Below, in pieces: positions 1-64,000 of a DNA stretch of 64,000 nt. The position numbers and the translations under genes are program-made. The notes beneath the pieces were generated by a model. It was not told the origin of the DNA, searched no databases, and saw only the letters and a list, made by a program, of their open reading frames with translations. The DNA is from Shinella yambaruensis. Lineage in GTDB: Bacteria > Pseudomonadota > Alphaproteobacteria > Rhizobiales > Rhizobiaceae. The DNA lies in the NCBI RefSeq assembly GCF_022899355.1, contig NZ_JALJCK010000009.1, positions 124,001-188,000 of the forward strand, read 5' to 3'. The number at the start of each line of letters is the position of its first letter. The first letter of the stretch is position 1.

Positions 1-2022
<2,022 letters not shown>

Positions 2023-2047
2023 GGCCGGTTCCAGTCCTGACCAGAAC

Positions 2048-2072
2048 GAAGCGCGGGCTTTGCCCGCGCTTC
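2048..2072. terminator. Rho-independent-type hairpin after clpB
   Basis: An 11-bp perfect stem (GAAGCGCGGGC / GCCCGCGCTTC) with a 3-base loop lies 25 bases after the clpB stop and is followed by TTGCGTTT. This is a likely clpB terminator with a weak T-tract. Confidence 0.7.
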
Positions 2073-2161
2073 TTGCGTTTCACGCCCTTCCGCCGGCCGC
2101 GCCTTGCCTTCGGCCGCAAAATCTTTCCCTTTCCGCAGAACATGCGCTAAGGGCATCAGCC

Positions 2162-2827
2162 ATGACCATGCCGGTATCGACAGACCCGAAATTCGTCGTC
2201 CTTCTCGGGGGCGCGCTCATCGTGACGCCGCGTCTTCGCGCGGACATGGCCGGCGCGCGCGTCGTTGCGGCGGATGGCGGCATGCGGCATGCGGCAAGCC
2301 TCGGTACCCTGCCGGAACTCTGGGTGGGCGATTTCGATTCGACCCCGCCGGAGCTTGTCGCCGCCTGGCCGCAGGTCGAGCGCCAGCCCTATCCCGCCGC
2401 CAAGAACGAGACCGACGGGGCGCTTGCCGTTTCGGTCGCGGCCGAGCGCGGGGCACGCGCCATCCTGCTCGCCGGCGCGCTCGGCGGGGAACGCAGCGAC
2501 CATGCGCTGATGCATCTCCTCCATGCCGTCTCGCTGGAAGAGCAGGGGTTTACCGTGAAGCTCACCTCCGGGGAGGAGGAGGCCTGGCCGCTGCTGCCGG
2601 GCCGTCGCGACATCGACCTGCCGAAGGGGAGCCTTTTCTCCGTTCTCGGCCTTGCGCCCCTTTCCGGCCTCACCATCGACAATGCGCGCTATCCGCTGAA
2701 GGACTTTTCGCTGCCCTTCGGCTCCTCGCGCACCATTTCCAACGTGGCGGAAGGCCCGATCCGCCTTTCGCTCGCCGCCGGTCGCGCCATTCTCATCGCC
2801 CGGCCCTACGACCTTTCAGGAGCCTGA
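2162..2827 (+). CDS. thiN: Thiamine pyrophosphokinase
   Basis: Makes thiamine diphosphate from thiamine and ATP in the cytosol. The product is 221 residues, normal for the family. The family pattern is visible: VVAADGGMRHA followed by the VGDFDST motif, then the PAAKNETDGALAV segment, which holds the acidic residues expected to bind metal and substrate, and a C-terminal domain (ISNVAEGPIRLSLAAGRAILI) that forms the thiamine pocket. The ATG at 2162 (MTMPVSTD) is preferred over a longer in-frame extension that runs back into the clpB terminator. It ends 3 bases before the next gene, so the two are probably co-transcribed. Family assignment is good; no regulatory element such as a TPP riboswitch was seen upstream. 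Confidence 0.9.
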   Translation: MTMPVSTDPKFVVLLGGALIVTPRLRADMAGARVVAADGGMRHAASLGTLPELWVGDFDSTPPELVAAWPQVERQPYPAAKNETDGALAVSVAAERGARAILLAGALGGERSDHALMHLLHAVSLEEQGFTVKLTSGEEEAWPLLPGRRDIDLPKGSLFSVLGLAPLSGLTIDNARYPLKDFSLPFGSSRTISNVAEGPIRLSLAAGRAILIARPYDLSGA

Positions 2828-2830
2828 CCC

Positions 2831-4657
2831 TTGGCACCGCCCATTCTCAAACTCGACGACATCTTCCTCAGCTTCGGCGGTACGCCGCTGCTTGCCGGCG
2901 CCAGCCTGCAGGTGGAGCCGGGCGACCGCATCTCGCTCGTTGGCCGCAACGGCTCGGGCAAGTCGACGCTGATGAAGATCGCCGCCGGCCTTGCCGAGGC
3001 GCAGTCCGGCGAGGTCTTCCGTCATCCTTCCGCGACGATCCGCTACCTGCACCAGGCGCCGGATTTCGACGGCTACGACACGGTCGCGGCCTATGCGGAG
3101 GCGGGCCTCGGGCCGAGCGACGATCCCTATCGCGTCACCTATCTGCTCGAACATCTCGGGCTCACCGGCAGCGAGGATCCGAAATCGCTGTCGGGCGGCG
3201 AGGCACGCCGGGCGGCGCTGGCCCGGGTGATGGCGCCGGAGCCGGACATCCTTCTTCTCGACGAGCCGACCAACCATCTCGACCTTCCGACCATCGAATG
3301 GCTGGAAGGCGAGCTGCAGTCCACCCGCTCGGCCCTCGTCGTCATCTCGCACGACCGCCGCTTCCTCGAAAAGGTGTCGAACGCCACCGTCTGGCTCGAT
3401 CGCGGCCAGTCGCGGCGGCTCAACCGCGGCTTCGGCCATTTCGAGGCCTGGCGCGACGAGGTGCTGGAGGCCGAGGAGCTGGAGCAGCACAAGCTCGGCA
3501 AGGCGATCGAGCGCGAGGAGCACTGGCTGCGTTACGGCGTCACCGCCCGCCGCAAGCGCAACATGCGCCGCCTCGGCGCACTGCATGATCTGCGCGCCCG
3601 CTATCGCGGCCACAAGGGGCCGCAGGGCAGCGTGCAGGCCGGCGCCTCCGATGCGCAGGAATCCGGCAAGCTGGTGATCGAGGCGGAGAAGATCACCAAG
3701 GCTTATGGCGAGCGCACCATCGTCGCGCCGTTCTCGATCCGCGTCCACCGGGGCGATTGCATCGGCCTTGTCGGCCCGAACGGCGCCGGCAAGACGACGC
3801 TGCTCAAGATGCTGACCGGGCAGCTGGCGCCCGACAGCGGTACCGTCAAGCTCGGCACGAACCTGGAGATCGCCACGCTCGACCAGCGCCGCGAGGACCT
3901 CAACCTCGACGACACGCTCGCCCATTACCTCACCGACGGGCGCGGCGAGACGCTGCTCGTCAACGGCGAGCAGCGGCACGTTACCGGCTACATGAAGGAG
4001 TTCCTGTTCCAGCCCGAGCAGGCCCGCACGCCGATCCGCAACCTCTCGGGTGGCGAGCGCGCCCGCCTGATGCTGGCGCGCATCCTGTCGCGGCCGACGA
4101 ACCTCCTCATCCTCGACGAGCCGACCAACGATCTCGATATCGAGACGCTCGACCTGCTGCAGGAGATCGTCGCGGGCTTTGCCGGCACCGTGCTGCTCGT
4201 CAGCCACGACCGCGACTTTCTCGACCGTACCGTCACCTCGACCATCGCGCCCGCCGACCCGGAAAACCCCGACGGTCGCTGGATCGAATATGCCGGCGGC
4301 TATTCCGACATGATGGCGCAGCGCCGCGGCGCGATCGAGGAGAAGCGCAAGGCGGAAAAGGCCGAGAAGGCGAAGGCGGCCGAAACGTCCGCCGCGGTCC
4401 CGGCGGAGAACAAGGGCAAGGCGAAGCTCTCCTACAAGCAGAAGTTCGCGCTGGAGAACCTGCCGAAGGAAATGGAGAAGGCGGAGAAGGAGATCGCCGC
4501 CCGCGAGGCGAAGATGGCCGATCCCGCCCTCTTCACCAAGGATCCCGCCACCTTCAACAGGCTGGCGGCGGAGATGGAAAAGCTGCGCCATTCCCTGACG
4601 GCGATGGAGGAGGAATGGCTGGAACTGGAAATGCTGCGCGAGGAGCTGGAAGGGTAG
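2831..4657 (+). CDS. uup: ABC-F family ATPase, Uup-like
   Basis: Soluble ABC-F protein with two ATPase cassettes and no membrane segments; members act on ribosomes, and Uup also influences transposon excision and Holliday-junction processing. It has 608 residues. Cassette 1 has Walker A GRNGSGKSTL, signature LSGGEARRAAL and Walker B LLLDEPTNHLDL. Cassette 2 has GPNGAGKTTL, LSGGERARLML and LILDEPTNDLDI. A C-terminal charged coiled coil (KLSYKQKFALENLPKEMEKA onward) is the Uup-type tail. Translation apparently starts at a TTG at 2831, 3 bases after the thiN stop; no nearby ATG fits the N-terminus APPILKLDDIFLSF. The ABC-F call is certain; the exact subfamily (Uup rather than another) rests on the C-terminal tail. 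Confidence 0.9.
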   Translation: MAPPILKLDDIFLSFGGTPLLAGASLQVEPGDRISLVGRNGSGKSTLMKIAAGLAEAQSGEVFRHPSATIRYLHQAPDFDGYDTVAAYAEAGLGPSDDPYRVTYLLEHLGLTGSEDPKSLSGGEARRAALARVMAPEPDILLLDEPTNHLDLPTIEWLEGELQSTRSALVVISHDRRFLEKVSNATVWLDRGQSRRLNRGFGHFEAWRDEVLEAEELEQHKLGKAIEREEHWLRYGVTARRKRNMRRLGALHDLRARYRGHKGPQGSVQAGASDAQESGKLVIEAEKITKAYGERTIVAPFSIRVHRGDCIGLVGPNGAGKTTLLKMLTGQLAPDSGTVKLGTNLEIATLDQRREDLNLDDTLAHYLTDGRGETLLVNGEQRHVTGYMKEFLFQPEQARTPIRNLSGGERARLMLARILSRPTNLLILDEPTNDLDIETLDLLQEIVAGFAGTVLLVSHDRDFLDRTVTSTIAPADPENPDGRWIEYAGGYSDMMAQRRGAIEEKRKAEKAEKAKAAETSAAVPAENKGKAKLSYKQKFALENLPKEMEKAEKEIAAREAKMADPALFTKDPATFNRLAAEMEKLRHSLTAMEEEWLELEMLREELEG

Positions 4658-4787
4658 GGAATCTCGAAATCAAGGGCGCCGGGGCCGTGTTCCATCCGAA
4701 ACAGCGCCGCGCCCGGCAATATGGGACAGTCTGATCACTGGATGAGAGGAGCTCATCCTGTAACCCGGAAGAGATCAGGAGAGTCCC

Positions 4788-5033
4788 ATGCGCAAGTTCG
4801 TCATTTCCGCCGTCGTCGCCGTCGTCGCCGCTGTTTCCTTCGCCGCCCCGTCGCAGGCCGGCTATTACGGTTACGGCCACAAGAGCTACGGCTGGAAGAG
4901 CTACGGCCACGGCCATCACGGCTACAAGAAGCACTACCGCGTCAAGCGCCACCATGGTCACTACGGCCATCGTTGGGGCGGCCATTGGGGCGGCAAGGTG
5001 TACTACAAGAAGCGCTACTACAGCTACTACTGA
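4788..5033 (+). CDS. Small secreted His/Tyr/Gly/Lys-rich protein
   Basis: An 81-residue protein with a clear Sec signal peptide (MRKFVISAVVAVVAAVSFAA, cleavage likely after SQA). The mature part of about 57 residues is made almost only of Gly, Tyr, His, Lys and Arg, in repeats such as GYGHKSYGWKSYGHGHHG, and ends in KKRYYSYY. A ribosome-binding site (AGGAGAG) precedes the ATG. Such composition suggests metal binding or an envelope-associated, intrinsically disordered protein, but no function is known to me. It is monocistronic, with a strong hairpin 20 bases downstream. Codon bias matches its neighbours, so it appears to be a real chromosomal gene. Confidence 0.75.
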   Translation: MRKFVISAVVAVVAAVSFAAPSQAGYYGYGHKSYGWKSYGHGHHGYKKHYRVKRHHGHYGHRWGGHWGGKVYYKKRYYSYY

Positions 5034-5054
5034 GCAGCCGTCTTCCTTCAGGAA

Positions 5055-5089
5055 GCAAGGCCCGGATGCCTGTCGCATCCGGGCCTTGC
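5055..5089 (+). terminator. Hairpin terminator after small secreted protein gene
   Basis: A 15-bp perfect stem (GCAAGGCCCGGATGC / GCATCCGGGCCTTGC) with a 5-base loop. It is followed by CCGTTTCC, so the T-tract is poor, but the position 21 bases after the stop fits transcription termination. Confidence 0.7.
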
Positions 5090-5141
5090 CCGTTTCCGGC
5101 GGTGGATTGATTCGTGGCGCAAGGAGCGCTATTTAAATCGC

Positions 5142-5194
5142 TCGTGGTGATTTGGCCGGCCGGCTTGCAGCCACGTTAAACAAGTCGCTAAAGG
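5142..5194 (+). promoter_or_regulatory. SAM-II riboswitch (metA leader)
   Basis: This matches the alphaproteobacterial SAM-II aptamer upstream of metA. Stem P1 is CGTGG (5143-5147) with CCACG (5171-5175). The H-type pseudoknot P2 is CGGCTTG (5161-5167) with CAAGTCG (5181-5187), seven pairs including one G-U. The conserved TGATTTGG and CGCTAAAGG segments are present. Binding of S-adenosylmethionine should switch off metA. The element lies 78 bases before the metA ATG and is followed by a terminator-like hairpin, which suggests transcriptional attenuation. Confidence 0.92.
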
Positions 5195-5220
5195 GCCGCG
5201 CGAGGAAAAACCTTCCGTGG

Positions 5221-5257
5221 ACCGGTTGCGACACTGTTGCGGCCGGTTTTGTTTTTT
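5221..5257 (+). terminator. Intrinsic terminator / attenuator between SAM-II riboswitch and metA
   Basis: A 12-bp stem with several G-U pairs (ACCGGTTGCGAC / GTTGCGGCCGGT) is followed directly by TTTGTTTTTT. It ends 14 bases before the metA ATG. Its location between aptamer and gene makes it the probable expression platform. Confidence 0.75.
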
Positions 5258-5271
5258 CGATCGAGTGAGAC

Positions 5272-6195
5272 ATGCCCATCAAGATTCCCGATACGCTTCC
5301 CGCCTTCGAAACCCTCGTTCACGAGGGCGTGCGGGTGATGACCGAGACGGTGGCGATCCGGCAGGACATCCGCCCCTTGCAGATCGGGTTGCTCAACCTC
5401 ATGCCGAACAAGATCAAGACGGAAGTGCAGATGGCTCGCCTTGTCGGCGCCTCGCCGCTGCAGGTCGAGCTGTCGCTGGTGCGCGTCGGCGGCCACCGCG
5501 CGAAGAACACGTCGGAAGAGCACCTGCTTGCCTTCTACGATACGTGGGAGGAGGTGCGGCACCGCAAGTTCGACGGTTTCATCATCACCGGCGCGCCGGT
5601 GGAGACGCTCGATTACGAGGACGTCACCTATTGGGACGAGATGAAGCAGATCCTCGACTGGACCGAGACCAACGTGCATTCGACGCTGAATGTCTGCTGG
5701 GGCGCGATGGCGGCGATCTACCATTTCCACGGCGTGCCGAAGCACACGCTGGAGGAAAAGGCCTTCGGCGTCTACCGCCATCACAACCGCAAGCCTTCGT
5801 CGATCTACCTCAACGGCTTCTCCGACAATTTCGAGGTGCCGGTCTCGCGCTGGACGGAGATCCGCATCGAGGACATCCGGGCCGTGCCGGAACTCGATAT
5901 CCTGCTCGATTCCGACGAGACCGGCGTCTGCCTCGTGCAGGAGAAGGCCGGTAACCGCCTCTATATTTTCAACCACGTGGAATATGATTCCACCTCGCTT
6001 GCCGACGAATATTTCCGCGATGTCTCGGCCGGCGTGCCGATCAAGCTGCCGAAGAACTATTTCCCGCACAACGATCCGTCGCTGCCGCCGCAGAACCGCT
6101 GGCGCGGCCATGCGCATCTGCTCTTCGGCAACTGGATCAACGAGATCTACCAGACCACGCCCTATGATCTGGAAAAGATCGGAACAGGAGCCTGA
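5272..6195 (+). CDS. metA: Homoserine O-acyltransferase MetA (probable acetyltransferase)
   Basis: First committed step of methionine synthesis: acylation of L-homoserine in the cytosol. The protein has 307 residues, full length for MetA. The class-I glutamine-amidotransferase-like triad is present: Cys142 (NVCWGAMA) and His235/Glu237 (FNHVEYD). Residue 111 in [12 protein letters not shown] is Glu. In characterised MetA proteins Glu at this position favours acetyl-CoA and Gly favours succinyl-CoA, so this is predicted to be an acetyltransferase despite the common label of succinyltransferase. It sits under a SAM-II riboswitch and terminator, so it is repressed by S-adenosylmethionine. A GNAT gene begins 3 bases downstream. 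Confidence 0.96.
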
Positions 6196-6198
6196 CCC

Positions 6199-6651
6199 GT
6201 GAGCCGTGTCGTCATTCGCCCGCTGCATGAAGATGATGAAGGCGAATGGCGCCGCCTGTGGACCGCCTATCTCGCCTTCTACGAGACGGTGCTGCCGGAG
6301 GAGGTTTATGCCACCACTTTCGCCCGGCTGACGGGCGAGGCCGCGGAAGGCGAATATCGCGGCCTCCTCGCCACGCTCGACGGCAAGCCCGTCGGCCTTG
6401 CGCATTACCTCTTCCACCGTTCCTGCTGGACGATCGGCAATGTCTGCTACCTGCAGGATCTCTTTGCCGATCCCGACGTGCGCGGTTCCGGCATCGGCCG
6501 GGCGCTGATCGAGGGCGTCTATGCCAAGGCGAGGGAGGCGGGCGCGCCGGAGGTCTACTGGATGACGCAGGCGTTCAACGCGACGGCGCGCCGGCTCTAC
6601 GACCGCATCGCCGACGAGACCCCCTTCATCATCTACCAGAAATCCTTCTGA
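6199..6651 (+). CDS. GNAT family N-acetyltransferase
   Basis: A 150-residue single-domain GCN5-related acetyltransferase. The acetyl-CoA loop (motif A) reads LFADPDVRGSGIGRALIEGV, and motif B follows with the usual NATARRLYDRI ending. It starts at a GTG 3 bases after the metA stop, so it is probably translated from the same SAM-regulated message. The substrate is unknown; nothing in the context beyond the link to metA points to one. Confidence 0.88.
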   Translation: MSRVVIRPLHEDDEGEWRRLWTAYLAFYETVLPEEVYATTFARLTGEAAEGEYRGLLATLDGKPVGLAHYLFHRSCWTIGNVCYLQDLFADPDVRGSGIGRALIEGVYAKAREAGAPEVYWMTQAFNATARRLYDRIADETPFIIYQKSF

Positions 6652-6744
6652 GTTCGGATTTCGAAAAGTATGACTTTTCCTGTTGCGAGTGACGAGGAAT
6701 TGCAGCAGGTTGCCCAGAAAGATCGGCCGACGGAGGAGTGGAGC

Positions 6745-7761
6745 GTGGGTGCGGAAAATGAAGTGTTCGGCCGTCTGGGGACCGGCGAAGCGGTCGAGCG
6801 CGTCACGATTGCCGGCGGCGGGCTGACTGCCCGGGTGCTCACCTGGGGTGCCGTCATCCAGGACCTGCGGCTCGAGGGGCATGATGCGCCGCTCGTGCTC
6901 GGCTTCGAGGATCTTCCGTCCTATCTCGACCACTCCCCCTATTTCGGGGCGACGCCGGGTCGTTGCGCCAACCGCATCGCCGGCGGCCGCTTCTCGATCG
7001 ACGGCGCGGATTTCCAGCTCGAATGCAACGAGCGCGGTGTCACGCACCTGCACGGAGGCAGCGACGGCGTCGGCCGGCAGAACTGGCGGATCGCCGCGCA
7101 GGGCGCCGACTTCGTCACCCTGACGCTGACCGATCCCGCAGGCCGCGCGGGGTATCCCGGCAATTGCGCCCTGACCTGCACCTATCGGCTGCCCGGCGAC
7201 GGGATCCTGTCCGTCCTCTACGAAGCCGCCACGGATGCGCCGACCCCCGTCAACCTTTGCCAGCACAGCTATTTCAACCTCGATGGCAGCGCCGATGCCC
7301 TCGGCCATGAGATTCGCCTCAGGGCGGAGCACTACCTGCCCGTCGACGGGAACCTGATCCCGACCGGCGAAATCCGGCCCGTCGACGGAACCCCCTTCGA
7401 TCTTCGGCAATGGACGCCGCTGCGCCGGCAGACGGAGGAAGGCGGGATCGCCTTCGATCACAATTTCTGCCTCTCGCCGGGCCGGCAGGCGAAACGCCCG
7501 GTCGTCGAGGTCCGTAGCCCGCTTTCGGGGGTCTCGCTGGAGGTGTCGACCACGGAGCCGGGCGTTCAGTTCTATACCGGCGCGAAGGTCAGGCCGCCGG
7601 TCCCGGGGCTCGACGGCCGCAGCTATGGCGCCTTTGCCGGCTTTTGCCTGGAAACGCAGGTCTGGCCCGATGCCGTCAACCACGGCGATTTCCCCGCTGC
7701 GGTGCTGCGCCCCGGCGAAACGCTGCGGCAGGAAACGGACTACGCCTTCCGCAAGGGCTGA
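6745..7761 (+). CDS. galM: Aldose 1-epimerase (mutarotase)
   Basis: Interconverts alpha and beta anomers of aldoses such as galactose. The GalM pattern is clear: PYFGATPGRCANRI, CQHSYFNLDGS with the catalytic-region His, AFDHNFCL, and near the C-terminus LETQVWPDAVNH. The GTG at 6745 is chosen because GGAGG lies 8 bases upstream and the protein then begins just before the usual EVFG...ERVTI strand; it gives 338 residues, a typical length. An ATG at 6670 would add 25 residues with no family counterpart. The gene follows the GNAT gene closely and may share its transcript. No galactose-operon neighbours are present. Confidence 0.9.
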   Translation: MGAENEVFGRLGTGEAVERVTIAGGGLTARVLTWGAVIQDLRLEGHDAPLVLGFEDLPSYLDHSPYFGATPGRCANRIAGGRFSIDGADFQLECNERGVTHLHGGSDGVGRQNWRIAAQGADFVTLTLTDPAGRAGYPGNCALTCTYRLPGDGILSVLYEAATDAPTPVNLCQHSYFNLDGSADALGHEIRLRAEHYLPVDGNLIPTGEIRPVDGTPFDLRQWTPLRRQTEEGGIAFDHNFCLSPGRQAKRPVVEVRSPLSGVSLEVSTTEPGVQFYTGAKVRPPVPGLDGRSYGAFAGFCLETQVWPDAVNHGDFPAAVLRPGETLRQETDYAFRKG

Positions 7762-7930
7762 CCTTCGCGAACGGCTTTGCCGCAACGCAACAGAATCGAA
7801 ACCTTTGTAGTGGACAAACTGTTCCATGAGCCTGGAATGATACCGGGACGTGCGGAAGCGAACGCGCCAGGACAGCGCCGGTCGCCCAGGAGCGTATCCG
7901 CCTTTCTTTGAATCGCGAAAACGCTCCAAC

Positions 7931-7991
7931 CTTTTGTTTGTCGCAACTCCGCATGCAAAACCGCTTCGCGCCTTTGCCGGAATTGCTTTAG
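7931..7991. repeat. Interspersed rhizobial-type repeat unit
   Basis: The segment around GCATGCAAAACCGCTTCGCG is of a kind often seen between genes in Rhizobiaceae, and a diverged second copy is recognisable at 50667-50719 (shared core GCAAAACCGCT.CGC..TTTTGC). It lies in the 243-base gap between galM and the chemoreceptor gene. That it is a named family is recalled knowledge, not checked. Confidence 0.45.
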
Positions 7992-8004
7992 TGGGACCCT
8001 GTCC

Positions 8005-9912
8005 ATGAAAATTTCGGATCTCTCCATTTCCCGGAAAGTCGGCCTTCTCGTGTTCCTGATGGGCATTGCCGCCGGCACCATCGCCGTCGTCGGCGGGGGC
8101 GGGCTCAGTTCACTCGGCTCGGCGCTTCAGGATACCGGCGCGCGCGAGGAGGTGGCCCGCGAGGCCATGGACCTGCGCATCGATGTCATCGCCATCAGCC
8201 GCATGACCTACCAGCTGGCGATCGCGCCGGAAAAGGCCGCCGACTTTGCCGTCGAGACGGAAAAGCGCGCCAAGGAAATGCTCGATCGCCTGCCGAAGAT
8301 CGCCTCGACGGCCGATGCCAACGAGCAGAAGCTGCTCGACGGCGTCCGCGCGGCGCTGACGCCCTATTTCGAGGATATCCGCGCCATGGTGGCGATTGCT
8401 GGCTCATCGCAGGGCCAGGACCGCGCCGCGATCCTCGCGGCGCTCGACAAGGCTCTGGAGGGCCAGAAGGCCGTTACCGCCGCGCTCAAGGAATATACGA
8501 CCTACTCTGCCGAAACGCTGTCGCAGTCGCGCGCCGTCGCCATCTCGCGCTCGACGACGACGCAGGCCGTGCTGCTGGCGACCGCCTTCACCTGCATCGT
8601 CGCGGGCATGCTGCTCAGCATGCTGCTGGCGCGCAACGGCATCGTACGCCCGATCCAGCGCCTGACCGGCGTGATGTCCAACCTCGCCGCCGGCAAGCTC
8701 GATGACGCGATCCCCTATACCGAGCGCAAGGACGAGATCGGCGCCATGGCGCGTACGCTCGACGTCTTCCGCGCCAACGAGATGCAGATGCGCGAGATGG
8801 AGGCGCAGGAAGCGGCCCTTCAGGCGCAGAGCAAGGACCTGCAGACGAACATCAGCTCGATCGTGGCGGCCGCTGCCGCCGGTGACTTCTCCCGCCGCAT
8901 CACCAAGGCGTACGAGGACGAGGACCTGCGCCGCTTCGCCACGAGCGTCAACGAGCTTGTCGAGAATGTCGACCGGGGCGTCAGCGAGGTGCGCCGCGTG
9001 ATCGCCTCGCTCTCCCATGCCGACCTGACGCAGGAAATGGCCGGCCACTTCCAGGGCGACTTCGCCGAGCTCCAGGCGAACGTCAACGGCGCCATGCTGA
9101 CGCTGCGCAGCACCATGACCGGCATTCTTTCCACGGCCGGCACCATCACCGGCAATTCGCGCGAGCTTTCCGCCGCCGCCGACCAGCTCGCCCACCGCAC
9201 GGAGCAGCAGGCCGCCTCGCTGGAGGAAACCGCCGCCGCGCTCGAGGAAATCACCACCACGGTGAAGACCTCGACGACCCGCGCCCTCGAAGCTTCCGAG
9301 ATCGTGCGCGAGGCGAAGGACAGCGCCGAGAAGTCCGGCGACATCGTCCAGAACGCCATCGACGCCATGGGCCGCATCGAGCAGTCCTCGCAGAAGATCA
9401 ACCAGATCATCTCGGTCATCGACGAGATCGCCTTCCAGACGAACCTCCTGGCGCTGAATGCCGGTGTCGAGGCCGCCCGTGCGGGCGAAGCTGGCCGCGG
9501 CTTTGCGGTCGTCGCCCAGGAGGTGCGCGAGCTCGCCCAGCGCTCGGCCAATGCCGCCAAGGAGATCAAGACGCTGATCAACGCTTCGGCGGGCGAGGTG
9601 AAGGGCGGGGTCGCGCTGGTGCTGTCGACCGGCGACGTGCTCTCGGAGATCAAGGACCTCGTCAACCGCGTCAACGACCACGTCGTCTCGATCACCCGCG
9701 CGGCGCAGGAACAGTCCGCAGCGCTCGGCGAGATCAACACGGCCGTCAACCAGATGGACCAGATGACCCAGCAGAACGCCGCCATGGTGGAGGAGACGAC
9801 GGCCGCCAGCCAGGTGCTCGCCAGCGAGGCCGCCCAGCTCCAGGCCGCGCTGTCGCAGTTCCATATCGGCGAGGAGCGCGGCAGCGCCGCCTACCAGCGC
9901 CGGGCCGCGTAG
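8005..9912 (+). CDS. Methyl-accepting chemotaxis protein
   Basis: Transmembrane chemoreceptor that signals to CheA through CheW. It has 635 residues. One membrane helix lies near residues 11-31, followed by a periplasmic, mostly helical sensor of about 150 residues. A second membrane helix sits near 190-211, then HAMP ([21 protein letters not shown]), a second HAMP-like unit (about 290-365), and the signalling domain with the conserved hairpin tip [22 protein letters not shown]. There is no C-terminal CheR/CheB pentapeptide. It is monocistronic, with a hairpin downstream and no che genes nearby. The ligand is unknown. Confidence 0.95.
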
Positions 9913-9934
9913 GGCATATTTTATACCGCATGGC

Positions 9935-9970
9935 GAAGGGCTAGCGACCGGAACCGGCCGCTGGCCCTTC
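9935..9970. terminator. Bidirectional terminator hairpin
   Basis: A 12-bp stem (GAAGGGCTAGCG / CGCTGGCCCTTC, one G-U) lies between the convergent chemoreceptor and hydrolase genes and is followed on the plus strand by TTCCTTTG. It probably ends both transcripts. Confidence 0.65.
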
Positions 9971-9979
9971 TTCCTTTGT

Positions 9980-11047
9980 TCAGAACGAGTCCTTCAGGCT
10001 GCTCTGGAGGGCATCGATGATCCGCTGTTTCAGCTCGGCATGGATGTCCGCCCGGGTGCGGCTGCCGGGGTCGTCGCAGATCGGGTCCACCTCACCCAAG
10101 GATTTCAGCAGGTCGGCGCCGCCCTCCTTGCATTCCGGCAGGAAGCTGAAATGCACGGCCTCCGCCACCGCCGCATAGGAGGCCTGCGGCACCAGCGCCG
10201 CTAGCCTGTCCGCGATCACCGCCTCGGGAATCGCGTCCGCGTTGCCGAGATTGATGAAGGTGAGCGGGATGTCGATCGCCTTCAGGCTGTCCGCGGCATA
10301 GGCCTGGGCCAGCCCCGGGTCCACCGCGACCACCGCGCGCACCCGCGCATCCCGGTTCGACTGCTCGAAGCGGGCCTTGTCGAGCCTGCGCAGGTCGACC
10401 TTCTCCACCGCCACCGGTTTGTCGTCGACATATCCCCGGCCGCCGGCGAACCAGGCGCAGTCCCACTTGCCGTAGTCGTCGCAATAGCGGGCATAGGCTT
10501 CGAGATCCGCCCGTACGCCGGCGATCTCCATCGCCGCCGCGCCGCCGAGCGAGAAGCCGACGACGCCCACGCGTGCCGGATCGATCGTCGCCCGCCAGGC
10601 GGCGTCCTGCGAAAAGGCGTCGATCAGGGCGGAGAGGTCGGCGGTGCGCTCCCAGAGTCTTGGCGTTGCGGCCGGCGTCGAATCGCCGCTCGTCGTGCCG
10701 GGATGGTTCGGCCCGGCGACGACGAAGCCGGCCTCGGCCAGCGCCGTCGCAAGCCAGCTCATGCCCTCCACCCGACTTCCCGAGCCATGCGAGAGCAGCA
10801 CGAGCGGAAAACGCCCTTCGGCGACGGGCGCGTCGCCATGCGCCGGGGCGCCCTTGAACAGCCGGTTGTCGCCGATGAGCAGCGGCGCGCCGCCGGCCTT
10901 GGCCGGATACCAGACCGTGACGTCGATATCGCGCCCGCGCTCCGGTGCAAAGACGGTGATCGTGCGGACGCCGACCTCGGCGGCATGGGCGGGTGTGGCA
11001 GCCGCACTGGCAAGGAGGAAGGCGGAAAACAGGGAAAGGATGGACAT
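9980..11047 (-). CDS. Secreted alpha/beta-hydrolase, dienelactone hydrolase-like
   Basis: Predicted esterase of the dienelactone-hydrolase/PAF-acetylhydrolase-like group, 355 residues. It has a Sec signal peptide (MSILSLFSAFLLASAAATPAHA) and an ester-hydrolase strand (RFPLVLLSHGSGSR, oxyanion region). The nucleophile elbow is GFSLGG (serine), and a late His lies in AVHFSFLPECK. Three cysteine-containing segments (YCDDYGKWDC, LPECK, ICDD) suggest disulfides, as expected outside the cytoplasm. It is transcribed divergently from the AraC-type regulator at 11189 across a 141-base gap, which suggests that regulator controls it. The substrate is unknown. Confidence 0.8.
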   Translation of the reverse strand: MSILSLFSAFLLASAAATPAHAAEVGVRTITVFAPERGRDIDVTVWYPAKAGGAPLLIGDNRLFKGAPAHGDAPVAEGRFPLVLLSHGSGSRVEGMSWLATALAEAGFVVAGPNHPGTTSGDSTPAATPRLWERTADLSALIDAFSQDAAWRATIDPARVGVVGFSLGGAAAMEIAGVRADLEAYARYCDDYGKWDCAWFAGGRGYVDDKPVAVEKVDLRRLDKARFEQSNRDARVRAVVAVDPGLAQAYAADSLKAIDIPLTFINLGNADAIPEAVIADRLAALVPQASYAAVAEAVHFSFLPECKEGGADLLKSLGEVDPICDDPGSRTRADIHAELKQRIIDALQSSLKDSF

Positions 11048-11188
11048 CGGAACCTCGTTCGGTAGGACTTGACCGGCAGATCCTCGCCGCGACCTGCCCT
11101 TCGTCGCGTCCTCGATCGTGTTTGAGGTCGCCCTTGATCGCGATCGGGATCATGATGCCGGCCAACGCCAACCGATCCGTGCTGCCCC

Positions 11189-12199
11189 GTGCTCTTCGTT
11201 CCCCTGCCTTTCGTCGTCGCCCTCCTGCTGCTCCTGCGTTTCGTCGCGCTCCTGCGCCAGCAGGAAGGCGGCAACCGGCCGTTCCTCGCCTTGATCGGGC
11301 TCTGCATCCTGCAATCGATCGCCGTCGGCCTGCGCTGGGGCTACGACGTGACGGCAGTGCGTTATGTCCTGCCCGTGCTGGCGGGCGGCCTGCCGCCGCT
11401 GGTGCTGGCGAGCTTCCAGAGCCTCATGCATCGCGACCGGGCGGATCTTCCCTGGCTGAATGCCGCGCCGCCGGTGGCGATCCTCGCCCTTCTGGTGCTG
11501 GCGCCCGATCTCATCGACGGTGCGCTCGTCGTCATCTTCGTCGGCTACGCCGTCATCCTCCTGCGGCTCGCCAATGCCGGCCCCGATGGGCTGGACGAGG
11601 CCCGGCTCGACGGCGCCGCGGGCGCGCACAAGGCGCTGCTCATCGCCGCCGGCTCGCTCTGCCTCTCGGCGTCCCTCGACATCGCCATCGCGCTGGATTT
11701 CGAGTGGAGCCGGGGCGAGAACGTGCCGATGATCGTCAGCAACGCCAACCTGCTCAGCCTCTTTCTGGCCGGCCTCACCGCGGCGGTCGCCGCGCGCGCC
11801 CGCGCCGTGCCTGCCCCGCCGGAGGAGGGCGACCGGGATGATTCGATGGCGGAACGGGATCGCGACGTGCTGGAGCGGGTCGACCGGCTCCTTGTCGACC
11901 AGAAGCTCTTCCGCGACGAAAACCTGACGCTCGCGCGCCTCGCCCGGCGGGCAGGCGTGCCGGCCCGGCAGATTTCCGGCGCGATCAACCGCCTGACCGG
12001 CAGGAACGTCTCGCAATATATCAATGATTTCCGCATCGCGGAGGCCTGCCGGCTGCTGCGCGACACCGACATGTCCGTGACCTCGGCCATGCTTGAATCC
12101 GGCTTCCAGACCAAATCGAACTTCAACCGCGAATTCCGCCGGGTCACCGCCATGAGCCCCGCAACTTGGCGCGCCGAAAACCGCCCGCCCCCGTCTTGA
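11189..12199 (+). CDS. AraC-family regulator with membrane N-terminus
   Basis: A 336-residue protein. Residues 1 to about 215 form several hydrophobic helices (LFVPLPFVVALLLLLRFVAL onward, about seven segments), and the last 110 residues are an AraC/XylS double helix-turn-helix (NLTLARLARRAGVPARQIS ... VTSAMLESGFQTKSNFNREF). This membrane-embedded layout is known in AraC-type regulators that sense envelope or extracellular signals. The start is a GTG at 11189; nearby upstream ATGs are out of frame. It is divergent from the secreted hydrolase gene, the obvious candidate target. The gene ends 23 bases before the repeated tRNA terminator at the left edge of the island. Confidence 0.85.
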   Translation: MLFVPLPFVVALLLLLRFVALLRQQEGGNRPFLALIGLCILQSIAVGLRWGYDVTAVRYVLPVLAGGLPPLVLASFQSLMHRDRADLPWLNAAPPVAILALLVLAPDLIDGALVVIFVGYAVILLRLANAGPDGLDEARLDGAAGAHKALLIAAGSLCLSASLDIAIALDFEWSRGENVPMIVSNANLLSLFLAGLTAAVAARARAVPAPPEEGDRDDSMAERDRDVLERVDRLLVDQKLFRDENLTLARLARRAGVPARQISGAINRLTGRNVSQYINDFRIAEACRLLRDTDMSVTSAMLESGFQTKSNFNREFRRVTAMSPATWRAENRPPPS

Positions 12200-12221
12200 G
12201 TGGGAATCCCTGCCGCAGAAA

Positions 12222-12311
12222 CACAAAAGCCCCGGCGAACCGAGGCTTACGACGTTTTGGAAGAATGGAGCGGGTGAAGCGATTCGAACGCTCGACCCCA
12301 ACCTTGGCAAG
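12222..12311. repeat. Left island junction (attL): tRNA-Gly 3' half plus terminator copy
   Basis: These 90 bases match 31083-31172 except for a 10-base block: 27 identical bases (the tRNA terminator, 12222-12248), 10 different (12249-12258), then 53 identical (12259-12311). Bases 12266-12311 are, on the minus strand, the 3' part of tRNA-Gly from the anticodon loop to CCA. The 5' half of the tRNA is missing here, so this is the displaced copy left by site-specific integration. Confidence 0.93.
12225..12248 (-). terminator. Displaced tRNA-Gly terminator, left copy
   Basis: On the minus strand this is a 9-bp stem AAGCCTCGG / CCGGGGCTT with a TTCG tetraloop followed by TT; it is identical to the terminator behind the intact tRNA at 31086-31109. 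Confidence 0.75.
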
Positions 12312-12931
12312 CAAATAATTGCACTGTCAAAGTATTGAAACGGAGTATCGCAGATTTCATTCCAGTATGCAAGAGGGAACATTCTTCCGGTGTTCGCTGG
12401 ATTGGCGGCGTGTGAACGGAACGATACTGAGACGAACTGGCGTGAACTGCCATGGAATTAAGAGGGAGTGGCCGCGCAGTAACCGTAATACCTATATTGG
12501 CAGTCACCTTCGCCTTGAAGTGGCCGCTTATCCAGTAGGTACGGAGACTGCTTTGCACCCCCTTTGCGGTCATTCCGAACTGAGGCTCAATCTCCCAGAA
12601 GCGGGCTTTGCAATGAGGTCTCTGGTATCGATCACCGAATGCCCCCTTGCGACGATAGCTTGGAACTCGTCCCACATACGCATATGACGACCCGAGTCTC
12701 TGCGGAGAGCTTCTGGTACTTCATCTCCATGACGAAACGCTGCCGAACTTTGAACCTAGCGGCCTCGCTAGAAATAGCGGGGCCGCATTCGGGACACGTC
12801 CTCATCGCGGATATTCGAAAGGATTGGAACGCGTCCTGAAAGCGGACATCCCGGCTATACTCCCCAGCACTACCTGCGCCGGTCAGTGCCGAGGGCCAGC
12901 GTCGTGAAGGCTTCTGAGCCGGCACAAGTCC
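12312..12931. other. 620-base left end of island without a convincing gene
   Basis: No frame here looks like a functional protein. A 57-residue minus-strand frame (12632-12805) begins MRTCPECGPAISSEA and looks like a decayed zinc ribbon in which the second CxxC pair is lost. A longer overlapping frame (12247-12675, minus) runs into the tRNA repeat and has no recognisable domain. The segment probably holds attachment-site arm sequences and gene remnants. Confidence 0.5.
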
Positions 12932-14419
12932 CTATTGGTCCACCCCGCGCACCATCATCAGAAGCCTTTCAAACTCGGCATTATCGCTGGCACCTTTCCA
13001 GAAATTGATAAATCGGCAAACAACCTGAATGTTGTCGATCTCGTAATGTCGACTGCTATCAATCCGGTCCGCTGAGGGAAGCAGGTTAGGGTCGGCGTCC
13101 GATCCGTGTGCGTGCATTGTAAGGCCGGTCAAGTTGCACTTGCCCTGCTGAAGCTCCAGCCTCGACCTGATAAGTTCATCAAGTTTAGAAGCGTCCATCA
13201 GCAATTGCTTGTCCTTTACTACACGCTCGACAATCTGTCCGTTGGAGTTGCGCACGGTGTTAAGGATCGACATTCTCATCTCGATGATAGAGCGCTCCCA
13301 TCCCCCGACAATCCTTCCATCGCTGCTTCGATTCGCAGGGTTGGAAATTACGCCTTCCGCTTCGAGCTTCATTAGCGTCGTGAAAATCCAGCAGAAGGAA
13401 TGAGCATCGACAAGGCGAATGTTATTCAGGCCGATGGACGCTTCGATCAGCGGACGCAATGCGGCGAGGGTCTGATTGTAGGTCGAATAATTCTTCCAAC
13501 TACATTGGCGCAGTGTAGAGAAATCGATGCCTAGCGCACGAAAGGCGCGGTCGAAGCCGGTCGGCTGGATCGGCATGAACCGATCCATGTCCTTTAGGAA
13601 ATAGAAATACGCAAGGAGCGGATACTTGCCGCCGGTTAACTCGCTCAAACGATCGAACGTTGAGCCCTCATCGGCGCCGCCGTGAAAGAGGCCAAACAGA
13701 AACCCCTCAAGTTCGCGACGCAGCTTGGGGTTCGACGCAGCCTCCAGCAAAGCTCGGTGATCCCGGTTGGCATGGCCGTAACGGTTCTGCCAGAACACGA
13801 GGTTGTTGGTGAGGTTACTCCGGCTGTCCTGAATTTCGATAGCTTCGATCATTCGGTTCAGGATCGTTCCCGAACCAATTTCGGCTTCCGACCAGTCGTG
13901 GATGCGAAGCAGGCCAAGCGCATGGTCGCGTAGACGCGGCTTATAGTTCTCCCAGGCGGCGGCAAGCCCTTCGTGGAAGCTGTTGAAGGCATGGCCGGAC
14001 CTTGCCGTGATGAGCGCCTGGAAGCGCGCGAAGGCTTCGCGGAAAGCGCGCGGATCAATGGCGGCAGCGCCGGTGATGGCGCGGGGCGCGCTACCGGGAT
14101 CGGCATACCAGCCCAGAAACCTGTTCAGCGCGCCGGGACTATCGACTTCGACGCGCAGCGTTGTCGGCGCGCGAAGCGGCAGAAGTGGCCCGTTGATGTT
14201 CGAATTGCCATTCGAAGCGTTGTCCATCAGGCGTACGCCGTCGAGGGGCGGCGGTGGCGGCGGCTGGAACCAGATGCGCGTCTCGGTGGCCTCGCGATGA
14301 ATAGCGAGAACCTTGCCTGCTGGCGTCTTGAACCCGACCACATAGTCGGTGGGCGGCTTGGCCGGTTCGCCAAACTTTGACTTGAGTATCGCTTCCGCTT
14401 GGGAGACGTTGAGCGCCAT
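12932..14419 (-). CDS. Restriction-operon-associated protein with C-terminal HNH-like module
   Basis: A 495-residue protein of unknown function, last gene of the restriction operon. The ATG at 14419 has GGGAG upstream and lies 20 bases after the hsdS stop; a TTG at 14434 would add 5 residues. Near the N-terminus is a proline run (FQPPPPPPLDGVRL). Residues from about 130 to 420 are helical with no family I recognise. The last 75 residues look like an HNH-type nuclease core: GKCNLTG, then HAHGSDAD, then PSADRID, then NIQVVCRFINFWK. This resembles HNH modules that use Cys/His and Asn to bind zinc and metal, but the classical HNH residues cannot be assigned with certainty. It may be an accessory restriction nuclease; this is inferred from the motif and operon position. 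Confidence 0.7.
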   Translation of the reverse strand: MALNVSQAEAILKSKFGEPAKPPTDYVVGFKTPAGKVLAIHREATETRIWFQPPPPPPLDGVRLMDNASNGNSNINGPLLPLRAPTTLRVEVDSPGALNRFLGWYADPGSAPRAITGAAAIDPRAFREAFARFQALITARSGHAFNSFHEGLAAAWENYKPRLRDHALGLLRIHDWSEAEIGSGTILNRMIEAIEIQDSRSNLTNNLVFWQNRYGHANRDHRALLEAASNPKLRRELEGFLFGLFHGGADEGSTFDRLSELTGGKYPLLAYFYFLKDMDRFMPIQPTGFDRAFRALGIDFSTLRQCSWKNYSTYNQTLAALRPLIEASIGLNNIRLVDAHSFCWIFTTLMKLEAEGVISNPANRSSDGRIVGGWERSIIEMRMSILNTVRNSNGQIVERVVKDKQLLMDASKLDELIRSRLELQQGKCNLTGLTMHAHGSDADPNLLPSADRIDSSRHYEIDNIQVVCRFINFWKGASDNAEFERLLMMVRGVDQ

Positions 14420-14439
14420 TCCAGAATCTCCCAACTGGC

Positions 14440-16821
14440 TTAGTTGAACAGGTCTTTCTGAAGCGGGCCATGAACGAATTTGCCCGTACCTTTAGGAACT
14501 ATCCCCTCCAGCCTAAGCTTGGCGAGGGCGGAAAAAAAATCGCGAGCTGGCAACTTTAGCTTGTCAGGGTGCCAGCCGTCGCGCGCTGCCCATACGATCT
14601 CTGTGTCAGTCGGGGCCTGGCCTTCAATCAGCAGATTGTTCCAAGCGGAATAGACTGTCGCAAATATCTCTGCCTGCCTCGTGTCCATCGGAACAAAAAG
14701 GTCAATAAGTCTGGTGGCAATCGCCCGCGCGGATGGTTCAGGACCATGCTCCGTCGCCAGCGACTTATCAAAATCGGAGAGCTGTCGAAGCACATAGCCA
14801 GCGCCGTTGTTTTCGAATACGAAGCGTTCATGTTCGCGGGCCCACTGCTCTACGGCAAGCATATGTTTGAAGTCATTCGGGCCAGCAGCATCGCGCATTG
14901 GTGCGCGGCCAAGATCGAACCCCGCCTCTGCTTCCACGAGATGGAGAATCTTCTGGGCTTTGACATGCCCGAACGTTCGTTCCCTCCGGGCAAAGCGGTG
15001 ACGTACATACGCAAGCGACAGGATATAGGCTGACCTCTCTGCGAAAATGACCTTCTCCGGGTCATCATCAGCCGAGGCGACGGTTTGTCGGTCGCTGACG
15101 TCGGAAGGTCTCGCATCAGTCGGTGCCAGCGCCTCGGCGAGCAGCGCATCAAGCAAGCGGCGGTGGGTGGCGGCGGTGGCGGTGAGGCTAGCCTCCAGCC
15201 GGTCGCACAGCGCCATCAGCGCATCGACCTTGGTGACAATGCGATGCTGCTCGGCGAGCGGCGGGAGGGGAATAAGAACCTGCGTCAGAATTTCGAGGTT
15301 GATGTTCTTCTGTGCCGTCGCTGGCGCGAACTCCAGAAGGTTCGCTTTTGCGGTTCGAACGAAATATTCAAAATACCTCGCGTTCTCGAACATGGACGCT
15401 GGAATGAACCCGACTACGCTATCAGGGAAACAAGCGTCGAAGCTCAATATCCCGCTATCCGCAATGTTCGCGGCAATCGTGATGCAAAGCGTACCCTTCG
15501 GCCATTTGAAACTCTGGGATAGCCCGAAGTCGTTATACTTGTTCGTATAGGTCTCTATGACACCTTGTGATCGGGCAACATCGCCTGTCTGAATCATCAG
15601 GTGTTCACCGCCGTTAAACAGCGCGGGATCATTACGCGGTCGGTGTTTCGATTTACCTCGGCCAAACGTGCCAACCTCGGGAAAGCGGCCCCACGTCCAT
15701 CCAGAGGGCAGTTCAAATGGCGCCTGTTCAAGGTCGATTTTCGGCAATGAGTCTTGCCGCCTTGCCTTCCCTTCCTTTACTCCCTGCGCCTTCTCCGTCG
15801 CGATCCGCTTCAGCAGGTCCGACGCCGGTTCGTCATTTGCGTCCTGCGGCACGAGTTTGCCGCGCACAGCGAGGTTGAGGATGGTCTGGCGCAGAGCCTT
15901 GATTTGGTCGGGGCGCGTGGTGACGGCGGTGAGCGCTTGGAGGGCGAAGCGGGCGTCGGCCTGAAAGGTTTCGGGATCGGGCGCGTTGAGGCGGGCGAGG
16001 CTCGCCGCCGCCAGCCGGTCGCGCACCGCCTCGCGGCGCGCCCGCGCCGCCTCCAGCCTGTCGCACAGGCCCATCAATTCATCGACCTTGGCGACGATGC
16101 GGTGCTGCTCGGCGAGCGGTGGGAGGGGAACAACCTGATTGATTGCCATCTGCGCGGTTAGCTCAACCTGGTTTGTTGAACCGGCAGCGCGATCTTCTAT
16201 CAGCGAATAAACGTGATCAGATCGAAGCCAAGTGCGAATGTATTCGGGATCGACTTCCAAGCACCGAACAACCGTGACGTGGCTATCGCAAACGAGCTTC
16301 GCGGGTGGATTGACAAGACGGATGACGCGTCCGATCGTCCCCGTTCCCGTCGAGTTCCACAACAGATCACCATCGCGGAGGAAGCGTACATCCTCGTAAT
16401 CGGCCAATGATTCAGATGTGATTTGCTTCGCCACCGCCAGATCAAGCCCGCGCCACTGAACGCACTTCTGCGAGACAACGAGGGAGCCGTCCGACGCCGC
16501 ATACTTGGGCGACCTTCCCCGCTGAATGTAAGAAGTGACGACGCCAAGCCGCGTCCACTGCCAGGTCGGCGGCACATCGAAATCCGCCTCTTCATCCACG
16601 GGTGGAAGCGGCTTGTCTTTCCTAATCTCCCCCGCCTTCACCAGCCGCGCCTTCTCCTTCGCGATCTGCGTCAGCAGCTCCGACGTCGGTTCGTCGCCCG
16701 CGTCCTGCGGCACGAGCTTGCCGCGCACGGCCAGATCGAGAATGAAGCGGCGCAGGCGGGCAATCGCGTCGGGCGCGTCGGCGATTTTCTCGTAATGTGC
16801 CAGCAGGTGTTCGGTGTTCAT
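14440..16821 (-). CDS. hsdS: Type I restriction specificity subunit HsdS with extra C-terminal domain
   Basis: Recognises the bipartite target DNA and assembles with HsdM and HsdR. It has 793 residues, against about 400-600 for most HsdS. Two half-sites are visible. Each has a helical conserved repeat (LAVRGKLVPQDA.DEP at about 30 and 320), a target-recognition domain starting at PP.WQWTRLG or PSGWTWGRF, and the spacer PLPPLAEQHRIV.KVD.LM. Residues from about 571 to 793 form an additional domain: KAQKILHLVEAEAGFDLGR followed by an AGP motif, then a winged-helix-like end (DFFSALAKLRLEGIVPKG). The first part resembles the Panacea/DUF4065 fold, by eye only. The start ATG overlaps the hsdM stop (TGATG). 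Confidence 0.9.
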   Translation of the reverse strand: MNTEHLLAHYEKIADAPDAIARLRRFILDLAVRGKLVPQDAGDEPTSELLTQIAKEKARLVKAGEIRKDKPLPPVDEEADFDVPPTWQWTRLGVVTSYIQRGRSPKYAASDGSLVVSQKCVQWRGLDLAVAKQITSESLADYEDVRFLRDGDLLWNSTGTGTIGRVIRLVNPPAKLVCDSHVTVVRCLEVDPEYIRTWLRSDHVYSLIEDRAAGSTNQVELTAQMAINQVVPLPPLAEQHRIVAKVDELMGLCDRLEAARARREAVRDRLAAASLARLNAPDPETFQADARFALQALTAVTTRPDQIKALRQTILNLAVRGKLVPQDANDEPASDLLKRIATEKAQGVKEGKARRQDSLPKIDLEQAPFELPSGWTWGRFPEVGTFGRGKSKHRPRNDPALFNGGEHLMIQTGDVARSQGVIETYTNKYNDFGLSQSFKWPKGTLCITIAANIADSGILSFDACFPDSVVGFIPASMFENARYFEYFVRTAKANLLEFAPATAQKNINLEILTQVLIPLPPLAEQHRIVTKVDALMALCDRLEASLTATAATHRRLLDALLAEALAPTDARPSDVSDRQTVASADDDPEKVIFAERSAYILSLAYVRHRFARRERTFGHVKAQKILHLVEAEAGFDLGRAPMRDAAGPNDFKHMLAVEQWAREHERFVFENNGAGYVLRQLSDFDKSLATEHGPEPSARAIATRLIDLFVPMDTRQAEIFATVYSAWNNLLIEGQAPTDTEIVWAARDGWHPDKLKLPARDFFSALAKLRLEGIVPKGTGKFVHGPLQKDLFN

Positions 16822-18272
16822 CAGGCCAGTGCCTCAGCCAGGATCGCCTTCAACTGGTCGCGATAGCCTGCCGTCTCGGCCTCGGCGCGGGCAAGGTCGG
16901 CCAGCAGCGTTTCCGGGTCGCCGTGATCGTCTGCAACGCTGTGCGGATTCTTGATGTCGAGATTGTAGCCGCGCGCCTTCACCTCCTCGATGGTGACGCG
17001 CCACGCCTGCGGGGTCTCCTCGCGGCCCTTGCGCTCCTTGCCGCCCCACCAGTCGATGCAGCCCTGGAAATGCTCCAGCCGGATCGGCTTGGTCATGGAA
17101 TAGGCTTTCTGGCCCTCGGGCACGCGATGCTCATAGAACCAGATGTCCTTGGTCGGCGCGCCCTTCTCGAAGAAAAGCAGGTTGGTGCCGATCGAGGCAT
17201 AGGGCTTGAACACGGAATTGGGCAGGCGAACGACGGTGTGGAGGTTGCACTCCTCCATCAAATGTTCCTTGAGCCGCGTTTTGATGCCTTCGCCGAACAG
17301 CGTGCCGTCCGGCAACACCACGGCGGCGCGCCCATCGGTTTTGAGCAGGCGAACGATCAGCGCCAGGAACAGGTCGGCGGTTTCCTTGGTGCGGAAGGTC
17401 GGGAAATTGTTCTCGATGCCATCTTCCTCCTTACCACCGAAGGGTGGATTGGTGACGACGATATCGACGCGCTCATCCTTGCTCCATGAAATCAGCGGCC
17501 GGGCCAGCGTATTGTCGTGGCGCACGAAGCTCGGGTCCTCGATGCCGTGCAGCAGCATGTTGGTGACGCACAGCATGTGGGGAAGCTGCTTCTTCTCCAC
17601 GGCGCGCAGAGCGCCCTGCATCGACTCGCGTTGTTTCGGCGTGCGGACGTAGTTCGCCTCCATGTGATTGATTGCGCAGGACAGAAAGCCGCCCGTGCCG
17701 CAGGCGGGATCGAACAGGATTTCGCCCGGATGCGGATCGATGCGATCGACCATAAAGGCGGTCACGGCGCGCGGCGTATAGAACTCGCCCGCGTTGCCGG
17801 CCGACTGCAGACTGTTGAGCAGTTGCTCATAGAACTCACCGAAGTGCCGGCGTTCGTCGAGGTTATTGAAGTCGATTTCGTCGATCTTGTTGATGACTTG
17901 GCGGATCAGGTGCCCTGACTTCATGTAGTTGAAGGCGTCCTCGAATAGGTCGCGCACCACACGGCGGCGGTCGCCTGGTTGCCCGGTCAGCTGAAGGCTT
18001 TTCAGTGCAGGAAACAACTCCCCGTTTACGAAGGCCAATAGCGCGTCGCCAGTCATGCCTTCGGGGTCCGCTGCCCAACTCCGCCACTGGAATTTCTCCG
18101 GAATCGGCGAGCGATAGCCGCTCCTCGTCAGTTCAAGTTCCTGATCCTGATCGTCGATGATCTTGAGGAAAAACATCCAGCACAACTGGCTGATGCGCTG
18201 CGCATCGCCATCGACCCCAGAATCCTGGCGCATGATGTCCTGAATGGATTTTACGGTTGTTCGGACGATCAT
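16821..18272 (-). CDS. hsdM: Type I restriction-modification DNA methyltransferase subunit HsdM
   Basis: N6-adenine methyltransferase that protects host DNA and is required for restriction. It has 483 residues, typical length. An N-terminal helical domain (SIQDIMRQDSGVDGDAQRIS) is followed by the SAM-binding motif DPACGTGGFL near residue 187 and the catalytic NPPFGG near 272. The C-terminal part holds the usual AVVLPDGTLFGEG strand. The start overlaps the preceding gene by 4 bases (ATGA), and the stop overlaps the hsdS start. All key motifs are intact, so it is predicted to be active. Confidence 0.96.
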   Translation of the reverse strand: MIVRTTVKSIQDIMRQDSGVDGDAQRISQLCWMFFLKIIDDQDQELELTRSGYRSPIPEKFQWRSWAADPEGMTGDALLAFVNGELFPALKSLQLTGQPGDRRRVVRDLFEDAFNYMKSGHLIRQVINKIDEIDFNNLDERRHFGEFYEQLLNSLQSAGNAGEFYTPRAVTAFMVDRIDPHPGEILFDPACGTGGFLSCAINHMEANYVRTPKQRESMQGALRAVEKKQLPHMLCVTNMLLHGIEDPSFVRHDNTLARPLISWSKDERVDIVVTNPPFGGKEEDGIENNFPTFRTKETADLFLALIVRLLKTDGRAAVVLPDGTLFGEGIKTRLKEHLMEECNLHTVVRLPNSVFKPYASIGTNLLFFEKGAPTKDIWFYEHRVPEGQKAYSMTKPIRLEHFQGCIDWWGGKERKGREETPQAWRVTIEEVKARGYNLDIKNPHSVADDHGDPETLLADLARAEAETAGYRDQLKAILAEALA

Positions 18273-19006
18273 GATTTTGGACCTGCTTCAAGATTTCCAT
18301 TCCGCCAAAGCCTAAAACTGACCGCGCCTAGGAGGTCGTCACGGGCATGGTTGAAGGCTACTTTGGTGGAGTACGAGGCGAGGAGACGTTCGCTCAGGTA
18401 CGTTTGCGTGAATAAGGACGCGACGCATCCATGCACAGAGTGGAATGGCGCAATAAATTCGGACGCGCACGGCGATGCCGAAAATACCTTGCCAAACTCC
18501 GCTTTCCCTGTTTGACAACCTAGGCTGATGAATTCCTTCGCCTTTGGGTTAGGAGCACTAAAGATTTCAGCCAACCGCGCGGGTGCAACATTGTCATTGC
18601 CGAACAAGAAGCCCCCCGGGTCACCGTGTCCAACGAGCACTACCTGTTCGCACATGCCGTGAAGTGTTCCCCACAAAGTCATAAGTTCCGCTTCGGTGCG
18701 GAGTTCGATAAGGCGAACCGAATCTCCCGGTAGCAGCATCCTGCAATAGTGCAGCACGGATTTGGCAAGCGGGTCCAAAAGTCCGTCTTCGTTGAAGTCG
18801 CCAATCCGGACTATCAAAACGCCGAAGCTTGTAGCGACCTTCGAGGTAGCGATCAGCTCGGAGAGCCCGCCACCCGGTTGGTCGACTTGAACCGATCGAT
18901 TCGTCCTAGCTCGAACAGTCGTGCGATAGAACGGCGAGATATCGTCATCTTTCAGCCCGAGCAGCGAACGCCGCACATAGACATCGTCGCCGATTTGCAG
19001 CGGCAT
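18269..19006 (-). CDS. Caspase/CHAT-like cysteine peptidase inside restriction operon
   Basis: A 245-residue protein not normally part of type I restriction systems. Residues 1-57 look like a small beta-barrel (IGDDVYVRRSLLGLKDDD). From residue 61 the layout fits the caspase (clan CD) fold: strand FGVLIVRIGD, a helix, strand DSVRLIEL, then strand QVVLVGHG with His127. After 37 residues comes strand FISLGCQTG with Cys164, then FIAPFHSVHG and a helix SLFTQTYLSERLL. The GHG...CxTG dyad and its spacing match caspase and CHAT proteases. No homologue is known to me by name. It is translationally coupled on both sides (TGATG with hsdR, ATGA with hsdM), so it should be made with the restriction complex. 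The fold call is an inference from motifs. Confidence 0.7.
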   Translation of the reverse strand: MPLQIGDDVYVRRSLLGLKDDDISPFYRTTVRARTNRSVQVDQPGGGLSELIATSKVATSFGVLIVRIGDFNEDGLLDPLAKSVLHYCRMLLPGDSVRLIELRTEAELMTLWGTLHGMCEQVVLVGHGDPGGFLFGNDNVAPARLAEIFSAPNPKAKEFISLGCQTGKAEFGKVFSASPCASEFIAPFHSVHGCVASLFTQTYLSERLLASYSTKVAFNHARDDLLGAVSFRLWRNGNLEAGPKS

Positions 19007-21438
19007 CAGGCGGTCTCCTGATAGAGCTCATCCTGCATCTCGTGGACGGCTTTTTCGAAACCCGCCTTGCCGCCGAACGCCTTGATGAGTTGCACGACGC
19101 TGCCCATCGCAGTGAAGGGCGTCACTTTTAGCACGTTGGCGTCGTCGAGGTTGAGCACGCCCTCGTCGAGGTATTTCTCCAGAAGCGCATCGAGCACGGC
19201 ACGGGCCTGCGGCCCATATTTGGTGAACACGTCACGCTTCCTGACGTTCTCGGCCCGCTCGCGGCGGGTAAGCGGCTTCTTGTCGAAGGCGACGTGGCAG
19301 ATCAGATCGAAGGGATCGAGATTCTTGCCGAGTTCGTCCGCCACGGCGTCGAGCGCCAGGCCCTCGGCCTCCAGCTCCTCGATGATCGCCTGCTTGCGCT
19401 CGGCCGATTTCCAGCGCTTCAAGAAGTCGTCGAGACTGGCGAAGCGCTTCCTCAGCGCCGTCTTGGTGAAATCCCGCAGGCTTTCGGTGACGAGCTTGCC
19501 GTTCTCGTCGAGATATTCGACGCGCTCGGCCAGGATACGGGCACCGACGCCATCGACATAAATCTTTCGGATCGGCCCGCCCGTCGGCAAAGGCAGGCCC
19601 GGCTGATCGACAATAGTTTCGCCTGGTGGCGGCTCGAACGTCGCTTGCTCGTCCTCCTCGAAACCATCGGGCGGCGTGACTGGATCGTCTTCGGCGGGTT
19701 CGTAAACCTGCACGGGATCACCGTCGAAATCCGGGTCGGCGAAATGGCTGGTCGCGCCGCGAAAGTCGATCAACGTGAAGTAGAATTTCTTGCTGTCCTC
19801 GTGAACGCGGGTGCCGCGCCCGACGATCTGCTTGAATTCGGTCATCGAGCCCACCGCGCGGTCGAGCACGATCAGCCGGCAGGTCTGCGCATCGACGCCT
19901 GTTGAAAGGAGGCGCGAGGTCGTCACCAGCACGGGATATTTCGATTCCGGGTCGATGAAGTTGCCGAGTTGGTCCTGGCCTTCCTTGTCGCTGCCGGTGA
20001 TGCGCATGACGTAACGCTGGTTTTCGGCGACCAGATCGGCGTTTTCGTTGACGAGCGCGTGCCGCATCCGAGCGGCGTGTTCCTCATCGACGCAGAACAC
20101 GATGGTTTTCTGGAAGCGGTCGCCACTTTCCTTCAGGAACTCGGTGATCTTCTTCGCGGTGAGCACCGTGCGGTCGTCGAGCACGAGGTTCCGGTCGAAG
20201 TCCTTGGCGTTGTAGATGCGGTCCTCGACCTCGTTGCCGTCGCGGTCGAGCTGGCCGAGTTCCGGCCGATAGCCTTCTACGTCGCGGTCGATGTGAACCT
20301 TCACCACCTTATAGGGCGCAAGGAAGCCGTCGCTGATCCCCTGCTTCAGCGAATAGGTGAAAACCGGCTCGCCGAAATAGTCGGTGTTGGAGACGTATTC
20401 GGTTTCCTTCGGCGTGGCGGTGAGGCCGATCTGCGTGGCGCGGGAAAAATGCGTGAGGATTTCACGCCAGGCGGAATCCTCGGCAGCACTGCCGCGATGG
20501 CACTCATCGATGACGATCAGGTCGAAGAAGCCGGGCGAGAACTCCTTGTAGAGCTTCTGCCGTTCCTCCGGGCCGGTGATCGCCTGATAGAGCCCGAGAT
20601 AAACCTCGAAGGCAGTGTCGATGCGCCGCTTTTGATCGAGTGCTAGGGTTAGGTCAACCTTGCTGCCGTCCTGCCGCTCGATGGTCTTGGCGTTGGTCGA
20701 AAGTTTCGCCATAGCCGCACCGAACGGGCGGAAATCGTTGATCATTGTCTGGTCGATCAGCACGTTTCGATCGGCGAGGAACAGGATGCGCTTCTTACGG
20801 CCCGCCTTCCACAGCCGCCAGATGATCTGGAACGCTGTGTAAGTCTTGCCGGTGCCGGTCGCCATCACCAACAGCACGCGGTCGCGGCCCTTGGCGATGG
20901 CCTCGATTGCGGCATTGACGGCGTTCACCTGATAATAGCGCGGGGTCTTGCCGCTGCCGTCGTCGAAATAGTCCTCAAGCACCATCTGCTCGGCTTGCGC
21001 GTCGAGGCCCTTCCAGGCGCGATAGCGCGTCCATAGATCGACAGGCGACGGGAAGGCGTCGAGGCCGAGGTTTGTTTCGATCGGAACACTGCGCCCGGTG
21101 CGGTCGTGGAATACGAAGCCGTCGCCGTTCGAGGAAAACACAAAGGGGATGTTGAGCGTTGCCGCGTAGTCGAGGCCCTGCTGGATGCCGTGGCCAACCG
21201 AATGATTGTTGTCCTTGGCCTCGATCAGCGCGACCGGGATATTCGGCTTGTAATAGAGAACGAAGTCGGCCTTCTTGGCCTTACCGCGCGTCACCAGCTT
21301 GCCGCGCACAATGATCCGGCCCTTGGTGAAAAAGACCTCCTCCCGAACCTGCACCATTTCATCCCAGCCGGCGCGCTTGATGGCCGGCAGGATGAACTTC
21401 GTGCAGATGTCGCGTTCGGTTAGTGCTCGCTTGTCCAT
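19006..21438 (-). CDS. hsdR: Type I restriction endonuclease subunit HsdR
   Basis: Motor and nuclease subunit that translocates and cuts unmodified DNA. It has 810 residues. The N-terminal PD-(D/E)xK nuclease shows Asp58 (KKADFVLYY), then Glu73-Ala-Lys75 (ALIEAKDN). Helicase motifs follow: Walker A MATGTGKTYTAF near 190, DECH (VIDECHRGSA) near 308, GLTATP, and motif VI QIVGRGTR. A C-terminal helical domain precedes the stop and is the likely HsdM/S docking part. It is the first gene of the five-gene operon; its 3' end overlaps the caspase-like gene by one base (TGATG). All motifs are intact. Confidence 0.96.
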   Translation of the reverse strand: MDKRALTERDICTKFILPAIKRAGWDEMVQVREEVFFTKGRIIVRGKLVTRGKAKKADFVLYYKPNIPVALIEAKDNNHSVGHGIQQGLDYAATLNIPFVFSSNGDGFVFHDRTGRSVPIETNLGLDAFPSPVDLWTRYRAWKGLDAQAEQMVLEDYFDDGSGKTPRYYQVNAVNAAIEAIAKGRDRVLLVMATGTGKTYTAFQIIWRLWKAGRKKRILFLADRNVLIDQTMINDFRPFGAAMAKLSTNAKTIERQDGSKVDLTLALDQKRRIDTAFEVYLGLYQAITGPEERQKLYKEFSPGFFDLIVIDECHRGSAAEDSAWREILTHFSRATQIGLTATPKETEYVSNTDYFGEPVFTYSLKQGISDGFLAPYKVVKVHIDRDVEGYRPELGQLDRDGNEVEDRIYNAKDFDRNLVLDDRTVLTAKKITEFLKESGDRFQKTIVFCVDEEHAARMRHALVNENADLVAENQRYVMRITGSDKEGQDQLGNFIDPESKYPVLVTTSRLLSTGVDAQTCRLIVLDRAVGSMTEFKQIVGRGTRVHEDSKKFYFTLIDFRGATSHFADPDFDGDPVQVYEPAEDDPVTPPDGFEEDEQATFEPPPGETIVDQPGLPLPTGGPIRKIYVDGVGARILAERVEYLDENGKLVTESLRDFTKTALRKRFASLDDFLKRWKSAERKQAIIEELEAEGLALDAVADELGKNLDPFDLICHVAFDKKPLTRRERAENVRKRDVFTKYGPQARAVLDALLEKYLDEGVLNLDDANVLKVTPFTAMGSVVQLIKAFGGKAGFEKAVHEMQDELYQETA

Positions 21439-22195
21439 ACTTCCCCCACCGGACTTATCGCAATAACCAGGTGGTTTCGCAAGAATGGGTCAAGCCACCG
21501 CCGATTTAGTCTCCGTTTTTTGCCGTCTGTTGAGTGAAGGCCTTTGGACGGAGATCGAACGATCGACAGCTGTCCGCTCGGTGTCAACCAAAAGCTGCCT
21601 TTACGGTTCCGGCCTCATAGCCGTCCCAAGTTCTGTGCCTCCGTGCCCGCCATGCATCACGAACGCCCGTGCCCCAGTTTTTCGTGGGGGCGCAGCTACG
21701 CGGACGCGCGACCGTTTTGCGTGCCCGGATGCCTCCCCATGCGCTGCTGTACGCTCATGCCTCTGCCTTTCACAGTAGGCGCAGCTACATGCATGGGCGT
21801 CTGATGGACAGACACCTTGCTTGGCCCCGCGCGATACTGGACTGCTCTCACGGCAGTTCAGACTGACCACAAACCGTGAACAAGAAAAATATGGACGCTC
21901 AGTTGTGAAAAGACTAGCCTAAGGGGGCAACTAACCCAAGTGGTGCACCGCGCGCAGTCAAGCTGCCTTTGTAACCGCGGTCCTCCAGACTATACGGCTG
22001 ATGCGCAAGTTGGCTAAGCCGAAATATTCTGTTGAGGGGGCGCACTGTGCTGCGTGGCTGACCTTGATAGGCCACATCAAAGACCTCTCGGACCGTAAGG
22101 CTGGCGGTTGCATTTTCACCCCAATTGATAACGGGGCGGAGATGCACTGCGCGACCTAAGGTTCCGTGGCTCTCTCCGCTCCAAGGAGAGAGAAA
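21439..22195. other. 757-base divergent intergenic region of the island
   Basis: It separates the restriction operon (leftward) from the mobility genes (rightward), so both promoters should lie here. No convincing gene was found; short frames at 21485, 21601 and 21914 show no domain, ribosome-binding site or consistent codon use. An 11-base direct repeat GGCGCAGCTAC occurs at 21689-21699 and 21778-21788, spaced 89 bases, and may be a regulatory or recombination-related site. Confidence 0.5.
22170..22192 (+). promoter_or_regulatory. Hairpin covering the ribosome-binding site of the AlpA-like gene
   Basis: An 8-bp perfect stem, CTCTCTCC (22170-22177) with GGAGAGAG (22185-22192), and a 7-base loop. 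The 3' arm contains most of the Shine-Dalgarno sequence AAGGAGAG for the ATG at 22196. Folding should reduce translation of this gene and, by coupling, of the primase-helicase behind it. Confidence 0.6.
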
Positions 22196-22390
22196 ATGGA
22201 AAAATCTCCCGAGAAGTGTGTTAACATCAAAAACGCGGCTGAGATGGTCGGTGCCAAAGAATGGCACATTCGCCGCGCTGTTAAAGCCGGCCTCATCCCT
22301 CACTACCAGCCGTACAACAGCCGCCGCCTCGTAAAGCTGTCCGAGGTGGTGGCGTACATCGACTCCTGCCGTAAGGGAGGCGTCGAATGA
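22196..22390 (+). CDS. AlpA/excisionase-like small DNA-binding protein
   Basis: A 64-residue protein with a winged helix-turn-helix of MerR/AlpA/Xis style: VNIKNAAEMVGAKEWHIRRAVKAG followed by the wing YNSRRLVKLSEVVAYID. Proteins of this size and type act as excision factors (directing integrase) or as activators of element genes. The ATG at 22196 has a strong AAGGAGAG site, though this is inside a hairpin. It overlaps the next gene by 4 bases (ATGA). Its place just ahead of a replication protein and integrase supports a role in control of the element. Confidence 0.75.
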   Translation: MEKSPEKCVNIKNAAEMVGAKEWHIRRAVKAGLIPHYQPYNSRRLVKLSEVVAYIDSCRKGGVE

Positions 22391-24975
22391 ACTTCTCCCT
22401 TATTGCCTTCATCGTCGCTCTTTGGGGTGCCCGCTTCGCGGGTGCCCTCAAAATCTGGAGCAAGACGACCAAGAAGACCCTTTCCTACACGGCCGATGAC
22501 ATCGACCGGCTTGGTGAGGATGTCGCACGAAAGCGGCATGCCGAGGATCTCTATGTCGGGCTGAGCACGCAGCCCCACGATCTCGATTCCAGTGCCCGTG
22601 GATCCAACGATACGGCGATCACGCTTCCCGGCATCGTCGCCGACATCGATTTCGCATCGGCAAAGAACAGCGAAAAGAAGTATCCTCCGGACGCGGAGAC
22701 CGCTCTGGCGTTGATCAACACGTTCCCGGAGAAGCCGTTCTTCATTCAACATAGCGGCAACGGCCTCCATGTCGTCTACGCCTTCGACAAGGTGTTCGTG
22801 ATCGGCAACCGGGAGGATCGTCGTAGGGCGCAAGCGATCCTGAGACAGTTCGGCCGGCGGTTGATGGACCATTTCAAGGCGGCAGGCTACGAGATCGATA
22901 ACGTGTTCGATCTCGCGAGGGTTTTCCGCGTTCCGATGTCGTTCAACCACAAGTCAGGCACGCCGAAGCCGGTTGAGGTTATCGCGTTCAACCCGGAAAG
23001 CCGTCTTGATCTTGCCGCGCTGGAGCGGGCCGTGCCGCCCGAGGACGCCCCGGCACCGAAGCAGGTCGCCACGCGTCTTGCAGACCACGACATGATCGCC
23101 CACGATTGCCCTTGGTATGGCTATTACACGGGCGATGGTGCGGCGGCGGCGGACGAGCCGAACTGGTACGCGACGGCTTCGATCACGGCTCGCTGTAAGG
23201 ACGGGGAACGGATTTTCCACGACTACAGCGCACGCCATCCCGGCTACGACGGGCGCGAGGCTCGCAAGAAGCTTGAACGTGCCCGGACGGAAGCTGGCCC
23301 CCGGACCTGTGAGGCAGTGCATTCGGAACTCGGCAACGAGCAATTCTGTGAGGCTTGCCCGCATCGCGGAACGATCACCTCGCCCGTTCAGCTCGGCTAC
23401 GGCTATGATCCCGGCCCCTTCGGCCCGAGGCCGCTTGGTTTCACGAAGGAAGGCCATTTCGCTCTGCTCGACCCGGTACGGAAGATCGTCATACTGGCAT
23501 CGGCACAGCAGCTCCTTGCGGAACAATACCTGCTCGGGTTGGCCGAATCCGGCTTCTGGCGTCAACGGTTTCCGGGGAGGAAACCCGGATCGAGTAATTT
23601 CAGGGCTGCCGGTGAAGCCCTCATGAAAGCCTGCCGTCGCGCAGGACCGTTCAATCCCCAGCGCATCCGTGGTCGGGGCATTTGGCTTGAGAACGGCAAG
23701 GTTATCGTCAATCTCGGCCAGCCTGTAGAGAGTTCGAAGTTTCTTTACCTCTGCTTTGAAGGCATCGTACTGGATGACGGGCCGAGCTTTGACGCTAAGC
23801 GTCTCCGGGACCACCTTAAGCTCTACAATTGGCGAAACCCGCAGGATGCCGGCCTATTGTTTGGCTGGCTTGCGATGGCACCGATTTGCGGCGCGCTGGT
23901 GTGGCGACCTCATGCCTTCGTTTATGGGCCGGCCCGCTCGGGCAAGACCACCATCCACACGGTTGCCTCTGTCGTCCTGAGCCCGATTGTAGTGTCGGCC
24001 GATGGTCAAAGCACCGAGGCAGGCATCCGCCAGACCCTCGGTCCCGATAGTCTGCCGATCCTGCTGGATGAGTTTGAGAGCGACGACCAGAACGGTTCGA
24101 CACTGCGCAACATCCTCCGGCTTGCCCGTAGTGCTTCGTCGGCAGATACGCCGGTGCTCAAGGGAACGCCCGAGGGCAAGGCGATGAGCTTCAGCCTGCG
24201 GACCACCTTCCTGTTCAGCGCCATCAACCCGCGCGGCATGTCCCCGGCCGACCAGTCGCGCATCTCCATGTTCGAGTTGCTGATGCACGAGAACGACCGG
24301 GAAGTGGCAAAGCGCATCGCCGAGGACGAGGCATATTTCCGCACCACCGGCTCGGCATGGTGCTCTCACATGATCGGCCTCGCCCATCTCGTGCAACCGG
24401 CCGCCGATGCCGTCGATATTCACCTGAACGGGGATCGCCGGCATCGCCAGAACATGAGCATCCTAATTGGAGCGGGTTTCGTTGCACTGAACGGCAGGGT
24501 TCCCACCGACGAGGAAGCGCAGACGCTCGCCTCTGAATACGCCCCTGCAATTGAGCGACACGCCCTTGAAGTCCACCGCGACGACGCGCAGGAATGCCTT
24601 GACCACCTCCTGTCCCATGTCGTGGACGGTTATCCCCTCGGGCATTGGCTCGCCAGCCTCCGCGACGAGCAAAGCGGTCGCGGCAACGATTTTGCCAATG
24701 CCGAGCGGATCGTTGCGAACTACGGCATGCGGGTAAACGCGGAGGGCGAGGCCGCAGGCTTCTACGTCGCCAACGGCGCACCGGCGATGGAGGAAGTGTT
24801 CCGGGGCACGCCGTGGGCGCAGAAAGCATGGGAACGAGCCCTGCGCAAGTTGGAGGACGCTTTCATCCCGCCTAACCCGGTGCAGTTCAAGGTGCTGGGC
24901 AAGAAGCGGGCGATAGGAATGCCGCTCTCCTACCTGCCTGCCGAGCCGCTGTCCCTCGGCGCGGGGACCATTTGA
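22387..24975 (+). CDS. Phage/plasmid-type primase-helicase (PrimPol plus P-loop ATPase)
   Basis: An 862-residue replication protein of the island. The N-terminal half has an archaeo-eukaryotic primase pattern: DxD in GIVADIDFAS, a histidine motif HSGNGLHVVYAF, and a later acidic site (YEIDNVFDLARVFRVP). A cysteine-containing central part (CEACPHRG) may bind zinc. The C-terminal half is a P-loop ATPase of the DUF927/phage-helicase sort: Walker A YGPARSGKTT, Walker B ILLDEFESD and a sensor-type SAINPRGM. It should allow autonomous replication of the excised circle. It is translationally coupled to the AlpA-like gene. The primase assignment is from motif order. Confidence 0.8.
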   Translation: MNFSLIAFIVALWGARFAGALKIWSKTTKKTLSYTADDIDRLGEDVARKRHAEDLYVGLSTQPHDLDSSARGSNDTAITLPGIVADIDFASAKNSEKKYPPDAETALALINTFPEKPFFIQHSGNGLHVVYAFDKVFVIGNREDRRRAQAILRQFGRRLMDHFKAAGYEIDNVFDLARVFRVPMSFNHKSGTPKPVEVIAFNPESRLDLAALERAVPPEDAPAPKQVATRLADHDMIAHDCPWYGYYTGDGAAAADEPNWYATASITARCKDGERIFHDYSARHPGYDGREARKKLERARTEAGPRTCEAVHSELGNEQFCEACPHRGTITSPVQLGYGYDPGPFGPRPLGFTKEGHFALLDPVRKIVILASAQQLLAEQYLLGLAESGFWRQRFPGRKPGSSNFRAAGEALMKACRRAGPFNPQRIRGRGIWLENGKVIVNLGQPVESSKFLYLCFEGIVLDDGPSFDAKRLRDHLKLYNWRNPQDAGLLFGWLAMAPICGALVWRPHAFVYGPARSGKTTIHTVASVVLSPIVVSADGQSTEAGIRQTLGPDSLPILLDEFESDDQNGSTLRNILRLARSASSADTPVLKGTPEGKAMSFSLRTTFLFSAINPRGMSPADQSRISMFELLMHENDREVAKRIAEDEAYFRTTGSAWCSHMIGLAHLVQPAADAVDIHLNGDRRHRQNMSILIGAGFVALNGRVPTDEEAQTLASEYAPAIERHALEVHRDDAQECLDHLLSHVVDGYPLGHWLASLRDEQSGRGNDFANAERIVANYGMRVNAEGEAAGFYVANGAPAMEEVFRGTPWAQKAWERALRKLEDAFIPPNPVQFKVLGKKRAIGMPLSYLPAEPLSLGAGTI

Positions 24976-24982
24976 TGCGGCC

Positions 24983-25079
24983 GGACGGACGGACACCTAC
25001 ACACTATAGGAGGGGGAGGGTAGGCGCGTGCCTGCTGCACGGCCCCCTATACTGGTGCCCCATGGGCGTCCGTCCGTCC
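24983..25079. repeat. GGAC-repeat inverted repeat behind primase gene, possible origin
   Basis: GGACGGACGGACACC (24983-24997) is the inverse of GGCGTCCGTCCGTCC (25065-25079) with one mismatch; each arm contains three tandem GGAC units. The 67 bases between include a purine run AGGAGGGGGAGGG. Its position right after a primase-helicase gene suggests a replication origin or primase recognition site; this is an inference. Confidence 0.4.
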
Positions 25080-25297
25080 CGCCCGAGGAGCGTCTGGCCG
25101 TGGGGTCGGCCGTTGGAATGCTACTGCGACACTTCACCACCAACGGTCCCCGCGACGGCGATTTCAACCCGGATGACCGGGGAATCCGCACCATTTTGAG
25201 GCCCCGTCTCGTCGGGGCCTCACCCTCCAAACACATGGCAAGGTTACGTGGCTGGTTACAAATCCGGGCCGCAGAGCGGGCTTCCGGGCACAATTGA
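25028..25297 (+). CDS. Possible small protein between primase and integrase genes
   Basis: An 89-residue open frame starting at GTG with a GGAGGG site 7 bases upstream. It has a proline-rich beginning (PAARPPILVPHGRPSVPPEE), then LAVGSAVGMLLRHFTTNG, and a basic C-terminus. No domain was recognised. It overlaps the inverted repeat and hairpin in this gap, so it may be non-coding chance. Confidence 0.3.
   Translation: MPAARPPILVPHGRPSVPPEERLAVGSAVGMLLRHFTTNGPRDGDFNPDDRGIRTILRPRLVGASPSKHMARLRGWLQIRAAERASGHN
25198..25221. terminator. Perfect hairpin between primase and integrase genes
   Basis: A 9-bp stem GAGGCCCCG / CGGGGCCTC with a 6-base loop. No T-run follows on either strand, so it could be a terminator or an RNA structural element in front of the integrase gene. 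Confidence 0.45.
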
Positions 25298-25365
25298 CGA
25301 TTCATTGTGCGGGTTACAGCCGCCGTGTTTTCCTCGCCATTTTTTCATTTAGCAGCGAGAACACC

Positions 25366-26640
25366 ATGAAAGACAGTTTCAATATCTCCATCACCTCCAC
25401 AACACGCCGCCGCAAGCTGAGCAACGGCACCATGGCCGCCTATCCGCAATGGTACTGCGAGTATCGCGACCCCAAATCCGGCAAGCGTCGCCGCCGCGCC
25501 TTCAACAAGAAGAAGGACGCGGAGGCTTTCCGGAATGCCCTACTGGTGCAAGTCGCCGAAGGCTCCTACGTCGATGAGCGGACGGCCCCGACCGTCGCCA
25601 AGGCTCTTGACCACTGGCTCGCCAACAAGGAAGGGCAGGTCAAAGCCTCCACTCTGAAGGGCTATAAGGTCGTGGCGAACGGCGCGATCCGTGGCCCGCT
25701 GCTTATCGGCACCCGTCAGGAACGGGCCGATTACACCGAGAGCGGCGTCGCGCCGAAGGGCGCGCGCTTCCTCAAGCTCCTGGGCGACATCAAGCTCACC
25801 GAGCTGACGACGGCCGGCATTCGAATCTGGCATCGGACCATTGTCGAGCAATGCGGCAACTACACCGCCAACCGGGCAAAGTCGCACCTCAAGTCCATCC
25901 TAGCCTTGGCTGAAGAGGACTTCGGCATCCGCGCGCCGTCCATGCCGACCGGCCTCACGCGGGCTCGTCACAAGCCGAAGAAGGCCATCCTGACGCCGGA
26001 AGACATCGCCAAGCTCGTCGCCGCCGCCAAGATGGACGCCGAACACGGCATCTATTACGCTTTTCCCTTCCTCGCCGGCACGCGGCCGTCCGAGCAGCTT
26101 GGTCTGCTTTGGAGCGAGGTCGACTTCGACAAGAACATCATCCGCATCCGCCGCATTCAGGAGCGCGATGGCTCGCTGACCGAGATGACCAAGACGGAGG
26201 CCGGAACGCGCGACATTCCCATGGGCACGACGCTGCGCGAGATGCTGCTTGAATGGCGGCTCCGTTGCCCGAGGAAGGGCAAGGAGCTGCACCGGGTCTT
26301 TCCTGGTCCCGGTCGGCTTCAGGAATGGCCGAAGCTGCGCATCGGCGGCGGCGGGCCGCTGCTCTACCAAAACTTCCGCAAGCGTTATTGGGCTCCAGCC
26401 TTCAAGAAGCTCCGCCTTCCGTATGTGACGCCGCATTCCGCGCGACATTCGTTCATCTCAACGCTTCAGGCGCAGGGCATTGAGGTGGGCCTCGTCGCGC
26501 AGATCGCCGGCCATGCCAATCCGACCGTGACGCTTGGCCACTACACCCAGGCCGTACGCGGCGGCGCTGCTGCCGTGGCTGCACTGGAGCGGGCCTACGT
26601 GCCACGGGAGGCCGTACGCGGCAGCGCCGGACCGGCCTGA
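25366..26640 (+). CDS. int: Site-specific tyrosine recombinase (integrase)
   Basis: Catalyses integration and excision of the island by recombination at the tRNA-Gly site. It has 424 residues. An N-terminal arm-binding part (CEYRDPKSGKRRRRAF) and a core-binding SAM-like helical domain (TVAKALDHWLANK) precede the catalytic domain. The catalytic set is Arg240 (LAGTRPSEQLGLLW), Lys near 276, His357/Arg360 (PHSARHSF), His383 (AGHANPTVTL) and Tyr393 (GHYTQ). The ATG at 25366 is chosen; an upstream ATG at 25294 would add 24 non-conserved residues. The C-terminal tail contains two copies of a PxxAVRG-like segment from a DNA direct repeat. It is intact and predicted to be active. Confidence 0.95.
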   Translation: MKDSFNISITSTTRRRKLSNGTMAAYPQWYCEYRDPKSGKRRRRAFNKKKDAEAFRNALLVQVAEGSYVDERTAPTVAKALDHWLANKEGQVKASTLKGYKVVANGAIRGPLLIGTRQERADYTESGVAPKGARFLKLLGDIKLTELTTAGIRIWHRTIVEQCGNYTANRAKSHLKSILALAEEDFGIRAPSMPTGLTRARHKPKKAILTPEDIAKLVAAAKMDAEHGIYYAFPFLAGTRPSEQLGLLWSEVDFDKNIIRIRRIQERDGSLTEMTKTEAGTRDIPMGTTLREMLLEWRLRCPRKGKELHRVFPGPGRLQEWPKLRIGGGGPLLYQNFRKRYWAPAFKKLRLPYVTPHSARHSFISTLQAQGIEVGLVAQIAGHANPTVTLGHYTQAVRGGAAAVAALERAYVPREAVRGSAGPA

Positions 26641-26667
26641 CGCCCCTAGCCTAGCCTGCACCCCTGA

Positions 26668-26698
26668 CGGCCTCCGGTGGCGCTGCTGCCGGAGGCCG
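26668..26698 (+). terminator. Hairpin after integrase gene
   Basis: A 10-bp stem CGGCCTCCGG / CCGGAGGCCG with an 11-base loop, 28 bases after the integrase stop. There is no T-run, but the location suggests a terminator. Confidence 0.55.
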
Positions 26699-26773
26699 CT
26701 TCGTATCCAACTGTAATCATGGGATAAATTGTGCCGGGATTCCCGGCGTGTTTTACTTCTCCCAAAGGGGAGA

Positions 26774-26974
26774 ATGCCTATGGACTACCTTCTGGTCATC
26801 GACAACGCGACGGGTGAGGGCCGAATCATGACGCTCGCCGAGGCGGCGGCATTGACACTTATCGAAGCCGCCGACATCGAGCGATCTATTCTTGTATTCG
26901 GCGTCTGCCAGTCCATGGACTTTGTTATCGTGGACACCGAAGCGGCGGAAAACATCGACGCCCTCGCCGCTTGA
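26774..26974 (+). CDS. Small acidic hypothetical protein
   Basis: 66 residues, MPMDYLLVIDNATGEGRIMT onward, rich in Ala, Ile and Asp/Glu, with no transmembrane segment. A good ribosome-binding site (AAAGGGGAG) precedes the ATG. The sequence alternates strand- and helix-forming stretches (FGVCQSMDFVIVDTEAAE) and looks like a small folded protein, but I do not recognise the family. It lies alone between the integrase hairpin and the convergent lipoprotein gene. Confidence 0.5.
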   Translation: MPMDYLLVIDNATGEGRIMTLAEAAALTLIEAADIERSILVFGVCQSMDFVIVDTEAAENIDALAA

Positions 26975-27125
26975 CCTTGCATTATTGGGCCAGATGATTG
27001 CCGTCGACTTTCCGGCCCCTTGGCTCAACCCCTCCCCCCATCGCAATTCCAAGGCCGCAACCGATGGGACCCGGAAGGCCTTGCGGGGTCCGGCAAACCC
27101 GTACCCCACATACCCTTCCGCGAGA

Positions 27126-27680
27126 CTATTCCACCACGTATTTCAGCGCGTTCGCCGAGACGCTGACGACGCGCAGCGTCCTGCCCTGGATCGTGACGCT
27201 CTGGCCGCTTCCGAGCGTGATAGCGATGGGCCGCTGCGCCGTCGCGTATTGTGACGAGCCGCGCGGCGGAATGTACTGGTAGGAGGTCGACCGCGCCGTT
27301 CCGTACACGTCGGTCCGGCCGATTGTGCCCTGCACGGTGGTGGTCGTGGACTGCGGAATGATCATGGGGCTTTCGCTCATCGTCGTGGCGTTGCTCTCAA
27401 CGGTCACGTCGGTCCTTTCGAACACGGCGCGAGAGCCCTGCGTGCCGACGAATCGAACCGTCGTGCCGCCCGCGTTTGTGGTGCGGCCAAAGATATCGGC
27501 ACCACCAACGACGTTGGGCAGGGCCTTGCGGGACTGGAACGACATCACGACGTCGCCAGGACCGGCCGAGCGGATTTGGTTTCCGGCGGGCGTCATCAGA
27601 CTGGTCTTGGTTTCCACTGGCGCGCAGGCGGTAACGAGCGGCAGGGCGAGCAAAGCGGTGGCGAGGGTAGTCTTCTTCAT
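27126..27680 (-). CDS. Putative lipoprotein
   Basis: A 184-residue protein with a lipoprotein signal peptide, MKKTTLATALLALPLVTAC, lipobox LVTAC, so the mature N-terminus would be a lipidated Cys19. The rest is Thr/Ser/Val-rich and probably all beta (GDVVMSFQSRKALPNVVGGA, TVRFVGTQGSRAVFERTDV). No family was recognised. The ATG at 27680 fits the signal peptide; the frame stays open 20 codons further upstream without use. No obvious operon partner: the next gene on the same strand (27741-28466) ends 60 bases upstream. It could be cargo acting at the cell surface. Confidence 0.65.
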   Translation of the reverse strand: MKKTTLATALLALPLVTACAPVETKTSLMTPAGNQIRSAGPGDVVMSFQSRKALPNVVGGADIFGRTTNAGGTTVRFVGTQGSRAVFERTDVTVESNATTMSESPMIIPQSTTTTVQGTIGRTDVYGTARSTSYQYIPPRGSSQYATAQRPIAITLGSGQSVTIQGRTLRVVSVSANALKYVVE

Positions 27681-27740
27681 CTGAGCTATCCTATTGAAAT
27701 AGAAAACTTTCCAAAAAACACGGCGCAAAATCGCCGTCAA

Positions 27741-28466
27741 TTATGGGGTCGCAGGTTCGATCCCTAAGAACTTCCCGGATATGAACTCCGGCGTCCAACG
27801 GGAGCACGCAGCGTCTGCGGCGGAATGCAGGCGGGTAGAACTGGCGGGGTGTAGCAGCAGCAGGAAGACCACGTGCGCCGTTGTGAATGCCCACAACGAT
27901 GCGCCGGGTGCGGCGACACGCAGACGCTCGGCGCAGCGAGCCAGGAATACGGCACGCTCGACGCGGGGAAAGTGTTGGTAGATGAGCAGGGACTTGCCGG
28001 AGGCGTAAAACGCGGCCACTTCATCGAGGTAGAGGTATTTGGAGGAGTTCTTTCGTCCCTTTGGCAGCGCCACCTCCAGACCGTTATCCGGATCAAAAAA
28101 GATCAGGTCAGCGTCACGGAATGCGTAGGCGCAGCGGCCCATGAAAGCGTGGCGGCCAGCAAGTTCGTCGGGCAGCAGGTCATTGTGGTAGAGCGCGCCC
28201 GGAATGGCCCCGCTGTCCTCGATGGTCGCCAAGCGGCGGCGTTCCGGTGCGGAGGCGGCATGCGCCAAGATGTCGAACAGCTCCGGGTCGACGTGGCGGT
28301 GACGCTCAGGCTGCTGCAAATAGGTCAGCTTGTTGCCGTCCGATCTGCCGTCTGAGAGCGTCAGCATCCAGCAGACGCCGATGTGGTTTGCGCCGCCCGA
28401 CGACAGCGCCCGCAGCAGCGCATACTTCCGATAATCGTTGATGTCCCCGACGTATTGGTCTTTCAC
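27741..28466 (-). CDS. Conserved protein of unknown function (241 residues)
   Basis: The N-terminus MKDQYVGDINDYRKYALLRAL, followed by GVCWMLTLSDGRSDG, is a pattern I recall from a scattered bacterial family of uncharacterised proteins. A central DLIFFDPDNGLEVA segment resembles the acidic metal- or substrate-binding loop of Rossmann-type methyltransferases or nucleases, and LLIYQHFPRVERAVF follows. No activity is known to me. It is transcribed divergently from the XRE regulator at 28558, across 91 bases with a small dyad. The last codons (GIEPATP, stop) coincide with DNA that looks like a tRNA T-arm, suggesting that the 3' end was joined there by a recombination event. Confidence 0.65.
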   Translation of the reverse strand: MKDQYVGDINDYRKYALLRALSSGGANHIGVCWMLTLSDGRSDGNKLTYLQQPERHRHVDPELFDILAHAASAPERRRLATIEDSGAIPGALYHNDLLPDELAGRHAFMGRCAYAFRDADLIFFDPDNGLEVALPKGRKNSSKYLYLDEVAAFYASGKSLLIYQHFPRVERAVFLARCAERLRVAAPGASLWAFTTAHVVFLLLLHPASSTRLHSAADAACSRWTPEFISGKFLGIEPATP

Positions 28467-28508
28467 GCTCCCCTCCGAATCATGCCCTGGGGAGCAGTAT
28501 CCTCGAAT

Positions 28509-28525
28509 ACCCTAATTTGGGGTAC
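28509..28525. promoter_or_regulatory. Dyad, possible operator for the XRE regulator
   Basis: TACCC-N7-GGGTA lies in the gap between the divergent 241-residue gene and the XRE gene. It is short, and it is supported mainly by its position. Confidence 0.3.
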
Positions 28526-28557
28526 TCTAAAATCGGGTCTTATTAAAGCGCGGGTCC

Positions 28558-28812
28558 TTGAACTGGCGCTTTCTCTTGTCCTCGATTCGCTCCGATCTTT
28601 ACCGCCATATGATCGATCTGCTCGTTGCAGCCCGTAAAGACGCCGGACTCACGCAAGTGGAGATCGGAGTACGGTTGGGGCAACGGCAAACCTTTGTATC
28701 TAAGTATGAACTTGGAGAGCGCAGACTCGATGCGGCAGAGTTCGTGACGGTTTGCCATGCGATAGGTATCGATGCGTGTGATTTGATAAAGCGGGCGAAA
28801 GATAGCTTGTAG
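28558..28812 (+). CDS. XRE-family helix-turn-helix regulator
   Basis: 84 residues consisting of one HTH_XRE domain: MIDLLVAARKDAGLTQVEIG, then RQTFVSKYELGERRLDAAEF. Small stand-alone XRE proteins are usual as controllers of mobile elements, restriction systems and toxin-antitoxin pairs. The start is uncertain: TTG 28558 or TTG 28576 would keep the helix (LYRHMIDLL) seen in relatives, whereas ATG 28609 would begin inside it. It is divergent from the 241-residue gene and 190 bases upstream of the AT-rich gene pair, either of which it may control. Confidence 0.8.
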   Translation: MNWRFLLSSIRSDLYRHMIDLLVAARKDAGLTQVEIGVRLGQRQTFVSKYELGERRLDAAEFVTVCHAIGIDACDLIKRAKDSL

Positions 28813-29002
28813 TCTATTTTTGGGCTGCCAGCGGACTGACAGGTTATGGGTGCTGAATTATCACACTGGGCATTTCCTCCCGATCCGACTGACAGTAAGC
28901 TCTGATTGCGCTGGCGGCTGACACAACGGCAGCGCATCTCAACGAAGCAAATTTCGGAAACCCGGTTGCTATACATAAAGCTACATTTTCCATCTGTGAC
29001 GC

Positions 29003-29530
29003 ATGACAAAATTACCTAAATCGCAGCGCTCTTCAGCACGTCGTGTCGATGTAATGGTGCGGGCGGCCAATCCGCATGTTCAAACTGAAATTTATGAAGT
29101 CGATCCTCACTATCATGTAATTTTTGCGCTAGCCGAGCAGCTGAGCGAAACGGAATACAAGCGCGAATTCGATAACCGCGTCACACCTGCTTCAATGCGG
29201 ATCGAGTTCTCTAACCATAGGCCGAGTGGAGCAGAGCTTGTACCAGCGATTTCCGATGACAATCTAATATTTGATTTTGAAGGATTAATTTTAACAGGCC
29301 AAGATTTTGAGATGGCACTTCAAGCGATTTTTCCGGATGCACCCAGCTTGACAGGTTCAGAAATTCGAGATGACGGGGTGTTAGAGTTTTGGTTTGAAGC
29401 GGAAATGCCAGAGCCGTTGCGCGGAAGAGTGTACGATTTTTTGGATCGGCATATTGATCTTCGGAGAATTGAACTACGCGTAGAGAAAAATATGGCTCAT
29501 CAGCGTCATCGTATCAGGGAGATTTACTAA
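29003..29530 (+). CDS. Unknown protein, first gene of AT-rich pair
   Basis: 175 residues, not recognised. The basic N-terminus (MTKLPKSQRSSARR) is followed by a mixed alpha/beta protein with acidic stretches (DDNLIFDFEGLILTGQDFE) and a C-terminal helical segment (YDFLDRHIDLRRIELRVEKN). There is no signal peptide or membrane helix. Base composition is visibly richer in A+T than the surrounding genome, which suggests recent acquisition. The next gene's open frame overlaps its last 58 bases in the -1 frame. One extra A in the A5 run at 29486-29490 would fuse both into a single protein of about 630 residues, so it may be one gene split by a frameshift. Confidence 0.6.
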   Translation: MTKLPKSQRSSARRVDVMVRAANPHVQTEIYEVDPHYHVIFALAEQLSETEYKREFDNRVTPASMRIEFSNHRPSGAELVPAISDDNLIFDFEGLILTGQDFEMALQAIFPDAPSLTGSEIRDDGVLEFWFEAEMPEPLRGRVYDFLDRHIDLRRIELRVEKNMAHQRHRIREIY

Positions 29531-29691
29531 AAAATCGACCGATTAAATTACGTGACACTCTTCCGAGTTTCGTAAGAGACGAGGAGGAATGGTGGTATAA
29601 TTCTGCTGATGATGTTGTAAGGGGTAATTTACCCAAGGAGGCACTGCTTTCAAAGAATTTTACTGGTGCAGCTTGTTATATACAGGCATCA

Positions 29692-30894
29692 ATGCCTGGG
29701 ATTGATATCAGACAAGCATTACTGGCTTTCGATACGATTTACTTAGAACCACCAATCGAAAACATTCCTGACGGACTTGAAATTTTCTGGGACAGGCAAA
29801 GGATTACAAAAGAGGATATTCTCTATCTTGTGGAACGGGATCGCATACGATTTGTAACATCCCAACCAGAAGAAAGATGCGACACCCGTCTGCTTGAAGA
29901 GGCGAGAGAGCGTAATTCTCAAGGCGTACTTGGGCGGCGTAAAACTGCAGCAGTGGTGCTATCCGATATTATTGAAACGGATAGATCGTATCTGTTTTCA
30001 CGATCCGATCTGGCTAAGGAGATGAGGGAAGCCGTTAATCGCCTTGCATACGACTTGAATATTTCAAAATCGGATATTGCGCGATCCGTTCTATTTCCAA
30101 GATTCGCGAGACGGTCTTGGGTAGCCTCTTTTCAAAACTTAGGTACATCTGGCATTGAACCTTACGGTCAGGGCGAACTGTTTGCACGGGCTTGGGAAAG
30201 AATTAACTCTGAAACCACGAAGAACCCAAGAGTAGAGGCGTATGCTTTCGGACATAATATCCAAATGGCCCACGCTTTAGGGGCCACCTATCTTCCGCAC
30301 GGCGATGGCGATGACTATGTGAACAGTTGGATTACGCCAATGCGGCTGATGGGTGACCGACTAAATTTCTATCGCGCATTTAACGATAAGAAGGCTGCGG
30401 TTTGGGCTCAAAATGAACGGCTAAAGATCGAAAACAAATACGTACTCCTTCCACCAGTTCCACTCTTCGACTTCAATCGCTACGCGGCAATCAAAGATAT
30501 TGATGCATTTACAAGCACTTCATCGCGGATGAAGGGCAGGTCGCTCATTGGACGGTTAGCAAATTTGCCTACCGATGAGCGGAACTCTGAAATCGAGCGA
30601 TTGCAGCGTGAGCTTTATGAGTTTCAAGGAAAGAAAGATCGGCAGCGTGTCCAACAAAGTTGGCTGGAAACTGGTATCGATATTGGTGATACAGTTCTTA
30701 GTCTAGGGCTTGGACCTTTTATGTCTGGATTGGCGCTATTGTCTAAAATTACCGAGGTAGCCAAATGCTCTCCGACGCTCGATTTGTTAATCTCCGAAAT
30801 TGAGCGATCATTGACGTTCAAACGCGGACGCAACGACGATTTGGATTTCCTAGACAAAATTTCCAGAGTTGCGAGTTTGAAAAACAATGAGTGA
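29692..30894 (+). CDS. Unknown protein, second gene of AT-rich pair, start unclear
   Basis: 400 residues from the first ATG, not recognised. The same frame is open from 29473, and its translation between there and 29692 is protein-like (RDTLPSFVRDEEEWWYNS), yet it contains no ATG, GTG or TTG. Translation therefore begins late, at a rare start, or by frameshift from the preceding gene. Visible parts are an acidic segment (LAFDTIYLEPPIENIPDG), a helical centre (AKEMREAVNRLAYDLNIS), a Trp/Tyr-rich stretch (YVNSWITPMRLMGDRLNFY), and a C-terminal hydrophobic helix (GDTVLSLGLGPFMSGLALL) that could insert in a membrane. It is AT-rich and ends about 230 bases before the intact tRNA. It could be a defence or toxin module, by location only. 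Confidence 0.6.
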   Translation: MPGIDIRQALLAFDTIYLEPPIENIPDGLEIFWDRQRITKEDILYLVERDRIRFVTSQPEERCDTRLLEEARERNSQGVLGRRKTAAVVLSDIIETDRSYLFSRSDLAKEMREAVNRLAYDLNISKSDIARSVLFPRFARRSWVASFQNLGTSGIEPYGQGELFARAWERINSETTKNPRVEAYAFGHNIQMAHALGATYLPHGDGDDYVNSWITPMRLMGDRLNFYRAFNDKKAAVWAQNERLKIENKYVLLPPVPLFDFNRYAAIKDIDAFTSTSSRMKGRSLIGRLANLPTDERNSEIERLQRELYEFQGKKDRQRVQQSWLETGIDIGDTVLSLGLGPFMSGLALLSKITEVAKCSPTLDLLISEIERSLTFKRGRNDDLDFLDKISRVASLKNNE

Positions 30895-31082
30895 AAAGCA
30901 ATAATTACATCCTTTAGTGGCGCGCCGAGAACTAACAAATCCAAAAAGGGCAAAAAGCGGCATTAATGAACCCTCGTTGGGCATCATTGTCCGCGTATTT
31001 GTTTTCGCAAGCTTGTAACCCGACGGTAACCGCGCCCTCCTGAGCCGTTTCCGCTTAGCGCGATTTCAACCGCGCCAAAACG

Positions 31083-31172
31083 CACAAAAGCCCCGGCGAA
31101 CCGAGGCTTTGAACCACTAGGAAGAATGGAGCGGGTGAAGCGATTCGAACGCTCGACCCCAACCTTGGCAAG
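31083..31172. repeat. Right island junction (attR): tRNA-Gly 3' half and terminator
   Basis: The counterpart of 12222-12311: 27 identical bases, 10 different, 53 identical. Identity ends at 31172, inside the anticodon-stem region of the tRNA, which is where crossover by tyrosine recombinases often happens. The intact tRNA therefore consists of a native 5' half and a 3' half brought by the element. Confidence 0.92.
31086..31109 (-). terminator. tRNA-Gly terminator
   Basis: Minus-strand stem AAGCCTCGG / CCGGGGCTT (one G-U) with a TTCG tetraloop and a T-rich end, 18 bases downstream of the tRNA CCA. It is duplicated at 12225-12248. Confidence 0.85.
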
Positions 31173-31201
31173 GTTGTGCTCTACCCCTGAGCTACACCCG
31201 C
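31127..31201 (-). tRNA. tRNA-Gly (anticodon GCC)
   Basis: 75 bases including encoded CCA. The acceptor stem is GCGGGTG / CACCCGC with discriminator T. The D-arm is GCTC...GAGC, the anticodon arm CAACC-TTGCCAA-GGTTG and the T-arm GAGCG-TTCGAAT-CGCTT (one G-U). All arms pair. It is the integration target of the island, and it stays complete because the element restores the 3' half. Confidence 0.97.
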
Positions 31202-31421
31202 TCATCGTCGACGGCCTGGGGTAGTCGGTGGCCGAAGGTCGCTGCGTTGCGGCGACGGGCGGTATATGGCCCAAGGCTTTTTCAAATGCAACAGGGAAAT
31301 GTCAGATTTTGGAGAAAAAAATCCGGAGACTTTCAAAGTCCCGGATTTTCAGGCGGTTGCGCTTGTGCGGTCGAAGCCCTATCAGCGGATGGACGTCAAT
31401 TGAGCCGGGACAAGCAGGAAA

Positions 31422-31931
31422 ATGACCGAAGCGCAGCCGAAGACCGACAGGGATCTCTTCCAGTTTCTCGACGATCTGGGCATCGCCCACAGCACGAAGG
31501 AGCATGCGCCGGTCTTCACCGTCGCCGAATCGGTGGCGCTGCGCGACGAGATTCCCGGCGGCCATACGAAAAACCTCTTCGTGAAGGACAAGAAGGACAA
31601 TTATTTCCTGATAACCGTCGAGGAGCATGCGACGGTGGACCTGAAGACCGTGCATTCGGTCATCGGTGCCGCAAGCCGCGTCTCCTTCGGCAAGCCGGAG
31701 AAGCTGATGGAGTATCTCGGGGTCATTCCCGGCGCCGTCACCGCCTTCGGGGTGATCAACGACACGGCGGGCAAGGTGAAGATCATCGTCGATTCGGACC
31801 TGATGGCCTTCGATACGATCAACGGCCACCCGCTGCGCAACGATGCGACGACCTCGATCGGTTCGAAGGATCTCCTGCGCTTCATCGAGGCGACCGGCCA
31901 CGAGCCGCTTGTCTTGAAAGTCACGGCCTGA
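31422..31931 (+). CDS. YbaK/ProXp-type aminoacyl-tRNA deacylase
   Basis: A trans-editing enzyme that hydrolyses mischarged tRNA, such as Ala-tRNA(Pro), in the cytosol. 169 residues, one YbaK/EbsC domain. Family marks are HAPVFTVAESVALRDEIPGG followed by TKNLFVKDKKDNYFLITVEE, the lysines and the FGKPEKLMEYLGVIPGAVTAFG segment, and a C-terminal FIEATGHEP. It belongs to the stand-alone group resembling the prolyl-tRNA synthetase INS domain. The start ATG is at 31422. It lies just outside the island and is followed by the thioredoxin-TPR gene 57 bases on. Confidence 0.88.
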   Translation: MTEAQPKTDRDLFQFLDDLGIAHSTKEHAPVFTVAESVALRDEIPGGHTKNLFVKDKKDNYFLITVEEHATVDLKTVHSVIGAASRVSFGKPEKLMEYLGVIPGAVTAFGVINDTAGKVKIIVDSDLMAFDTINGHPLRNDATTSIGSKDLLRFIEATGHEPLVLKVTA

Positions 31932-31988
31932 CATACGATCTGGGGCACAGACACGACATCGAGGCGCTTGGCGCCACAGGAGAGACCC

Positions 31989-32951
31989 ATGAGTGCAGGC
32001 GACAATCCCTACGCATCGTCCTATGGCGGCCAGATGAACGTCTCGGCGAGCTTTGGCGGCGCGGCACCGGCGGATGATCTCATCAAGGACACGACGACAG
32101 CGAATTTTTCCCGCGACGTGCTGGAGGCCTCGCGCCAGCAGCCCGTGCTCGTCGATTTCTGGGCGCCCTGGTGCGGCCCCTGCAAGCAGCTCCAGCCGAT
32201 CATCGAGAAGGTCGTGCGTGAAAGCGCGGGCCGCGTGAAGCTCGTCAAGCTCAACATCGACGACCATCCCTCCATTCCCGGCCAGCTCGGCATCCAGTCC
32301 ATCCCCGCGGTCGTCGCCTTCGTCGGCGGCCGGCCGGTCGACGGCTTCATGGGCGCGGTGCCGGAAAGCCAGATCCGTGACTTCATCGACAAGGTCGCAG
32401 GTCCCGCCGGCGCCGACGAGAAGGCCGAGACCGAGGCGCTGCTTGCCGAGGCGAAGACCCTGTTCGATGCCGGCGACCTTGCCGGGGCGGCCGACCTCTA
32501 CGGCGCGCTGCTGCAGGCCGATCCCGAAAATCCGCAGGCCCTTGCCGGCATTGCCGAATGCATGATCGCCGCCGGCCAGCCGGAAAATGCCCGCCAGATC
32601 CTCGGCAACCTGCAAGGCCCCGTCGCGGCCGACCCGGCCGTCGCGGCGGTGCTGAAGAAGCTCGACCAGATCGAGGAGGCGCGCAAGCTCGGCGATCCCG
32701 CAGCGCTCGAACAGGCGCTGGCGCTCGATCCGGACGATCATGCGGCGCGGCTGAAGCTCGCCAAGATCCGCAATGTCGAGGGCGACCGCCAGGCGGCGGC
32801 CGATCACCTGCTCTTCATCATGAAGCGCGACCGTGCCTTCGACGACGATGGCGCGCGCCGCGAGCTTCTGCAGTTCTTCGACGTCTGGGGCCCGAAGGAC
32901 CCGGCGACGATCGCCGCGCGGCGCAAGCTGTCGTCGATCCTGTTCTCCTGA
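31989..32951 (+). CDS. cnoX: Thioredoxin-TPR protein (CnoX/YbbN type)
   Basis: Chaperedoxin that protects client proteins and hands them to GroEL. 320 residues. After a variable N-terminus of about 40 residues comes a thioredoxin domain with WAPWCGPC (Cys62/Cys65), then tetratricopeptide-like helices (EALLAEAKTLFDAGDLAGAA, PENPQALAGIAECMIAAGQP) and the YbbN C-terminal helical domain ending RRKLSSILFS. The CxxC pair is complete, so it may also be redox-active. The ATG at 31989 with GGAGAG upstream is chosen over an in-frame ATG at 31968. Confidence 0.92.
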   Translation: MSAGDNPYASSYGGQMNVSASFGGAAPADDLIKDTTTANFSRDVLEASRQQPVLVDFWAPWCGPCKQLQPIIEKVVRESAGRVKLVKLNIDDHPSIPGQLGIQSIPAVVAFVGGRPVDGFMGAVPESQIRDFIDKVAGPAGADEKAETEALLAEAKTLFDAGDLAGAADLYGALLQADPENPQALAGIAECMIAAGQPENARQILGNLQGPVAADPAVAAVLKKLDQIEEARKLGDPAALEQALALDPDDHAARLKLAKIRNVEGDRQAAADHLLFIMKRDRAFDDDGARRELLQFFDVWGPKDPATIAARRKLSSILFS

Positions 32952-33079
32952 GCCTTTTTCCGGGAGAACGGCGCGGCATCCCTTGAGAAATGCCGCGCCT
33001 ACCCCACATTCGAGGGGAAGCGCGTTGACGCGGGGCGGGAGACGGATCGCCGCGCCTTGCGCAATGGGAAGGCACTGTC

Positions 33080-33760
33080 ATGCATGTGGGAAATGCGCGT
33101 TATCTGAAGCCGGAGGACCTGCCTGAGGCCATCCCCGTCTTTCCGCTGACGGGCGCCCTCCTCTTGCCCGGCGGGCAACTGCCGCTCAACATCTTCGAGC
33201 CGCGCTACCTTTCCATGTTCGACGATGCGCTCGCCACGCACCGGCTGATCGGCATGGTGCAACCCGTCTTCGGCGCCGATCGGGTGGATGATGCCGCGAC
33301 CGAAACGCCGGCCCTCTGCCAGGTCGGCTGCATCGGCCGCATCACCTCCTTCGCCGAGACCGGGGACGGGCGCTATATCGTCTCGCTCACGGGCGTCTGC
33401 CGCTATCGCCTGCTCGAGGAGATCGGTGGCGACAAGTCCTATCGCAGTTTCCGCATCGCTCCCTTCATCACCGACCTTTCGGCACGCGACGACGAGCAGA
33501 GCGTCGACCGCGAGGCGCTGCTCGCCGCCTTCAAGGCCTATCTCGACGCCAACAAGCTGGAGGCCGACTGGGAGAGCGTGGAGCGTGCCAGCAATGCGAC
33601 GCTCGTCAACTCCATGGCGATGATGTCGCCCTATGGTCCGGCGGAAAAGCAGGCGCTGCTGGAGGCGCCGGATCTCAAGACGCGGGCGGAAACACTGATC
33701 GCCATCACCGAGATCGTGCTGGCGCGCGGCTATGGCGACGTCGACACAATGCTGCAATAG
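33080..33760 (+). CDS. Lon-protease N-terminal (LAN) domain protein
   Basis: 226 residues consisting only of the Lon substrate-binding N-domain: [33 protein letters not shown], then [20 protein letters not shown] and a helical end ([20 protein letters not shown]). It lacks the AAA+ and protease parts of Lon, as do many bacterial stand-alone LAN proteins of unknown role. It precedes a Trm112-like gene by 10 bases, probably in one transcript. Confidence 0.88.
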
Positions 33761-33770
33761 GGCGGGCGTG

Positions 33771-33959
33771 ATGAACTCCAGCACCAGCCGCGTCGATCCC
33801 AAGCTGCTCGAACTCCTCGTCTGTCCGTTGACCAAGGGGCGGCTGACCTATGACGCGGCCGCGGGCGAACTCGTTTCGGAAAAGGCCAGGCTCGCCTATC
33901 CGATCCGCGACGGCATCCCGATCATGCTGATTTCCGAGGCGCGGGAAATCAAGGACTAG
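33771..33959 (+). CDS. Trm112-family protein
   Basis: 62 residues with the UPF0434/Trm112 pattern: [20 protein letters not shown] and [16 protein letters not shown]. Members are small zinc-ribbon-like helpers; only one Cys (VCPLTKG) is kept here, which is common in proteobacterial forms. Start ATG 33771 (an adjacent GTG lies at 33768). It follows the LAN-domain gene closely. Confidence 0.85.
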
Positions 33960-34033
33960 GCTGCGGCCTGCCTGCAAAGCGTAAACATTTGAGCTGAGCG
34001 AGGATGGGGCACAGCTTCGCCGTGCCTTGCCAA

Positions 34034-35269
34034 TCAGATCGGCTGCCCGACCAGCATGCGCGGATGCCCGCTGCCGGCGGTGCCTTCCGCCTGGCGGATG
34101 AAGAAGGACTTCAACCCCGGCAGGCGATCGACGACGCCGAGGCCGACATCGCGCAGCACGCGCAGCGGCGTCGCATCGTTGGAGAACAGGCGGTTCAGCA
34201 CATCCGTGGTGATGCCCATGCGCACCGTGTCGAAGCGGCGCCAGCGCTCGTAGCGTTCGAGCACGGAGATCGCGCCGATATCGAGGCCGAGGCGGTCGGC
34301 CTCGACGATGGTTTCGGCAAGCGCCGCCACGTCCTTGAAGCCGAGATTGAGGCCCTGGCCGGAAATCGGGTGGATGCCGTGCGCGGCGTCCCCTGCGAGC
34401 GCGAAGCGCGGCGCGACGAAGGCGCGGGCGAGCGTCAGGCCGAGCGGGAAGGCACGGCGGCCGCCGACGACCTTCAGCGCGCCGAGCTTGTGGCCGAAGC
34501 GGCGCTCCAGCTCCTCCTCGAAGACGAGGTCGTCGCTTTCGACGAGGCGGCGGGCATCCTCCGTGCGCTCGGTCCAGACGAGCGAGGACCGGTTGCCGGC
34601 CAGCGGCAGGGTGGCGAAGGGGCCGGCGGGCAGGAAATGCTCCTCCGCCGTGCCTTCATGCGGGCGTTCGTGCTCCACCGTCGTGACGATGCCGGACTGG
34701 CCGTAGTCGAAGCGCACGGTCTTTATGCCGGCCATGTCGCGCAGTTTCGAGCGCACGCCGTCGCAGGCGACGAGGAGGCGGGTCCGGCCTTCGGTTCCGT
34801 CGGAGAGGTGGACCGTCGTGGCGTGCTGGCCGGTCACGAAACCCTCCGCCGACGTCGCCCAGCGCACGGGGATGCCGAGCGCCTCGGCCTGGCGCAGCAG
34901 GCTGCTCGTCACCGCGCGGTTGGGCACCATGTGGGCGAAGGGCTGGCCGTCGTCACCGGAGCCGGCGCCCTCGAAGGTGAGGAAGACGGGGCGCACAGGA
35001 TCGGCCGTGCGCGAATCGGTGATGACCATGCGGCGGATCGGCTCCGCCTCGGGCGCGATCTCATTCCAGACGCCGACGACATCGAGCAGGTTGCGGGCGG
35101 CTGCCACGATCGCGAAAGCGCGTTCGTCCCTCTGCCAGGCCGTTTCCGGCGCGCTGTCGACCACGGTGACGGCGAGGTGCGGGGAGGCCTTCTTGATGGC
35201 GACGGCCAGCGACAGGCCGACATAACCACCGCCGGCGACAAGAACGTCGAGCATGGTTGCTTCGGGCAT
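34034..35269 (-). CDS. UbiH/COQ6-type FAD-dependent hydroxylase
   Basis: Flavin monooxygenase of ubiquinone ring hydroxylation, 411 residues. The N-terminal dinucleotide motif is VLVAGGGYVGLSLA. The middle DG motif is VACDGVRSKLRD, and the second FAD motif is LAGDAAHGIHPISGQGLNLG. The ATG at 35269 follows AGGAG by 8 bases. Which ring carbon it hydroxylates cannot be told from sequence; alphaproteobacteria often have a broad UbiL/UbiM-type enzyme in place of UbiH/F/I. It is divergent from tesB, with an 84-base gap. Confidence 0.9.
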   Translation of the reverse strand: MPEATMLDVLVAGGGYVGLSLAVAIKKASPHLAVTVVDSAPETAWQRDERAFAIVAAARNLLDVVGVWNEIAPEAEPIRRMVITDSRTADPVRPVFLTFEGAGSGDDGQPFAHMVPNRAVTSSLLRQAEALGIPVRWATSAEGFVTGQHATTVHLSDGTEGRTRLLVACDGVRSKLRDMAGIKTVRFDYGQSGIVTTVEHERPHEGTAEEHFLPAGPFATLPLAGNRSSLVWTERTEDARRLVESDDLVFEEELERRFGHKLGALKVVGGRRAFPLGLTLARAFVAPRFALAGDAAHGIHPISGQGLNLGFKDVAALAETIVEADRLGLDIGAISVLERYERWRRFDTVRMGITTDVLNRLFSNDATPLRVLRDVGLGVVDRLPGLKSFFIRQAEGTAGSGHPRMLVGQPI

Positions 35270-35353
35270 GGTGCACTCCTGGCCGCTTGAGGTCTTCTGC
35301 CCCTCTATATAGAGGAGGAGGAACCGTATTCCTACCGTCGGAGCCACGTCCAA

Positions 35354-36241
35354 ATGTCGCGTCAACCTGCGAAGAACCCCGCCATGGATGTCCTTCTCGA
35401 GACATTGGACCTGGAGCGGCTGGAAAGCCGGCTGTTCCGCGGCAAGAGCCCGCAGGTCGGCTGGCAGCGGGTGTTCGGCGGGCAGGTGATCGGCCAGGCG
35501 CTGGTCGCGGCGACCCGGACGGTGGAGAAGGCGGGGCGTTTCGTGCATTCGCTGCACGCCTATTTCGTGCGGCCGGGCGATCCCTCCGTGCCGATCATCT
35601 ACGATGTGGAGAACATCCGTGACGGCGGCTCCTTCGCCACGCGCCGCGTCGTCGCCATCCAGCACGACAAGCCGATCTATTTCATGACGGCATCCTTCCA
35701 GGACGAGGAGGACGGTTTCGAGCACCAGACACCGATGCCCGACGTGCCGCAGCCGGAGGACCTGCTCGGCGAGGCCGAGCTTAAGGAGCGCTTCATGACC
35801 GAGGCGCCGGAGCATATCCGCGCCTACTGGCAGCGCCCGCGGCCGATCGAGCTGCGGCCGGTTTCGCTGACCCATTATTTTTCGGGGGATAAGCTGGAGC
35901 CGCGGCAGAACATCTGGGTGCGCACCACCGGCCCGGTGCCGGCCGAGCGTCACCTGCAGGCCGCCGTGCTCGCCTATCTCTCGGACATGACGCTGCTCGA
36001 TACCTCGCTCTTCGCACACGGCACCTCGGTGCTCGACCGCTCGCTGCAGGTCGCGAGCCTCGACCATGCCATGTGGTTCCATCGCCCGCCGGTTCTCGAC
36101 GACTGGCTGCTCTACAGCCAGGACAGCCCTTCGGCCTTTGGCGGGCGCGGTATGACCCGCGGCGCGATTTTCACCCGCAACGGCACCCTCATTGCCTCCG
36201 TCGCCCAGGAAGGGCTGATTCGGAAAAAGGCAATTGTCTAA
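35354..36241 (+). CDS. tesB: Acyl-CoA thioesterase II
   Basis: Cleaves acyl-CoA to free acid and CoA. 295 residues with two hot-dog folds. Family segments are FRGKSPQVGWQRVFGGQVIG, FVHSLHAYFVRPGDPSVPII, and at the C-terminus DHAMWFHRPPVLDDWLLYSQ with GGRGMTRGAIF. The catalytic Asp/Gln/Thr of TesB fall in these parts. The start is ATG 35354, although ATG 35384 (MDVLLETL) is also possible and nearer to the usual N-terminus. Confidence 0.93.
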   Translation: MSRQPAKNPAMDVLLETLDLERLESRLFRGKSPQVGWQRVFGGQVIGQALVAATRTVEKAGRFVHSLHAYFVRPGDPSVPIIYDVENIRDGGSFATRRVVAIQHDKPIYFMTASFQDEEDGFEHQTPMPDVPQPEDLLGEAELKERFMTEAPEHIRAYWQRPRPIELRPVSLTHYFSGDKLEPRQNIWVRTTGPVPAERHLQAAVLAYLSDMTLLDTSLFAHGTSVLDRSLQVASLDHAMWFHRPPVLDDWLLYSQDSPSAFGGRGMTRGAIFTRNGTLIASVAQEGLIRKKAIV

Positions 36242-36363
36242 TTTTTACGCATTATTTTATTGTCGCCTATTTTTTGATCATGTGCGGTGATGATTTTTTG
36301 CACCGCAGCATGAGCGCCATTTTTATCCTTTTTATTTCAGAAGCTTAGCCGATCCGTTCGAAT

Positions 36364-36380
36364 CTGGCACGCCCCTTGAA
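36364..36380 (+). promoter_or_regulatory. Sigma-54 (RpoN) promoter of glnK-amtB
   Basis: CTGGCACGCCCCTTGAA matches the consensus YTGGCACGNNNNTTGCW with GG and G(A) 12 bases apart; only the C of the -12 GC is changed. It lies 92 bases before glnK, whose promoter is known to be NtrC/RpoN-dependent in related bacteria. Confidence 0.7.
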
Positions 36381-36387
36381 TGTGTAG

Positions 36388-36810
<423 letters not shown>

Positions 36811-36839
36811 GCAAACGGCAGATCAGGGAGCATTCTTAC

Positions 36840-38201
36840 ATGTCGTCTAATTCGATCCTCAACACATTCGCCCGTGTCGGCGCCGTCGCGGCAGGCCTGC
36901 TGGCGCCGATGACGGCCCTTGCCCAGGAAGCGACGGAAGCAGCAACCGAAGCTGCGCCGGCCGCAGCCGAGGCCGCGATCAACTCCGGCGATACCGCCTG
37001 GATGCTGACCTCGACCGTTCTCGTCCTCTTCATGATCCTGCCGGGCCTCGCCCTCTTCTACGGCGGCCTGGTGCGCAGCAAGAACATGCTGTCCGTCCTC
37101 ATGCAGTGCCTGGTCGTCTCCGCCGCGATCATGATCGTCTGGGTGGTCTACGGCTACAGCCTCGCCTTCTCCAATGGTGGCGGCCTTAATACCTTCATCG
37201 GCGGCTTCGAGAAGCTGTTCCTTTCCGGCGTGACGGCCGACAGCGTCTCCGGCTCGATCCCGGAATATGTCTTCATCGCCTTCCAGATGACGTTTGCCTG
37301 CATCACGCCGGCGCTGATCGTCGGCGCCTTCGCCGAGCGCATCAAGTTCTCCGCCGTCGTGCTGTTCTGCATCCTGTGGGTGACCTTCGTCTACTTCCCG
37401 ATGGCACACATGGTCTGGTCGGGTGACGGCGCCCTGATGTGGGACTGGGGTGCGATCGACTTTGCGGGCGGCACCGTCGTTCACATCAATGCCGGCGTGG
37501 CGGGCCTCGTCGGCGCGATCATGGTCGGCAAGCGTACCGGCTTCGGCAAGGATATGATGGCGCCGCATTCCATGACGTTGACCATGGTCGGCGCTTCCAT
37601 GCTGTGGGTCGGCTGGTACGGCTTCAACGCCGGTTCGGCAGCCGCGGCAAACGGCGTTGCCGGCCTTGCGATGATCAACACCTTCACCGCCACCGCCGGC
37701 GCGGTCGTCGCCTGGTGCGTGATCGAAACCTTCGGCCGCGGCAAGGCCTCCATGCTGGGTGCGGCATCGGGCGTCATCGCCGGCCTCGTCGCCGTCACGC
37801 CGGCCGCCGGTGCCGTCGGCCCGATCGGCGCCATCTTCCTCGGCGCGATCGCCTCGGCGCTTTGCTACTTCTTCGTCTCCGTCGTCAAGAACAAGTTCGG
37901 CTATGACGACACCGCAGACGTCTTCGGCGTCCATGGCATCGGCGGCATCGTCGGCGCCATCGGCTCTGGCATCTTCGCGGCCTCCTCGCTCGGCGGCGTC
38001 GGCTACGCGGAAGGCATCGGCATGGGCGGCCAGGTCTGGATCCAGATCAAGTCCGTCATCGTCACCATCCTGTGGTGCGGCATCGGCTCGGCGATCCTCT
38101 ACAAGATCGTCGACATGATCGTCGGCCTGCGCGTCACCGTCGAATCCGAACGCGAAGGCCTCGACCTCTCGTCCCACGGCGAAGCGGCCTACCACTCCTA
38201 A
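36840..38201 (+). CDS. amtB: Ammonium transporter AmtB
   Basis: Trimeric inner-membrane ammonium channel. 453 residues with a signal peptide (about 1-27, ending ALAQ), followed by an Ala/Glu-rich linker and eleven membrane helices. Typical segments are ALFYGGLVRSKNMLSVLMQC, the pore-region FVYFPMAHMVWSG and DFAGGTVVHINAGVAGLVGA, and the second pore histidine in DVFGVHGIGGIVG. It is co-transcribed with glnK. A hairpin follows 72 bases after the stop. Confidence 0.96.
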   Translation: MSSNSILNTFARVGAVAAGLLAPMTALAQEATEAATEAAPAAAEAAINSGDTAWMLTSTVLVLFMILPGLALFYGGLVRSKNMLSVLMQCLVVSAAIMIVWVVYGYSLAFSNGGGLNTFIGGFEKLFLSGVTADSVSGSIPEYVFIAFQMTFACITPALIVGAFAERIKFSAVVLFCILWVTFVYFPMAHMVWSGDGALMWDWGAIDFAGGTVVHINAGVAGLVGAIMVGKRTGFGKDMMAPHSMTLTMVGASMLWVGWYGFNAGSAAAANGVAGLAMINTFTATAGAVVAWCVIETFGRGKASMLGAASGVIAGLVAVTPAAGAVGPIGAIFLGAIASALCYFFVSVVKNKFGYDDTADVFGVHGIGGIVGAIGSGIFAASSLGGVGYAEGIGMGGQVWIQIKSVIVTILWCGIGSAILYKIVDMIVGLRVTVESEREGLDLSSHGEAAYHS

Positions 38202-38273
38202 GCTGCCTGCGGCGGCTCCCAGCGGCCGCCGCCAAACATCCCGTCGCGGCCATAGGAAATCTATGCCGCTCCT

Positions 38274-38302
38274 GGCCCGGACCTGCGTGTCCGGGCCCTT
38301 TT
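38274..38302 (+). terminator. Rho-independent terminator after amtB
   Basis: A 9-bp perfect stem GGCCCGGAC / GTCCGGGCC with a 6-base loop, followed by CTTTTCGTTT. Confidence 0.85.
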
Positions 38303-38442
38303 CGTTTACCGGGCAGAAACCATGCCGCGGGGCTGCATGGTTAACACGCCATTAAGGCTTCCTTCGTAGGGTTCGCAGTCAGGCACAGTCCGCGATTCGG
38401 CGGAAAAGGTGCGATTTCTTGCGTGGACCATAGGCTGTAACC

Positions 38443-41109
38443 ATGAGCAGAAGCATTTCGGCAGGACTGGACAACCGTCACGACCGCTTCGTTCTGTCGG
38501 CATTCGTCTGGCGGCAGGTGCAGATCCTCCTCGGGATCTGCGTCTTCCTCGGCCTTGCCTTCGCCATTGCCGCGCTCTCCACTTGGAATGTCTCCGACCC
38601 CAGCCTCTCCTATGCCTCCAGCGGCGAGCCGGCCAATATCCTCGGCTATCCGGGCGCCGTCTTCGCCGATATCTTCATGCAGTTCTTCGGGCTTGCCAGC
38701 GTCATCGCGCTGCTGCCGGTCGTCGCCTGGGGCCTGGCGCTGATCAGCGGCCGACGCTTCAACCGGGTGCCGCCGCGCGCCGGCGCCTGGCTCGGGGGGG
38801 CGATCCTCGCCTCCGCGGCGCTCGCCTGCGTGCCCGGGCCTGTCACCTGGCCGCTGCCGACCGGCCTCGGCGGCGTCTTCGGCGACATGATCCTGCGCTT
38901 TCCCGCGCTCTTCACCGGCGCCTATCCGACCGGCCTCTTCGCCAGCATCCTCGGCGGCATCATCGCCATTCCCGCCGCCTGGCTGATGGTCTTTTCCGCC
39001 GGCCTGATCGGCTCGGTGGCGATCGACGACGAGGAGGATTTCGCGCCTGTCCCCACGCCGAGCCGCGCCCGGACCATCGCCGAGGAAGAGGACGACGACG
39101 AGCGGGAAGGCCCGCTCACCGTCCTTGCCGGCGCCATGACCCATGCCTGGTACACCGGCCAGGCGCGGTTCCGCCGCATCTTCGGCCTTGCCAACCAGCG
39201 CCGCAAGGCGCGCGGCATCGAGCAGCCCTACGATTTCAACGAGGACGAGTTCGGCACGCTGAACGAGCCGGCCCGCGCCCGCACGCCCTCCCGCTCCGCC
39301 GATCGCGTCGAGCCCTCCCTCGATGGCCGCCGCGCCGTCGCCGCTCCGCCGATGGTTGACGATGACGACGACCTGCCCTTCGACATGGACGAACCGATCG
39401 CCCGCCCGAACGGTCTCCTGCCGGACGACGACATGGACGACATCGCCGCCGACTGGGCGCCGCGCCGCGCGCCGGCCCGCCCGCCCATGCCGGCGACGAC
39501 CGCGCGCGTCGTTCCCGCCGCCGCCCGGCCGAAGCCCGGCCAGCGCATCGAACGCGAGGCGCAGACCTCTTTCGTCGGTCCCGATGGCTTCGCCCTGCCG
39601 CCGATCCATCTGCTCGCCGAGCCGAAGGGCCAGGTGCGCGACATGACCCTTTCGGCCGACGCGCTGGAGCAGAACGCCCGCATGCTGGAGGGCGTGCTGG
39701 AGGATTTCGGCGTCAAGGGCGAGATCATCCATGTCCGTCCCGGACCGGTCGTCACGCTCTACGAGCTGGAGCCGGCGCCCGGCATCAAGTCCTCCCGCGT
39801 CATCGGTCTTGCCGACGACATCGCCCGTTCGATGAGCGCGATTGCCGCCCGCGTCGCCGTCGTGCCGGGCCGCAACGCCATCGGCATCGAACTGCCGAAC
39901 CAGAGCCGCGAGACGGTCTACCTGCGCGAACTCATCGCCAGCCGCGACTTCGAGACCTCGAAGGCCAGGCTCGCCATGGCGCTCGGCAAGACGATCGGCG
40001 GCGAGCCGGTCATTTCCGACATCGCCAAGATGCCGCACCTGCTCGTCGCCGGCACCACTGGCTCGGGCAAGTCCGTCGCCATCAACACCATGATCCTGTC
40101 GCTGCTCTACCGGTTGAAGCCGGAACAGTGCCGCCTGATCATGATCGATCCGAAGATGCTGGAACTCTCCGTCTACGACGGTATCCCGCATCTGCTCTCC
40201 CCCGTCGTCACCGATCCGAAGAAGGCCGTCGTCGCCCTCAAGTGGACGGTGCGCGAGATGGAGGAGCGCTACAAGAAGATGTCGAAGATCGGCGTGCGCA
40301 ACATCGACGGCTTCAACAGCCGCGTCGAGCAGGCGCTGGCCAAGGGCGAGCAGATCAGCCGCACCGTGCAGACCGGCTTCGACCGCCAGACGGGCGAGGC
40401 GATGTACGAGACGGAGGAGTTCGATCTCCAGCCGATGCCCTATATCGTCGTCATCATCGACGAGATGGCCGACCTGATGATGGTCGCCGGCAAGGACATC
40501 GAAGGCGCCGTGCAGCGGCTTGCCCAGATGGCGCGTGCCGCCGGCATCCATGTCATCATGGCGACGCAGCGCCCTTCGGTCGACGTCATCACCGGCACGA
40601 TCAAGGCCAACTTCCCGACGCGCATCTCCTTCCAGGTGACGTCGAAGATCGACAGCCGCACCATCCTCGGCGAACAGGGCGCTGAACAGCTGCTCGGCAT
40701 GGGCGACATGCTCTACATGGCCGGCGGCGGGCGCATCCAGCGCGTGCACGGCCCCTTCGTCTCGGATGGCGAGGTGGAAGCCGTCGTCGCGCATTTGAAG
40801 ACGCAAGGCGCGCCGCAGTATCTTGACGCGATCACCGAGGACGACGAGGATGACGGCGAGGGGGGCCATGGCCCGGCCGGAACCGCCAATCTCGACGATT
40901 CGGACGATCCCTACGACCAGGCGGTGGCTGTCGTGCTGCGCGATGGCAAGGCGTCGACCTCCTATATCCAGCGCCGCCTCGGCATCGGCTACAACCGTGC
41001 CGCCTCGCTGATCGAGCGCATGGAGAAGGAAGGGCTGATCGGCCCGGCCAACCACGCGGGCAAGCGCGAGATCCTCGTGCCGACGGAGGATGAAATTTCG
41101 GGACGCTGA
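38443..41109 (+). CDS. ftsK: DNA translocase FtsK
   Basis: Septal DNA pump that clears chromosomes from the division site and activates XerCD at dif. 888 residues. About four membrane helices lie in the first 190 residues. An acidic, proline-rich linker runs from about 195 to 400. The motor has Walker [14 protein letters not shown] near 537 and Walker [16 protein letters not shown] near 667, then RPSVDVITG. The C-terminal winged-helix gamma domain (about 820-888: [20 protein letters not shown]) reads KOPS sequences. The linker is shorter than in E. coli, as is normal in this group. Confidence 0.96.
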
Positions 41110-41222
41110 CCGGGAACGGGCGCGCCTCCTGCGGCGTTTTCACCGGCAAGTCTCGCGTCAGGGCGAAACGCCATTATGGCGCCGCGTTTGGCCCGCATGA
41201 GAAACGCATGAAGGAGACCGAC

Positions 41223-41879
41223 ATGATCCGATCCGAGAACGGCCGCGCGACCGGAACGCTGACGCGCCGTAGCTTCACCTGCCTGATGGCCTTCACGCTT
41301 GCCGCCGGCCTTTCGGCGCTCGCCCCCACCGACGCCTCCGCGCAGGCGAGCGGCGCCGCCCAGAAGATCGCCGATCACTTCGCCTCGGTGAAGACGATGA
41401 TGGGCGAGTTCGTGCAGTTCGGCCCGCGCGGCGAGCAGACAGGCGGCAAGTTCTACATCTACCGTCCCGGCAAGATCCGCTTCAACTACGAGGAGCCCTC
41501 GCCGATGCGCGTCATCGCCGACGGCAAGGCCGTCGTCATCGGCAATCGCAAGCTGAAGACCTGGGATCTCTACCCGCTCTCCAAGACGCCGCTCAACCTG
41601 TTGCTCGGCGAGAAGATCGACCTTTCCGCCAAGATGGTGCGCAGCGTGAAGGAAGAATCGGACCTGACGACGATCGTGCTCGGCGACAGGAACATGTTCG
41701 GCGATTCGACCATCACCATGATGTTCGATCCCAAGACCTACGACCTGCGCCAGTGGACGATCACCGACGCGCAGGGCAAGGACACCTCCGTGATGATCTT
41801 CAACGTCAAGACCGGCGTGAAGCTCGACGACAAGGTCTTTTCCATTCCTTACGACGAAGTGCGCAACAAGGGCGGTTAA
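41223..41879 (+). CDS. lolA: Periplasmic LolA-like outer-membrane lipoprotein carrier
   Basis: 218 residues. An N-terminal signal peptide with a twin-arginine-like start (LTRRSFTCLMAFTLAAGLSA) cleaves near ASAQA. The mature part is an all-beta LolA-type fold: HFASVKTMMGEFVQFGPRGE, GGKFYIYRPGKIRFNYEEPS, TWDLYPLSKTPLNLLLG, and a late MIFNVKTGVKLDDKVFSIP. LolA moves lipoproteins from LolCDE to LolB across the periplasm; LolB is usually missing in alphaproteobacteria. The ATG at 41223 with AGGAG 10 bases before it is chosen; ATG 41208 is also in frame. Confidence 0.88.
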   Translation: MIRSENGRATGTLTRRSFTCLMAFTLAAGLSALAPTDASAQASGAAQKIADHFASVKTMMGEFVQFGPRGEQTGGKFYIYRPGKIRFNYEEPSPMRVIADGKAVVIGNRKLKTWDLYPLSKTPLNLLLGEKIDLSAKMVRSVKEESDLTTIVLGDRNMFGDSTITMMFDPKTYDLRQWTITDAQGKDTSVMIFNVKTGVKLDDKVFSIPYDEVRNKGG

Positions 41880-41973
41880 TTCGGTCCAGGGGCCTTTTCC
41901 GTTTCGCCCTTCATGCGCTAAGACGCCCCGACCGGCCCGTGAAAACGGGCCGGGTGTTTTTGAGGGCGATGGC

Positions 41974-42780
41974 ATGGCACTTTCGATTGCGACCTGGAAC
42001 ATCAACTCCGTGCGGCTGCGCATGCCGCTCGTCGAGCATTTCCTGAAGACCTTCTCGCCGGACATCCTGTGCCTGCAGGAAACCAAGTGTCCGAACGATC
42101 TCTTTCCGTCCAAGCCGCTGAAGGCGCTGGGCTACGAGCATATCGTCATGCACGGCCAGAAGGGCTATCACGGCGTCGCCACCGTCTCCCGCCTGCCGCT
42201 GACCGAACTCGTCGAGCGGCGGGACTATTGCGGCGTCGGCGATGCGCGCCATGTCTCGGTGCTCTTTCACCATCGGAACAAATCGATCCGCCTGCACAAT
42301 TTCTATGTGCCGGCCGGCGGCGACGAGCCGGATCGTTTGATCAACCCGAAATTCGGCCACAAGCTCGATTTTATCGAGGAGATGAAGCTGCTGCACGCCG
42401 AGGCCGAGGCCGGCATTTCCTCGATCCTCGTCGGCGACCTCAACATCGCCCCGCTGGAGCACGACGTCTGGTCGCACAAGCAGCTCCTCAGGATCGTCAG
42501 CCACACGCCGATCGAGACGGAAGGCCTCATCGACGTCATGACCAAGGGCGCCTGGGTCGACCTCATGCGCCGCAAGGTGCCGGCCCACGAAAAGCTCTAT
42601 ACGTGGTGGAGCTACCGCTCGGCCGACTGGGTCGCCGCCAACAAGGGGCGCCGCCTCGACCACATCTGGTCCTCCGCCGACCTGGAGCCGCATCTCAGCA
42701 ACATCGCGGTGATCCGCGAGGCGCGCGGCTGGGAACGGCCGTCCGACCATGTGCCGGTGATTGCGGAATTCGATTTTTAA
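41974..42780 (+). CDS. xthA: Exodeoxyribonuclease III
   Basis: Mg-dependent AP endonuclease and 3'-5' exonuclease of base-excision repair. 268 residues. Motifs of the EEP family are SIATWNINSVRLR, the Glu in CLQETKC, VGDLNIAP, and the C-terminal GRRLDHIWSS and WERPSDHVPVI with the catalytic Asp/His. The start ATG at 41974 has GAGGGCGATGGC upstream. It is followed directly by a rhizobial repeat region. Confidence 0.95.
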   Translation: MALSIATWNINSVRLRMPLVEHFLKTFSPDILCLQETKCPNDLFPSKPLKALGYEHIVMHGQKGYHGVATVSRLPLTELVERRDYCGVGDARHVSVLFHHRNKSIRLHNFYVPAGGDEPDRLINPKFGHKLDFIEEMKLLHAEAEAGISSILVGDLNIAPLEHDVWSHKQLLRIVSHTPIETEGLIDVMTKGAWVDLMRRKVPAHEKLYTWWSYRSADWVAANKGRRLDHIWSSADLEPHLSNIAVIREARGWERPSDHVPVIAEFDF

Positions 42781-42786
42781 GGGATT

Positions 42787-42929
42787 GCCCCTCACCCTAA
42801 CCCTCTCCCCGCAGGCGGGGAGAGGGGACGTGCCTCACAAACGGGTATTTGTTGGGGAAATCGGTGCGGCATATCCCTCCGCCCCGTTTACGGGGAGAAG
42901 GTGGCCGGCAGGCCGGATGAGGGGCCTGC
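42787..42929. repeat. Rhizobial palindromic intergenic repeats
   Basis: Two palindromic units: CTCTCCCC-GCAGGC-GGGGAGAG (42802-42823) after CCCTCACCCTAAC, and CCCCGTTTACGGGG with GAAGGTGGCCGGCAGGCCGG (about 42881-42918). Sequences of this kind are dispersed in hundreds of copies in many Rhizobiales genomes. They fill the convergent gap between xthA and the cNMP-binding gene. Confidence 0.7.
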
Positions 42930-42930
42930 C

Positions 42931-43386
42931 TCAGGCAAACCGCCCGGCAAGCCCCCGCATCTGGCTGATCATCGCCGAAAGGTTTTCGCGGATGCGCGCG
43001 TCCACGAGAACGGCAACGTCGGGATATTCCTCCAGCATGCGGCGGAAGAGCGGGCGGTTGATACGGATGACCTCGCTGTCTTCCGTCGCCACGGCCGTAT
43101 ATTTGCGCTCCACGGCGGAAATCATCGCGAGCTCGGAAAGCAGCGTGCCGGCGCCGGCCGTGCCTTCGTCGCGCGTCGTTCCGTCCCGGAGCGTCGAGGT
43201 GAGCCGGAACGCCCCATAGGCGACGACGAAGCCGCAATCGGCCGAGGTGCCCTCGCGAAACAGCGTCTGCCCCTCCACCAGCCGCCGGCGCTCGGCGCCG
43301 AAGGCCATCAGCCGCAGCTTGTCGTCGGCGAGGCCGGCGAAGAGCGGCACGCGGGAAAGAAGGGCGATGTCGTCGCTGAGACCCAC
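42931..43386 (-). CDS. Cyclic nucleotide-binding domain protein
   Basis: 151 residues made of one Crp/Fnr-type cNMP-binding beta-barrel (VPLFAGLADDKLRLMAFGAE, GQTLFREGTSADCGFVVAYG, then AGTLLSELAMISAVERKYTA) plus a C-terminal helix. There is no DNA-binding HTH, so it is a stand-alone sensor domain. In the phosphate cassette the usual FGE-x-A-x-R-A appears as LSELAMISAVER, so nucleotide binding may be altered. It is followed downstream by the rhizobial repeat; the response-regulator gene lies upstream on the same strand. Confidence 0.85.
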   Translation of the reverse strand: MGLSDDIALLSRVPLFAGLADDKLRLMAFGAERRRLVEGQTLFREGTSADCGFVVAYGAFRLTSTLRDGTTRDEGTAGAGTLLSELAMISAVERKYTAVATEDSEVIRINRPLFRRMLEEYPDVAVLVDARIRENLSAMISQMRGLAGRFA

Positions 43387-43456
43387 GGCGGGCGTTCCTC
43401 AAAAGCAAGTCCGGAAAAGTGTAAAGCGGTTTTCCGCCCGGGAGTTGCGTGAAAAG

Positions 43457-44140
43457 CTAAGGTACGATCTTGTAACCGCCGTTCTCTGTCACGAGAATCT
43501 CCGCATTGGAAGGGTCCCGCTCGATCTTCTGGCGCAGGCGATAGACATGGGTCTCCAGCGTGTGGGTCGTGACGCCGGAATTGTAGCCCCAGACCTCTTC
43601 GAGCAGCACGTCGCGCGTCACCACCTTCTGGTCGGCGCGGTAGAGGTAGCGGATGATCGCCGCCTCCTTCTCCGTCAGGCGGATCTTCTGGCCGTTTTCC
43701 AGCGTCAGCAGCTTCTGGCCGGGCTTGAACGTATAGGGGCCGACGGTGAAGGTGGCGTCCTCGCTGCTCTCGTGCTGGCGCAGCTGGGCGCGGATGCGCG
43801 CGAGCAGCACGGCGAAGCGGAAGGGCTTGGTCACGTAGTCGTTCGCCCCGGCCTCGAGGCCGAGGATCGTGTCCGAATCGGTGTCGTGCCCGGTCAGCAT
43901 GATGATCGGCGCCTTGAAGCCGCCCTTGCGCAGCAGCTTCACGGCTTCGCGACCGTCCATGTCCGGCAGGCCGACATCCATGATCAGGAGGTCGATCTGA
44001 TTGGCGCGGGCGGTCTGTATGCCCTTGCCGGCGGTGGTTTCCTCGAGCGTCGAGAACTCCTCGTAGAGCGAAAGCTGCTCGACGAGCGTCTCGCGCAGGT
44101 CGTTGTCGTCATCGACAAGAAGGATTGTGCGGGATGTCAT
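43457..44140 (-). CDS. OmpR/PhoB-family response regulator
   Basis: 227 residues. The receiver domain has the acidic pair Asp10-Asp11 (LLVDDDND), phospho-acceptor Asp55 (LLIMDVGLPDMDG), Thr83 and Lys105 (YVTKPFRF). The C-terminal winged helix is of OmpR type (LTEKEAAIIRYLYRADQKVV, HTLETHVYRLRQKIE). No histidine kinase gene is nearby, so it is an orphan. Its strong conservation in alphaproteobacteria suggests a core role, perhaps in envelope or cell-cycle control; I cannot name it safely. Confidence 0.9.
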   Translation of the reverse strand: MTSRTILLVDDDNDLRETLVEQLSLYEEFSTLEETTAGKGIQTARANQIDLLIMDVGLPDMDGREAVKLLRKGGFKAPIIMLTGHDTDSDTILGLEAGANDYVTKPFRFAVLLARIRAQLRQHESSEDATFTVGPYTFKPGQKLLTLENGQKIRLTEKEAAIIRYLYRADQKVVTRDVLLEEVWGYNSGVTTHTLETHVYRLRQKIERDPSNAEILVTENGGYKIVP

Positions 44141-44250
44141 GCTTTACCTCTCGGCATTCCTCTGGAAAGTAAGGGAATTGGGACTTTTGGCAAGCCCGCC
44201 CATGGCTTAGCCAGTCAGGTTACCACAAGGCGCGAATATGGCGGAGCGAC

Positions 44251-44796
44251 ATGAGCCGGATCACATCTGCTGAACATTGCGTGAAGACGATCCTGGTGCG
44301 CCCGGCGCCGGGCAGGAAGACCCGCGCCATCGTCCAGGTCGGCCCCCTGCGCCTGCCCGCCGCCATCGGCCGCTCCGGGCGAACCAGCCGCAAGCGCGAG
44401 GGCGACGGCGCGACGCCGATCGCCGCCATGCCGCTTCTCTCCGGCTTCCTGCGCGGCGACCGGCTGCCCCAGCCGCAAAGCGCCCTGCCGCTCCGGCGCA
44501 TCCGACCCGCCATGCTGTGGTGCGACGCGCCGAAGCATCCGTCCTACAACCGTCTTGTCCGCGCGCCCTTCAAGCCGAGCCATGAGGAGATGCAGCGCAA
44601 GGACGAGCTCTACGACATCTGCCTGGTGCTCGACTGGAACGTGACCGCGCGCCGCCGCCATGCCGGCTCGGCGATCTTCTTCCACCTCATCCGCCCCGGC
44701 TATGAGCCGACGGCCGGCTGCATCGCCCTTGCACAACGTGACATGCTGCGCATCCTGCCGCATCTGCGGCGCGGCACGGTCGTGCGGGTGCTCTGA
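44251..44796 (+). CDS. L,D-transpeptidase (YkuD) domain protein
   Basis: 181 residues. The YkuD catalytic signature is clear: His145 (FFHLIRPGYEP), then TAGCIAL with Cys157. Earlier VGPLRLPAAIGRSGRTSRKR and EGDGATPIAAMPL match the COG3786 group, which acts on peptidoglycan. No signal peptide is apparent with the ATG at 44251, nor with the GTG at 44281, which is odd for a wall enzyme but common in annotations of this subgroup. It is divergent from the response regulator, with a 110-base gap. Confidence 0.85.
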   Translation: MSRITSAEHCVKTILVRPAPGRKTRAIVQVGPLRLPAAIGRSGRTSRKREGDGATPIAAMPLLSGFLRGDRLPQPQSALPLRRIRPAMLWCDAPKHPSYNRLVRAPFKPSHEEMQRKDELYDICLVLDWNVTARRRHAGSAIFFHLIRPGYEPTAGCIALAQRDMLRILPHLRRGTVVRVL

Positions 44797-44926
44797 GGAT
44801 TTTACCGAGGTGGGCTGAAATGCTGCGATGCGGAACCTATATCAGCCTCGACCGTCGCCGGGCTTCAAGGCGCCACGGGAAACCCGCCCGGGTTCAAGCA
44901 CGCCATTTTTTCACGGAGAGATTCTG

Positions 44927-45757
44927 ATGAGCGATCAACCGACAATCCTGTTTCACGACGGCAACAGCATTCCCCAGGTCGGCCTCGGCGTCTGGCAGAC
45001 CCCGAACGACACGGCCGTGACCGCGGTCAAGGCCGCGCTTGACGCCGGCTATCGCCATATCGACACGGCCGCGATCTATGAGAACGAAGCGGGCGTCGGC
45101 GAGGGCATCCGCGCCTCCGGCATTGCCCGTTCGGAGATCTTTCTCACCACGAAGCTCTGGAATTCCGATCAGGGCTACGATGCGACGCTGAAGGCCTTCG
45201 ACGCCAGCCTGAAGCGGCTCGGCACCGACTATGTCGATCTCTACCTCATCCACTGGCCGGCGCCGAAGCGCGATCAGTATGTCGACAGCTGGAAGGCCTT
45301 CATCCAGCTCCAGAAGGAAGGCCGCGCCCGCTCGATCGGCGTGTCCAACTTCTATCCGGAGCACCTGCAGCGCCTGATCGACGAGACCGGCATCACCCCG
45401 GTGATCAACCAGATCGAGTTGCATCCGGACTTCCCCCAGAAGGAGGCCCGCGCCTATCACGACAAGCACCGGATCGTCACCCAGTCCTGGAGCCCGCTCG
45501 GCCAGGGCACGCTGCTGGAAAACCCGGTCGTCGCCAAGGTCGCGGCAAAACACGGCCGTACGCCGGCGCAGGCCATCACCCGCTGGCACATCGACAACGG
45601 GCTGGTGGTGATCCCGAAGTCCGTGACGCCGTCGCGCATCGTGGAGAATTTCAAGGTGTTCGACTTCAAGCTTGACGACGAGGACATGGCGACCTTCGCG
45701 AGCCTCGAAAAGGACGGCAAGCGCATCGGTCCCGATCCGATGACGGCGACGTTCTAA
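44927..45757 (+). CDS. Aldo/keto reductase (AKR5-like)
   Basis: NADPH-dependent oxidoreductase with a TIM barrel, 276 residues. The catalytic tetrad is Asp46 (RHIDTAAIY), Tyr51, Lys76 (FLTTKLW) and His109 (YLIHWP). The NADPH-binding part near the C-terminus reads VVIPKSVTPSRIVEN. It resembles 2,5-diketo-D-gluconate reductases, but the true substrate is open. The ATG at 44927 follows GGAGAG; an in-frame ATG at 44828 would add a 33-residue non-conserved extension. Confidence 0.93.
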   Translation: MSDQPTILFHDGNSIPQVGLGVWQTPNDTAVTAVKAALDAGYRHIDTAAIYENEAGVGEGIRASGIARSEIFLTTKLWNSDQGYDATLKAFDASLKRLGTDYVDLYLIHWPAPKRDQYVDSWKAFIQLQKEGRARSIGVSNFYPEHLQRLIDETGITPVINQIELHPDFPQKEARAYHDKHRIVTQSWSPLGQGTLLENPVVAKVAAKHGRTPAQAITRWHIDNGLVVIPKSVTPSRIVENFKVFDFKLDDEDMATFASLEKDGKRIGPDPMTATF

Positions 45758-45778
45758 GCCAGCCAAACCGCAAAACCT

Positions 45779-45819
45779 CTCCACGTCATGCTCGGGCTTG
45801 ACCCGAGCATGACGTGGAG
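45779..45819. repeat. Long palindrome of REP type (18-bp stem)
   Basis: CTCCACGTCATGCTCGGG (45779-45796), 5-base loop, then its exact complement to 45819. The core TCATGCTCGGGCTTGACCCG is a common dispersed palindrome in Rhizobiales. It sits between two convergent genes and may also end both transcripts. Confidence 0.75.
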
Positions 45820-45887
45820 GGTGGGGTGACGGGCGTCGCTGATACGCGCTGATGGCTGCATTGGAGCGGCTTGGCCGCCCGTTTCGT

Positions 45888-46400
45888 CTATGGCAGCGTC
45901 CTCGGCGTCACGAAGCTTTCGAGCCGGCCTGCTCCGGGCGCAATGTCCGTCCATGTCTCGATGTCGAAAGCGATGACGGCAAGCCCCGCCGTCGGGAATT
46001 TTGTCCGTAGCCGCGCCAGTGCCGTTGCCTCGCCCTGTGGTGCGAGCAAGGCCGCCACATCCTCGAAACCCGGATTGTGACCGATGACGAGCAGCGTCTC
46101 GCTCTCCGGCGGCGCTTGCCGGATCGCCGCGAGGATGGCCGCCGGTTCGGCTTCGTAGATCGACGCCACCGTGCGGGACGGGCAAGGCTTTGCGAGGGCC
46201 GGCGAGACGAGGGCCCAGGTTTCCTGCGTGCGCCGGGCCGAGGAGACCAGCGCGAAATCCGGCTCGAGGCCTTCCGACGCAATATAGGCCCCCATGCGCG
46301 GGGCACCGCGGCGGCCGCGATCGGCGAGGGGGCGGGCGTGGTCTTCGACGCCCTCGGGCCAGGCGGACTTGGCGTGGCGGAGGAGGAGGAGGCGTTTCAC
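45888..46400 (-). CDS. SixA-like phosphohistidine phosphatase
   Basis: 170 residues, histidine phosphatase superfamily. RHG-type start KRLLLLRHAKSAWP; second catalytic region LVIGHNPGFEDVAALL; SSARRTQETW in between. SixA removes phosphate from His-containing phosphotransfer domains; the substrate here is unknown. The GTG at 46400 (GGAGAG 7 bases upstream) fits the family N-terminus; a longer frame from 46436 would read through the hairpin behind leuC. Confidence 0.88.
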   Translation of the reverse strand: MKRLLLLRHAKSAWPEGVEDHARPLADRGRRGAPRMGAYIASEGLEPDFALVSSARRTQETWALVSPALAKPCPSRTVASIYEAEPAAILAAIRQAPPESETLLVIGHNPGFEDVAALLAPQGEATALARLRTKFPTAGLAVIAFDIETWTDIAPGAGRLESFVTPRTLP

Positions 46401-46420
46401 GGGAATCTCTCCTTCAAACG

Positions 46421-46450
46421 AGAAGGCCGGGAGCATGCTCCCGGCCTTCT
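46421..46450 (-). terminator. leuC terminator palindrome
   Basis: A 30-base perfect palindrome centred on GGAGCATGCTCC lies 25 bases after the leuC stop. On the minus strand it is followed by CGTTTG. Confidence 0.7.
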
Positions 46451-46474
46451 ATCACGATGGCGATGAAGCCGTGA

Positions 46475-47884
46475 TCACTTCCAGTCGCGGATGTCGACGA
46501 AGTGGCCGGCGATCGCGGCGGCCGCGGCCATGGCGGGCGAGACGAGATGCGTGCGGCCCTTGAAGCCCTGGCGGCCCTCGAAGTTGCGGTTCGAGGTGGA
46601 GGCGCAGCGCTCGCCCGGCTTCAGGCGGTCGTCGTTCATGGCGAGGCACATGGAGCAGCCCGGCTCGCGCCAGTCGAAACCGGCTTCCTTGAAGATCTTG
46701 TCGAGGCCTTCGGCTTCCGCCTGCTCCTTCACGAGGCCGGAGCCCGGGACGATCATGGCGTCGACGGTGGAGGCGACCTTCCTGCCCTCGACGACGGCGG
46801 CGACGGCGCGCAGGTCCTCGATGCGGCCGTTGGTGCACGAGCCGATGAAGACACGGTCGATGGCGATGTCGGTGATCTTCGTGCCCGGCTTCAGGCCCAT
46901 ATAGTCGAGCGCGCGCCACTTGGAGGAGCGCTTGGTCTCGTCCTCGATATCGTCGGGGTTCGGCACGACGCCTTCGACGGAGACGACGTCCTCCGGCGAG
47001 GAGCCCCAGGAGACGATCGGCGGCAGGTTGGCGGCGTCGAGCACGACGATGCGGTCGAAATGCGCGCCCTCCTCGGTGTAGAGTGTCTTCCAGTAGTCGA
47101 GCGCCATTTCCAGCGCCTTGCCCTTGGGCGCGCGCGGCTTGTCCTTGATGTATTCGAAGGTGGTCTCGTCCGGCGCGATGAGGCCGGCGCGGGCGCCGCC
47201 TTCGATCGTCATGTTGCAGATCGTCATGCGGCCTTCCATCGAGAGCGAGCGGATCGCCTCGCCGGCGAACTCGATGACGTGGCCGGTGCCGCCGGCGGTG
47301 CCGATCTCGCCGATGATGGCAAGGATGATGTCCTTGGCCGTCACGCCTTCGGGAAGCTTCCCGTCGACGCGCACCAGCATGTTCTTCGCCTTCTTCTGGA
47401 TCAGCGTCTGGGTGGCGAGGACATGCTCCACCTCGGAGGTGCCGATACCGTGCGCCAGCGCGCCGAACGCGCCGTGCGTGGAGGTGTGGCTGTCGCCGCA
47501 GACGATGGTCATGCCCGGCAGGGTAAAGCCCTGCTCGGGGCCGACGATGTGCACGATGCCCTGGCGCACGTCCTTTTCGGAATAGTATTCCACGCCGAAA
47601 TCGGCGGCGTTCTTGGCGAGCGCCTCGACCTGGATCCGGCTTTCCTCGTTCTTGATGCCCTGGTGGCGGTCCGGCGAGGTGGGAACGTTGTGGTCGACGA
47701 CGGCGAGCGTCTTTTCCGGCGCGCGCACCTTGCGCCCGGCCATGCGCAGGCCCTCGAAGGCCTGCGGCGACGTCACTTCGTGAACGAGGTGACGGTCGAT
47801 GTAGAGAAGACAGGTTCCGTCTTCCTGGCGGCTGACGATATGGTCGTCGAAAATCTTGTCATAGAGGGTACGGGGTGCGCTCAT
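46475..47884 (-). CDS. leuC: 3-isopropylmalate dehydratase large subunit
   Basis: Aconitase-family enzyme of leucine synthesis; with LeuD it isomerises 2- to 3-isopropylmalate. 469 residues, complete. Substrate and cluster motifs are [29 protein letters not shown] (first cluster Cys), and [14 protein letters not shown] (other two Cys of the 4Fe-4S cluster), with [10 protein letters not shown] near the end. leuD is not adjacent here, as usual in rhizobia. No leader peptide rich in Leu was seen upstream. Confidence 0.97.
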
Positions 47885-47956
47885 GGCTCTTCATCCGCTT
47901 GGTATGTTTAGGGTACAGGAATTTGGCGAGCCCGTGGCTCGCAGGATCGAGAGCGA

Positions 47957-48073
47957 TCAGGATAGGCGGCTGATAAGCGCGCCGAAGACACGCGCAAAGA
48001 AGCGTGCCGGCAGGCGCTTGTGATCCTGCAGCACGACGACATGCTTTTCCGTGCATCCGAACTTGGATTCCAT
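47957..48073 (-). CDS. Possible small protein upstream of leuC
   Basis: A 38-residue frame, MESKFGCTEKHVVVLQDHKR onward, ending ARVFGALISRLS. Codon third positions are G/C-biased like real genes here, and it nearly fills the gap between the permease gene and leuC. The ribosome-binding site (GGGG) is weak, and an alternative ATG lies at 48082. It is not a typical attenuation leader, as it has only four leucines and no run. No family was recognised. Confidence 0.35.
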   Translation of the reverse strand: MESKFGCTEKHVVVLQDHKRLPARFFARVFGALISRLS

Positions 48074-48150
48074 GCCCCGCATATAACGATTTTTTGACGG
48101 CACGGCAAGTTGATGCGCGGCGACCGTCTGATCATCCGCGCGCGCAGGGA

Positions 48151-48957
48151 TCACGTCCGCCGGAGACGTCTTTCCAGCGCCCGCAGGGCCAGGGAAAGGC
48201 CGATGGTCAGGATGAGGTAGACATAGGCGACGATGGAATAGGTCTCGAAGAAGCGGAACGAGCCCGACGCGTAGACCTTGCCCATCTGGGTGATGTCCGC
48301 GACGCCGAGCACGGAGACGAGCGAGGAATCCTTCACCATCGCCACGAAGTCATTGCCGAGCGGCGGCAGGATGACGCGCACGGCCTGCGGAAAGACGACG
48401 AGCCGGAAGCGCTGGAAGCGCGACAGGCCGAGCGCCTTCGCGGCCTCGATCTGCCCCTTGTCGACGGACTGGATGCCCGCGCGAAAGACCTCGGCGATGA
48501 AGGCGGAATAGCCGATCATCAGCGCGATGATCGCCCGCCACATCAGCGAGAGGTCGCGCACCTGCACCGGTTCCAGGTAGCCGGCGGCAAGGAGCGGGCC
48601 GATCGCGAAGTTGATCACCGCCACCAGCGCCGGGGCGCCGACGAAGGCGATGTAGAAGAGCAGGACGAGCACCGGCACGCCCCGGATCACCTCCGTGTAG
48701 AAGCGGGCGATCTGGCGCAGCACCTTGCTTTCGGAGAGCGCCATCAGGGCGACGGCGAGGCCGAGCAGGGTGGCGAGCAGGAAGGCGACGAGGGTCACGA
48801 AGATCGTCACCCACAGTCCCTTCAGCACGACGCTGAACACCTGCCTGTAGAGGTCATTGGCAATGATGACGCCGGCAAGCGCCAGCGCGATGACACCGAG
48901 GGCGACCAGCCACCAGGGATAGTCGCCCTTCGCCGTATCAGGGGAAGCGGGAGCCAT
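48151..48957 (-). CDS. Polar amino-acid ABC transporter permease
   Basis: 268 residues, HisM/GlnP type inner-membrane subunit with about five to six membrane helices. The EAA loop that contacts the ATPase is QIEAAKALGLSRFQRFRLVV. The N-terminal HisM region (LKGLWVTIFVTLVAFLLATL) is present. It is preceded on the same strand by its binding protein, 9 bases apart. No ATPase gene is near, so it must share one encoded elsewhere. Confidence 0.92.
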   Translation of the reverse strand: MAPASPDTAKGDYPWWLVALGVIALALAGVIIANDLYRQVFSVVLKGLWVTIFVTLVAFLLATLLGLAVALMALSESKVLRQIARFYTEVIRGVPVLVLLFYIAFVGAPALVAVINFAIGPLLAAGYLEPVQVRDLSLMWRAIIALMIGYSAFIAEVFRAGIQSVDKGQIEAAKALGLSRFQRFRLVVFPQAVRVILPPLGNDFVAMVKDSSLVSVLGVADITQMGKVYASGSFRFFETYSIVAYVYLILTIGLSLALRALERRLRRT

Positions 48958-48966
48958 GGCTGCCCG

Positions 48967-49764
48967 TCACTCACCCATCTTGTAGTCGAGGAACCACTTC
49001 TTGTTGAGGCTTTCCAGCGTGCCGTCCGCCGTCAATGCCGCGATCGCCGCGTTGACCGGGGCGACGAGATCGGAGCCCTTCGGGAAGATGAAGCCGAAGT
49101 CCTCGGTGCCGAGCGGCTCGCCGACCACCTTGAGCTTGCCGCCCGAGGCGTCGACATAGCCCTTGGCCGCGACGCTGTCGGTAAGCACCAGGTCGACATC
49201 GCCGGCCTGCAGCGCCTGCACGGTCGCGCCGAAGGTCTCGAACAGCTTGATGCGCGGGTTCTGCTCGTTGCCGTCGAGGATTTCATAGACGGCGGTGTAG
49301 AAGGGCGAGGTGCCGGGCTGGGCGGCGATCAGGCCGTCGTTTAGCGCCGCGAAGGATTTCGCGTCGTTGAAGCGTTCCTCGTCGCCACGCACCAGCATGA
49401 ACTGCTGCGAACGCATGTAGGGGTCGGAGAAGTCGACCTTCTCCTTGCGGTCGTCCTTGATGGTGATGCCGGTCATGCCGATATTGTACTGGTTGTCGGA
49501 GACCGCCTGGATCATCGTGTCCCAGCTGGCGTTCTGGTATTCGACTTTGAAGTTCAGCCGCTTGGCGATCTCGTTCATCGCGTCATATTCCCAGCCGATC
49601 TGCTCGCCCGACTTCGGATCGACGAACTGCAGCGGCGGGTAAGCGTTCTCCGTGACGACGACGACGGTCTTGCCGCCGAGGTCGGGCAGGTCCGTGGCGA
49701 AGGCGAGAGCGGGCATGAGGGCGGCGGCGGCAAGGCCTGCGAGAACGGCGCGGCGGGAAAACAT
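48967..49764 (-). CDS. Periplasmic amino-acid-binding protein (family 3)
   Basis: 265 residues. The signal peptide MFSRRAVLAGLAAAALMPAL has twin arginines but a short n-region, so Sec or Tat export is possible. The SBP_bac_3 pattern is VVTENAYPPLQFVDPKSGEQ, GWEYDAMNEIAKRLNFKVEY, GMTGITIKDDRKEKVDFSDP, with the ligand-binding Arg/Asp regions in order. It delivers its ligand, probably a polar amino acid, to the permease encoded 9 bases downstream. Confidence 0.92.
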   Translation of the reverse strand: MFSRRAVLAGLAAAALMPALAFATDLPDLGGKTVVVVTENAYPPLQFVDPKSGEQIGWEYDAMNEIAKRLNFKVEYQNASWDTMIQAVSDNQYNIGMTGITIKDDRKEKVDFSDPYMRSQQFMLVRGDEERFNDAKSFAALNDGLIAAQPGTSPFYTAVYEILDGNEQNPRIKLFETFGATVQALQAGDVDLVLTDSVAAKGYVDASGGKLKVVGEPLGTEDFGFIFPKGSDLVAPVNAAIAALTADGTLESLNKKWFLDYKMGE

Positions 49765-49861
49765 CGAAACAGGCTCCTGAAATTGTGGCGGCGGAACACT
49801 CTCACAGGTTCAGGCAGGGAGGCAAGCACGGCGCTTGCGTGCAAAGGCTTTTCCGTAAAAC

Positions 49862-49890
49862 AAAAAAGCCGCCGGCAAGGCCGACGGCTT
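49862..49890 (-). terminator. rplS terminator
   Basis: On the minus strand, AAGCCGTCGG-CCTTG-CCGGCGGCTT (one G-U) is followed by TTTTTG. It lies 25 bases after the rplS stop. Confidence 0.9.
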
Positions 49891-49914
49891 CTTCGAATGG
49901 ATGCGGCTGCCGGA

Positions 49915-50433
49915 TTATTCGGCGGCGGCTTCCGCGGCCTTTGCGGCCTCGGCAGCTTCTGCTGCGGCCTTTTCAGCGGCGAGCGCCTGGGCGGCTGCCA
50001 CCTTCTCGGCCTCGAGACGTGCCTTTTCCTCGGCAATGGCCTGGCGCTCGGCATCGTTCAGCTTGCGGGCGCGCGTGCCGGTGTTCTCGACGATACGAGC
50101 CGACTTGCCGCGGCGATCGCGCAGGTAGTAGAGCTTGGCGCGGCGGACCTTGCCGCGGCGCACGACGTCGACGCTTTCGACGAGCGGCGAGTAGATCGGG
50201 AAGACGCGCTCGACGCCTTCGCCGTAGGAGATCTTGCGAACGGTGAAGCTCTCGTTGAGGCCGCCGCCGGAACGGGCGATGCAGACGCCTTCATAGGCCT
50301 GCACGCGGGTACGCGAACCTTCCGTGACGCGCACGTTGACGCGGACGGTGTCGCCCGGGGAGAATTCCGGGAGGGTGCGCTTGGCTTCGATCTTCGCGGC
50401 CTGTTCGGCTTCAAGCTGCTGGATGATGTTCAT
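49915..50433 (-). CDS. rplS: 50S ribosomal protein L19
   Basis: 172 residues. The L19 core ([75 protein letters not shown]) occupies the first 120 or so. A C-terminal tail of about 50 residues rich in Ala, Glu and Lys is an extension typical of Rhizobiales. The ATG at 50433 fits the family start. It is separated from trmD by the oppositely oriented TauE-type gene, unlike the compact rpsP-rimM-trmD-rplS order of most bacteria. Confidence 0.96.
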
Positions 50434-50837
50434 CGGTCTAACCTTCTGGTTCTTCTGAAACAGCCAGAGCGCTCGACGGTCACCTTCTGGGCCATGGCCT
50501 CTAAGGTTAGTCCGTTGCCGGACGGAGCGGATTCGCCATTCTTTGATTGCAGGTCGGCGGGAGTAATCCCAAATCCGTGCGGGCCAATACACCAAACGAA
50601 CCGGCTTGTCATCCCCTAAAGCACATGGCGAGCTTTCCGATACCCTCCTTGCGCTTCAAAGCTCTGGTTTTGCGTATGCCGCTGTCGCAAAACCGCTGCG
50701 CATTTTTGCGCGGCATGCCGCAACGGCAAAAGAAACCGCGCCGGAAGGGCGGTTCTTCGGCCTTGCCGCCCTTCCGGCGCCACGCTATCACGCGCTTGAG
50801 GAGGGCGCGGCCACAGCTGCCGTGCCGGGGAAGCATC
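50434..50837. other. 404-base divergent gap between rplS and TauE-type gene, with long hairpin
   Basis: No gene was found. It contains a diverged copy of the repeat at 7931 (50667-50719) and a strong hairpin at 50738-50780: a 15-bp perfect stem GCGCCGGAAGGGCGG / CCGCCCTTCCGGCGC with a 13-base loop, ending 57 bases before the transporter ATG. The rplS promoter must also lie here. Confidence 0.6.
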
Positions 50838-51584
50838 ATGACCGTTGTCGACGCCATCTTTCTGTTCATCGCGGGCTTCCTCTCCGGCGTGGTAAACGCC
50901 ATCGCCGGCGGCGGCACGTTCCTGACCTTCGGCGCGATGACACTGACCGGCCTGCCGCCGATCGTCGCCAACGCCACCTCCTCGATCACCCAGTTTCCCG
51001 GCTACGTCACCTCGACGCTCGCCTATGCCAAGGAAATCCGCGCCGACTGGAAGGAAGCGCTGCTGCTCGGCGCGCTGTCGCTTGTCGGCGGCTTCGCCGG
51101 GGCCATGCTGCTGCTCTCGCTCTCCAATCCCTCGTTTCGCGCGCTGGTGCCGTGGCTCCTGCTGGCGGCGACCGCGATCTTCGCGGCCGGACCCTATCTC
51201 AAACCCAGGACGCTGAGCCCGGAAAAGCCGATCTCGCCGCTCGGCCTCGCCCTCCAGGGCATCACCTCGATCTATGGCGGCTTTTTCGGTGCGGGCATGG
51301 GCATCATGACGCTCGCCGTGCTGGGCCTCACCAAGGGCGGCGACTATCACCGGCTGAACGCGCTGAAGAATTTCGTCGCCGTCGTCATCGCGGCCATGGC
51401 GATCGTCGTCTTCGCCAGCGGCGGCGTGGTCGGCTGGCCGCAGGCGGCGGTCATGGTGCCGGCGGGCGCGATCGGCGGCTATGCCGGCGTCTGGGCGGCG
51501 CGGCGCGTGCCGCAGCCGGTCATCCGCGGCCTTGTGGTCGCGGTCGGCCTCGCGCTGACGGTCTATTATTTCGTGACGGGCTGA
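50838..51584 (+). CDS. TauE/SafE-family membrane transporter
   Basis: 248 residues, about seven to eight membrane helices. Typical family start ([20 protein letters not shown]) and middle repeat ([20 protein letters not shown]), followed by [20 protein letters not shown]. Members export sulfite, sulfoacetate or related anions; the substrate is unknown here. Its 3' end overlaps the convergent trmD stop by 19 bases. It has been placed, on the opposite strand, between trmD and rplS. Confidence 0.9.
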
Positions 51585-52261
51585 GCGGGGAGAAGATCGG
51601 GCCGACGCGCGCGCGTCAACTGTTCCGCCTCCTCGCGCCGCCATTTCTCGATCGCCGCGTGGTGGCCGGAGGTGAGAACGCCAGGGATCTCCATGCCTTC
51701 CCAGACCTGCGGGCGGGTATAGTGCGGGTGCTCCAGCAGCCCGCCCTCGAAGCTCTCGTGCTCGCCCGAAAGCGCATTGCCCATAACGCCCGGCAGGATG
51801 CGCACCACGGCGTCGAGCAGGATCATCGCCGCCGGCTCGCCGCCGGAGAGGATGTAATCGCCGATCGAGACCTCTTCGAGCTGCCGCCCGTCGATGACGC
51901 GCTGGTCGACGCCCTCGAAGCGGCCGCAGACGATGACGGCGCCGTCGCCTGCCGCCAGCTCCCGGACGCGGGCCTGCGTCAACGGGCGGCCGCGCGGGCT
52001 CATCAGCAGGCGCGAGCGGCTGTCGCCTTCAGAGGCGTGGTCGATGGCGCGGGCAAGCACATCCGGCTTCAGCACCATGCCGGCGCCGCCGCCGGCCGGC
52101 GTGTCGTCCACCGTGCGGTGGCGATCGGTGGTGAAATCGCGGATCTGCACGCAGTCGAGCGCCCAGTCGCCGCGCGCGAGGGCCTTGCCGGAGAGCGACT
52201 GCCCGAGAAACCCCGGGAACATCTCCGGATAGAGCGTCAGGATGGTGGCGCGGAAAGCCAC
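51566..52261 (-). CDS. trmD: tRNA (guanine37-N1)-methyltransferase
   Basis: SPOUT methyltransferase that modifies G37 of tRNAs reading CNN codons and prevents +1 frameshifts. 231 residues. Signature parts: [37 protein letters not shown], the trefoil-knot SAM site [13 protein letters not shown] and [14 protein letters not shown]. The GTG at 52261, directly after the rimM stop (TGAcGTG) with GGAGAG before it, fits the family start; an ATG at 52327 would overlap rimM by 65 bases. Translationally coupled to rimM. Confidence 0.95.
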
Positions 52262-52262
52262 G

Positions 52263-52841
52263 TCACTCTCCGTCGTCGTCTTGCGGCGGACGGCGGCGCC
52301 GGCTGCCCGGGCCGTCGTTTCCGTCATCCTCCAGGCCGGCGGCGACGGCGTCGATCAGAAGGCGCCCGCCTTCGAGGTCGATCTCCAGCACGGCCGCTTC
52401 GGAGAAGGGAATGAGCACGGGCCGCTTGCCCGGCCCCTTGAGTTCGAGAAGGTCGCCCGCGCCGAAATCGAAGATACCCGTCACCTTGCCGTGGCTGCGG
52501 CCGGCGGTATCGACCGCTTCCAGCCCTTCGAGGTCGGCATAGAAGAATTCGTCCTCGTCCAGTTCCTCGTCCGGCAGGTTGTCACGTTCGATATAGAGGT
52601 CGGTGCCGGTAAGCGCCTCGGCGGCATTGCGGTCGTTGATGCCGCGAAAGCGCACCACGACGACATTCTTCGCCTCGCGCACTTCGAGCACCTCGAAGGA
52701 GCGGCCGTCCTCGGTATGGAGATGGCCATAGTCGCCGATCGCCGTCGGGTCGATCGTATAGGATTTCACGCGGACCTCGCCGCGCAGGCCCTGTGCCGCG
52801 CCGACGGTGCCCATGAGGACGGGATTTTCCAGTTTCGCCAT
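52263..52841 (-). CDS. rimM: 16S rRNA processing protein RimM
   Basis: Assembly factor for the 30S head that binds S19. 192 residues. N-terminal RimM domain ([20 protein letters not shown], then [15 protein letters not shown]), then the PRC-barrel ([22 protein letters not shown]-like end [20 protein letters not shown]). A C-terminal tail rich in Asp/Gly/Arg is typical of alphaproteobacteria. It follows rpsP by 115 bases with a hairpin between. Confidence 0.95.
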
Positions 52842-52903
52842 GGTTCGGTTCCGTGTGTTTCGGGACGCCTAGGCTTTATTATGTTCATGCCGAGGCTCCA
52901 AAT

Positions 52904-52938
52904 GAAAACGGGCGGCATGAAACACGCCGCCCGTTTTC
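52904..52938 (-). terminator. Hairpin between rpsP and rimM
   Basis: A 13-bp perfect stem GAAAACGGGCGGC / GCCGCCCGTTTTC. On the minus strand it is followed by ATTTGG. It probably gives partial termination or processing after rpsP. Confidence 0.7.
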
Positions 52939-52956
52939 TGGAAAAGCCGCGAAGGA

Positions 52957-53322
52957 TTATTCGCCGGCGGCGGCAGCAGCGGCGTCTTCTTCCTTCTGCT
53001 TCTTCTCGGCAGCGCGTTCGAGCGCCTTCTTGCCCGGCTTTGCCTTGTCCGGGTTGTTGCGGGCTTCGCGCTTCACGACGCCGGCCTCATCGAGGAAGCG
53101 GGCAACGCGGTCGGTCGGCTGGGCGCCCTTGGCGAGCCATTCCTTGGCGCGGTCGGCGTCGATCTGCACGCGGCCCGCGTCGTCCTTGCCGAGCATCGGG
53201 TTCCAGGAGCCGAGCTTTTCCAGGAAGCGGCCGTCGCGCGGCGAACGGGCGTCGGCAACGACGATCTGGTAGTACGGGCGCTTCTTGGAGCCACCGCGGG
53301 CGAGACGGATTTTCAGGGACAT
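52957..53322 (-). CDS. rpsP: 30S ribosomal protein S16
   Basis: 121 residues. The S16 core is [40 protein letters not shown], then [20 protein letters not shown]. The tail from about residue 80 is Lys/Ala-rich, the usual rhizobial extension. The start at 53322 is certain. Downstream of the chorismate mutase gene by 36 bases. Confidence 0.97.
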
Positions 53323-53358
53323 GTCATTACTCCTTGGATGTGACGTGAGCCGCTTTTC

Positions 53359-53682
53359 TCAAGCGGTGTTCTGGTTTGCGCCGCTGTGCTCAGCGGCAAT
53401 GGCTTCATGGTGCCGGATCACCTCGCGGATGATGAAGTTCAGGAACTTCTCCGCGAAATCCGGATCCAGATTGGCATCCTTCGCAAGGCGGCGAAGGCGT
53501 TCGATCTGGTATTCCTCGCGCGCCGGGTCGGCCGGCGGCAGTTCATGCGTCGCCTTCAGCACGCCCACCGCCTGGGTACAGCGGAAGCGTTCGGCGAGCA
53601 TATGCACAAGGGCAGCGTCGATATTGTCGATCGATTGCCGGTATTCCCCCAATTGCTGCTTGACCTTCGGATCGATCGTCAT
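53359..53682 (-). CDS. Chorismate mutase (AroQ type)
   Basis: 107 residues, all helical. LGEYRQSIDNIDAALVHMLA, then ERFRCTQAVGVLKATHELPP, then EYQIERLRRLAKDANLDPDF match AroQ chorismate mutases, which turn chorismate into prephenate for Phe/Tyr synthesis. The key Arg/Lys/Glu/Gln positions appear in order. The ATG at 53682 has GAGGGG upstream; a GTG at 53697 would overlap ffh. Location between ffh and rpsP is a known alphaproteobacterial arrangement. Confidence 0.9.
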   Translation of the reverse strand: MTIDPKVKQQLGEYRQSIDNIDAALVHMLAERFRCTQAVGVLKATHELPPADPAREEYQIERLRRLAKDANLDPDFAEKFLNFIIREVIRHHEAIAAEHSGANQNTA

Positions 53683-53693
53683 GCCGCGTCCCC

Positions 53694-55253
53694 TCACTTC
53701 TTCTTCGGCAGGCCGGGAAGGCCCGGAAGGCCGCCGAGACCGGGCAGGCGTCCGCCGCCGAGGCCCGGAAGGCCACCACCGCCAAGGCCCGGCAGGCTGC
53801 CCGGCTTGATGCCGGCCGCTTCCGCCTGCTTGGCGAGCGCCTCAAGCTGCTTCGGATCCATCTTGGACAGGTCGGGCATGCCGCCCATGCCGCCGCCAAG
53901 GCCCATCTTGCTGGCAAGGCCGCCCATCATCTGCTTCATCATGCCGCCCTTCTTGCCGCCCATCATCTTCATCATGTCCGCCATCTGGCGGTGCATCTTC
54001 AGAAGCTTGTTGATGTCGCTGGCATCGGTGCCGGAGCCGGCGGCGATGCGCTTCTTGCGGGAATGCTTGAGCATGTCGGGATTGGCGCGCTCGGCCTTGG
54101 TCATCGAGTTGATGATGGCGATCTGGCGGCCGAACAGCTTGTCGTCGAGACCGGCGGCGGACATCTTGTCCTTCATGCCGGCCATGCCGGGCATCAGCCC
54201 CATGATGCCGCCCATGCCGCCCATCTTCTGCATCTGGCGCAGCTGGTCGGCAAGGTCGTTGAGGTCGAACTTGCCCTTGGCCATCTTGGCGGCCATGGCG
54301 GCCGCCTTCTCGGCGTCGATGTTCTCCGCCGCCTTCTCGACGAGCGAGACGATGTCGCCCATGCCGAGAATGCGGTCGGCGACGCGGCGGGGATGGAATT
54401 CCTCCAGCTCGCCCATCTTCTCGCCGACGCCGATCAGCTTGATCGGCTTGCCGGTGACGGCGCGCATCGAAAGGGCGGCGCCGCCGCGGCCATCGCCGTC
54501 CATGCGAGTGAGCACCAGGCCGGTGATGCCGACGCGGTCGTCGAAATTGCGGGCGAGGTTGACGGCGTCCTGGCCGGTCAGCGCGTCGGCGACGAGCAGG
54601 ATCTCGTGCGGATTGGACTTCCGCTTGATCTCCGCCATCTCGATCATCAGCGGCTCGTCGATATGGGTGCGGCCGGCGGTGTCGAGGATGACGACGTCAT
54701 GGCCGCCGAGCTTTGCGGCCTGCACGGCGCGCGAGGCGATATCGGTCGGCGACTGGCCGGCGATGATCGGCAGGGTATCGATGCCGGCCTGTACGCCGAG
54801 CTGGCGAAGCTGCTCCTGCGCGGCCGGGCGGCGCGTGTCGAGCGAGGCCATCAGGACCTTCTTCTTGTCGCGCGTCTTCAGCCGGTTGGCGATCTTGCCG
54901 GACGTCGTCGTCTTGCCGGAGCCCTGCAGGCCCACCATCATGATGACGACGGGGGCGGCGGCGTTGAGGTCGATCGAGACGCCTTCGGAGCCGAGCATCG
55001 AGACCAGCTCGTCATGCACGAGTTTGACGACCATCTGGCCGGGCTTGATCGACTTCAGGATTTCCGCGCCGACGGCCTTTTCGCGCACGGCATCGGTGAA
55101 GGAGCGCACCACTTCCAGCGCCACGTCCGCTTCGAGAAGCGCACGGCGGACCTCGCGCAGCGCCGCCGAGACATCGGCCTCGGAGAGCGCGCCACGGCCT
55201 GTCAGTCCATTGAGAATGGAGCCAAGGCGGTCCTGGAGTGTTTCAAACATCAC
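53694..55253 (-). CDS. ffh: Signal recognition particle protein Ffh (SRP54)
   Basis: GTPase that with 4.5S RNA targets membrane proteins to FtsY. 519 residues. N domain, then G domain: GLQGSGKTTTSGKIA (G1), DTRRPAAQEQL, VILDTAGRTHIDE (G3), LTRMDGDGRGGAAL (G4), GVGEKMGELEEFHP. The M domain is rich in Met (MQKMGGMGGIMGLMPGMAGM) and binds RNA and signal peptides. The C-terminus is a Gly/Leu/Pro repeat tail (GLGGGGLPGLGGG...). Its partner ftsY is also in this window at 59288. Confidence 0.97.
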   Translation of the reverse strand: MMFETLQDRLGSILNGLTGRGALSEADVSAALREVRRALLEADVALEVVRSFTDAVREKAVGAEILKSIKPGQMVVKLVHDELVSMLGSEGVSIDLNAAAPVVIMMVGLQGSGKTTTSGKIANRLKTRDKKKVLMASLDTRRPAAQEQLRQLGVQAGIDTLPIIAGQSPTDIASRAVQAAKLGGHDVVILDTAGRTHIDEPLMIEMAEIKRKSNPHEILLVADALTGQDAVNLARNFDDRVGITGLVLTRMDGDGRGGAALSMRAVTGKPIKLIGVGEKMGELEEFHPRRVADRILGMGDIVSLVEKAAENIDAEKAAAMAAKMAKGKFDLNDLADQLRQMQKMGGMGGIMGLMPGMAGMKDKMSAAGLDDKLFGRQIAIINSMTKAERANPDMLKHSRKKRIAAGSGTDASDINKLLKMHRQMADMMKMMGGKKGGMMKQMMGGLASKMGLGGGMGGMPDLSKMDPKQLEALAKQAEAAGIKPGSLPGLGGGGLPGLGGGRLPGLGGLPGLPGLPKKK

Positions 55254-55516
55254 GTCTTCCTTCTTGTTTCCACGTCTGGCGGAAACATCGGTTCCATCCG
55301 CGCCAAAAACAAGACGAAAAGCCGAAAAGCACCCGAGGGCGCATCGCGCTGTCGGGTGTTGACCTCCGGGATCTCTTTATACCTCAATGGGTCCCGGTCG
55401 GCGGCTTCAAGCATCGTAACTTGTCGCGGATGCGGCGGCTTAAACAGCAAAGGGGTCGGAAAGTCAAGGACGCACCGGATCATGCCGGCGCGCAGTGCTC
55501 GAGAGGAGTTTCGCTC

Positions 55517-55876
55517 ATGTACATTGCAGGCTTGGTAATCCCCGTGCCCGCGGAAAACAGGCAGGCCTATCTCCGGTGGGCGGAAAACAGCGCGGCGATC
55601 CTCAAGGATTATGGATGCCTGGAGATCGTCGAATCCTGGGAGGACAACGTGCCCGATGGCGCTCACACCGATTTCCGCCGCGCCGTCGACGCGAAGCCGG
55701 GCGAAAAGATCGTCTTCACCTGGCAGGTCTGGCCCGACAAGGCGACGCTCGATGCCGCCGAGGCGAGGATGCGCACCGACCCGCGTATGAAAGCGATACC
55801 GGCATACGTTCCCTTCGATTCAAAGCGCCTGATCCTCGGCTGCTTTGCGCCGATCCATACGATGGGCCGGACGTAA
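55517..55876 (+). CDS. DUF1428 (YbaA-like) protein
   Basis: 119 residues, a dimeric ferredoxin-like fold of unknown function. The pattern is YIAGLVIPVPAENRQAYLRW, GCLEIVESWEDNVPDGAHTD, then IVFTWQVWPDKATLDAAEAR and a final GCFAPIH. GAGAGGAG stands 8 bases before the ATG. Divergent from ffh across 263 bases that contain the ffh promoter; an imperfect stem CACCCGA / TCGGGTG occurs at about 55331-55360. Confidence 0.85.
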   Translation: MYIAGLVIPVPAENRQAYLRWAENSAAILKDYGCLEIVESWEDNVPDGAHTDFRRAVDAKPGEKIVFTWQVWPDKATLDAAEARMRTDPRMKAIPAYVPFDSKRLILGCFAPIHTMGRT

Positions 55877-55937
55877 AATTCACGCGAGTCTGCGCCGGCG
55901 CATTGCAGTGCGACGGGGCGCGACCTATCTTTCGCCG

Positions 55938-57020
55938 ATGAACCGTCGGACGTTCCTCAAATGGTCGGGCATCGGTGCGCTGGCGACGCTCGCCGGCGGG
56001 GGCTTTGCGAGCCGCAGCCTTGCGGCCAAGCGCTATTATGACGGGCCGCTCAGCGACCATTTCGACGGCACGCATTTCTTCAACCCGAACGGCGAGGAGC
56101 CGAACAGCTTTTTCGAGCTGATGCGCTGGCAGTTCGGGGGCGGGCGCTCTGCCTGGCCGCTCGACTGGCCGAGCCCCTTTCCATCAGCCGTGCCGGAACC
56201 GCGTATCGCCGGCGGTCGCCTCGTCGTAACGCTGGCGGGCCATGCGGCGCTGCTCATCCAGACCGCCGGCCTCAATATCCTGACCGATCCGGTCTGGAGC
56301 GACCGCGCAAGCCCGTTCACCTTCGCCGGGCCCAAACGGGTCAATCCACCGGGCATCCGCCTTGCCGACCTGCCGAAGATCGACCTCGTGCTCGTCACGC
56401 ACAATCATTACGACCATCTCGACCTTGCGACGCTGAAAGCGCTCGCCGAACGGGACGATTGCAGGATCGTCACGCCGCTCGGCAATGATCGCATCATCGT
56501 GCCGACGGTCGACAGGGCGCGCATAACGACCATGGACTGGGATAGCGCGCTGACGGTGGCTGACGGGGTGACGCTCCATTGCGAGCCCTGCCACCACTGG
56601 TCGGCGCGCGGGCTCGGCGACCGGCGCTTGGCGCTCTGGTCCGCCTTTCTCATCGAGACGCCGGGCGGAAAGATCTACCATGTCGGCGATACGGGCTTTC
56701 ACCAAGGCATCAACTATCGGGCAATCCGCGAGAAACATGGGCCGATCCGCCTCGCCAACCTGCCGTTCGGTGCCTATGAGCCGCGCTGGTTCATGCGTCC
56801 GCAACACCAGAACCCGGACGAGGCGGTTCAGGGCATGGTGGCCTCCGGTGCGGCCTATGTGGCCGGCCACCATTGGGGCACCTTCCGGCTGACGAACGAG
56901 GCGATCGACGAACCGCTCGCCGCGCTGGAAACGGCGCTCGATGCGGCCGGCATCGCCCGCGAACGGTTTCGCGCACTGCGGCCGGGCGAAGTGTTCGATG
57001 TTCCCGCTGTCGCGGTCTGA
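55938..57020 (+). CDS. Exported metallo-beta-lactamase-fold hydrolase
   Basis: 360 residues. A Tat signal ([20 protein letters not shown]) suggests folding and metal loading in the cytoplasm before export. The metal-binding motif is THNHYDHLD (HxHxDH), with [20 protein letters not shown] before it, [17 protein letters not shown] and [11 protein letters not shown] after it. This pattern matches the N-acyl-phosphatidylethanolamine phospholipase D / UlaG-like group. The natural substrate is unknown. Followed by dapF, with an 80-base gap. Confidence 0.9.
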
Positions 57021-57099
57021 GCAAGGCACTGGAAATCCGCGGGACTTTCCGCCATATACGGCCGCAACGGGTGCGTTCGGCCCGGATGGGCAGAGTGTA

Positions 57100-57999
57100 A
57101 TGACAAAGACGGTCGATTTCGCGAAGATGAACGGACTGGGAAACATGATCCTGGTCGTGGACATGCGCGGCCGCAGCGATGTCGTGACGCCGGAAGCGGC
57201 GATCGCGCTCAACGCCGACCCCGCCACCCGCTTCGACCAGATCATGGCGATCCACGATCCGCGGGTCGATGGAACGGATGCCTTCATCGACATTCTCAAT
57301 TGCGATGGCTCCAAGGCGCAGGCCTGCGGCAACGGTACGCGTTGCGTCGTGCAGGCGCTCGCAGCCGAGACGGGCAAGAAGGTCTTCACCTTCGAGACCG
57401 TCGCCGGCATCCTGAATGCCGTAGAGCACGAGGACGGCACGATTTCCGTCGACATGGGCAGGCCGGTCTTCGACTGGAACCGCATCCCGCTCGCTGAAGA
57501 GTTCTTCGACACGAGCCGCATCGAACTGCAGATCGGGCCGATCGACGCGCCGGTGCTGCATTCGCCGGCCGCCATGTCGATGGGCAATCCGCATGCCGTC
57601 TTCTGGGTCGACCGCGATCCGATGAGCTTCGATCTCGAACGCTTCGGCCCCCTGCTGGAAAACCATCCGATGTTCCCCGAAAAGGCGAATATCACGCTGG
57701 CGCAGGTGACGTCCCCCACTGCCATGACGACCCGCACCTGGGAGCGCGGCGCCGGCCTGACGCTCGCCTGCGGCTCGGCCGCCTGCGCTGCCGGCGTTTC
57801 CGGCGCGCGCACGGGCCGCACGGGCCGCAAGGTCGCGATTACCGTCGCCAGCAGCCCGAACCGCGGCGTGCTCACCATCGAATGGCGCGGGGACGATCAC
57901 GTCGTCATGACCGGGCCGGCCGAATGGGAATGGTCGGGCATGCTCGATCCTTCGACCGGCGCCTTCCGCCGGGATGACGCCGAGGCGGCCGCCCTTTGA
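57100..57999 (+). CDS. dapF: Diaminopimelate epimerase
   Basis: Converts LL- to meso-diaminopimelate for lysine and peptidoglycan. 299 residues. The two catalytic cysteines are Cys76 ([10 protein letters not shown]) and Cys224 ([10 protein letters not shown]). [15 protein letters not shown] at the N-terminus and [10 protein letters not shown] are family marks. The ATG at 57100 fits the family start. Its stop overlaps the mtaB start. Confidence 0.97.
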
Positions 58000-59273
58000 G
58001 CGGCGTTGCGGTCATAACCTTCGGCTGTCGGCTCAACACCTACGAATCGGAAGTGATGCGCGCCGAGGCCGAGAAGGCGGGGCTGAACAATGCCGTGCTG
58101 GTGAACACCTGCGCCGTGACGGGCGAGGCCGTGCGCCAGGCGCGCCAGGCGATCCGCCGGGCTCGACGGGACAATCCGCATGCCCGCATCATCGTCACCG
58201 GCTGCGCGGCGCAGACGGAGAAGCACACCTTTGCCGACATGCCGGAAGTCGATGCGGTGCTCGGCAACGAGGAGAAGCTGAAAAGCGCCGCCTATCGCGC
58301 GCTGCCGGATTTCGGCGTTTCGGCGGAAGAGAAGCTGCGCGTCAACGACATCATGAGCGTGCGCGAGACCGCGCCGCAGATGGTGAAGCTGATCGACGGC
58401 CATGTGCGCGCTTTCGTGCAGGTGCAGAACGGCTGCGACCACCGCTGCACCTTCTGCATCATCCCCTATGGCCGGGGCAATTCCCGCTCCGTGCCGATGG
58501 GCGCGGTGGTCGAACAGGCGCGAAAACTCACCGAGAGCGGCTACTGCGAGATCGTGCTGACCGGCGTCGACGCCACCAGCTACGGCGCGGACCTGCCGGG
58601 CCGGCCGAGCCTCGGCTCTCTCGCCAAGGCGCTGCTGAAGCAGGTGCCGGACATCCGGCGTCTTCGCCTCTCCTCGATCGACAGCATCGAGGCGGACGAC
58701 CACCTCTGGGACCTCGTCGCCGACGAGCCGCGCTTCATGCCGCATCTGCATCTGTCGCTCCAGCATGGCGACGACCTGATCCTCAAGCGCATGAAGCGCC
58801 GCCATTCCAGCGCCGATGCGCGGGCCTTCTGCGGGCGGGTGCGCGCGCTTCGCCCGGATGCCAGTTTCGGCGCGGACATGATCGCCGGTTTCCCGACCGA
58901 GACGGAAGACATGTTCGCCAATGCGGCGCGGCTTGCGGAAGACTGCGGCATCGCCCATCTGCACGTCTTTCCCTACAGCCCGCGCCCCGGCACGCCGGCC
59001 GCGCGCATGCCGCAGCTCGATCGCGCTTTGGTCAAGGACCGCGCCAGCCGCCTGCGCGAGACTGGAAAACGGCTCGCCGAGGCCCATCTCGATTCCATGA
59101 TCGGAAAGCGGGAGATGATCCTCGTCGAGAACAACGGCCTTGCCCACACGGAAAACTTCACGCTCGTCGATGCCGCGGGCCTCAAGCCCCGCGACCTTGT
59201 GCCGGTCACGATCACCGGCCACAATGGAAAACACCTGACGATGCGGCCCGAAACCGCCCTCTCGCATAACTAG
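57996..59273 (+). CDS. mtaB: tRNA t6A37 methylthiotransferase MtaB
   Basis: Radical-SAM enzyme that adds a methylthio group to t6A37 of tRNA. 425 residues. The N-terminal UPF0004 domain has cysteines in [18 protein letters not shown] and VTGCAAQ for the auxiliary 4Fe-4S cluster. The radical-SAM CxxxCxxC is in [18 protein letters not shown]. The TRAM domain forms the C-terminus. The start is apparently a TTG that overlaps the dapF stop (CTTTGA); no ATG or GTG is near. Translational coupling is likely. Confidence 0.95.
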
Positions 59274-59287
59274 CGGACACATCCTTC

Positions 59288-60811
59288 ATGGCCCTCGGCT
59301 TCATCAAGAAGATCTTCACCTTCGGAAAAGACACCGCCCCCGAGCAGAAGCCGGAGGCGGAAGCGCCGGTCGTCGAGCCGAAGGTCGCCGAGGTCGCGCC
59401 TGAACCGGTCGCGGAAAGCCCGGAGCCTGCCGTCGTCGGGGAGCGGGACGCGCTGCTCGATGAGGCGGAGGCCGCCAATCCCGAAGCCGCGCAACATGTG
59501 CCCGACGAAGCCGAGCCGGACATCTATCCGCTGCCGCACGCTCCGGATCTGCCCGTTGCGGAAGACCCGGTCGCGCCCGCCGAGATGGAGACCGCCGGCG
59601 GTCCGGCGGATGATGTGCCGGCGCCCGAGATGGCGGAGGATGTTGTCGAGGAAGAGCCTGCCGCTCCCGTCGAGGAGATCGTCGAGGCGCAGCCCGTAGC
59701 GGCGGTGGAAGAGGTTGCCGAGCTGGAGGACGAGATCGCCCCGGCCGAAGAAGCGGCGCCTGCCGAGGCGGAGGACCCGGTCCTCGAAGAGGCGATCCGC
59801 AGCGAGCCGAAGGCCGAGGCGCCCGCCCTGCCGAAAGGGTTTGCGACGGCAGCGCGCGAACCGGTCTTGGACGTCCCGGCGCCGCAGGTGAAGCGCACCT
59901 GGTTCCAGCGCCTGCGCGAGGGGCTTGCCCGCACCTCCTCGCAGCTCACCGGCCAGATCACCAGCCTCTTCACCAAGCGCAAGCTCGACGACGATACGCT
60001 GCAGGACCTCGAGGACCTGCTGATCCAGGCAGATCTCGGCGTGGAGACGGCGCTGCGCATCACCGATACGCTCGCCTCCGAGCGCTACGGCAAGGATGTC
60101 ACGGGCGCGGATGTGTCACGCATCATGGCGAGCGAGATCACCAAGGTCCTCGGTCCCGTCGCCAAGCCGCTCGCGCTCGACCTCAACCACAAGCCGCATG
60201 TCATCCTCGTCGTCGGCGTCAACGGCACCGGCAAGACGACGACGATCGGCAAGCTCGCGGCCAAGCTCTCGGGCGCGGGCCTGAAGGTGATGATGGCGGC
60301 GGGCGATACGTTCCGTGCCGCGGCCATCGAGCAGCTGAAGATCTGGGCGGAGCGCACGGGCTCCGACATCGTCTCCTCGAAGCTCGGCGCGGATGCGGCG
60401 GGGCTCGCCTATGAAGCCTATGAGCAGGCGAAGCTGAAGAAGAGCGACGTCTTGATCATCGACACGGCCGGCCGCCTGCAGAACAAGACGGAGCTGATGG
60501 CGGAGCTGGAGAAGATCGTGCGCGTGCTCGGCAAGCTCGATCCGGATGCGCCGCACACGGTGCTCCAGACGCTCGATGCGACGACCGGGCAGAATGCCAT
60601 GAACCAGGTGGAGATTTTCCGCAATGTCGCGGGCGTGACGGGCCTGATCATGACAAAATTGGACGGTACGGCCCGCGGCGGCATCCTTGTGGCGATTGCC
60701 GCCAAGCACAAGCTGCCGGTCTATTTCATCGGCGTCGGGGAGGGGATCGACGATCTCGAACCCTTCGAGGCGAAGGATTTCGCGGAAGCAATCGCAGGAG
60801 TTGAGGCATGA
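59288..60811 (+). CDS. ftsY: Signal recognition particle receptor FtsY
   Basis: GTPase that docks Ffh-ribosome complexes at the membrane. 507 residues. Residues from about 15 to 195 are an acidic, Ala/Glu/Pro-rich A domain with a short basic start ([14 protein letters not shown]) that may bind lipid. N domain near 205-285. G domain: [47 protein letters not shown], and the end [13 protein letters not shown]. It overlaps the yciB start by 4 bases. Confidence 0.97.
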
Positions 60812-61458
60812 GCAAGGCAACGCTGGACGCCCCGGCCAAGGCGGAGGAGAAGATCAGCCCGCTCCTCAAGATGGTGCTGGAGCTCGGGCCCCTCGTCGTC
60901 TTTTTCTTCGCCAATTCCCGCGGCGAGTGGCTGGCCGCGCAGTTTCCGGTTCTGGCCGAAATGGGCGGACCGATCTTCATCGCGACCGGTCTCTTCATGG
61001 CGGCGACGGCGATCGCCCTCGTCGTCTCCTGGATCCTGACGCGCACCCTGCCGATGATGCCGCTGATCTCCGGCATCGTCGTCTTCGTCTTCGGCGCGCT
61101 GACGCTCTGGCTGCAGAACGACACCTTCATCAAGATGAAGCCGACCATCGTCAATTCGCTGTTCGGCGCGATCCTGCTCGGCGGTCTGCTGTTCGGCAAA
61201 TCGCTGCTCGGCTACGTCTTCCATGCCGCCTTCAGGCTCACCGACGAGGGCTGGCGCAAGCTCACGCTGCGCTGGGGCCTGTTCTTCGTCTTCCTCGCGG
61301 TGCTGAACGAAGTGGTGTGGCGCTCCTTCTCGACGGATTTCTGGGTGGCCTTCAAGGTCTGGGGCACCATGCCCATCACCATTCTCTTCACGCTGTCGCA
61401 GATGCCGCTGATCATGCGCCACTCCGTCGAGCAGCCGGAAGAGGGCAAGGCGCCCTGA
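60808..61458 (+). CDS. yciB: Inner-membrane septation protein YciB/IspZ
   Basis: 216 residues with about five membrane helices. Family segments: [60 protein letters not shown]. YciB proteins take part in cell-envelope synthesis and division. Start ATG overlaps the ftsY stop (ATGA), so the two are translationally coupled. Confidence 0.93.
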
Positions 61459-61574
61459 GGCGCGTCATCGTCCTGTCACCGAATCTTGGGTGAACCGTCA
61501 TCCTCCCGTTACCGGACTGACATGCCCGGGACTCATGGTCTGCCCGTCGATTCGCGGGCTTGGCCGGAGGTGGC

Positions 61575-63137
61575 ATGGCGATTGTTCCCGAGGCGCTGAC
61601 GCGGCGCTCGTTCCTTCTCACCGCAGGGGCGGGTGCGCTCGCGGCCTCCTCGGCGCTGGCCGTTCCCTATTATGCCCGGCGCCATGGCAGCCCGGTCTTT
61701 TCGCACGGCGTGCAGTCGGGCGATGTCGATTGCTCCTCCGGCATGGTCTGGGCGCGGGTGGACCGGCCGGCAGAGGTGACGCTGGAATATTCGACCACCG
61801 AGAGCTTCCTGAATGCCTCCCGCCTGCCTGTCGGGAAGGCGACGATCGCGTCCGACAACACGGTCAAGGCGATGCTGCAGGGTCTCCTGCCGGACCAGGA
61901 CATCTTCTATCGCTTCACCGCCAGCGATCCCTATTCCAGCCATCTCGTCTCCGAGCCGGTCGTCGGGCGCTTCCGCACCGCGCCGATGCGCAGGCGCTCG
62001 GTGCGTTTCGTCTGGTCGGGCGACACCGCCGGGCAGGGCTGGGGCATCGACGATGTCGGCATGAAGACCTATTCGACCATGCTGCGGCACGAGCCGGATT
62101 TCTTCATCCATTCCGGCGACACTGTCTATGCCGACGGCCCGATCCCCGACGAGATCCGGCTGCGGGATGGCGGGATCTGGAAGAACCGCATCGTCACCGA
62201 CGAGAAGCGCAACGTGGCGCGCACGCTGGACGAGTTTCGCGGCCAGTGGAAATACAATCTGCTCGACGAGCACCTTCTGTCTTTCAACACGCAATGCCCG
62301 ACCTTTTTCCAGTGGGATGACCACGAGGTGCTCAACAACTGGTCGGAATCGAGTGACCTTTCCGGCGACCGGCGCTATCCGGAAAAGGAGATCGGCGTCT
62401 ACGAGGCCCGCGCCCGGCGCGCCTTCCACGAGATGACGCCGATCCGCTATTTTCCTACCGAGCCCGGCCGCATCTTCCGCAAGATCGCCTACGGGCCGCT
62501 GCTCGATGTCTTCTTCGTCGACCTGCGCTCCTATCGCAGCCCCAACCGGGGCGGCACGGAAAACGGCCTGTTCGGCTGGCGGCAGGCGGATTGGCTGCGG
62601 CGTGAGCTGGCAGCTTCGCGCGCCGTGTGGAAGGTCATCGCCTGCGACATGCCGCTCGGCCTCGTCATCTGGGACGACTATGCCAACAGCCTCGGTTACG
62701 AGGGTGTCGCCGACGGCCTCAACGGTCCGCCGGCGGCGCGCGAGCGGGAGATCGCCGACCTCCTCTCCTTCCTGCGCGACAATGCGGTCCACAATGTCGT
62801 CTGGCTGACGGCGGACGTGCACTATACGGCCGCGCACCACTACGATCCGTCGCGGGCGAAATTCCAGGAGTTCCATCCGTTCTGGGAGTTCGTCTCGGGG
62901 CCGCTGCATTCCGGCACCTACGGGCCGAAACCGCTCGACATGACCTTCGGCCCGGAGGTGCGGTTCATCAAGTCGTCCAGGGGCGGCATCGACAGCAACC
63001 TGCCGCCCTCGGCCGGCCTGCAATTCTTCGGCCTCGTCGACATCAACGGGACGAGCGAGGAAATGACAGTGCGCCTGATGGACAGGGAGGACCAGGAACT
63101 CTGGAACATCACGCTGCCGCCGGTGCGCGCCTCGTGA
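61575..63137 (+). CDS. phoD: PhoD-type alkaline phosphatase
   Basis: Secreted phosphodiesterase/phosphatase using Fe and Ca. 520 residues. Tat signal (LTRRSFLLTAGAGALAASSA). An N-terminal Ig-like PhoD_N domain (FSHGVQSGDVDCSSGMVWAR) precedes the metallophosphatase core: VWSGDTAGQGWGI, FIHSGDTVYADGP, FFQWDDHEVLNNW, and late WLTADVHYTAAHHY. The ATG at 61575 has GGAGG 8 bases upstream. A normal member of the family; phosphate control is likely, but no clear Pho box was identified. Confidence 0.94.
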   Translation: MAIVPEALTRRSFLLTAGAGALAASSALAVPYYARRHGSPVFSHGVQSGDVDCSSGMVWARVDRPAEVTLEYSTTESFLNASRLPVGKATIASDNTVKAMLQGLLPDQDIFYRFTASDPYSSHLVSEPVVGRFRTAPMRRRSVRFVWSGDTAGQGWGIDDVGMKTYSTMLRHEPDFFIHSGDTVYADGPIPDEIRLRDGGIWKNRIVTDEKRNVARTLDEFRGQWKYNLLDEHLLSFNTQCPTFFQWDDHEVLNNWSESSDLSGDRRYPEKEIGVYEARARRAFHEMTPIRYFPTEPGRIFRKIAYGPLLDVFFVDLRSYRSPNRGGTENGLFGWRQADWLRRELAASRAVWKVIACDMPLGLVIWDDYANSLGYEGVADGLNGPPAAREREIADLLSFLRDNAVHNVVWLTADVHYTAAHHYDPSRAKFQEFHPFWEFVSGPLHSGTYGPKPLDMTFGPEVRFIKSSRGGIDSNLPPSAGLQFFGLVDINGTSEEMTVRLMDREDQELWNITLPPVRAS

Positions 63138-63271
63138 GGCCGGGCCCTGTGCGGCGCGGGCAACAGAGTTGCGCCCCGCCTCTTTCGCATTTGCGGAAAA
63201 ACATGTAAGAGCCCGGCCATTGAAGACGGCGCCCCCCTATACCGCGCGCCCCGAACCTCAGAGATTAAACC

Positions 63272-64000
63272 ATGTCCATCCGCAATATCGCGATCATCGC
63301 GCACGTCGACCATGGCAAGACCACGCTTGTCGACGAGCTCCTGAAACAGTCCGGCTCGTTCCGTGAAAACCAGCGCGTCGCCGAACGCGTGATGGACTCG
63401 AACGATCTCGAAAAGGAACGCGGCATCACCATTCTCGCCAAGGCCACCTCGGTCGAGTGGAAGGGTCACCGCATCAACATCGTCGACACGCCCGGCCACG
63501 CCGACTTCGGCGGCGAGGTGGAGCGCATCCTCTCGATGGTGGACGGCGCGATCGTTCTCGTCGACTCGTCGGAAGGCCCGATGCCGCAGACGAAGTTCGT
63601 CGTCGGCAAGGCTCTCAAGGTTGGTTTGAAGCCGATCGTCGCGATCAACAAGATCGACCGCCCGGACGGCCGCCACGAGGAAGTGCTGAACGAGGTGTTC
63701 GACCTCTTCGCCAATCTCGACGCCACCGACGAGCAGCTCGACTTCCCGATCCTCTACGGTTCGGGCCGCAACGGCTGGATGAACGTCAACCCGGAGGGCC
63801 CGACCGACGAAGGCATGGCCCCGCTGCTCGACCTCGTCCTGAAGCACGTGCCGGAGCCGGCGGTCGCCGAAGGCCCGTTCCGCATGATCGGCACGATCCT
63901 CGAAGCCAACCCCTTCCTCGGCCGCATCATTACCGGCCGCATCCATTCGGGCTCGATCAAGCCGAACCAGACCGTCAAGGTTCTCGGCCAGGACGGCCAG
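63272..64000 (+). CDS. typA: GTP-binding protein TypA/BipA, 3' truncated by window edge
   Basis: Ribosome-associated translational GTPase related to EF-G, needed for stress and cold growth. The first 243 codons are present. G1 AHVDHGKTT, switch region [21 protein letters not shown]3 [12 protein letters not shown]4 INKIDRP. The start of domain II ([20 protein letters not shown]) is visible before the window ends. ATG 63272 gives the canonical start [15 protein letters not shown]. Confidence 0.97.

Follow-up and report, generated by a model that had tools for sequence, protein, structure and literature searches.

The window, by which we mean the whole analysed stretch of 64,000 nucleotides from Shinella yambaruensis, carries on its minus strand a type I restriction-modification operon in which a gene for a 245-residue protein, here called X, lies between hsdR and hsdM (Table 1). 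Its HsdR scored 1159.8 bits against NCBIfam model NF046051 (cut-off 550), and with hsdM and hsdS in the same operon the system belongs to the EcoAI/FtnUII family. The initial annotation had placed a 245-residue gene here and had it overlapping both neighbours, and its coordinates were exact, with the gene on the minus strand: hsdR ends in TGATG, with a 1-base overlap with the start of X, and the end of X overlaps the start of hsdM by 4 bases (18269-18272). A chance open reading frame was ruled out by shuffles and, far more strongly, by homologues, as the longest open stretch in 2000 mononucleotide shuffles of the X stretch was 231 codons and never 245, while 185 homologous proteins were found at E ≤ 0.01 in a single-sequence search and 575 in a profile search.

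Past its two specificity domains hsdS continues for about 200 C-terminal residues, and PADLOC model PDLC03088 covers residues 617-789. The 500-residue reading frame, possibly the last gene of the operon, reached the cut-off of no family in Pfam, PADLOC or NCBIfam, and its C-terminus is HNH/endonuclease VII-like (PHROGs 3322, 1035 and 3118). Promoter- and terminator-like sites occurred at shuffle level only. A primase-like protein (22387-24975, plus strand) and an integrase (25294-26640, plus strand) adjoin the hsd operon, which therefore probably lies in an integrated element; a tRNA-Gly gene is found at 31127-31201 on the minus strand.

Table 1. Positions of the operon genes, of the parts of X and of the papain-fold junction proteins (window coordinates unless a locus is named).
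Feature	Position	Strand	Basis or remark
500-residue reading frame, listed start TTG	12932..14434	-	5 bases after hsdS
hsdS, 793 aa	14440..16821	-	PF01420 in two stretches; PADLOC Specificity_I
hsdM, 483 aa	16821..18272	-	PF02384 and PF12161 above cut-off
X, putative caspase/CHAT-fold cysteine peptidase, 245 aa	18269..19006	-	reading frame, homologues, model, fold search, conservation
Caspase/CHAT-fold domain of X, residues ~59-241	18284..18832	-	model and fold search
Codon of Cys164 (putative catalytic Cys), TGT	18515..18517	-	invariant, 160/160 letters
Codon of His127 (putative catalytic His), CAC	18626..18628	-	invariant, 161/161
Small N-terminal beta domain of X, residues ~1-58	18833..19006	-	strands 8-12, 26-35 and 38-42 in model
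hsdR, 810 aa, EcoAI/FtnUII family	19006..21438	-	NCBIfam NF046051
AGGAG, candidate ribosome-binding site	19015..19019	-	inside the end of hsdR, 8 bases ahead of the start codon (ATG) of X
Papain-fold proteins, 176 aa	L027:947-1477; L039:942-1472	-	between hsdR and hsdM

The nearest relatives of HsdR (locus L054, 88-89% identical, and L037, 87%) have no X at the junction, so HsdRMS does not need X. In L054 the empty junction reads stop, ACC, ATGATCGTCCG (hsdM), and its flanks recur on both sides of X in the window, which makes the insertion seamless. The AGGAG that precedes hsdM in L054 precedes X in the window, and since X thus stands behind the Shine-Dalgarno-like stretch of the empty relative, it is probably made together with HsdR. 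The GC3 of X is 0.596, against 0.811 for hsdR and 0.801 for hsdM; it is also lower in hsdS (0.677) and in the 500-residue reading frame (0.682), so X is not alone in having a low GC3. In seven other single-gene junctions (L002, L027, L028, L039, L049, L055 and L063) the cargo was likewise below its computable flanks, in a comparison that leaves out hsdR of L002 and hsdM of L055 and where the gap of L055 is small (0.475 vs. 0.527).

Predicted fold and conserved residues of X

In the model of X, small N-terminal strands are followed by a caspase-type alpha/beta sheet, the sheet of clan CD, which is what the initial annotation had read from the letters when it described a small N-terminal beta domain and the order strand-GHG (His127), 37 residues, strand-GCQTG (Cys164). 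Both sequence and model bear this out, with strands 119-126 and 157-161 preceding His127 (in VGHG) and Cys164 (in LGCQTG), so that a conserved His after one strand is followed by a Cys after the next. The fold search of the model matched CHAT structures, including 7y84 and 8eey.

The motifs were aligned in the window protein and 118 of the 120 listed proteins (at least 195 aa), and conservation was counted over the window protein and 160 relatives among the matches listed. His127 was kept in 161 of these 161 rows and Cys164 in all 160 rows with a letter (P0063, of 154 aa, has a gap), so neither residue varies freely among the relatives, and of the two outcomes that the initial annotation had named as refuting its fold claim, a model lacking the caspase-like sheet and a freely varying His and Cys, neither was seen; the remaining His and Cys columns are kept in 24-96% of the same rows. 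Asp70, Glu73, Arg103 and Glu107 are likewise invariant in this alignment, and our guess, by comparison with clan-CD structures, is that the acids ending the first core strand might form a pocket for a basic residue. Residues 1-57 are less conserved than residues 59-240 (mean column entropy 1.86 vs. 1.50 bits).

X has no significant match in NCBIfam or in Pfam, where a sub-cut-off DUF4679 match at E 0.11 was all that came up, no PHROGs match at E ≤ 0.01, and no match at E ≤ 1 to any of the 5027 models of PADLOC 2.0.0. The Pfam CHAT family PF12770 gave no match to X at E ≤ 1, and when 64 members were compared with Pfam it was not one of the 13 families that at least one of them matched at E ≤ 0.5; X is therefore called CHAT-like here and not a PF12770 member. 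Weak matches to Peptidase_C25, C14 and DUF4347 were present in 3, 2 and 4 of the 64 members (best E 0.0079, 0.043 and 0.0078) and in the window protein not at all, and sequence matches to solved structures reached E 1.2, 0.77 and 1.4 at best.

A bridge is provided by the family of P0161, made up of hypothetical proteins of Mesorhizobium and others, one of which is named "Peptidase family C25" by its source and some of which match CHAT. Profile-profile comparison of this family with X gave E 7.9e-18 with the same His and Cys columns, although its members are shorter than X (mostly 185-217 aa) and align only after the N-terminal domain. The alignments used were A1 (the window protein and 63 of the 120 listed) and A3 (27 of the 45 available, namely P0161 and 44 matches). 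Because the model and fold search, the CHAT-matching bridge family and the invariant His and Cys agree, the caspase/CHAT fold predicted for X, and with it the earlier assignment to clan CD, is well supported; the missing Pfam CHAT match speaks against the peptidase reading, and we treat X as a putative cysteine peptidase.

The hsdR-hsdM junction and the occurrence of X

The junction was surveyed in 58 loci (L002 and L026-L082), 48 of which were readable; L032-L036, L060, L067, L070 and L074 have no readable hsdM, and L076 has its hsdR in pieces, with an HNH gene before hsdM by annotation. Of 40 plasmid matches, 13 were fetched. Nothing stands at 38 of the readable junctions, X at two, a papain-fold protein at two and other insertions, among which are FRG, Mrr and SHOCT cargo, at six. 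With 38 junctions empty, the survey of such operons that the initial annotation had suggested rules out X as a constant part of these operons, and only two hsdR-X-hsdM loci, that of the window and L002, are readable.

On an HsdR tree of 44 rows (with hsdR below 50% identity, L074 and L076 dropped), no fewer than 10 changes are required to place the cargo labels, and labels put on at random do equally well. This fits repeated exchange of single-gene cargo, and as the labels behave like shuffled ones, no long-term fidelity is seen between X and its operon.

The 176-residue proteins have an invariant Cys, His and Asp and a papain-fold model (VIA-align comparison). Alignment A4 holds seven proteins, with the weak match L091 left out. 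Distant relatives of this protein (L086-L090) have no hsd gene adjoining, judged by eye, and no more such slot proteins were found in the plasmid and viral searches. An FRG-domain gene occupies the junction on a Paracoccus plasmid (L049:7467-8315, plus strand), where a NucS-domain gene lies between hsdM and hsdS too; the search for FRG relatives in plasmids returned only the source record. At L028 (737-1486, minus strand) the junction protein is of 249 aa, matches phrog_23933 and has a start that looks cyclase-like by eye.

The junction of EcoAI-type operons therefore has the look of a slot in which second-line weapons can be exchanged. The variable slot, together with the base composition by which X differs from hsdR and hsdM, goes beyond what had been described for this DNA.

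Relatives of X were followed at 22 loci from genomes and viral contigs, some of which end early at contig ends. Neighbouring genes were family-scanned at seven of them (L004, L005, L007, L013, L015, L016 and L017), and the others were judged by tblastn with the window hsd genes and by reading frames seen by eye. A type I operon is present at two of the 22 (L002 and L015), and 20 have no type I neighbour by tblastn, so X can exist without HsdRMS. L002, from Armatimonadota, has the order hsdR-X-hsdM-hsdS with the TGATG join of the window, and L015 the order hsdM-hsdS-hsdR-X with a T1RH-like (HindI-type) R, where X overlaps hsdR by 4 bases. At L004, in a DISARM-like module, X follows a DpdE/DrmD-like helicase and is flanked by genes for a DrmMI-like methyltransferase and a TPR-GreAB-PIN protein. 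X comes one gene after a GmrSD gene at L017, directly after a gene annotated ThiF at L013 (the near copy L014 is alike by eye), and about 1.6 kb after an E2-ThiF-JAB gene at L007; the two unrelated places near ubiquitin-like conjugation genes (L013 and L007) are a possible further association with defence. Six loci (L009 and L019-L023) have phage-like surroundings, as seen in reading frames by eye or from the viral collection. Relatives are present in IMG/VR contigs, and also in Gordonia phages, where a serine integrase gene lies about 3 kb away. No restriction gene was recognised at the other nine loci, where most neighbours were judged by tblastn or eye.

Two copies look broken, that of Stenotrophomonas maltophilia EA1 by an internal stop (L007:9001-9735, plus strand) and that of a Labilibaculum MAG by a frame break (L017:9001-9644, plus strand). 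Upstream of the Stutzerimonas relative, a 1712-residue protein (L016:3454-8592, plus strand) matches AAA/NACHT-type families weakly and below cut-off. No X besides its own copy came up in 385 class, 101 relative and 297 order genomes, sets that overlap and include the own genome; L025, a second match in one of these searches, belongs to the bridge family instead. A viral scan with sub-alignment A2 gave 14 pattern matches, none of them confirmed.

In a tree of 43 rows, 21 from listed proteins and with L017 and L018 left out, the window protein and that of L002 fall in one 15-row clade (support 100/99). A genome from the same family as that of the window carries a protein identical to one of Mesorhizobium, so this clade probably spans two phyla. 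The close relative P0049 fits L002 by its source name and identity. L015 is a long row of unsure placement outside this clade, so the meeting of X with type I systems was probably not a single event. X is thus not tied to type I restriction-modification, as it also occurs in a second operon order, in a DISARM-like module, in phages and alone.

Possible function and comparison with known systems

We give an even chance to the reading that X is a latent second-line protease effector in, and perhaps coupled to, the EcoAI-type operon. X would have entered the operon as a cassette of one gene that fits precisely between the stop codon of hsdR and the start codon of hsdM, its translation would be coupled to that of hsdR, and it would most likely remain latent in the cell, or be kept so by the restriction complex. 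Upon restriction being blocked, overwhelmed or fully engaged, X might cut one or a few proteins, with growth arrest and perhaps death as the result; such a logic would be that of PrrC in EcoprrI, with a protease replacing the tRNase. The evidence for coupling is architectural: X overlaps hsdR in all three type I loci (by 1 base in the window and L002 and by 4 bases in L015), both readable loci of its clade are hsdR-X-hsdM, and the association with restriction systems repeats at L002, L015 and L004. Against it stand the 20 of 22 loci with no type I neighbour, the closest hsdR relatives without X, the count of only two readable hsdR-X-hsdM loci, and cargo labels no more clustered on the hsdR tree than shuffled ones.

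Alternatively, X could be an autonomous anti-phage or superinfection-exclusion protease, nested in the operon as defence cargo with no functional link to HsdRMS and with a sensor of its own that may be the N-terminal beta domain, a tentative reading that we consider a serious possibility. Relatives in Gordonia phages, in IMG/VR contigs and in places with no recognised restriction genes agree with it, as do the unrelated genes that fill the slot in related operons, the deviating GC3 of X and the at least 10 label changes; the overlap with hsdR in three of three type I loci, the single well-supported clade of both hsdR-X-hsdM forms and the repeated association with restriction systems do not.

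It seems improbable that X is a private restriction-alleviation protease which cleaves or destabilises HsdR on entry into a new host or when host DNA is under-methylated, the part that ClpXP plays for EcoKI and EcoAI. Its position between hsdR and hsdM and the second, unrelated cysteine-protease fold at the same junction (L027 and L039) would agree with such a role, and there is a precedent in ClpXP, which according to passages of a recent review acts on HsdR to control type IA/IB enzymes, EcoAI included (PMC12707154). Such a regulator is hard to reconcile with 38 of 48 operons having nothing at the junction, nearest HsdR relatives (about 87-89% identical) lacking X, X relatives with no HsdR nearby, and other slot cargo (FRG, Mrr, SHOCT) not known as proteolytic. 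Of the two roles that the initial annotation had offered, a suicidal second line of defence or control of HsdR level by proteolysis, relatives outside type I operons and the other defence-type cargo in the slot favour an effector over a regulator of HsdR level. Caspase-fold pseudoenzymes exist, but that X is a dead or moonlighting protein of this fold, a scaffold or binding module, is very unlikely, as a free-varying dead enzyme is at odds with a His127 and Cys164 that are invariant across listed relatives down to about 39% identity.

Returning to the effector reading, we put forward, though as less likely than not, that the slot is an exchangeable one for effectors, in which the restriction complex would be the common sensor and unrelated, swapped single-gene effectors would, once restriction fails, stop the cell from growing or kill it. 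Among its contents there may, no less tentatively, be a pair of putative cysteine proteases that are unrelated in fold, caspase/CHAT (window and L002) and papain/C39 (L027 and L039). If true, a caspase-fold protease made with HsdR would tie restriction to cell death by proteolysis, more effectors of this kind could be found simply by looking in the variable slot, and restriction complexes as general sensors for suicide effectors could be tested by cargo swaps in one operon.

Among known CHAT proteins, SAVED-CHAT (PDB 8tl0) has about 478 residues, whereas X has 245, which include its small N-terminal beta domain, and scans of the five genes with Pfam, PADLOC and NCBIfam showed none that belongs to a CRISPR or cyclic-nucleotide system. 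X resembles TPR-CHAT/Csx29 of Craspase (type III-E CRISPR; 7y84, 8eey) in its predicted CHAT fold, Csx29 being a defence effector, but unlike Csx29 it has neither a TPR part nor CRISPR genes. Nothing adjoining X was recognised as a known substrate partner of the kind that Csx30 is in Craspase. Craspase requires gRAMP and Csx30. Borvo, as far as a table entry describes it, is a defence system with a CHAT-type protease acting against phages (PMC10952713); X itself matched none of the PADLOC models. Caspase-like peptidases are effectors in other bacterial conflict systems, as parts of one account state (PMC7159879).

The embedded effectors of type I systems are, in the portions of the literature available (PMC3506569, PMC12707154), toxin-like enzymes such as PrrC. 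The words "caspase", "protease" and "peptidase" do not appear in the main text of the 2012 coupling hypothesis (PMC3506569), nor "caspase" in that of the 2025 restriction-modification review (PMC12707154), and among the matches listed from open-licence PMC articles no title or abstract opening describes a type I operon that carries a caspase/CHAT gene. The precedent is PrrC, whose gene, by the available portions of these sources, is embedded in the type IC operon EcoprrI (PMC3874165, PMC12707154, PMC3506569); like it, X is a single effector-like gene that lies within the hsd genes of a type I system. PrrC is an ABC-NTPase tRNase, whereas X gave no Pfam match to an ABC-NTPase or anticodon-nuclease domain and has instead the predicted caspase fold of a putative protease, between hsdR and hsdM of an EcoAI-type operon. 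What is new is a slot with two cargos whose predicted protease folds are unrelated, and this slot, read as above, would be a modular, protease-based version of the PrrC strategy.
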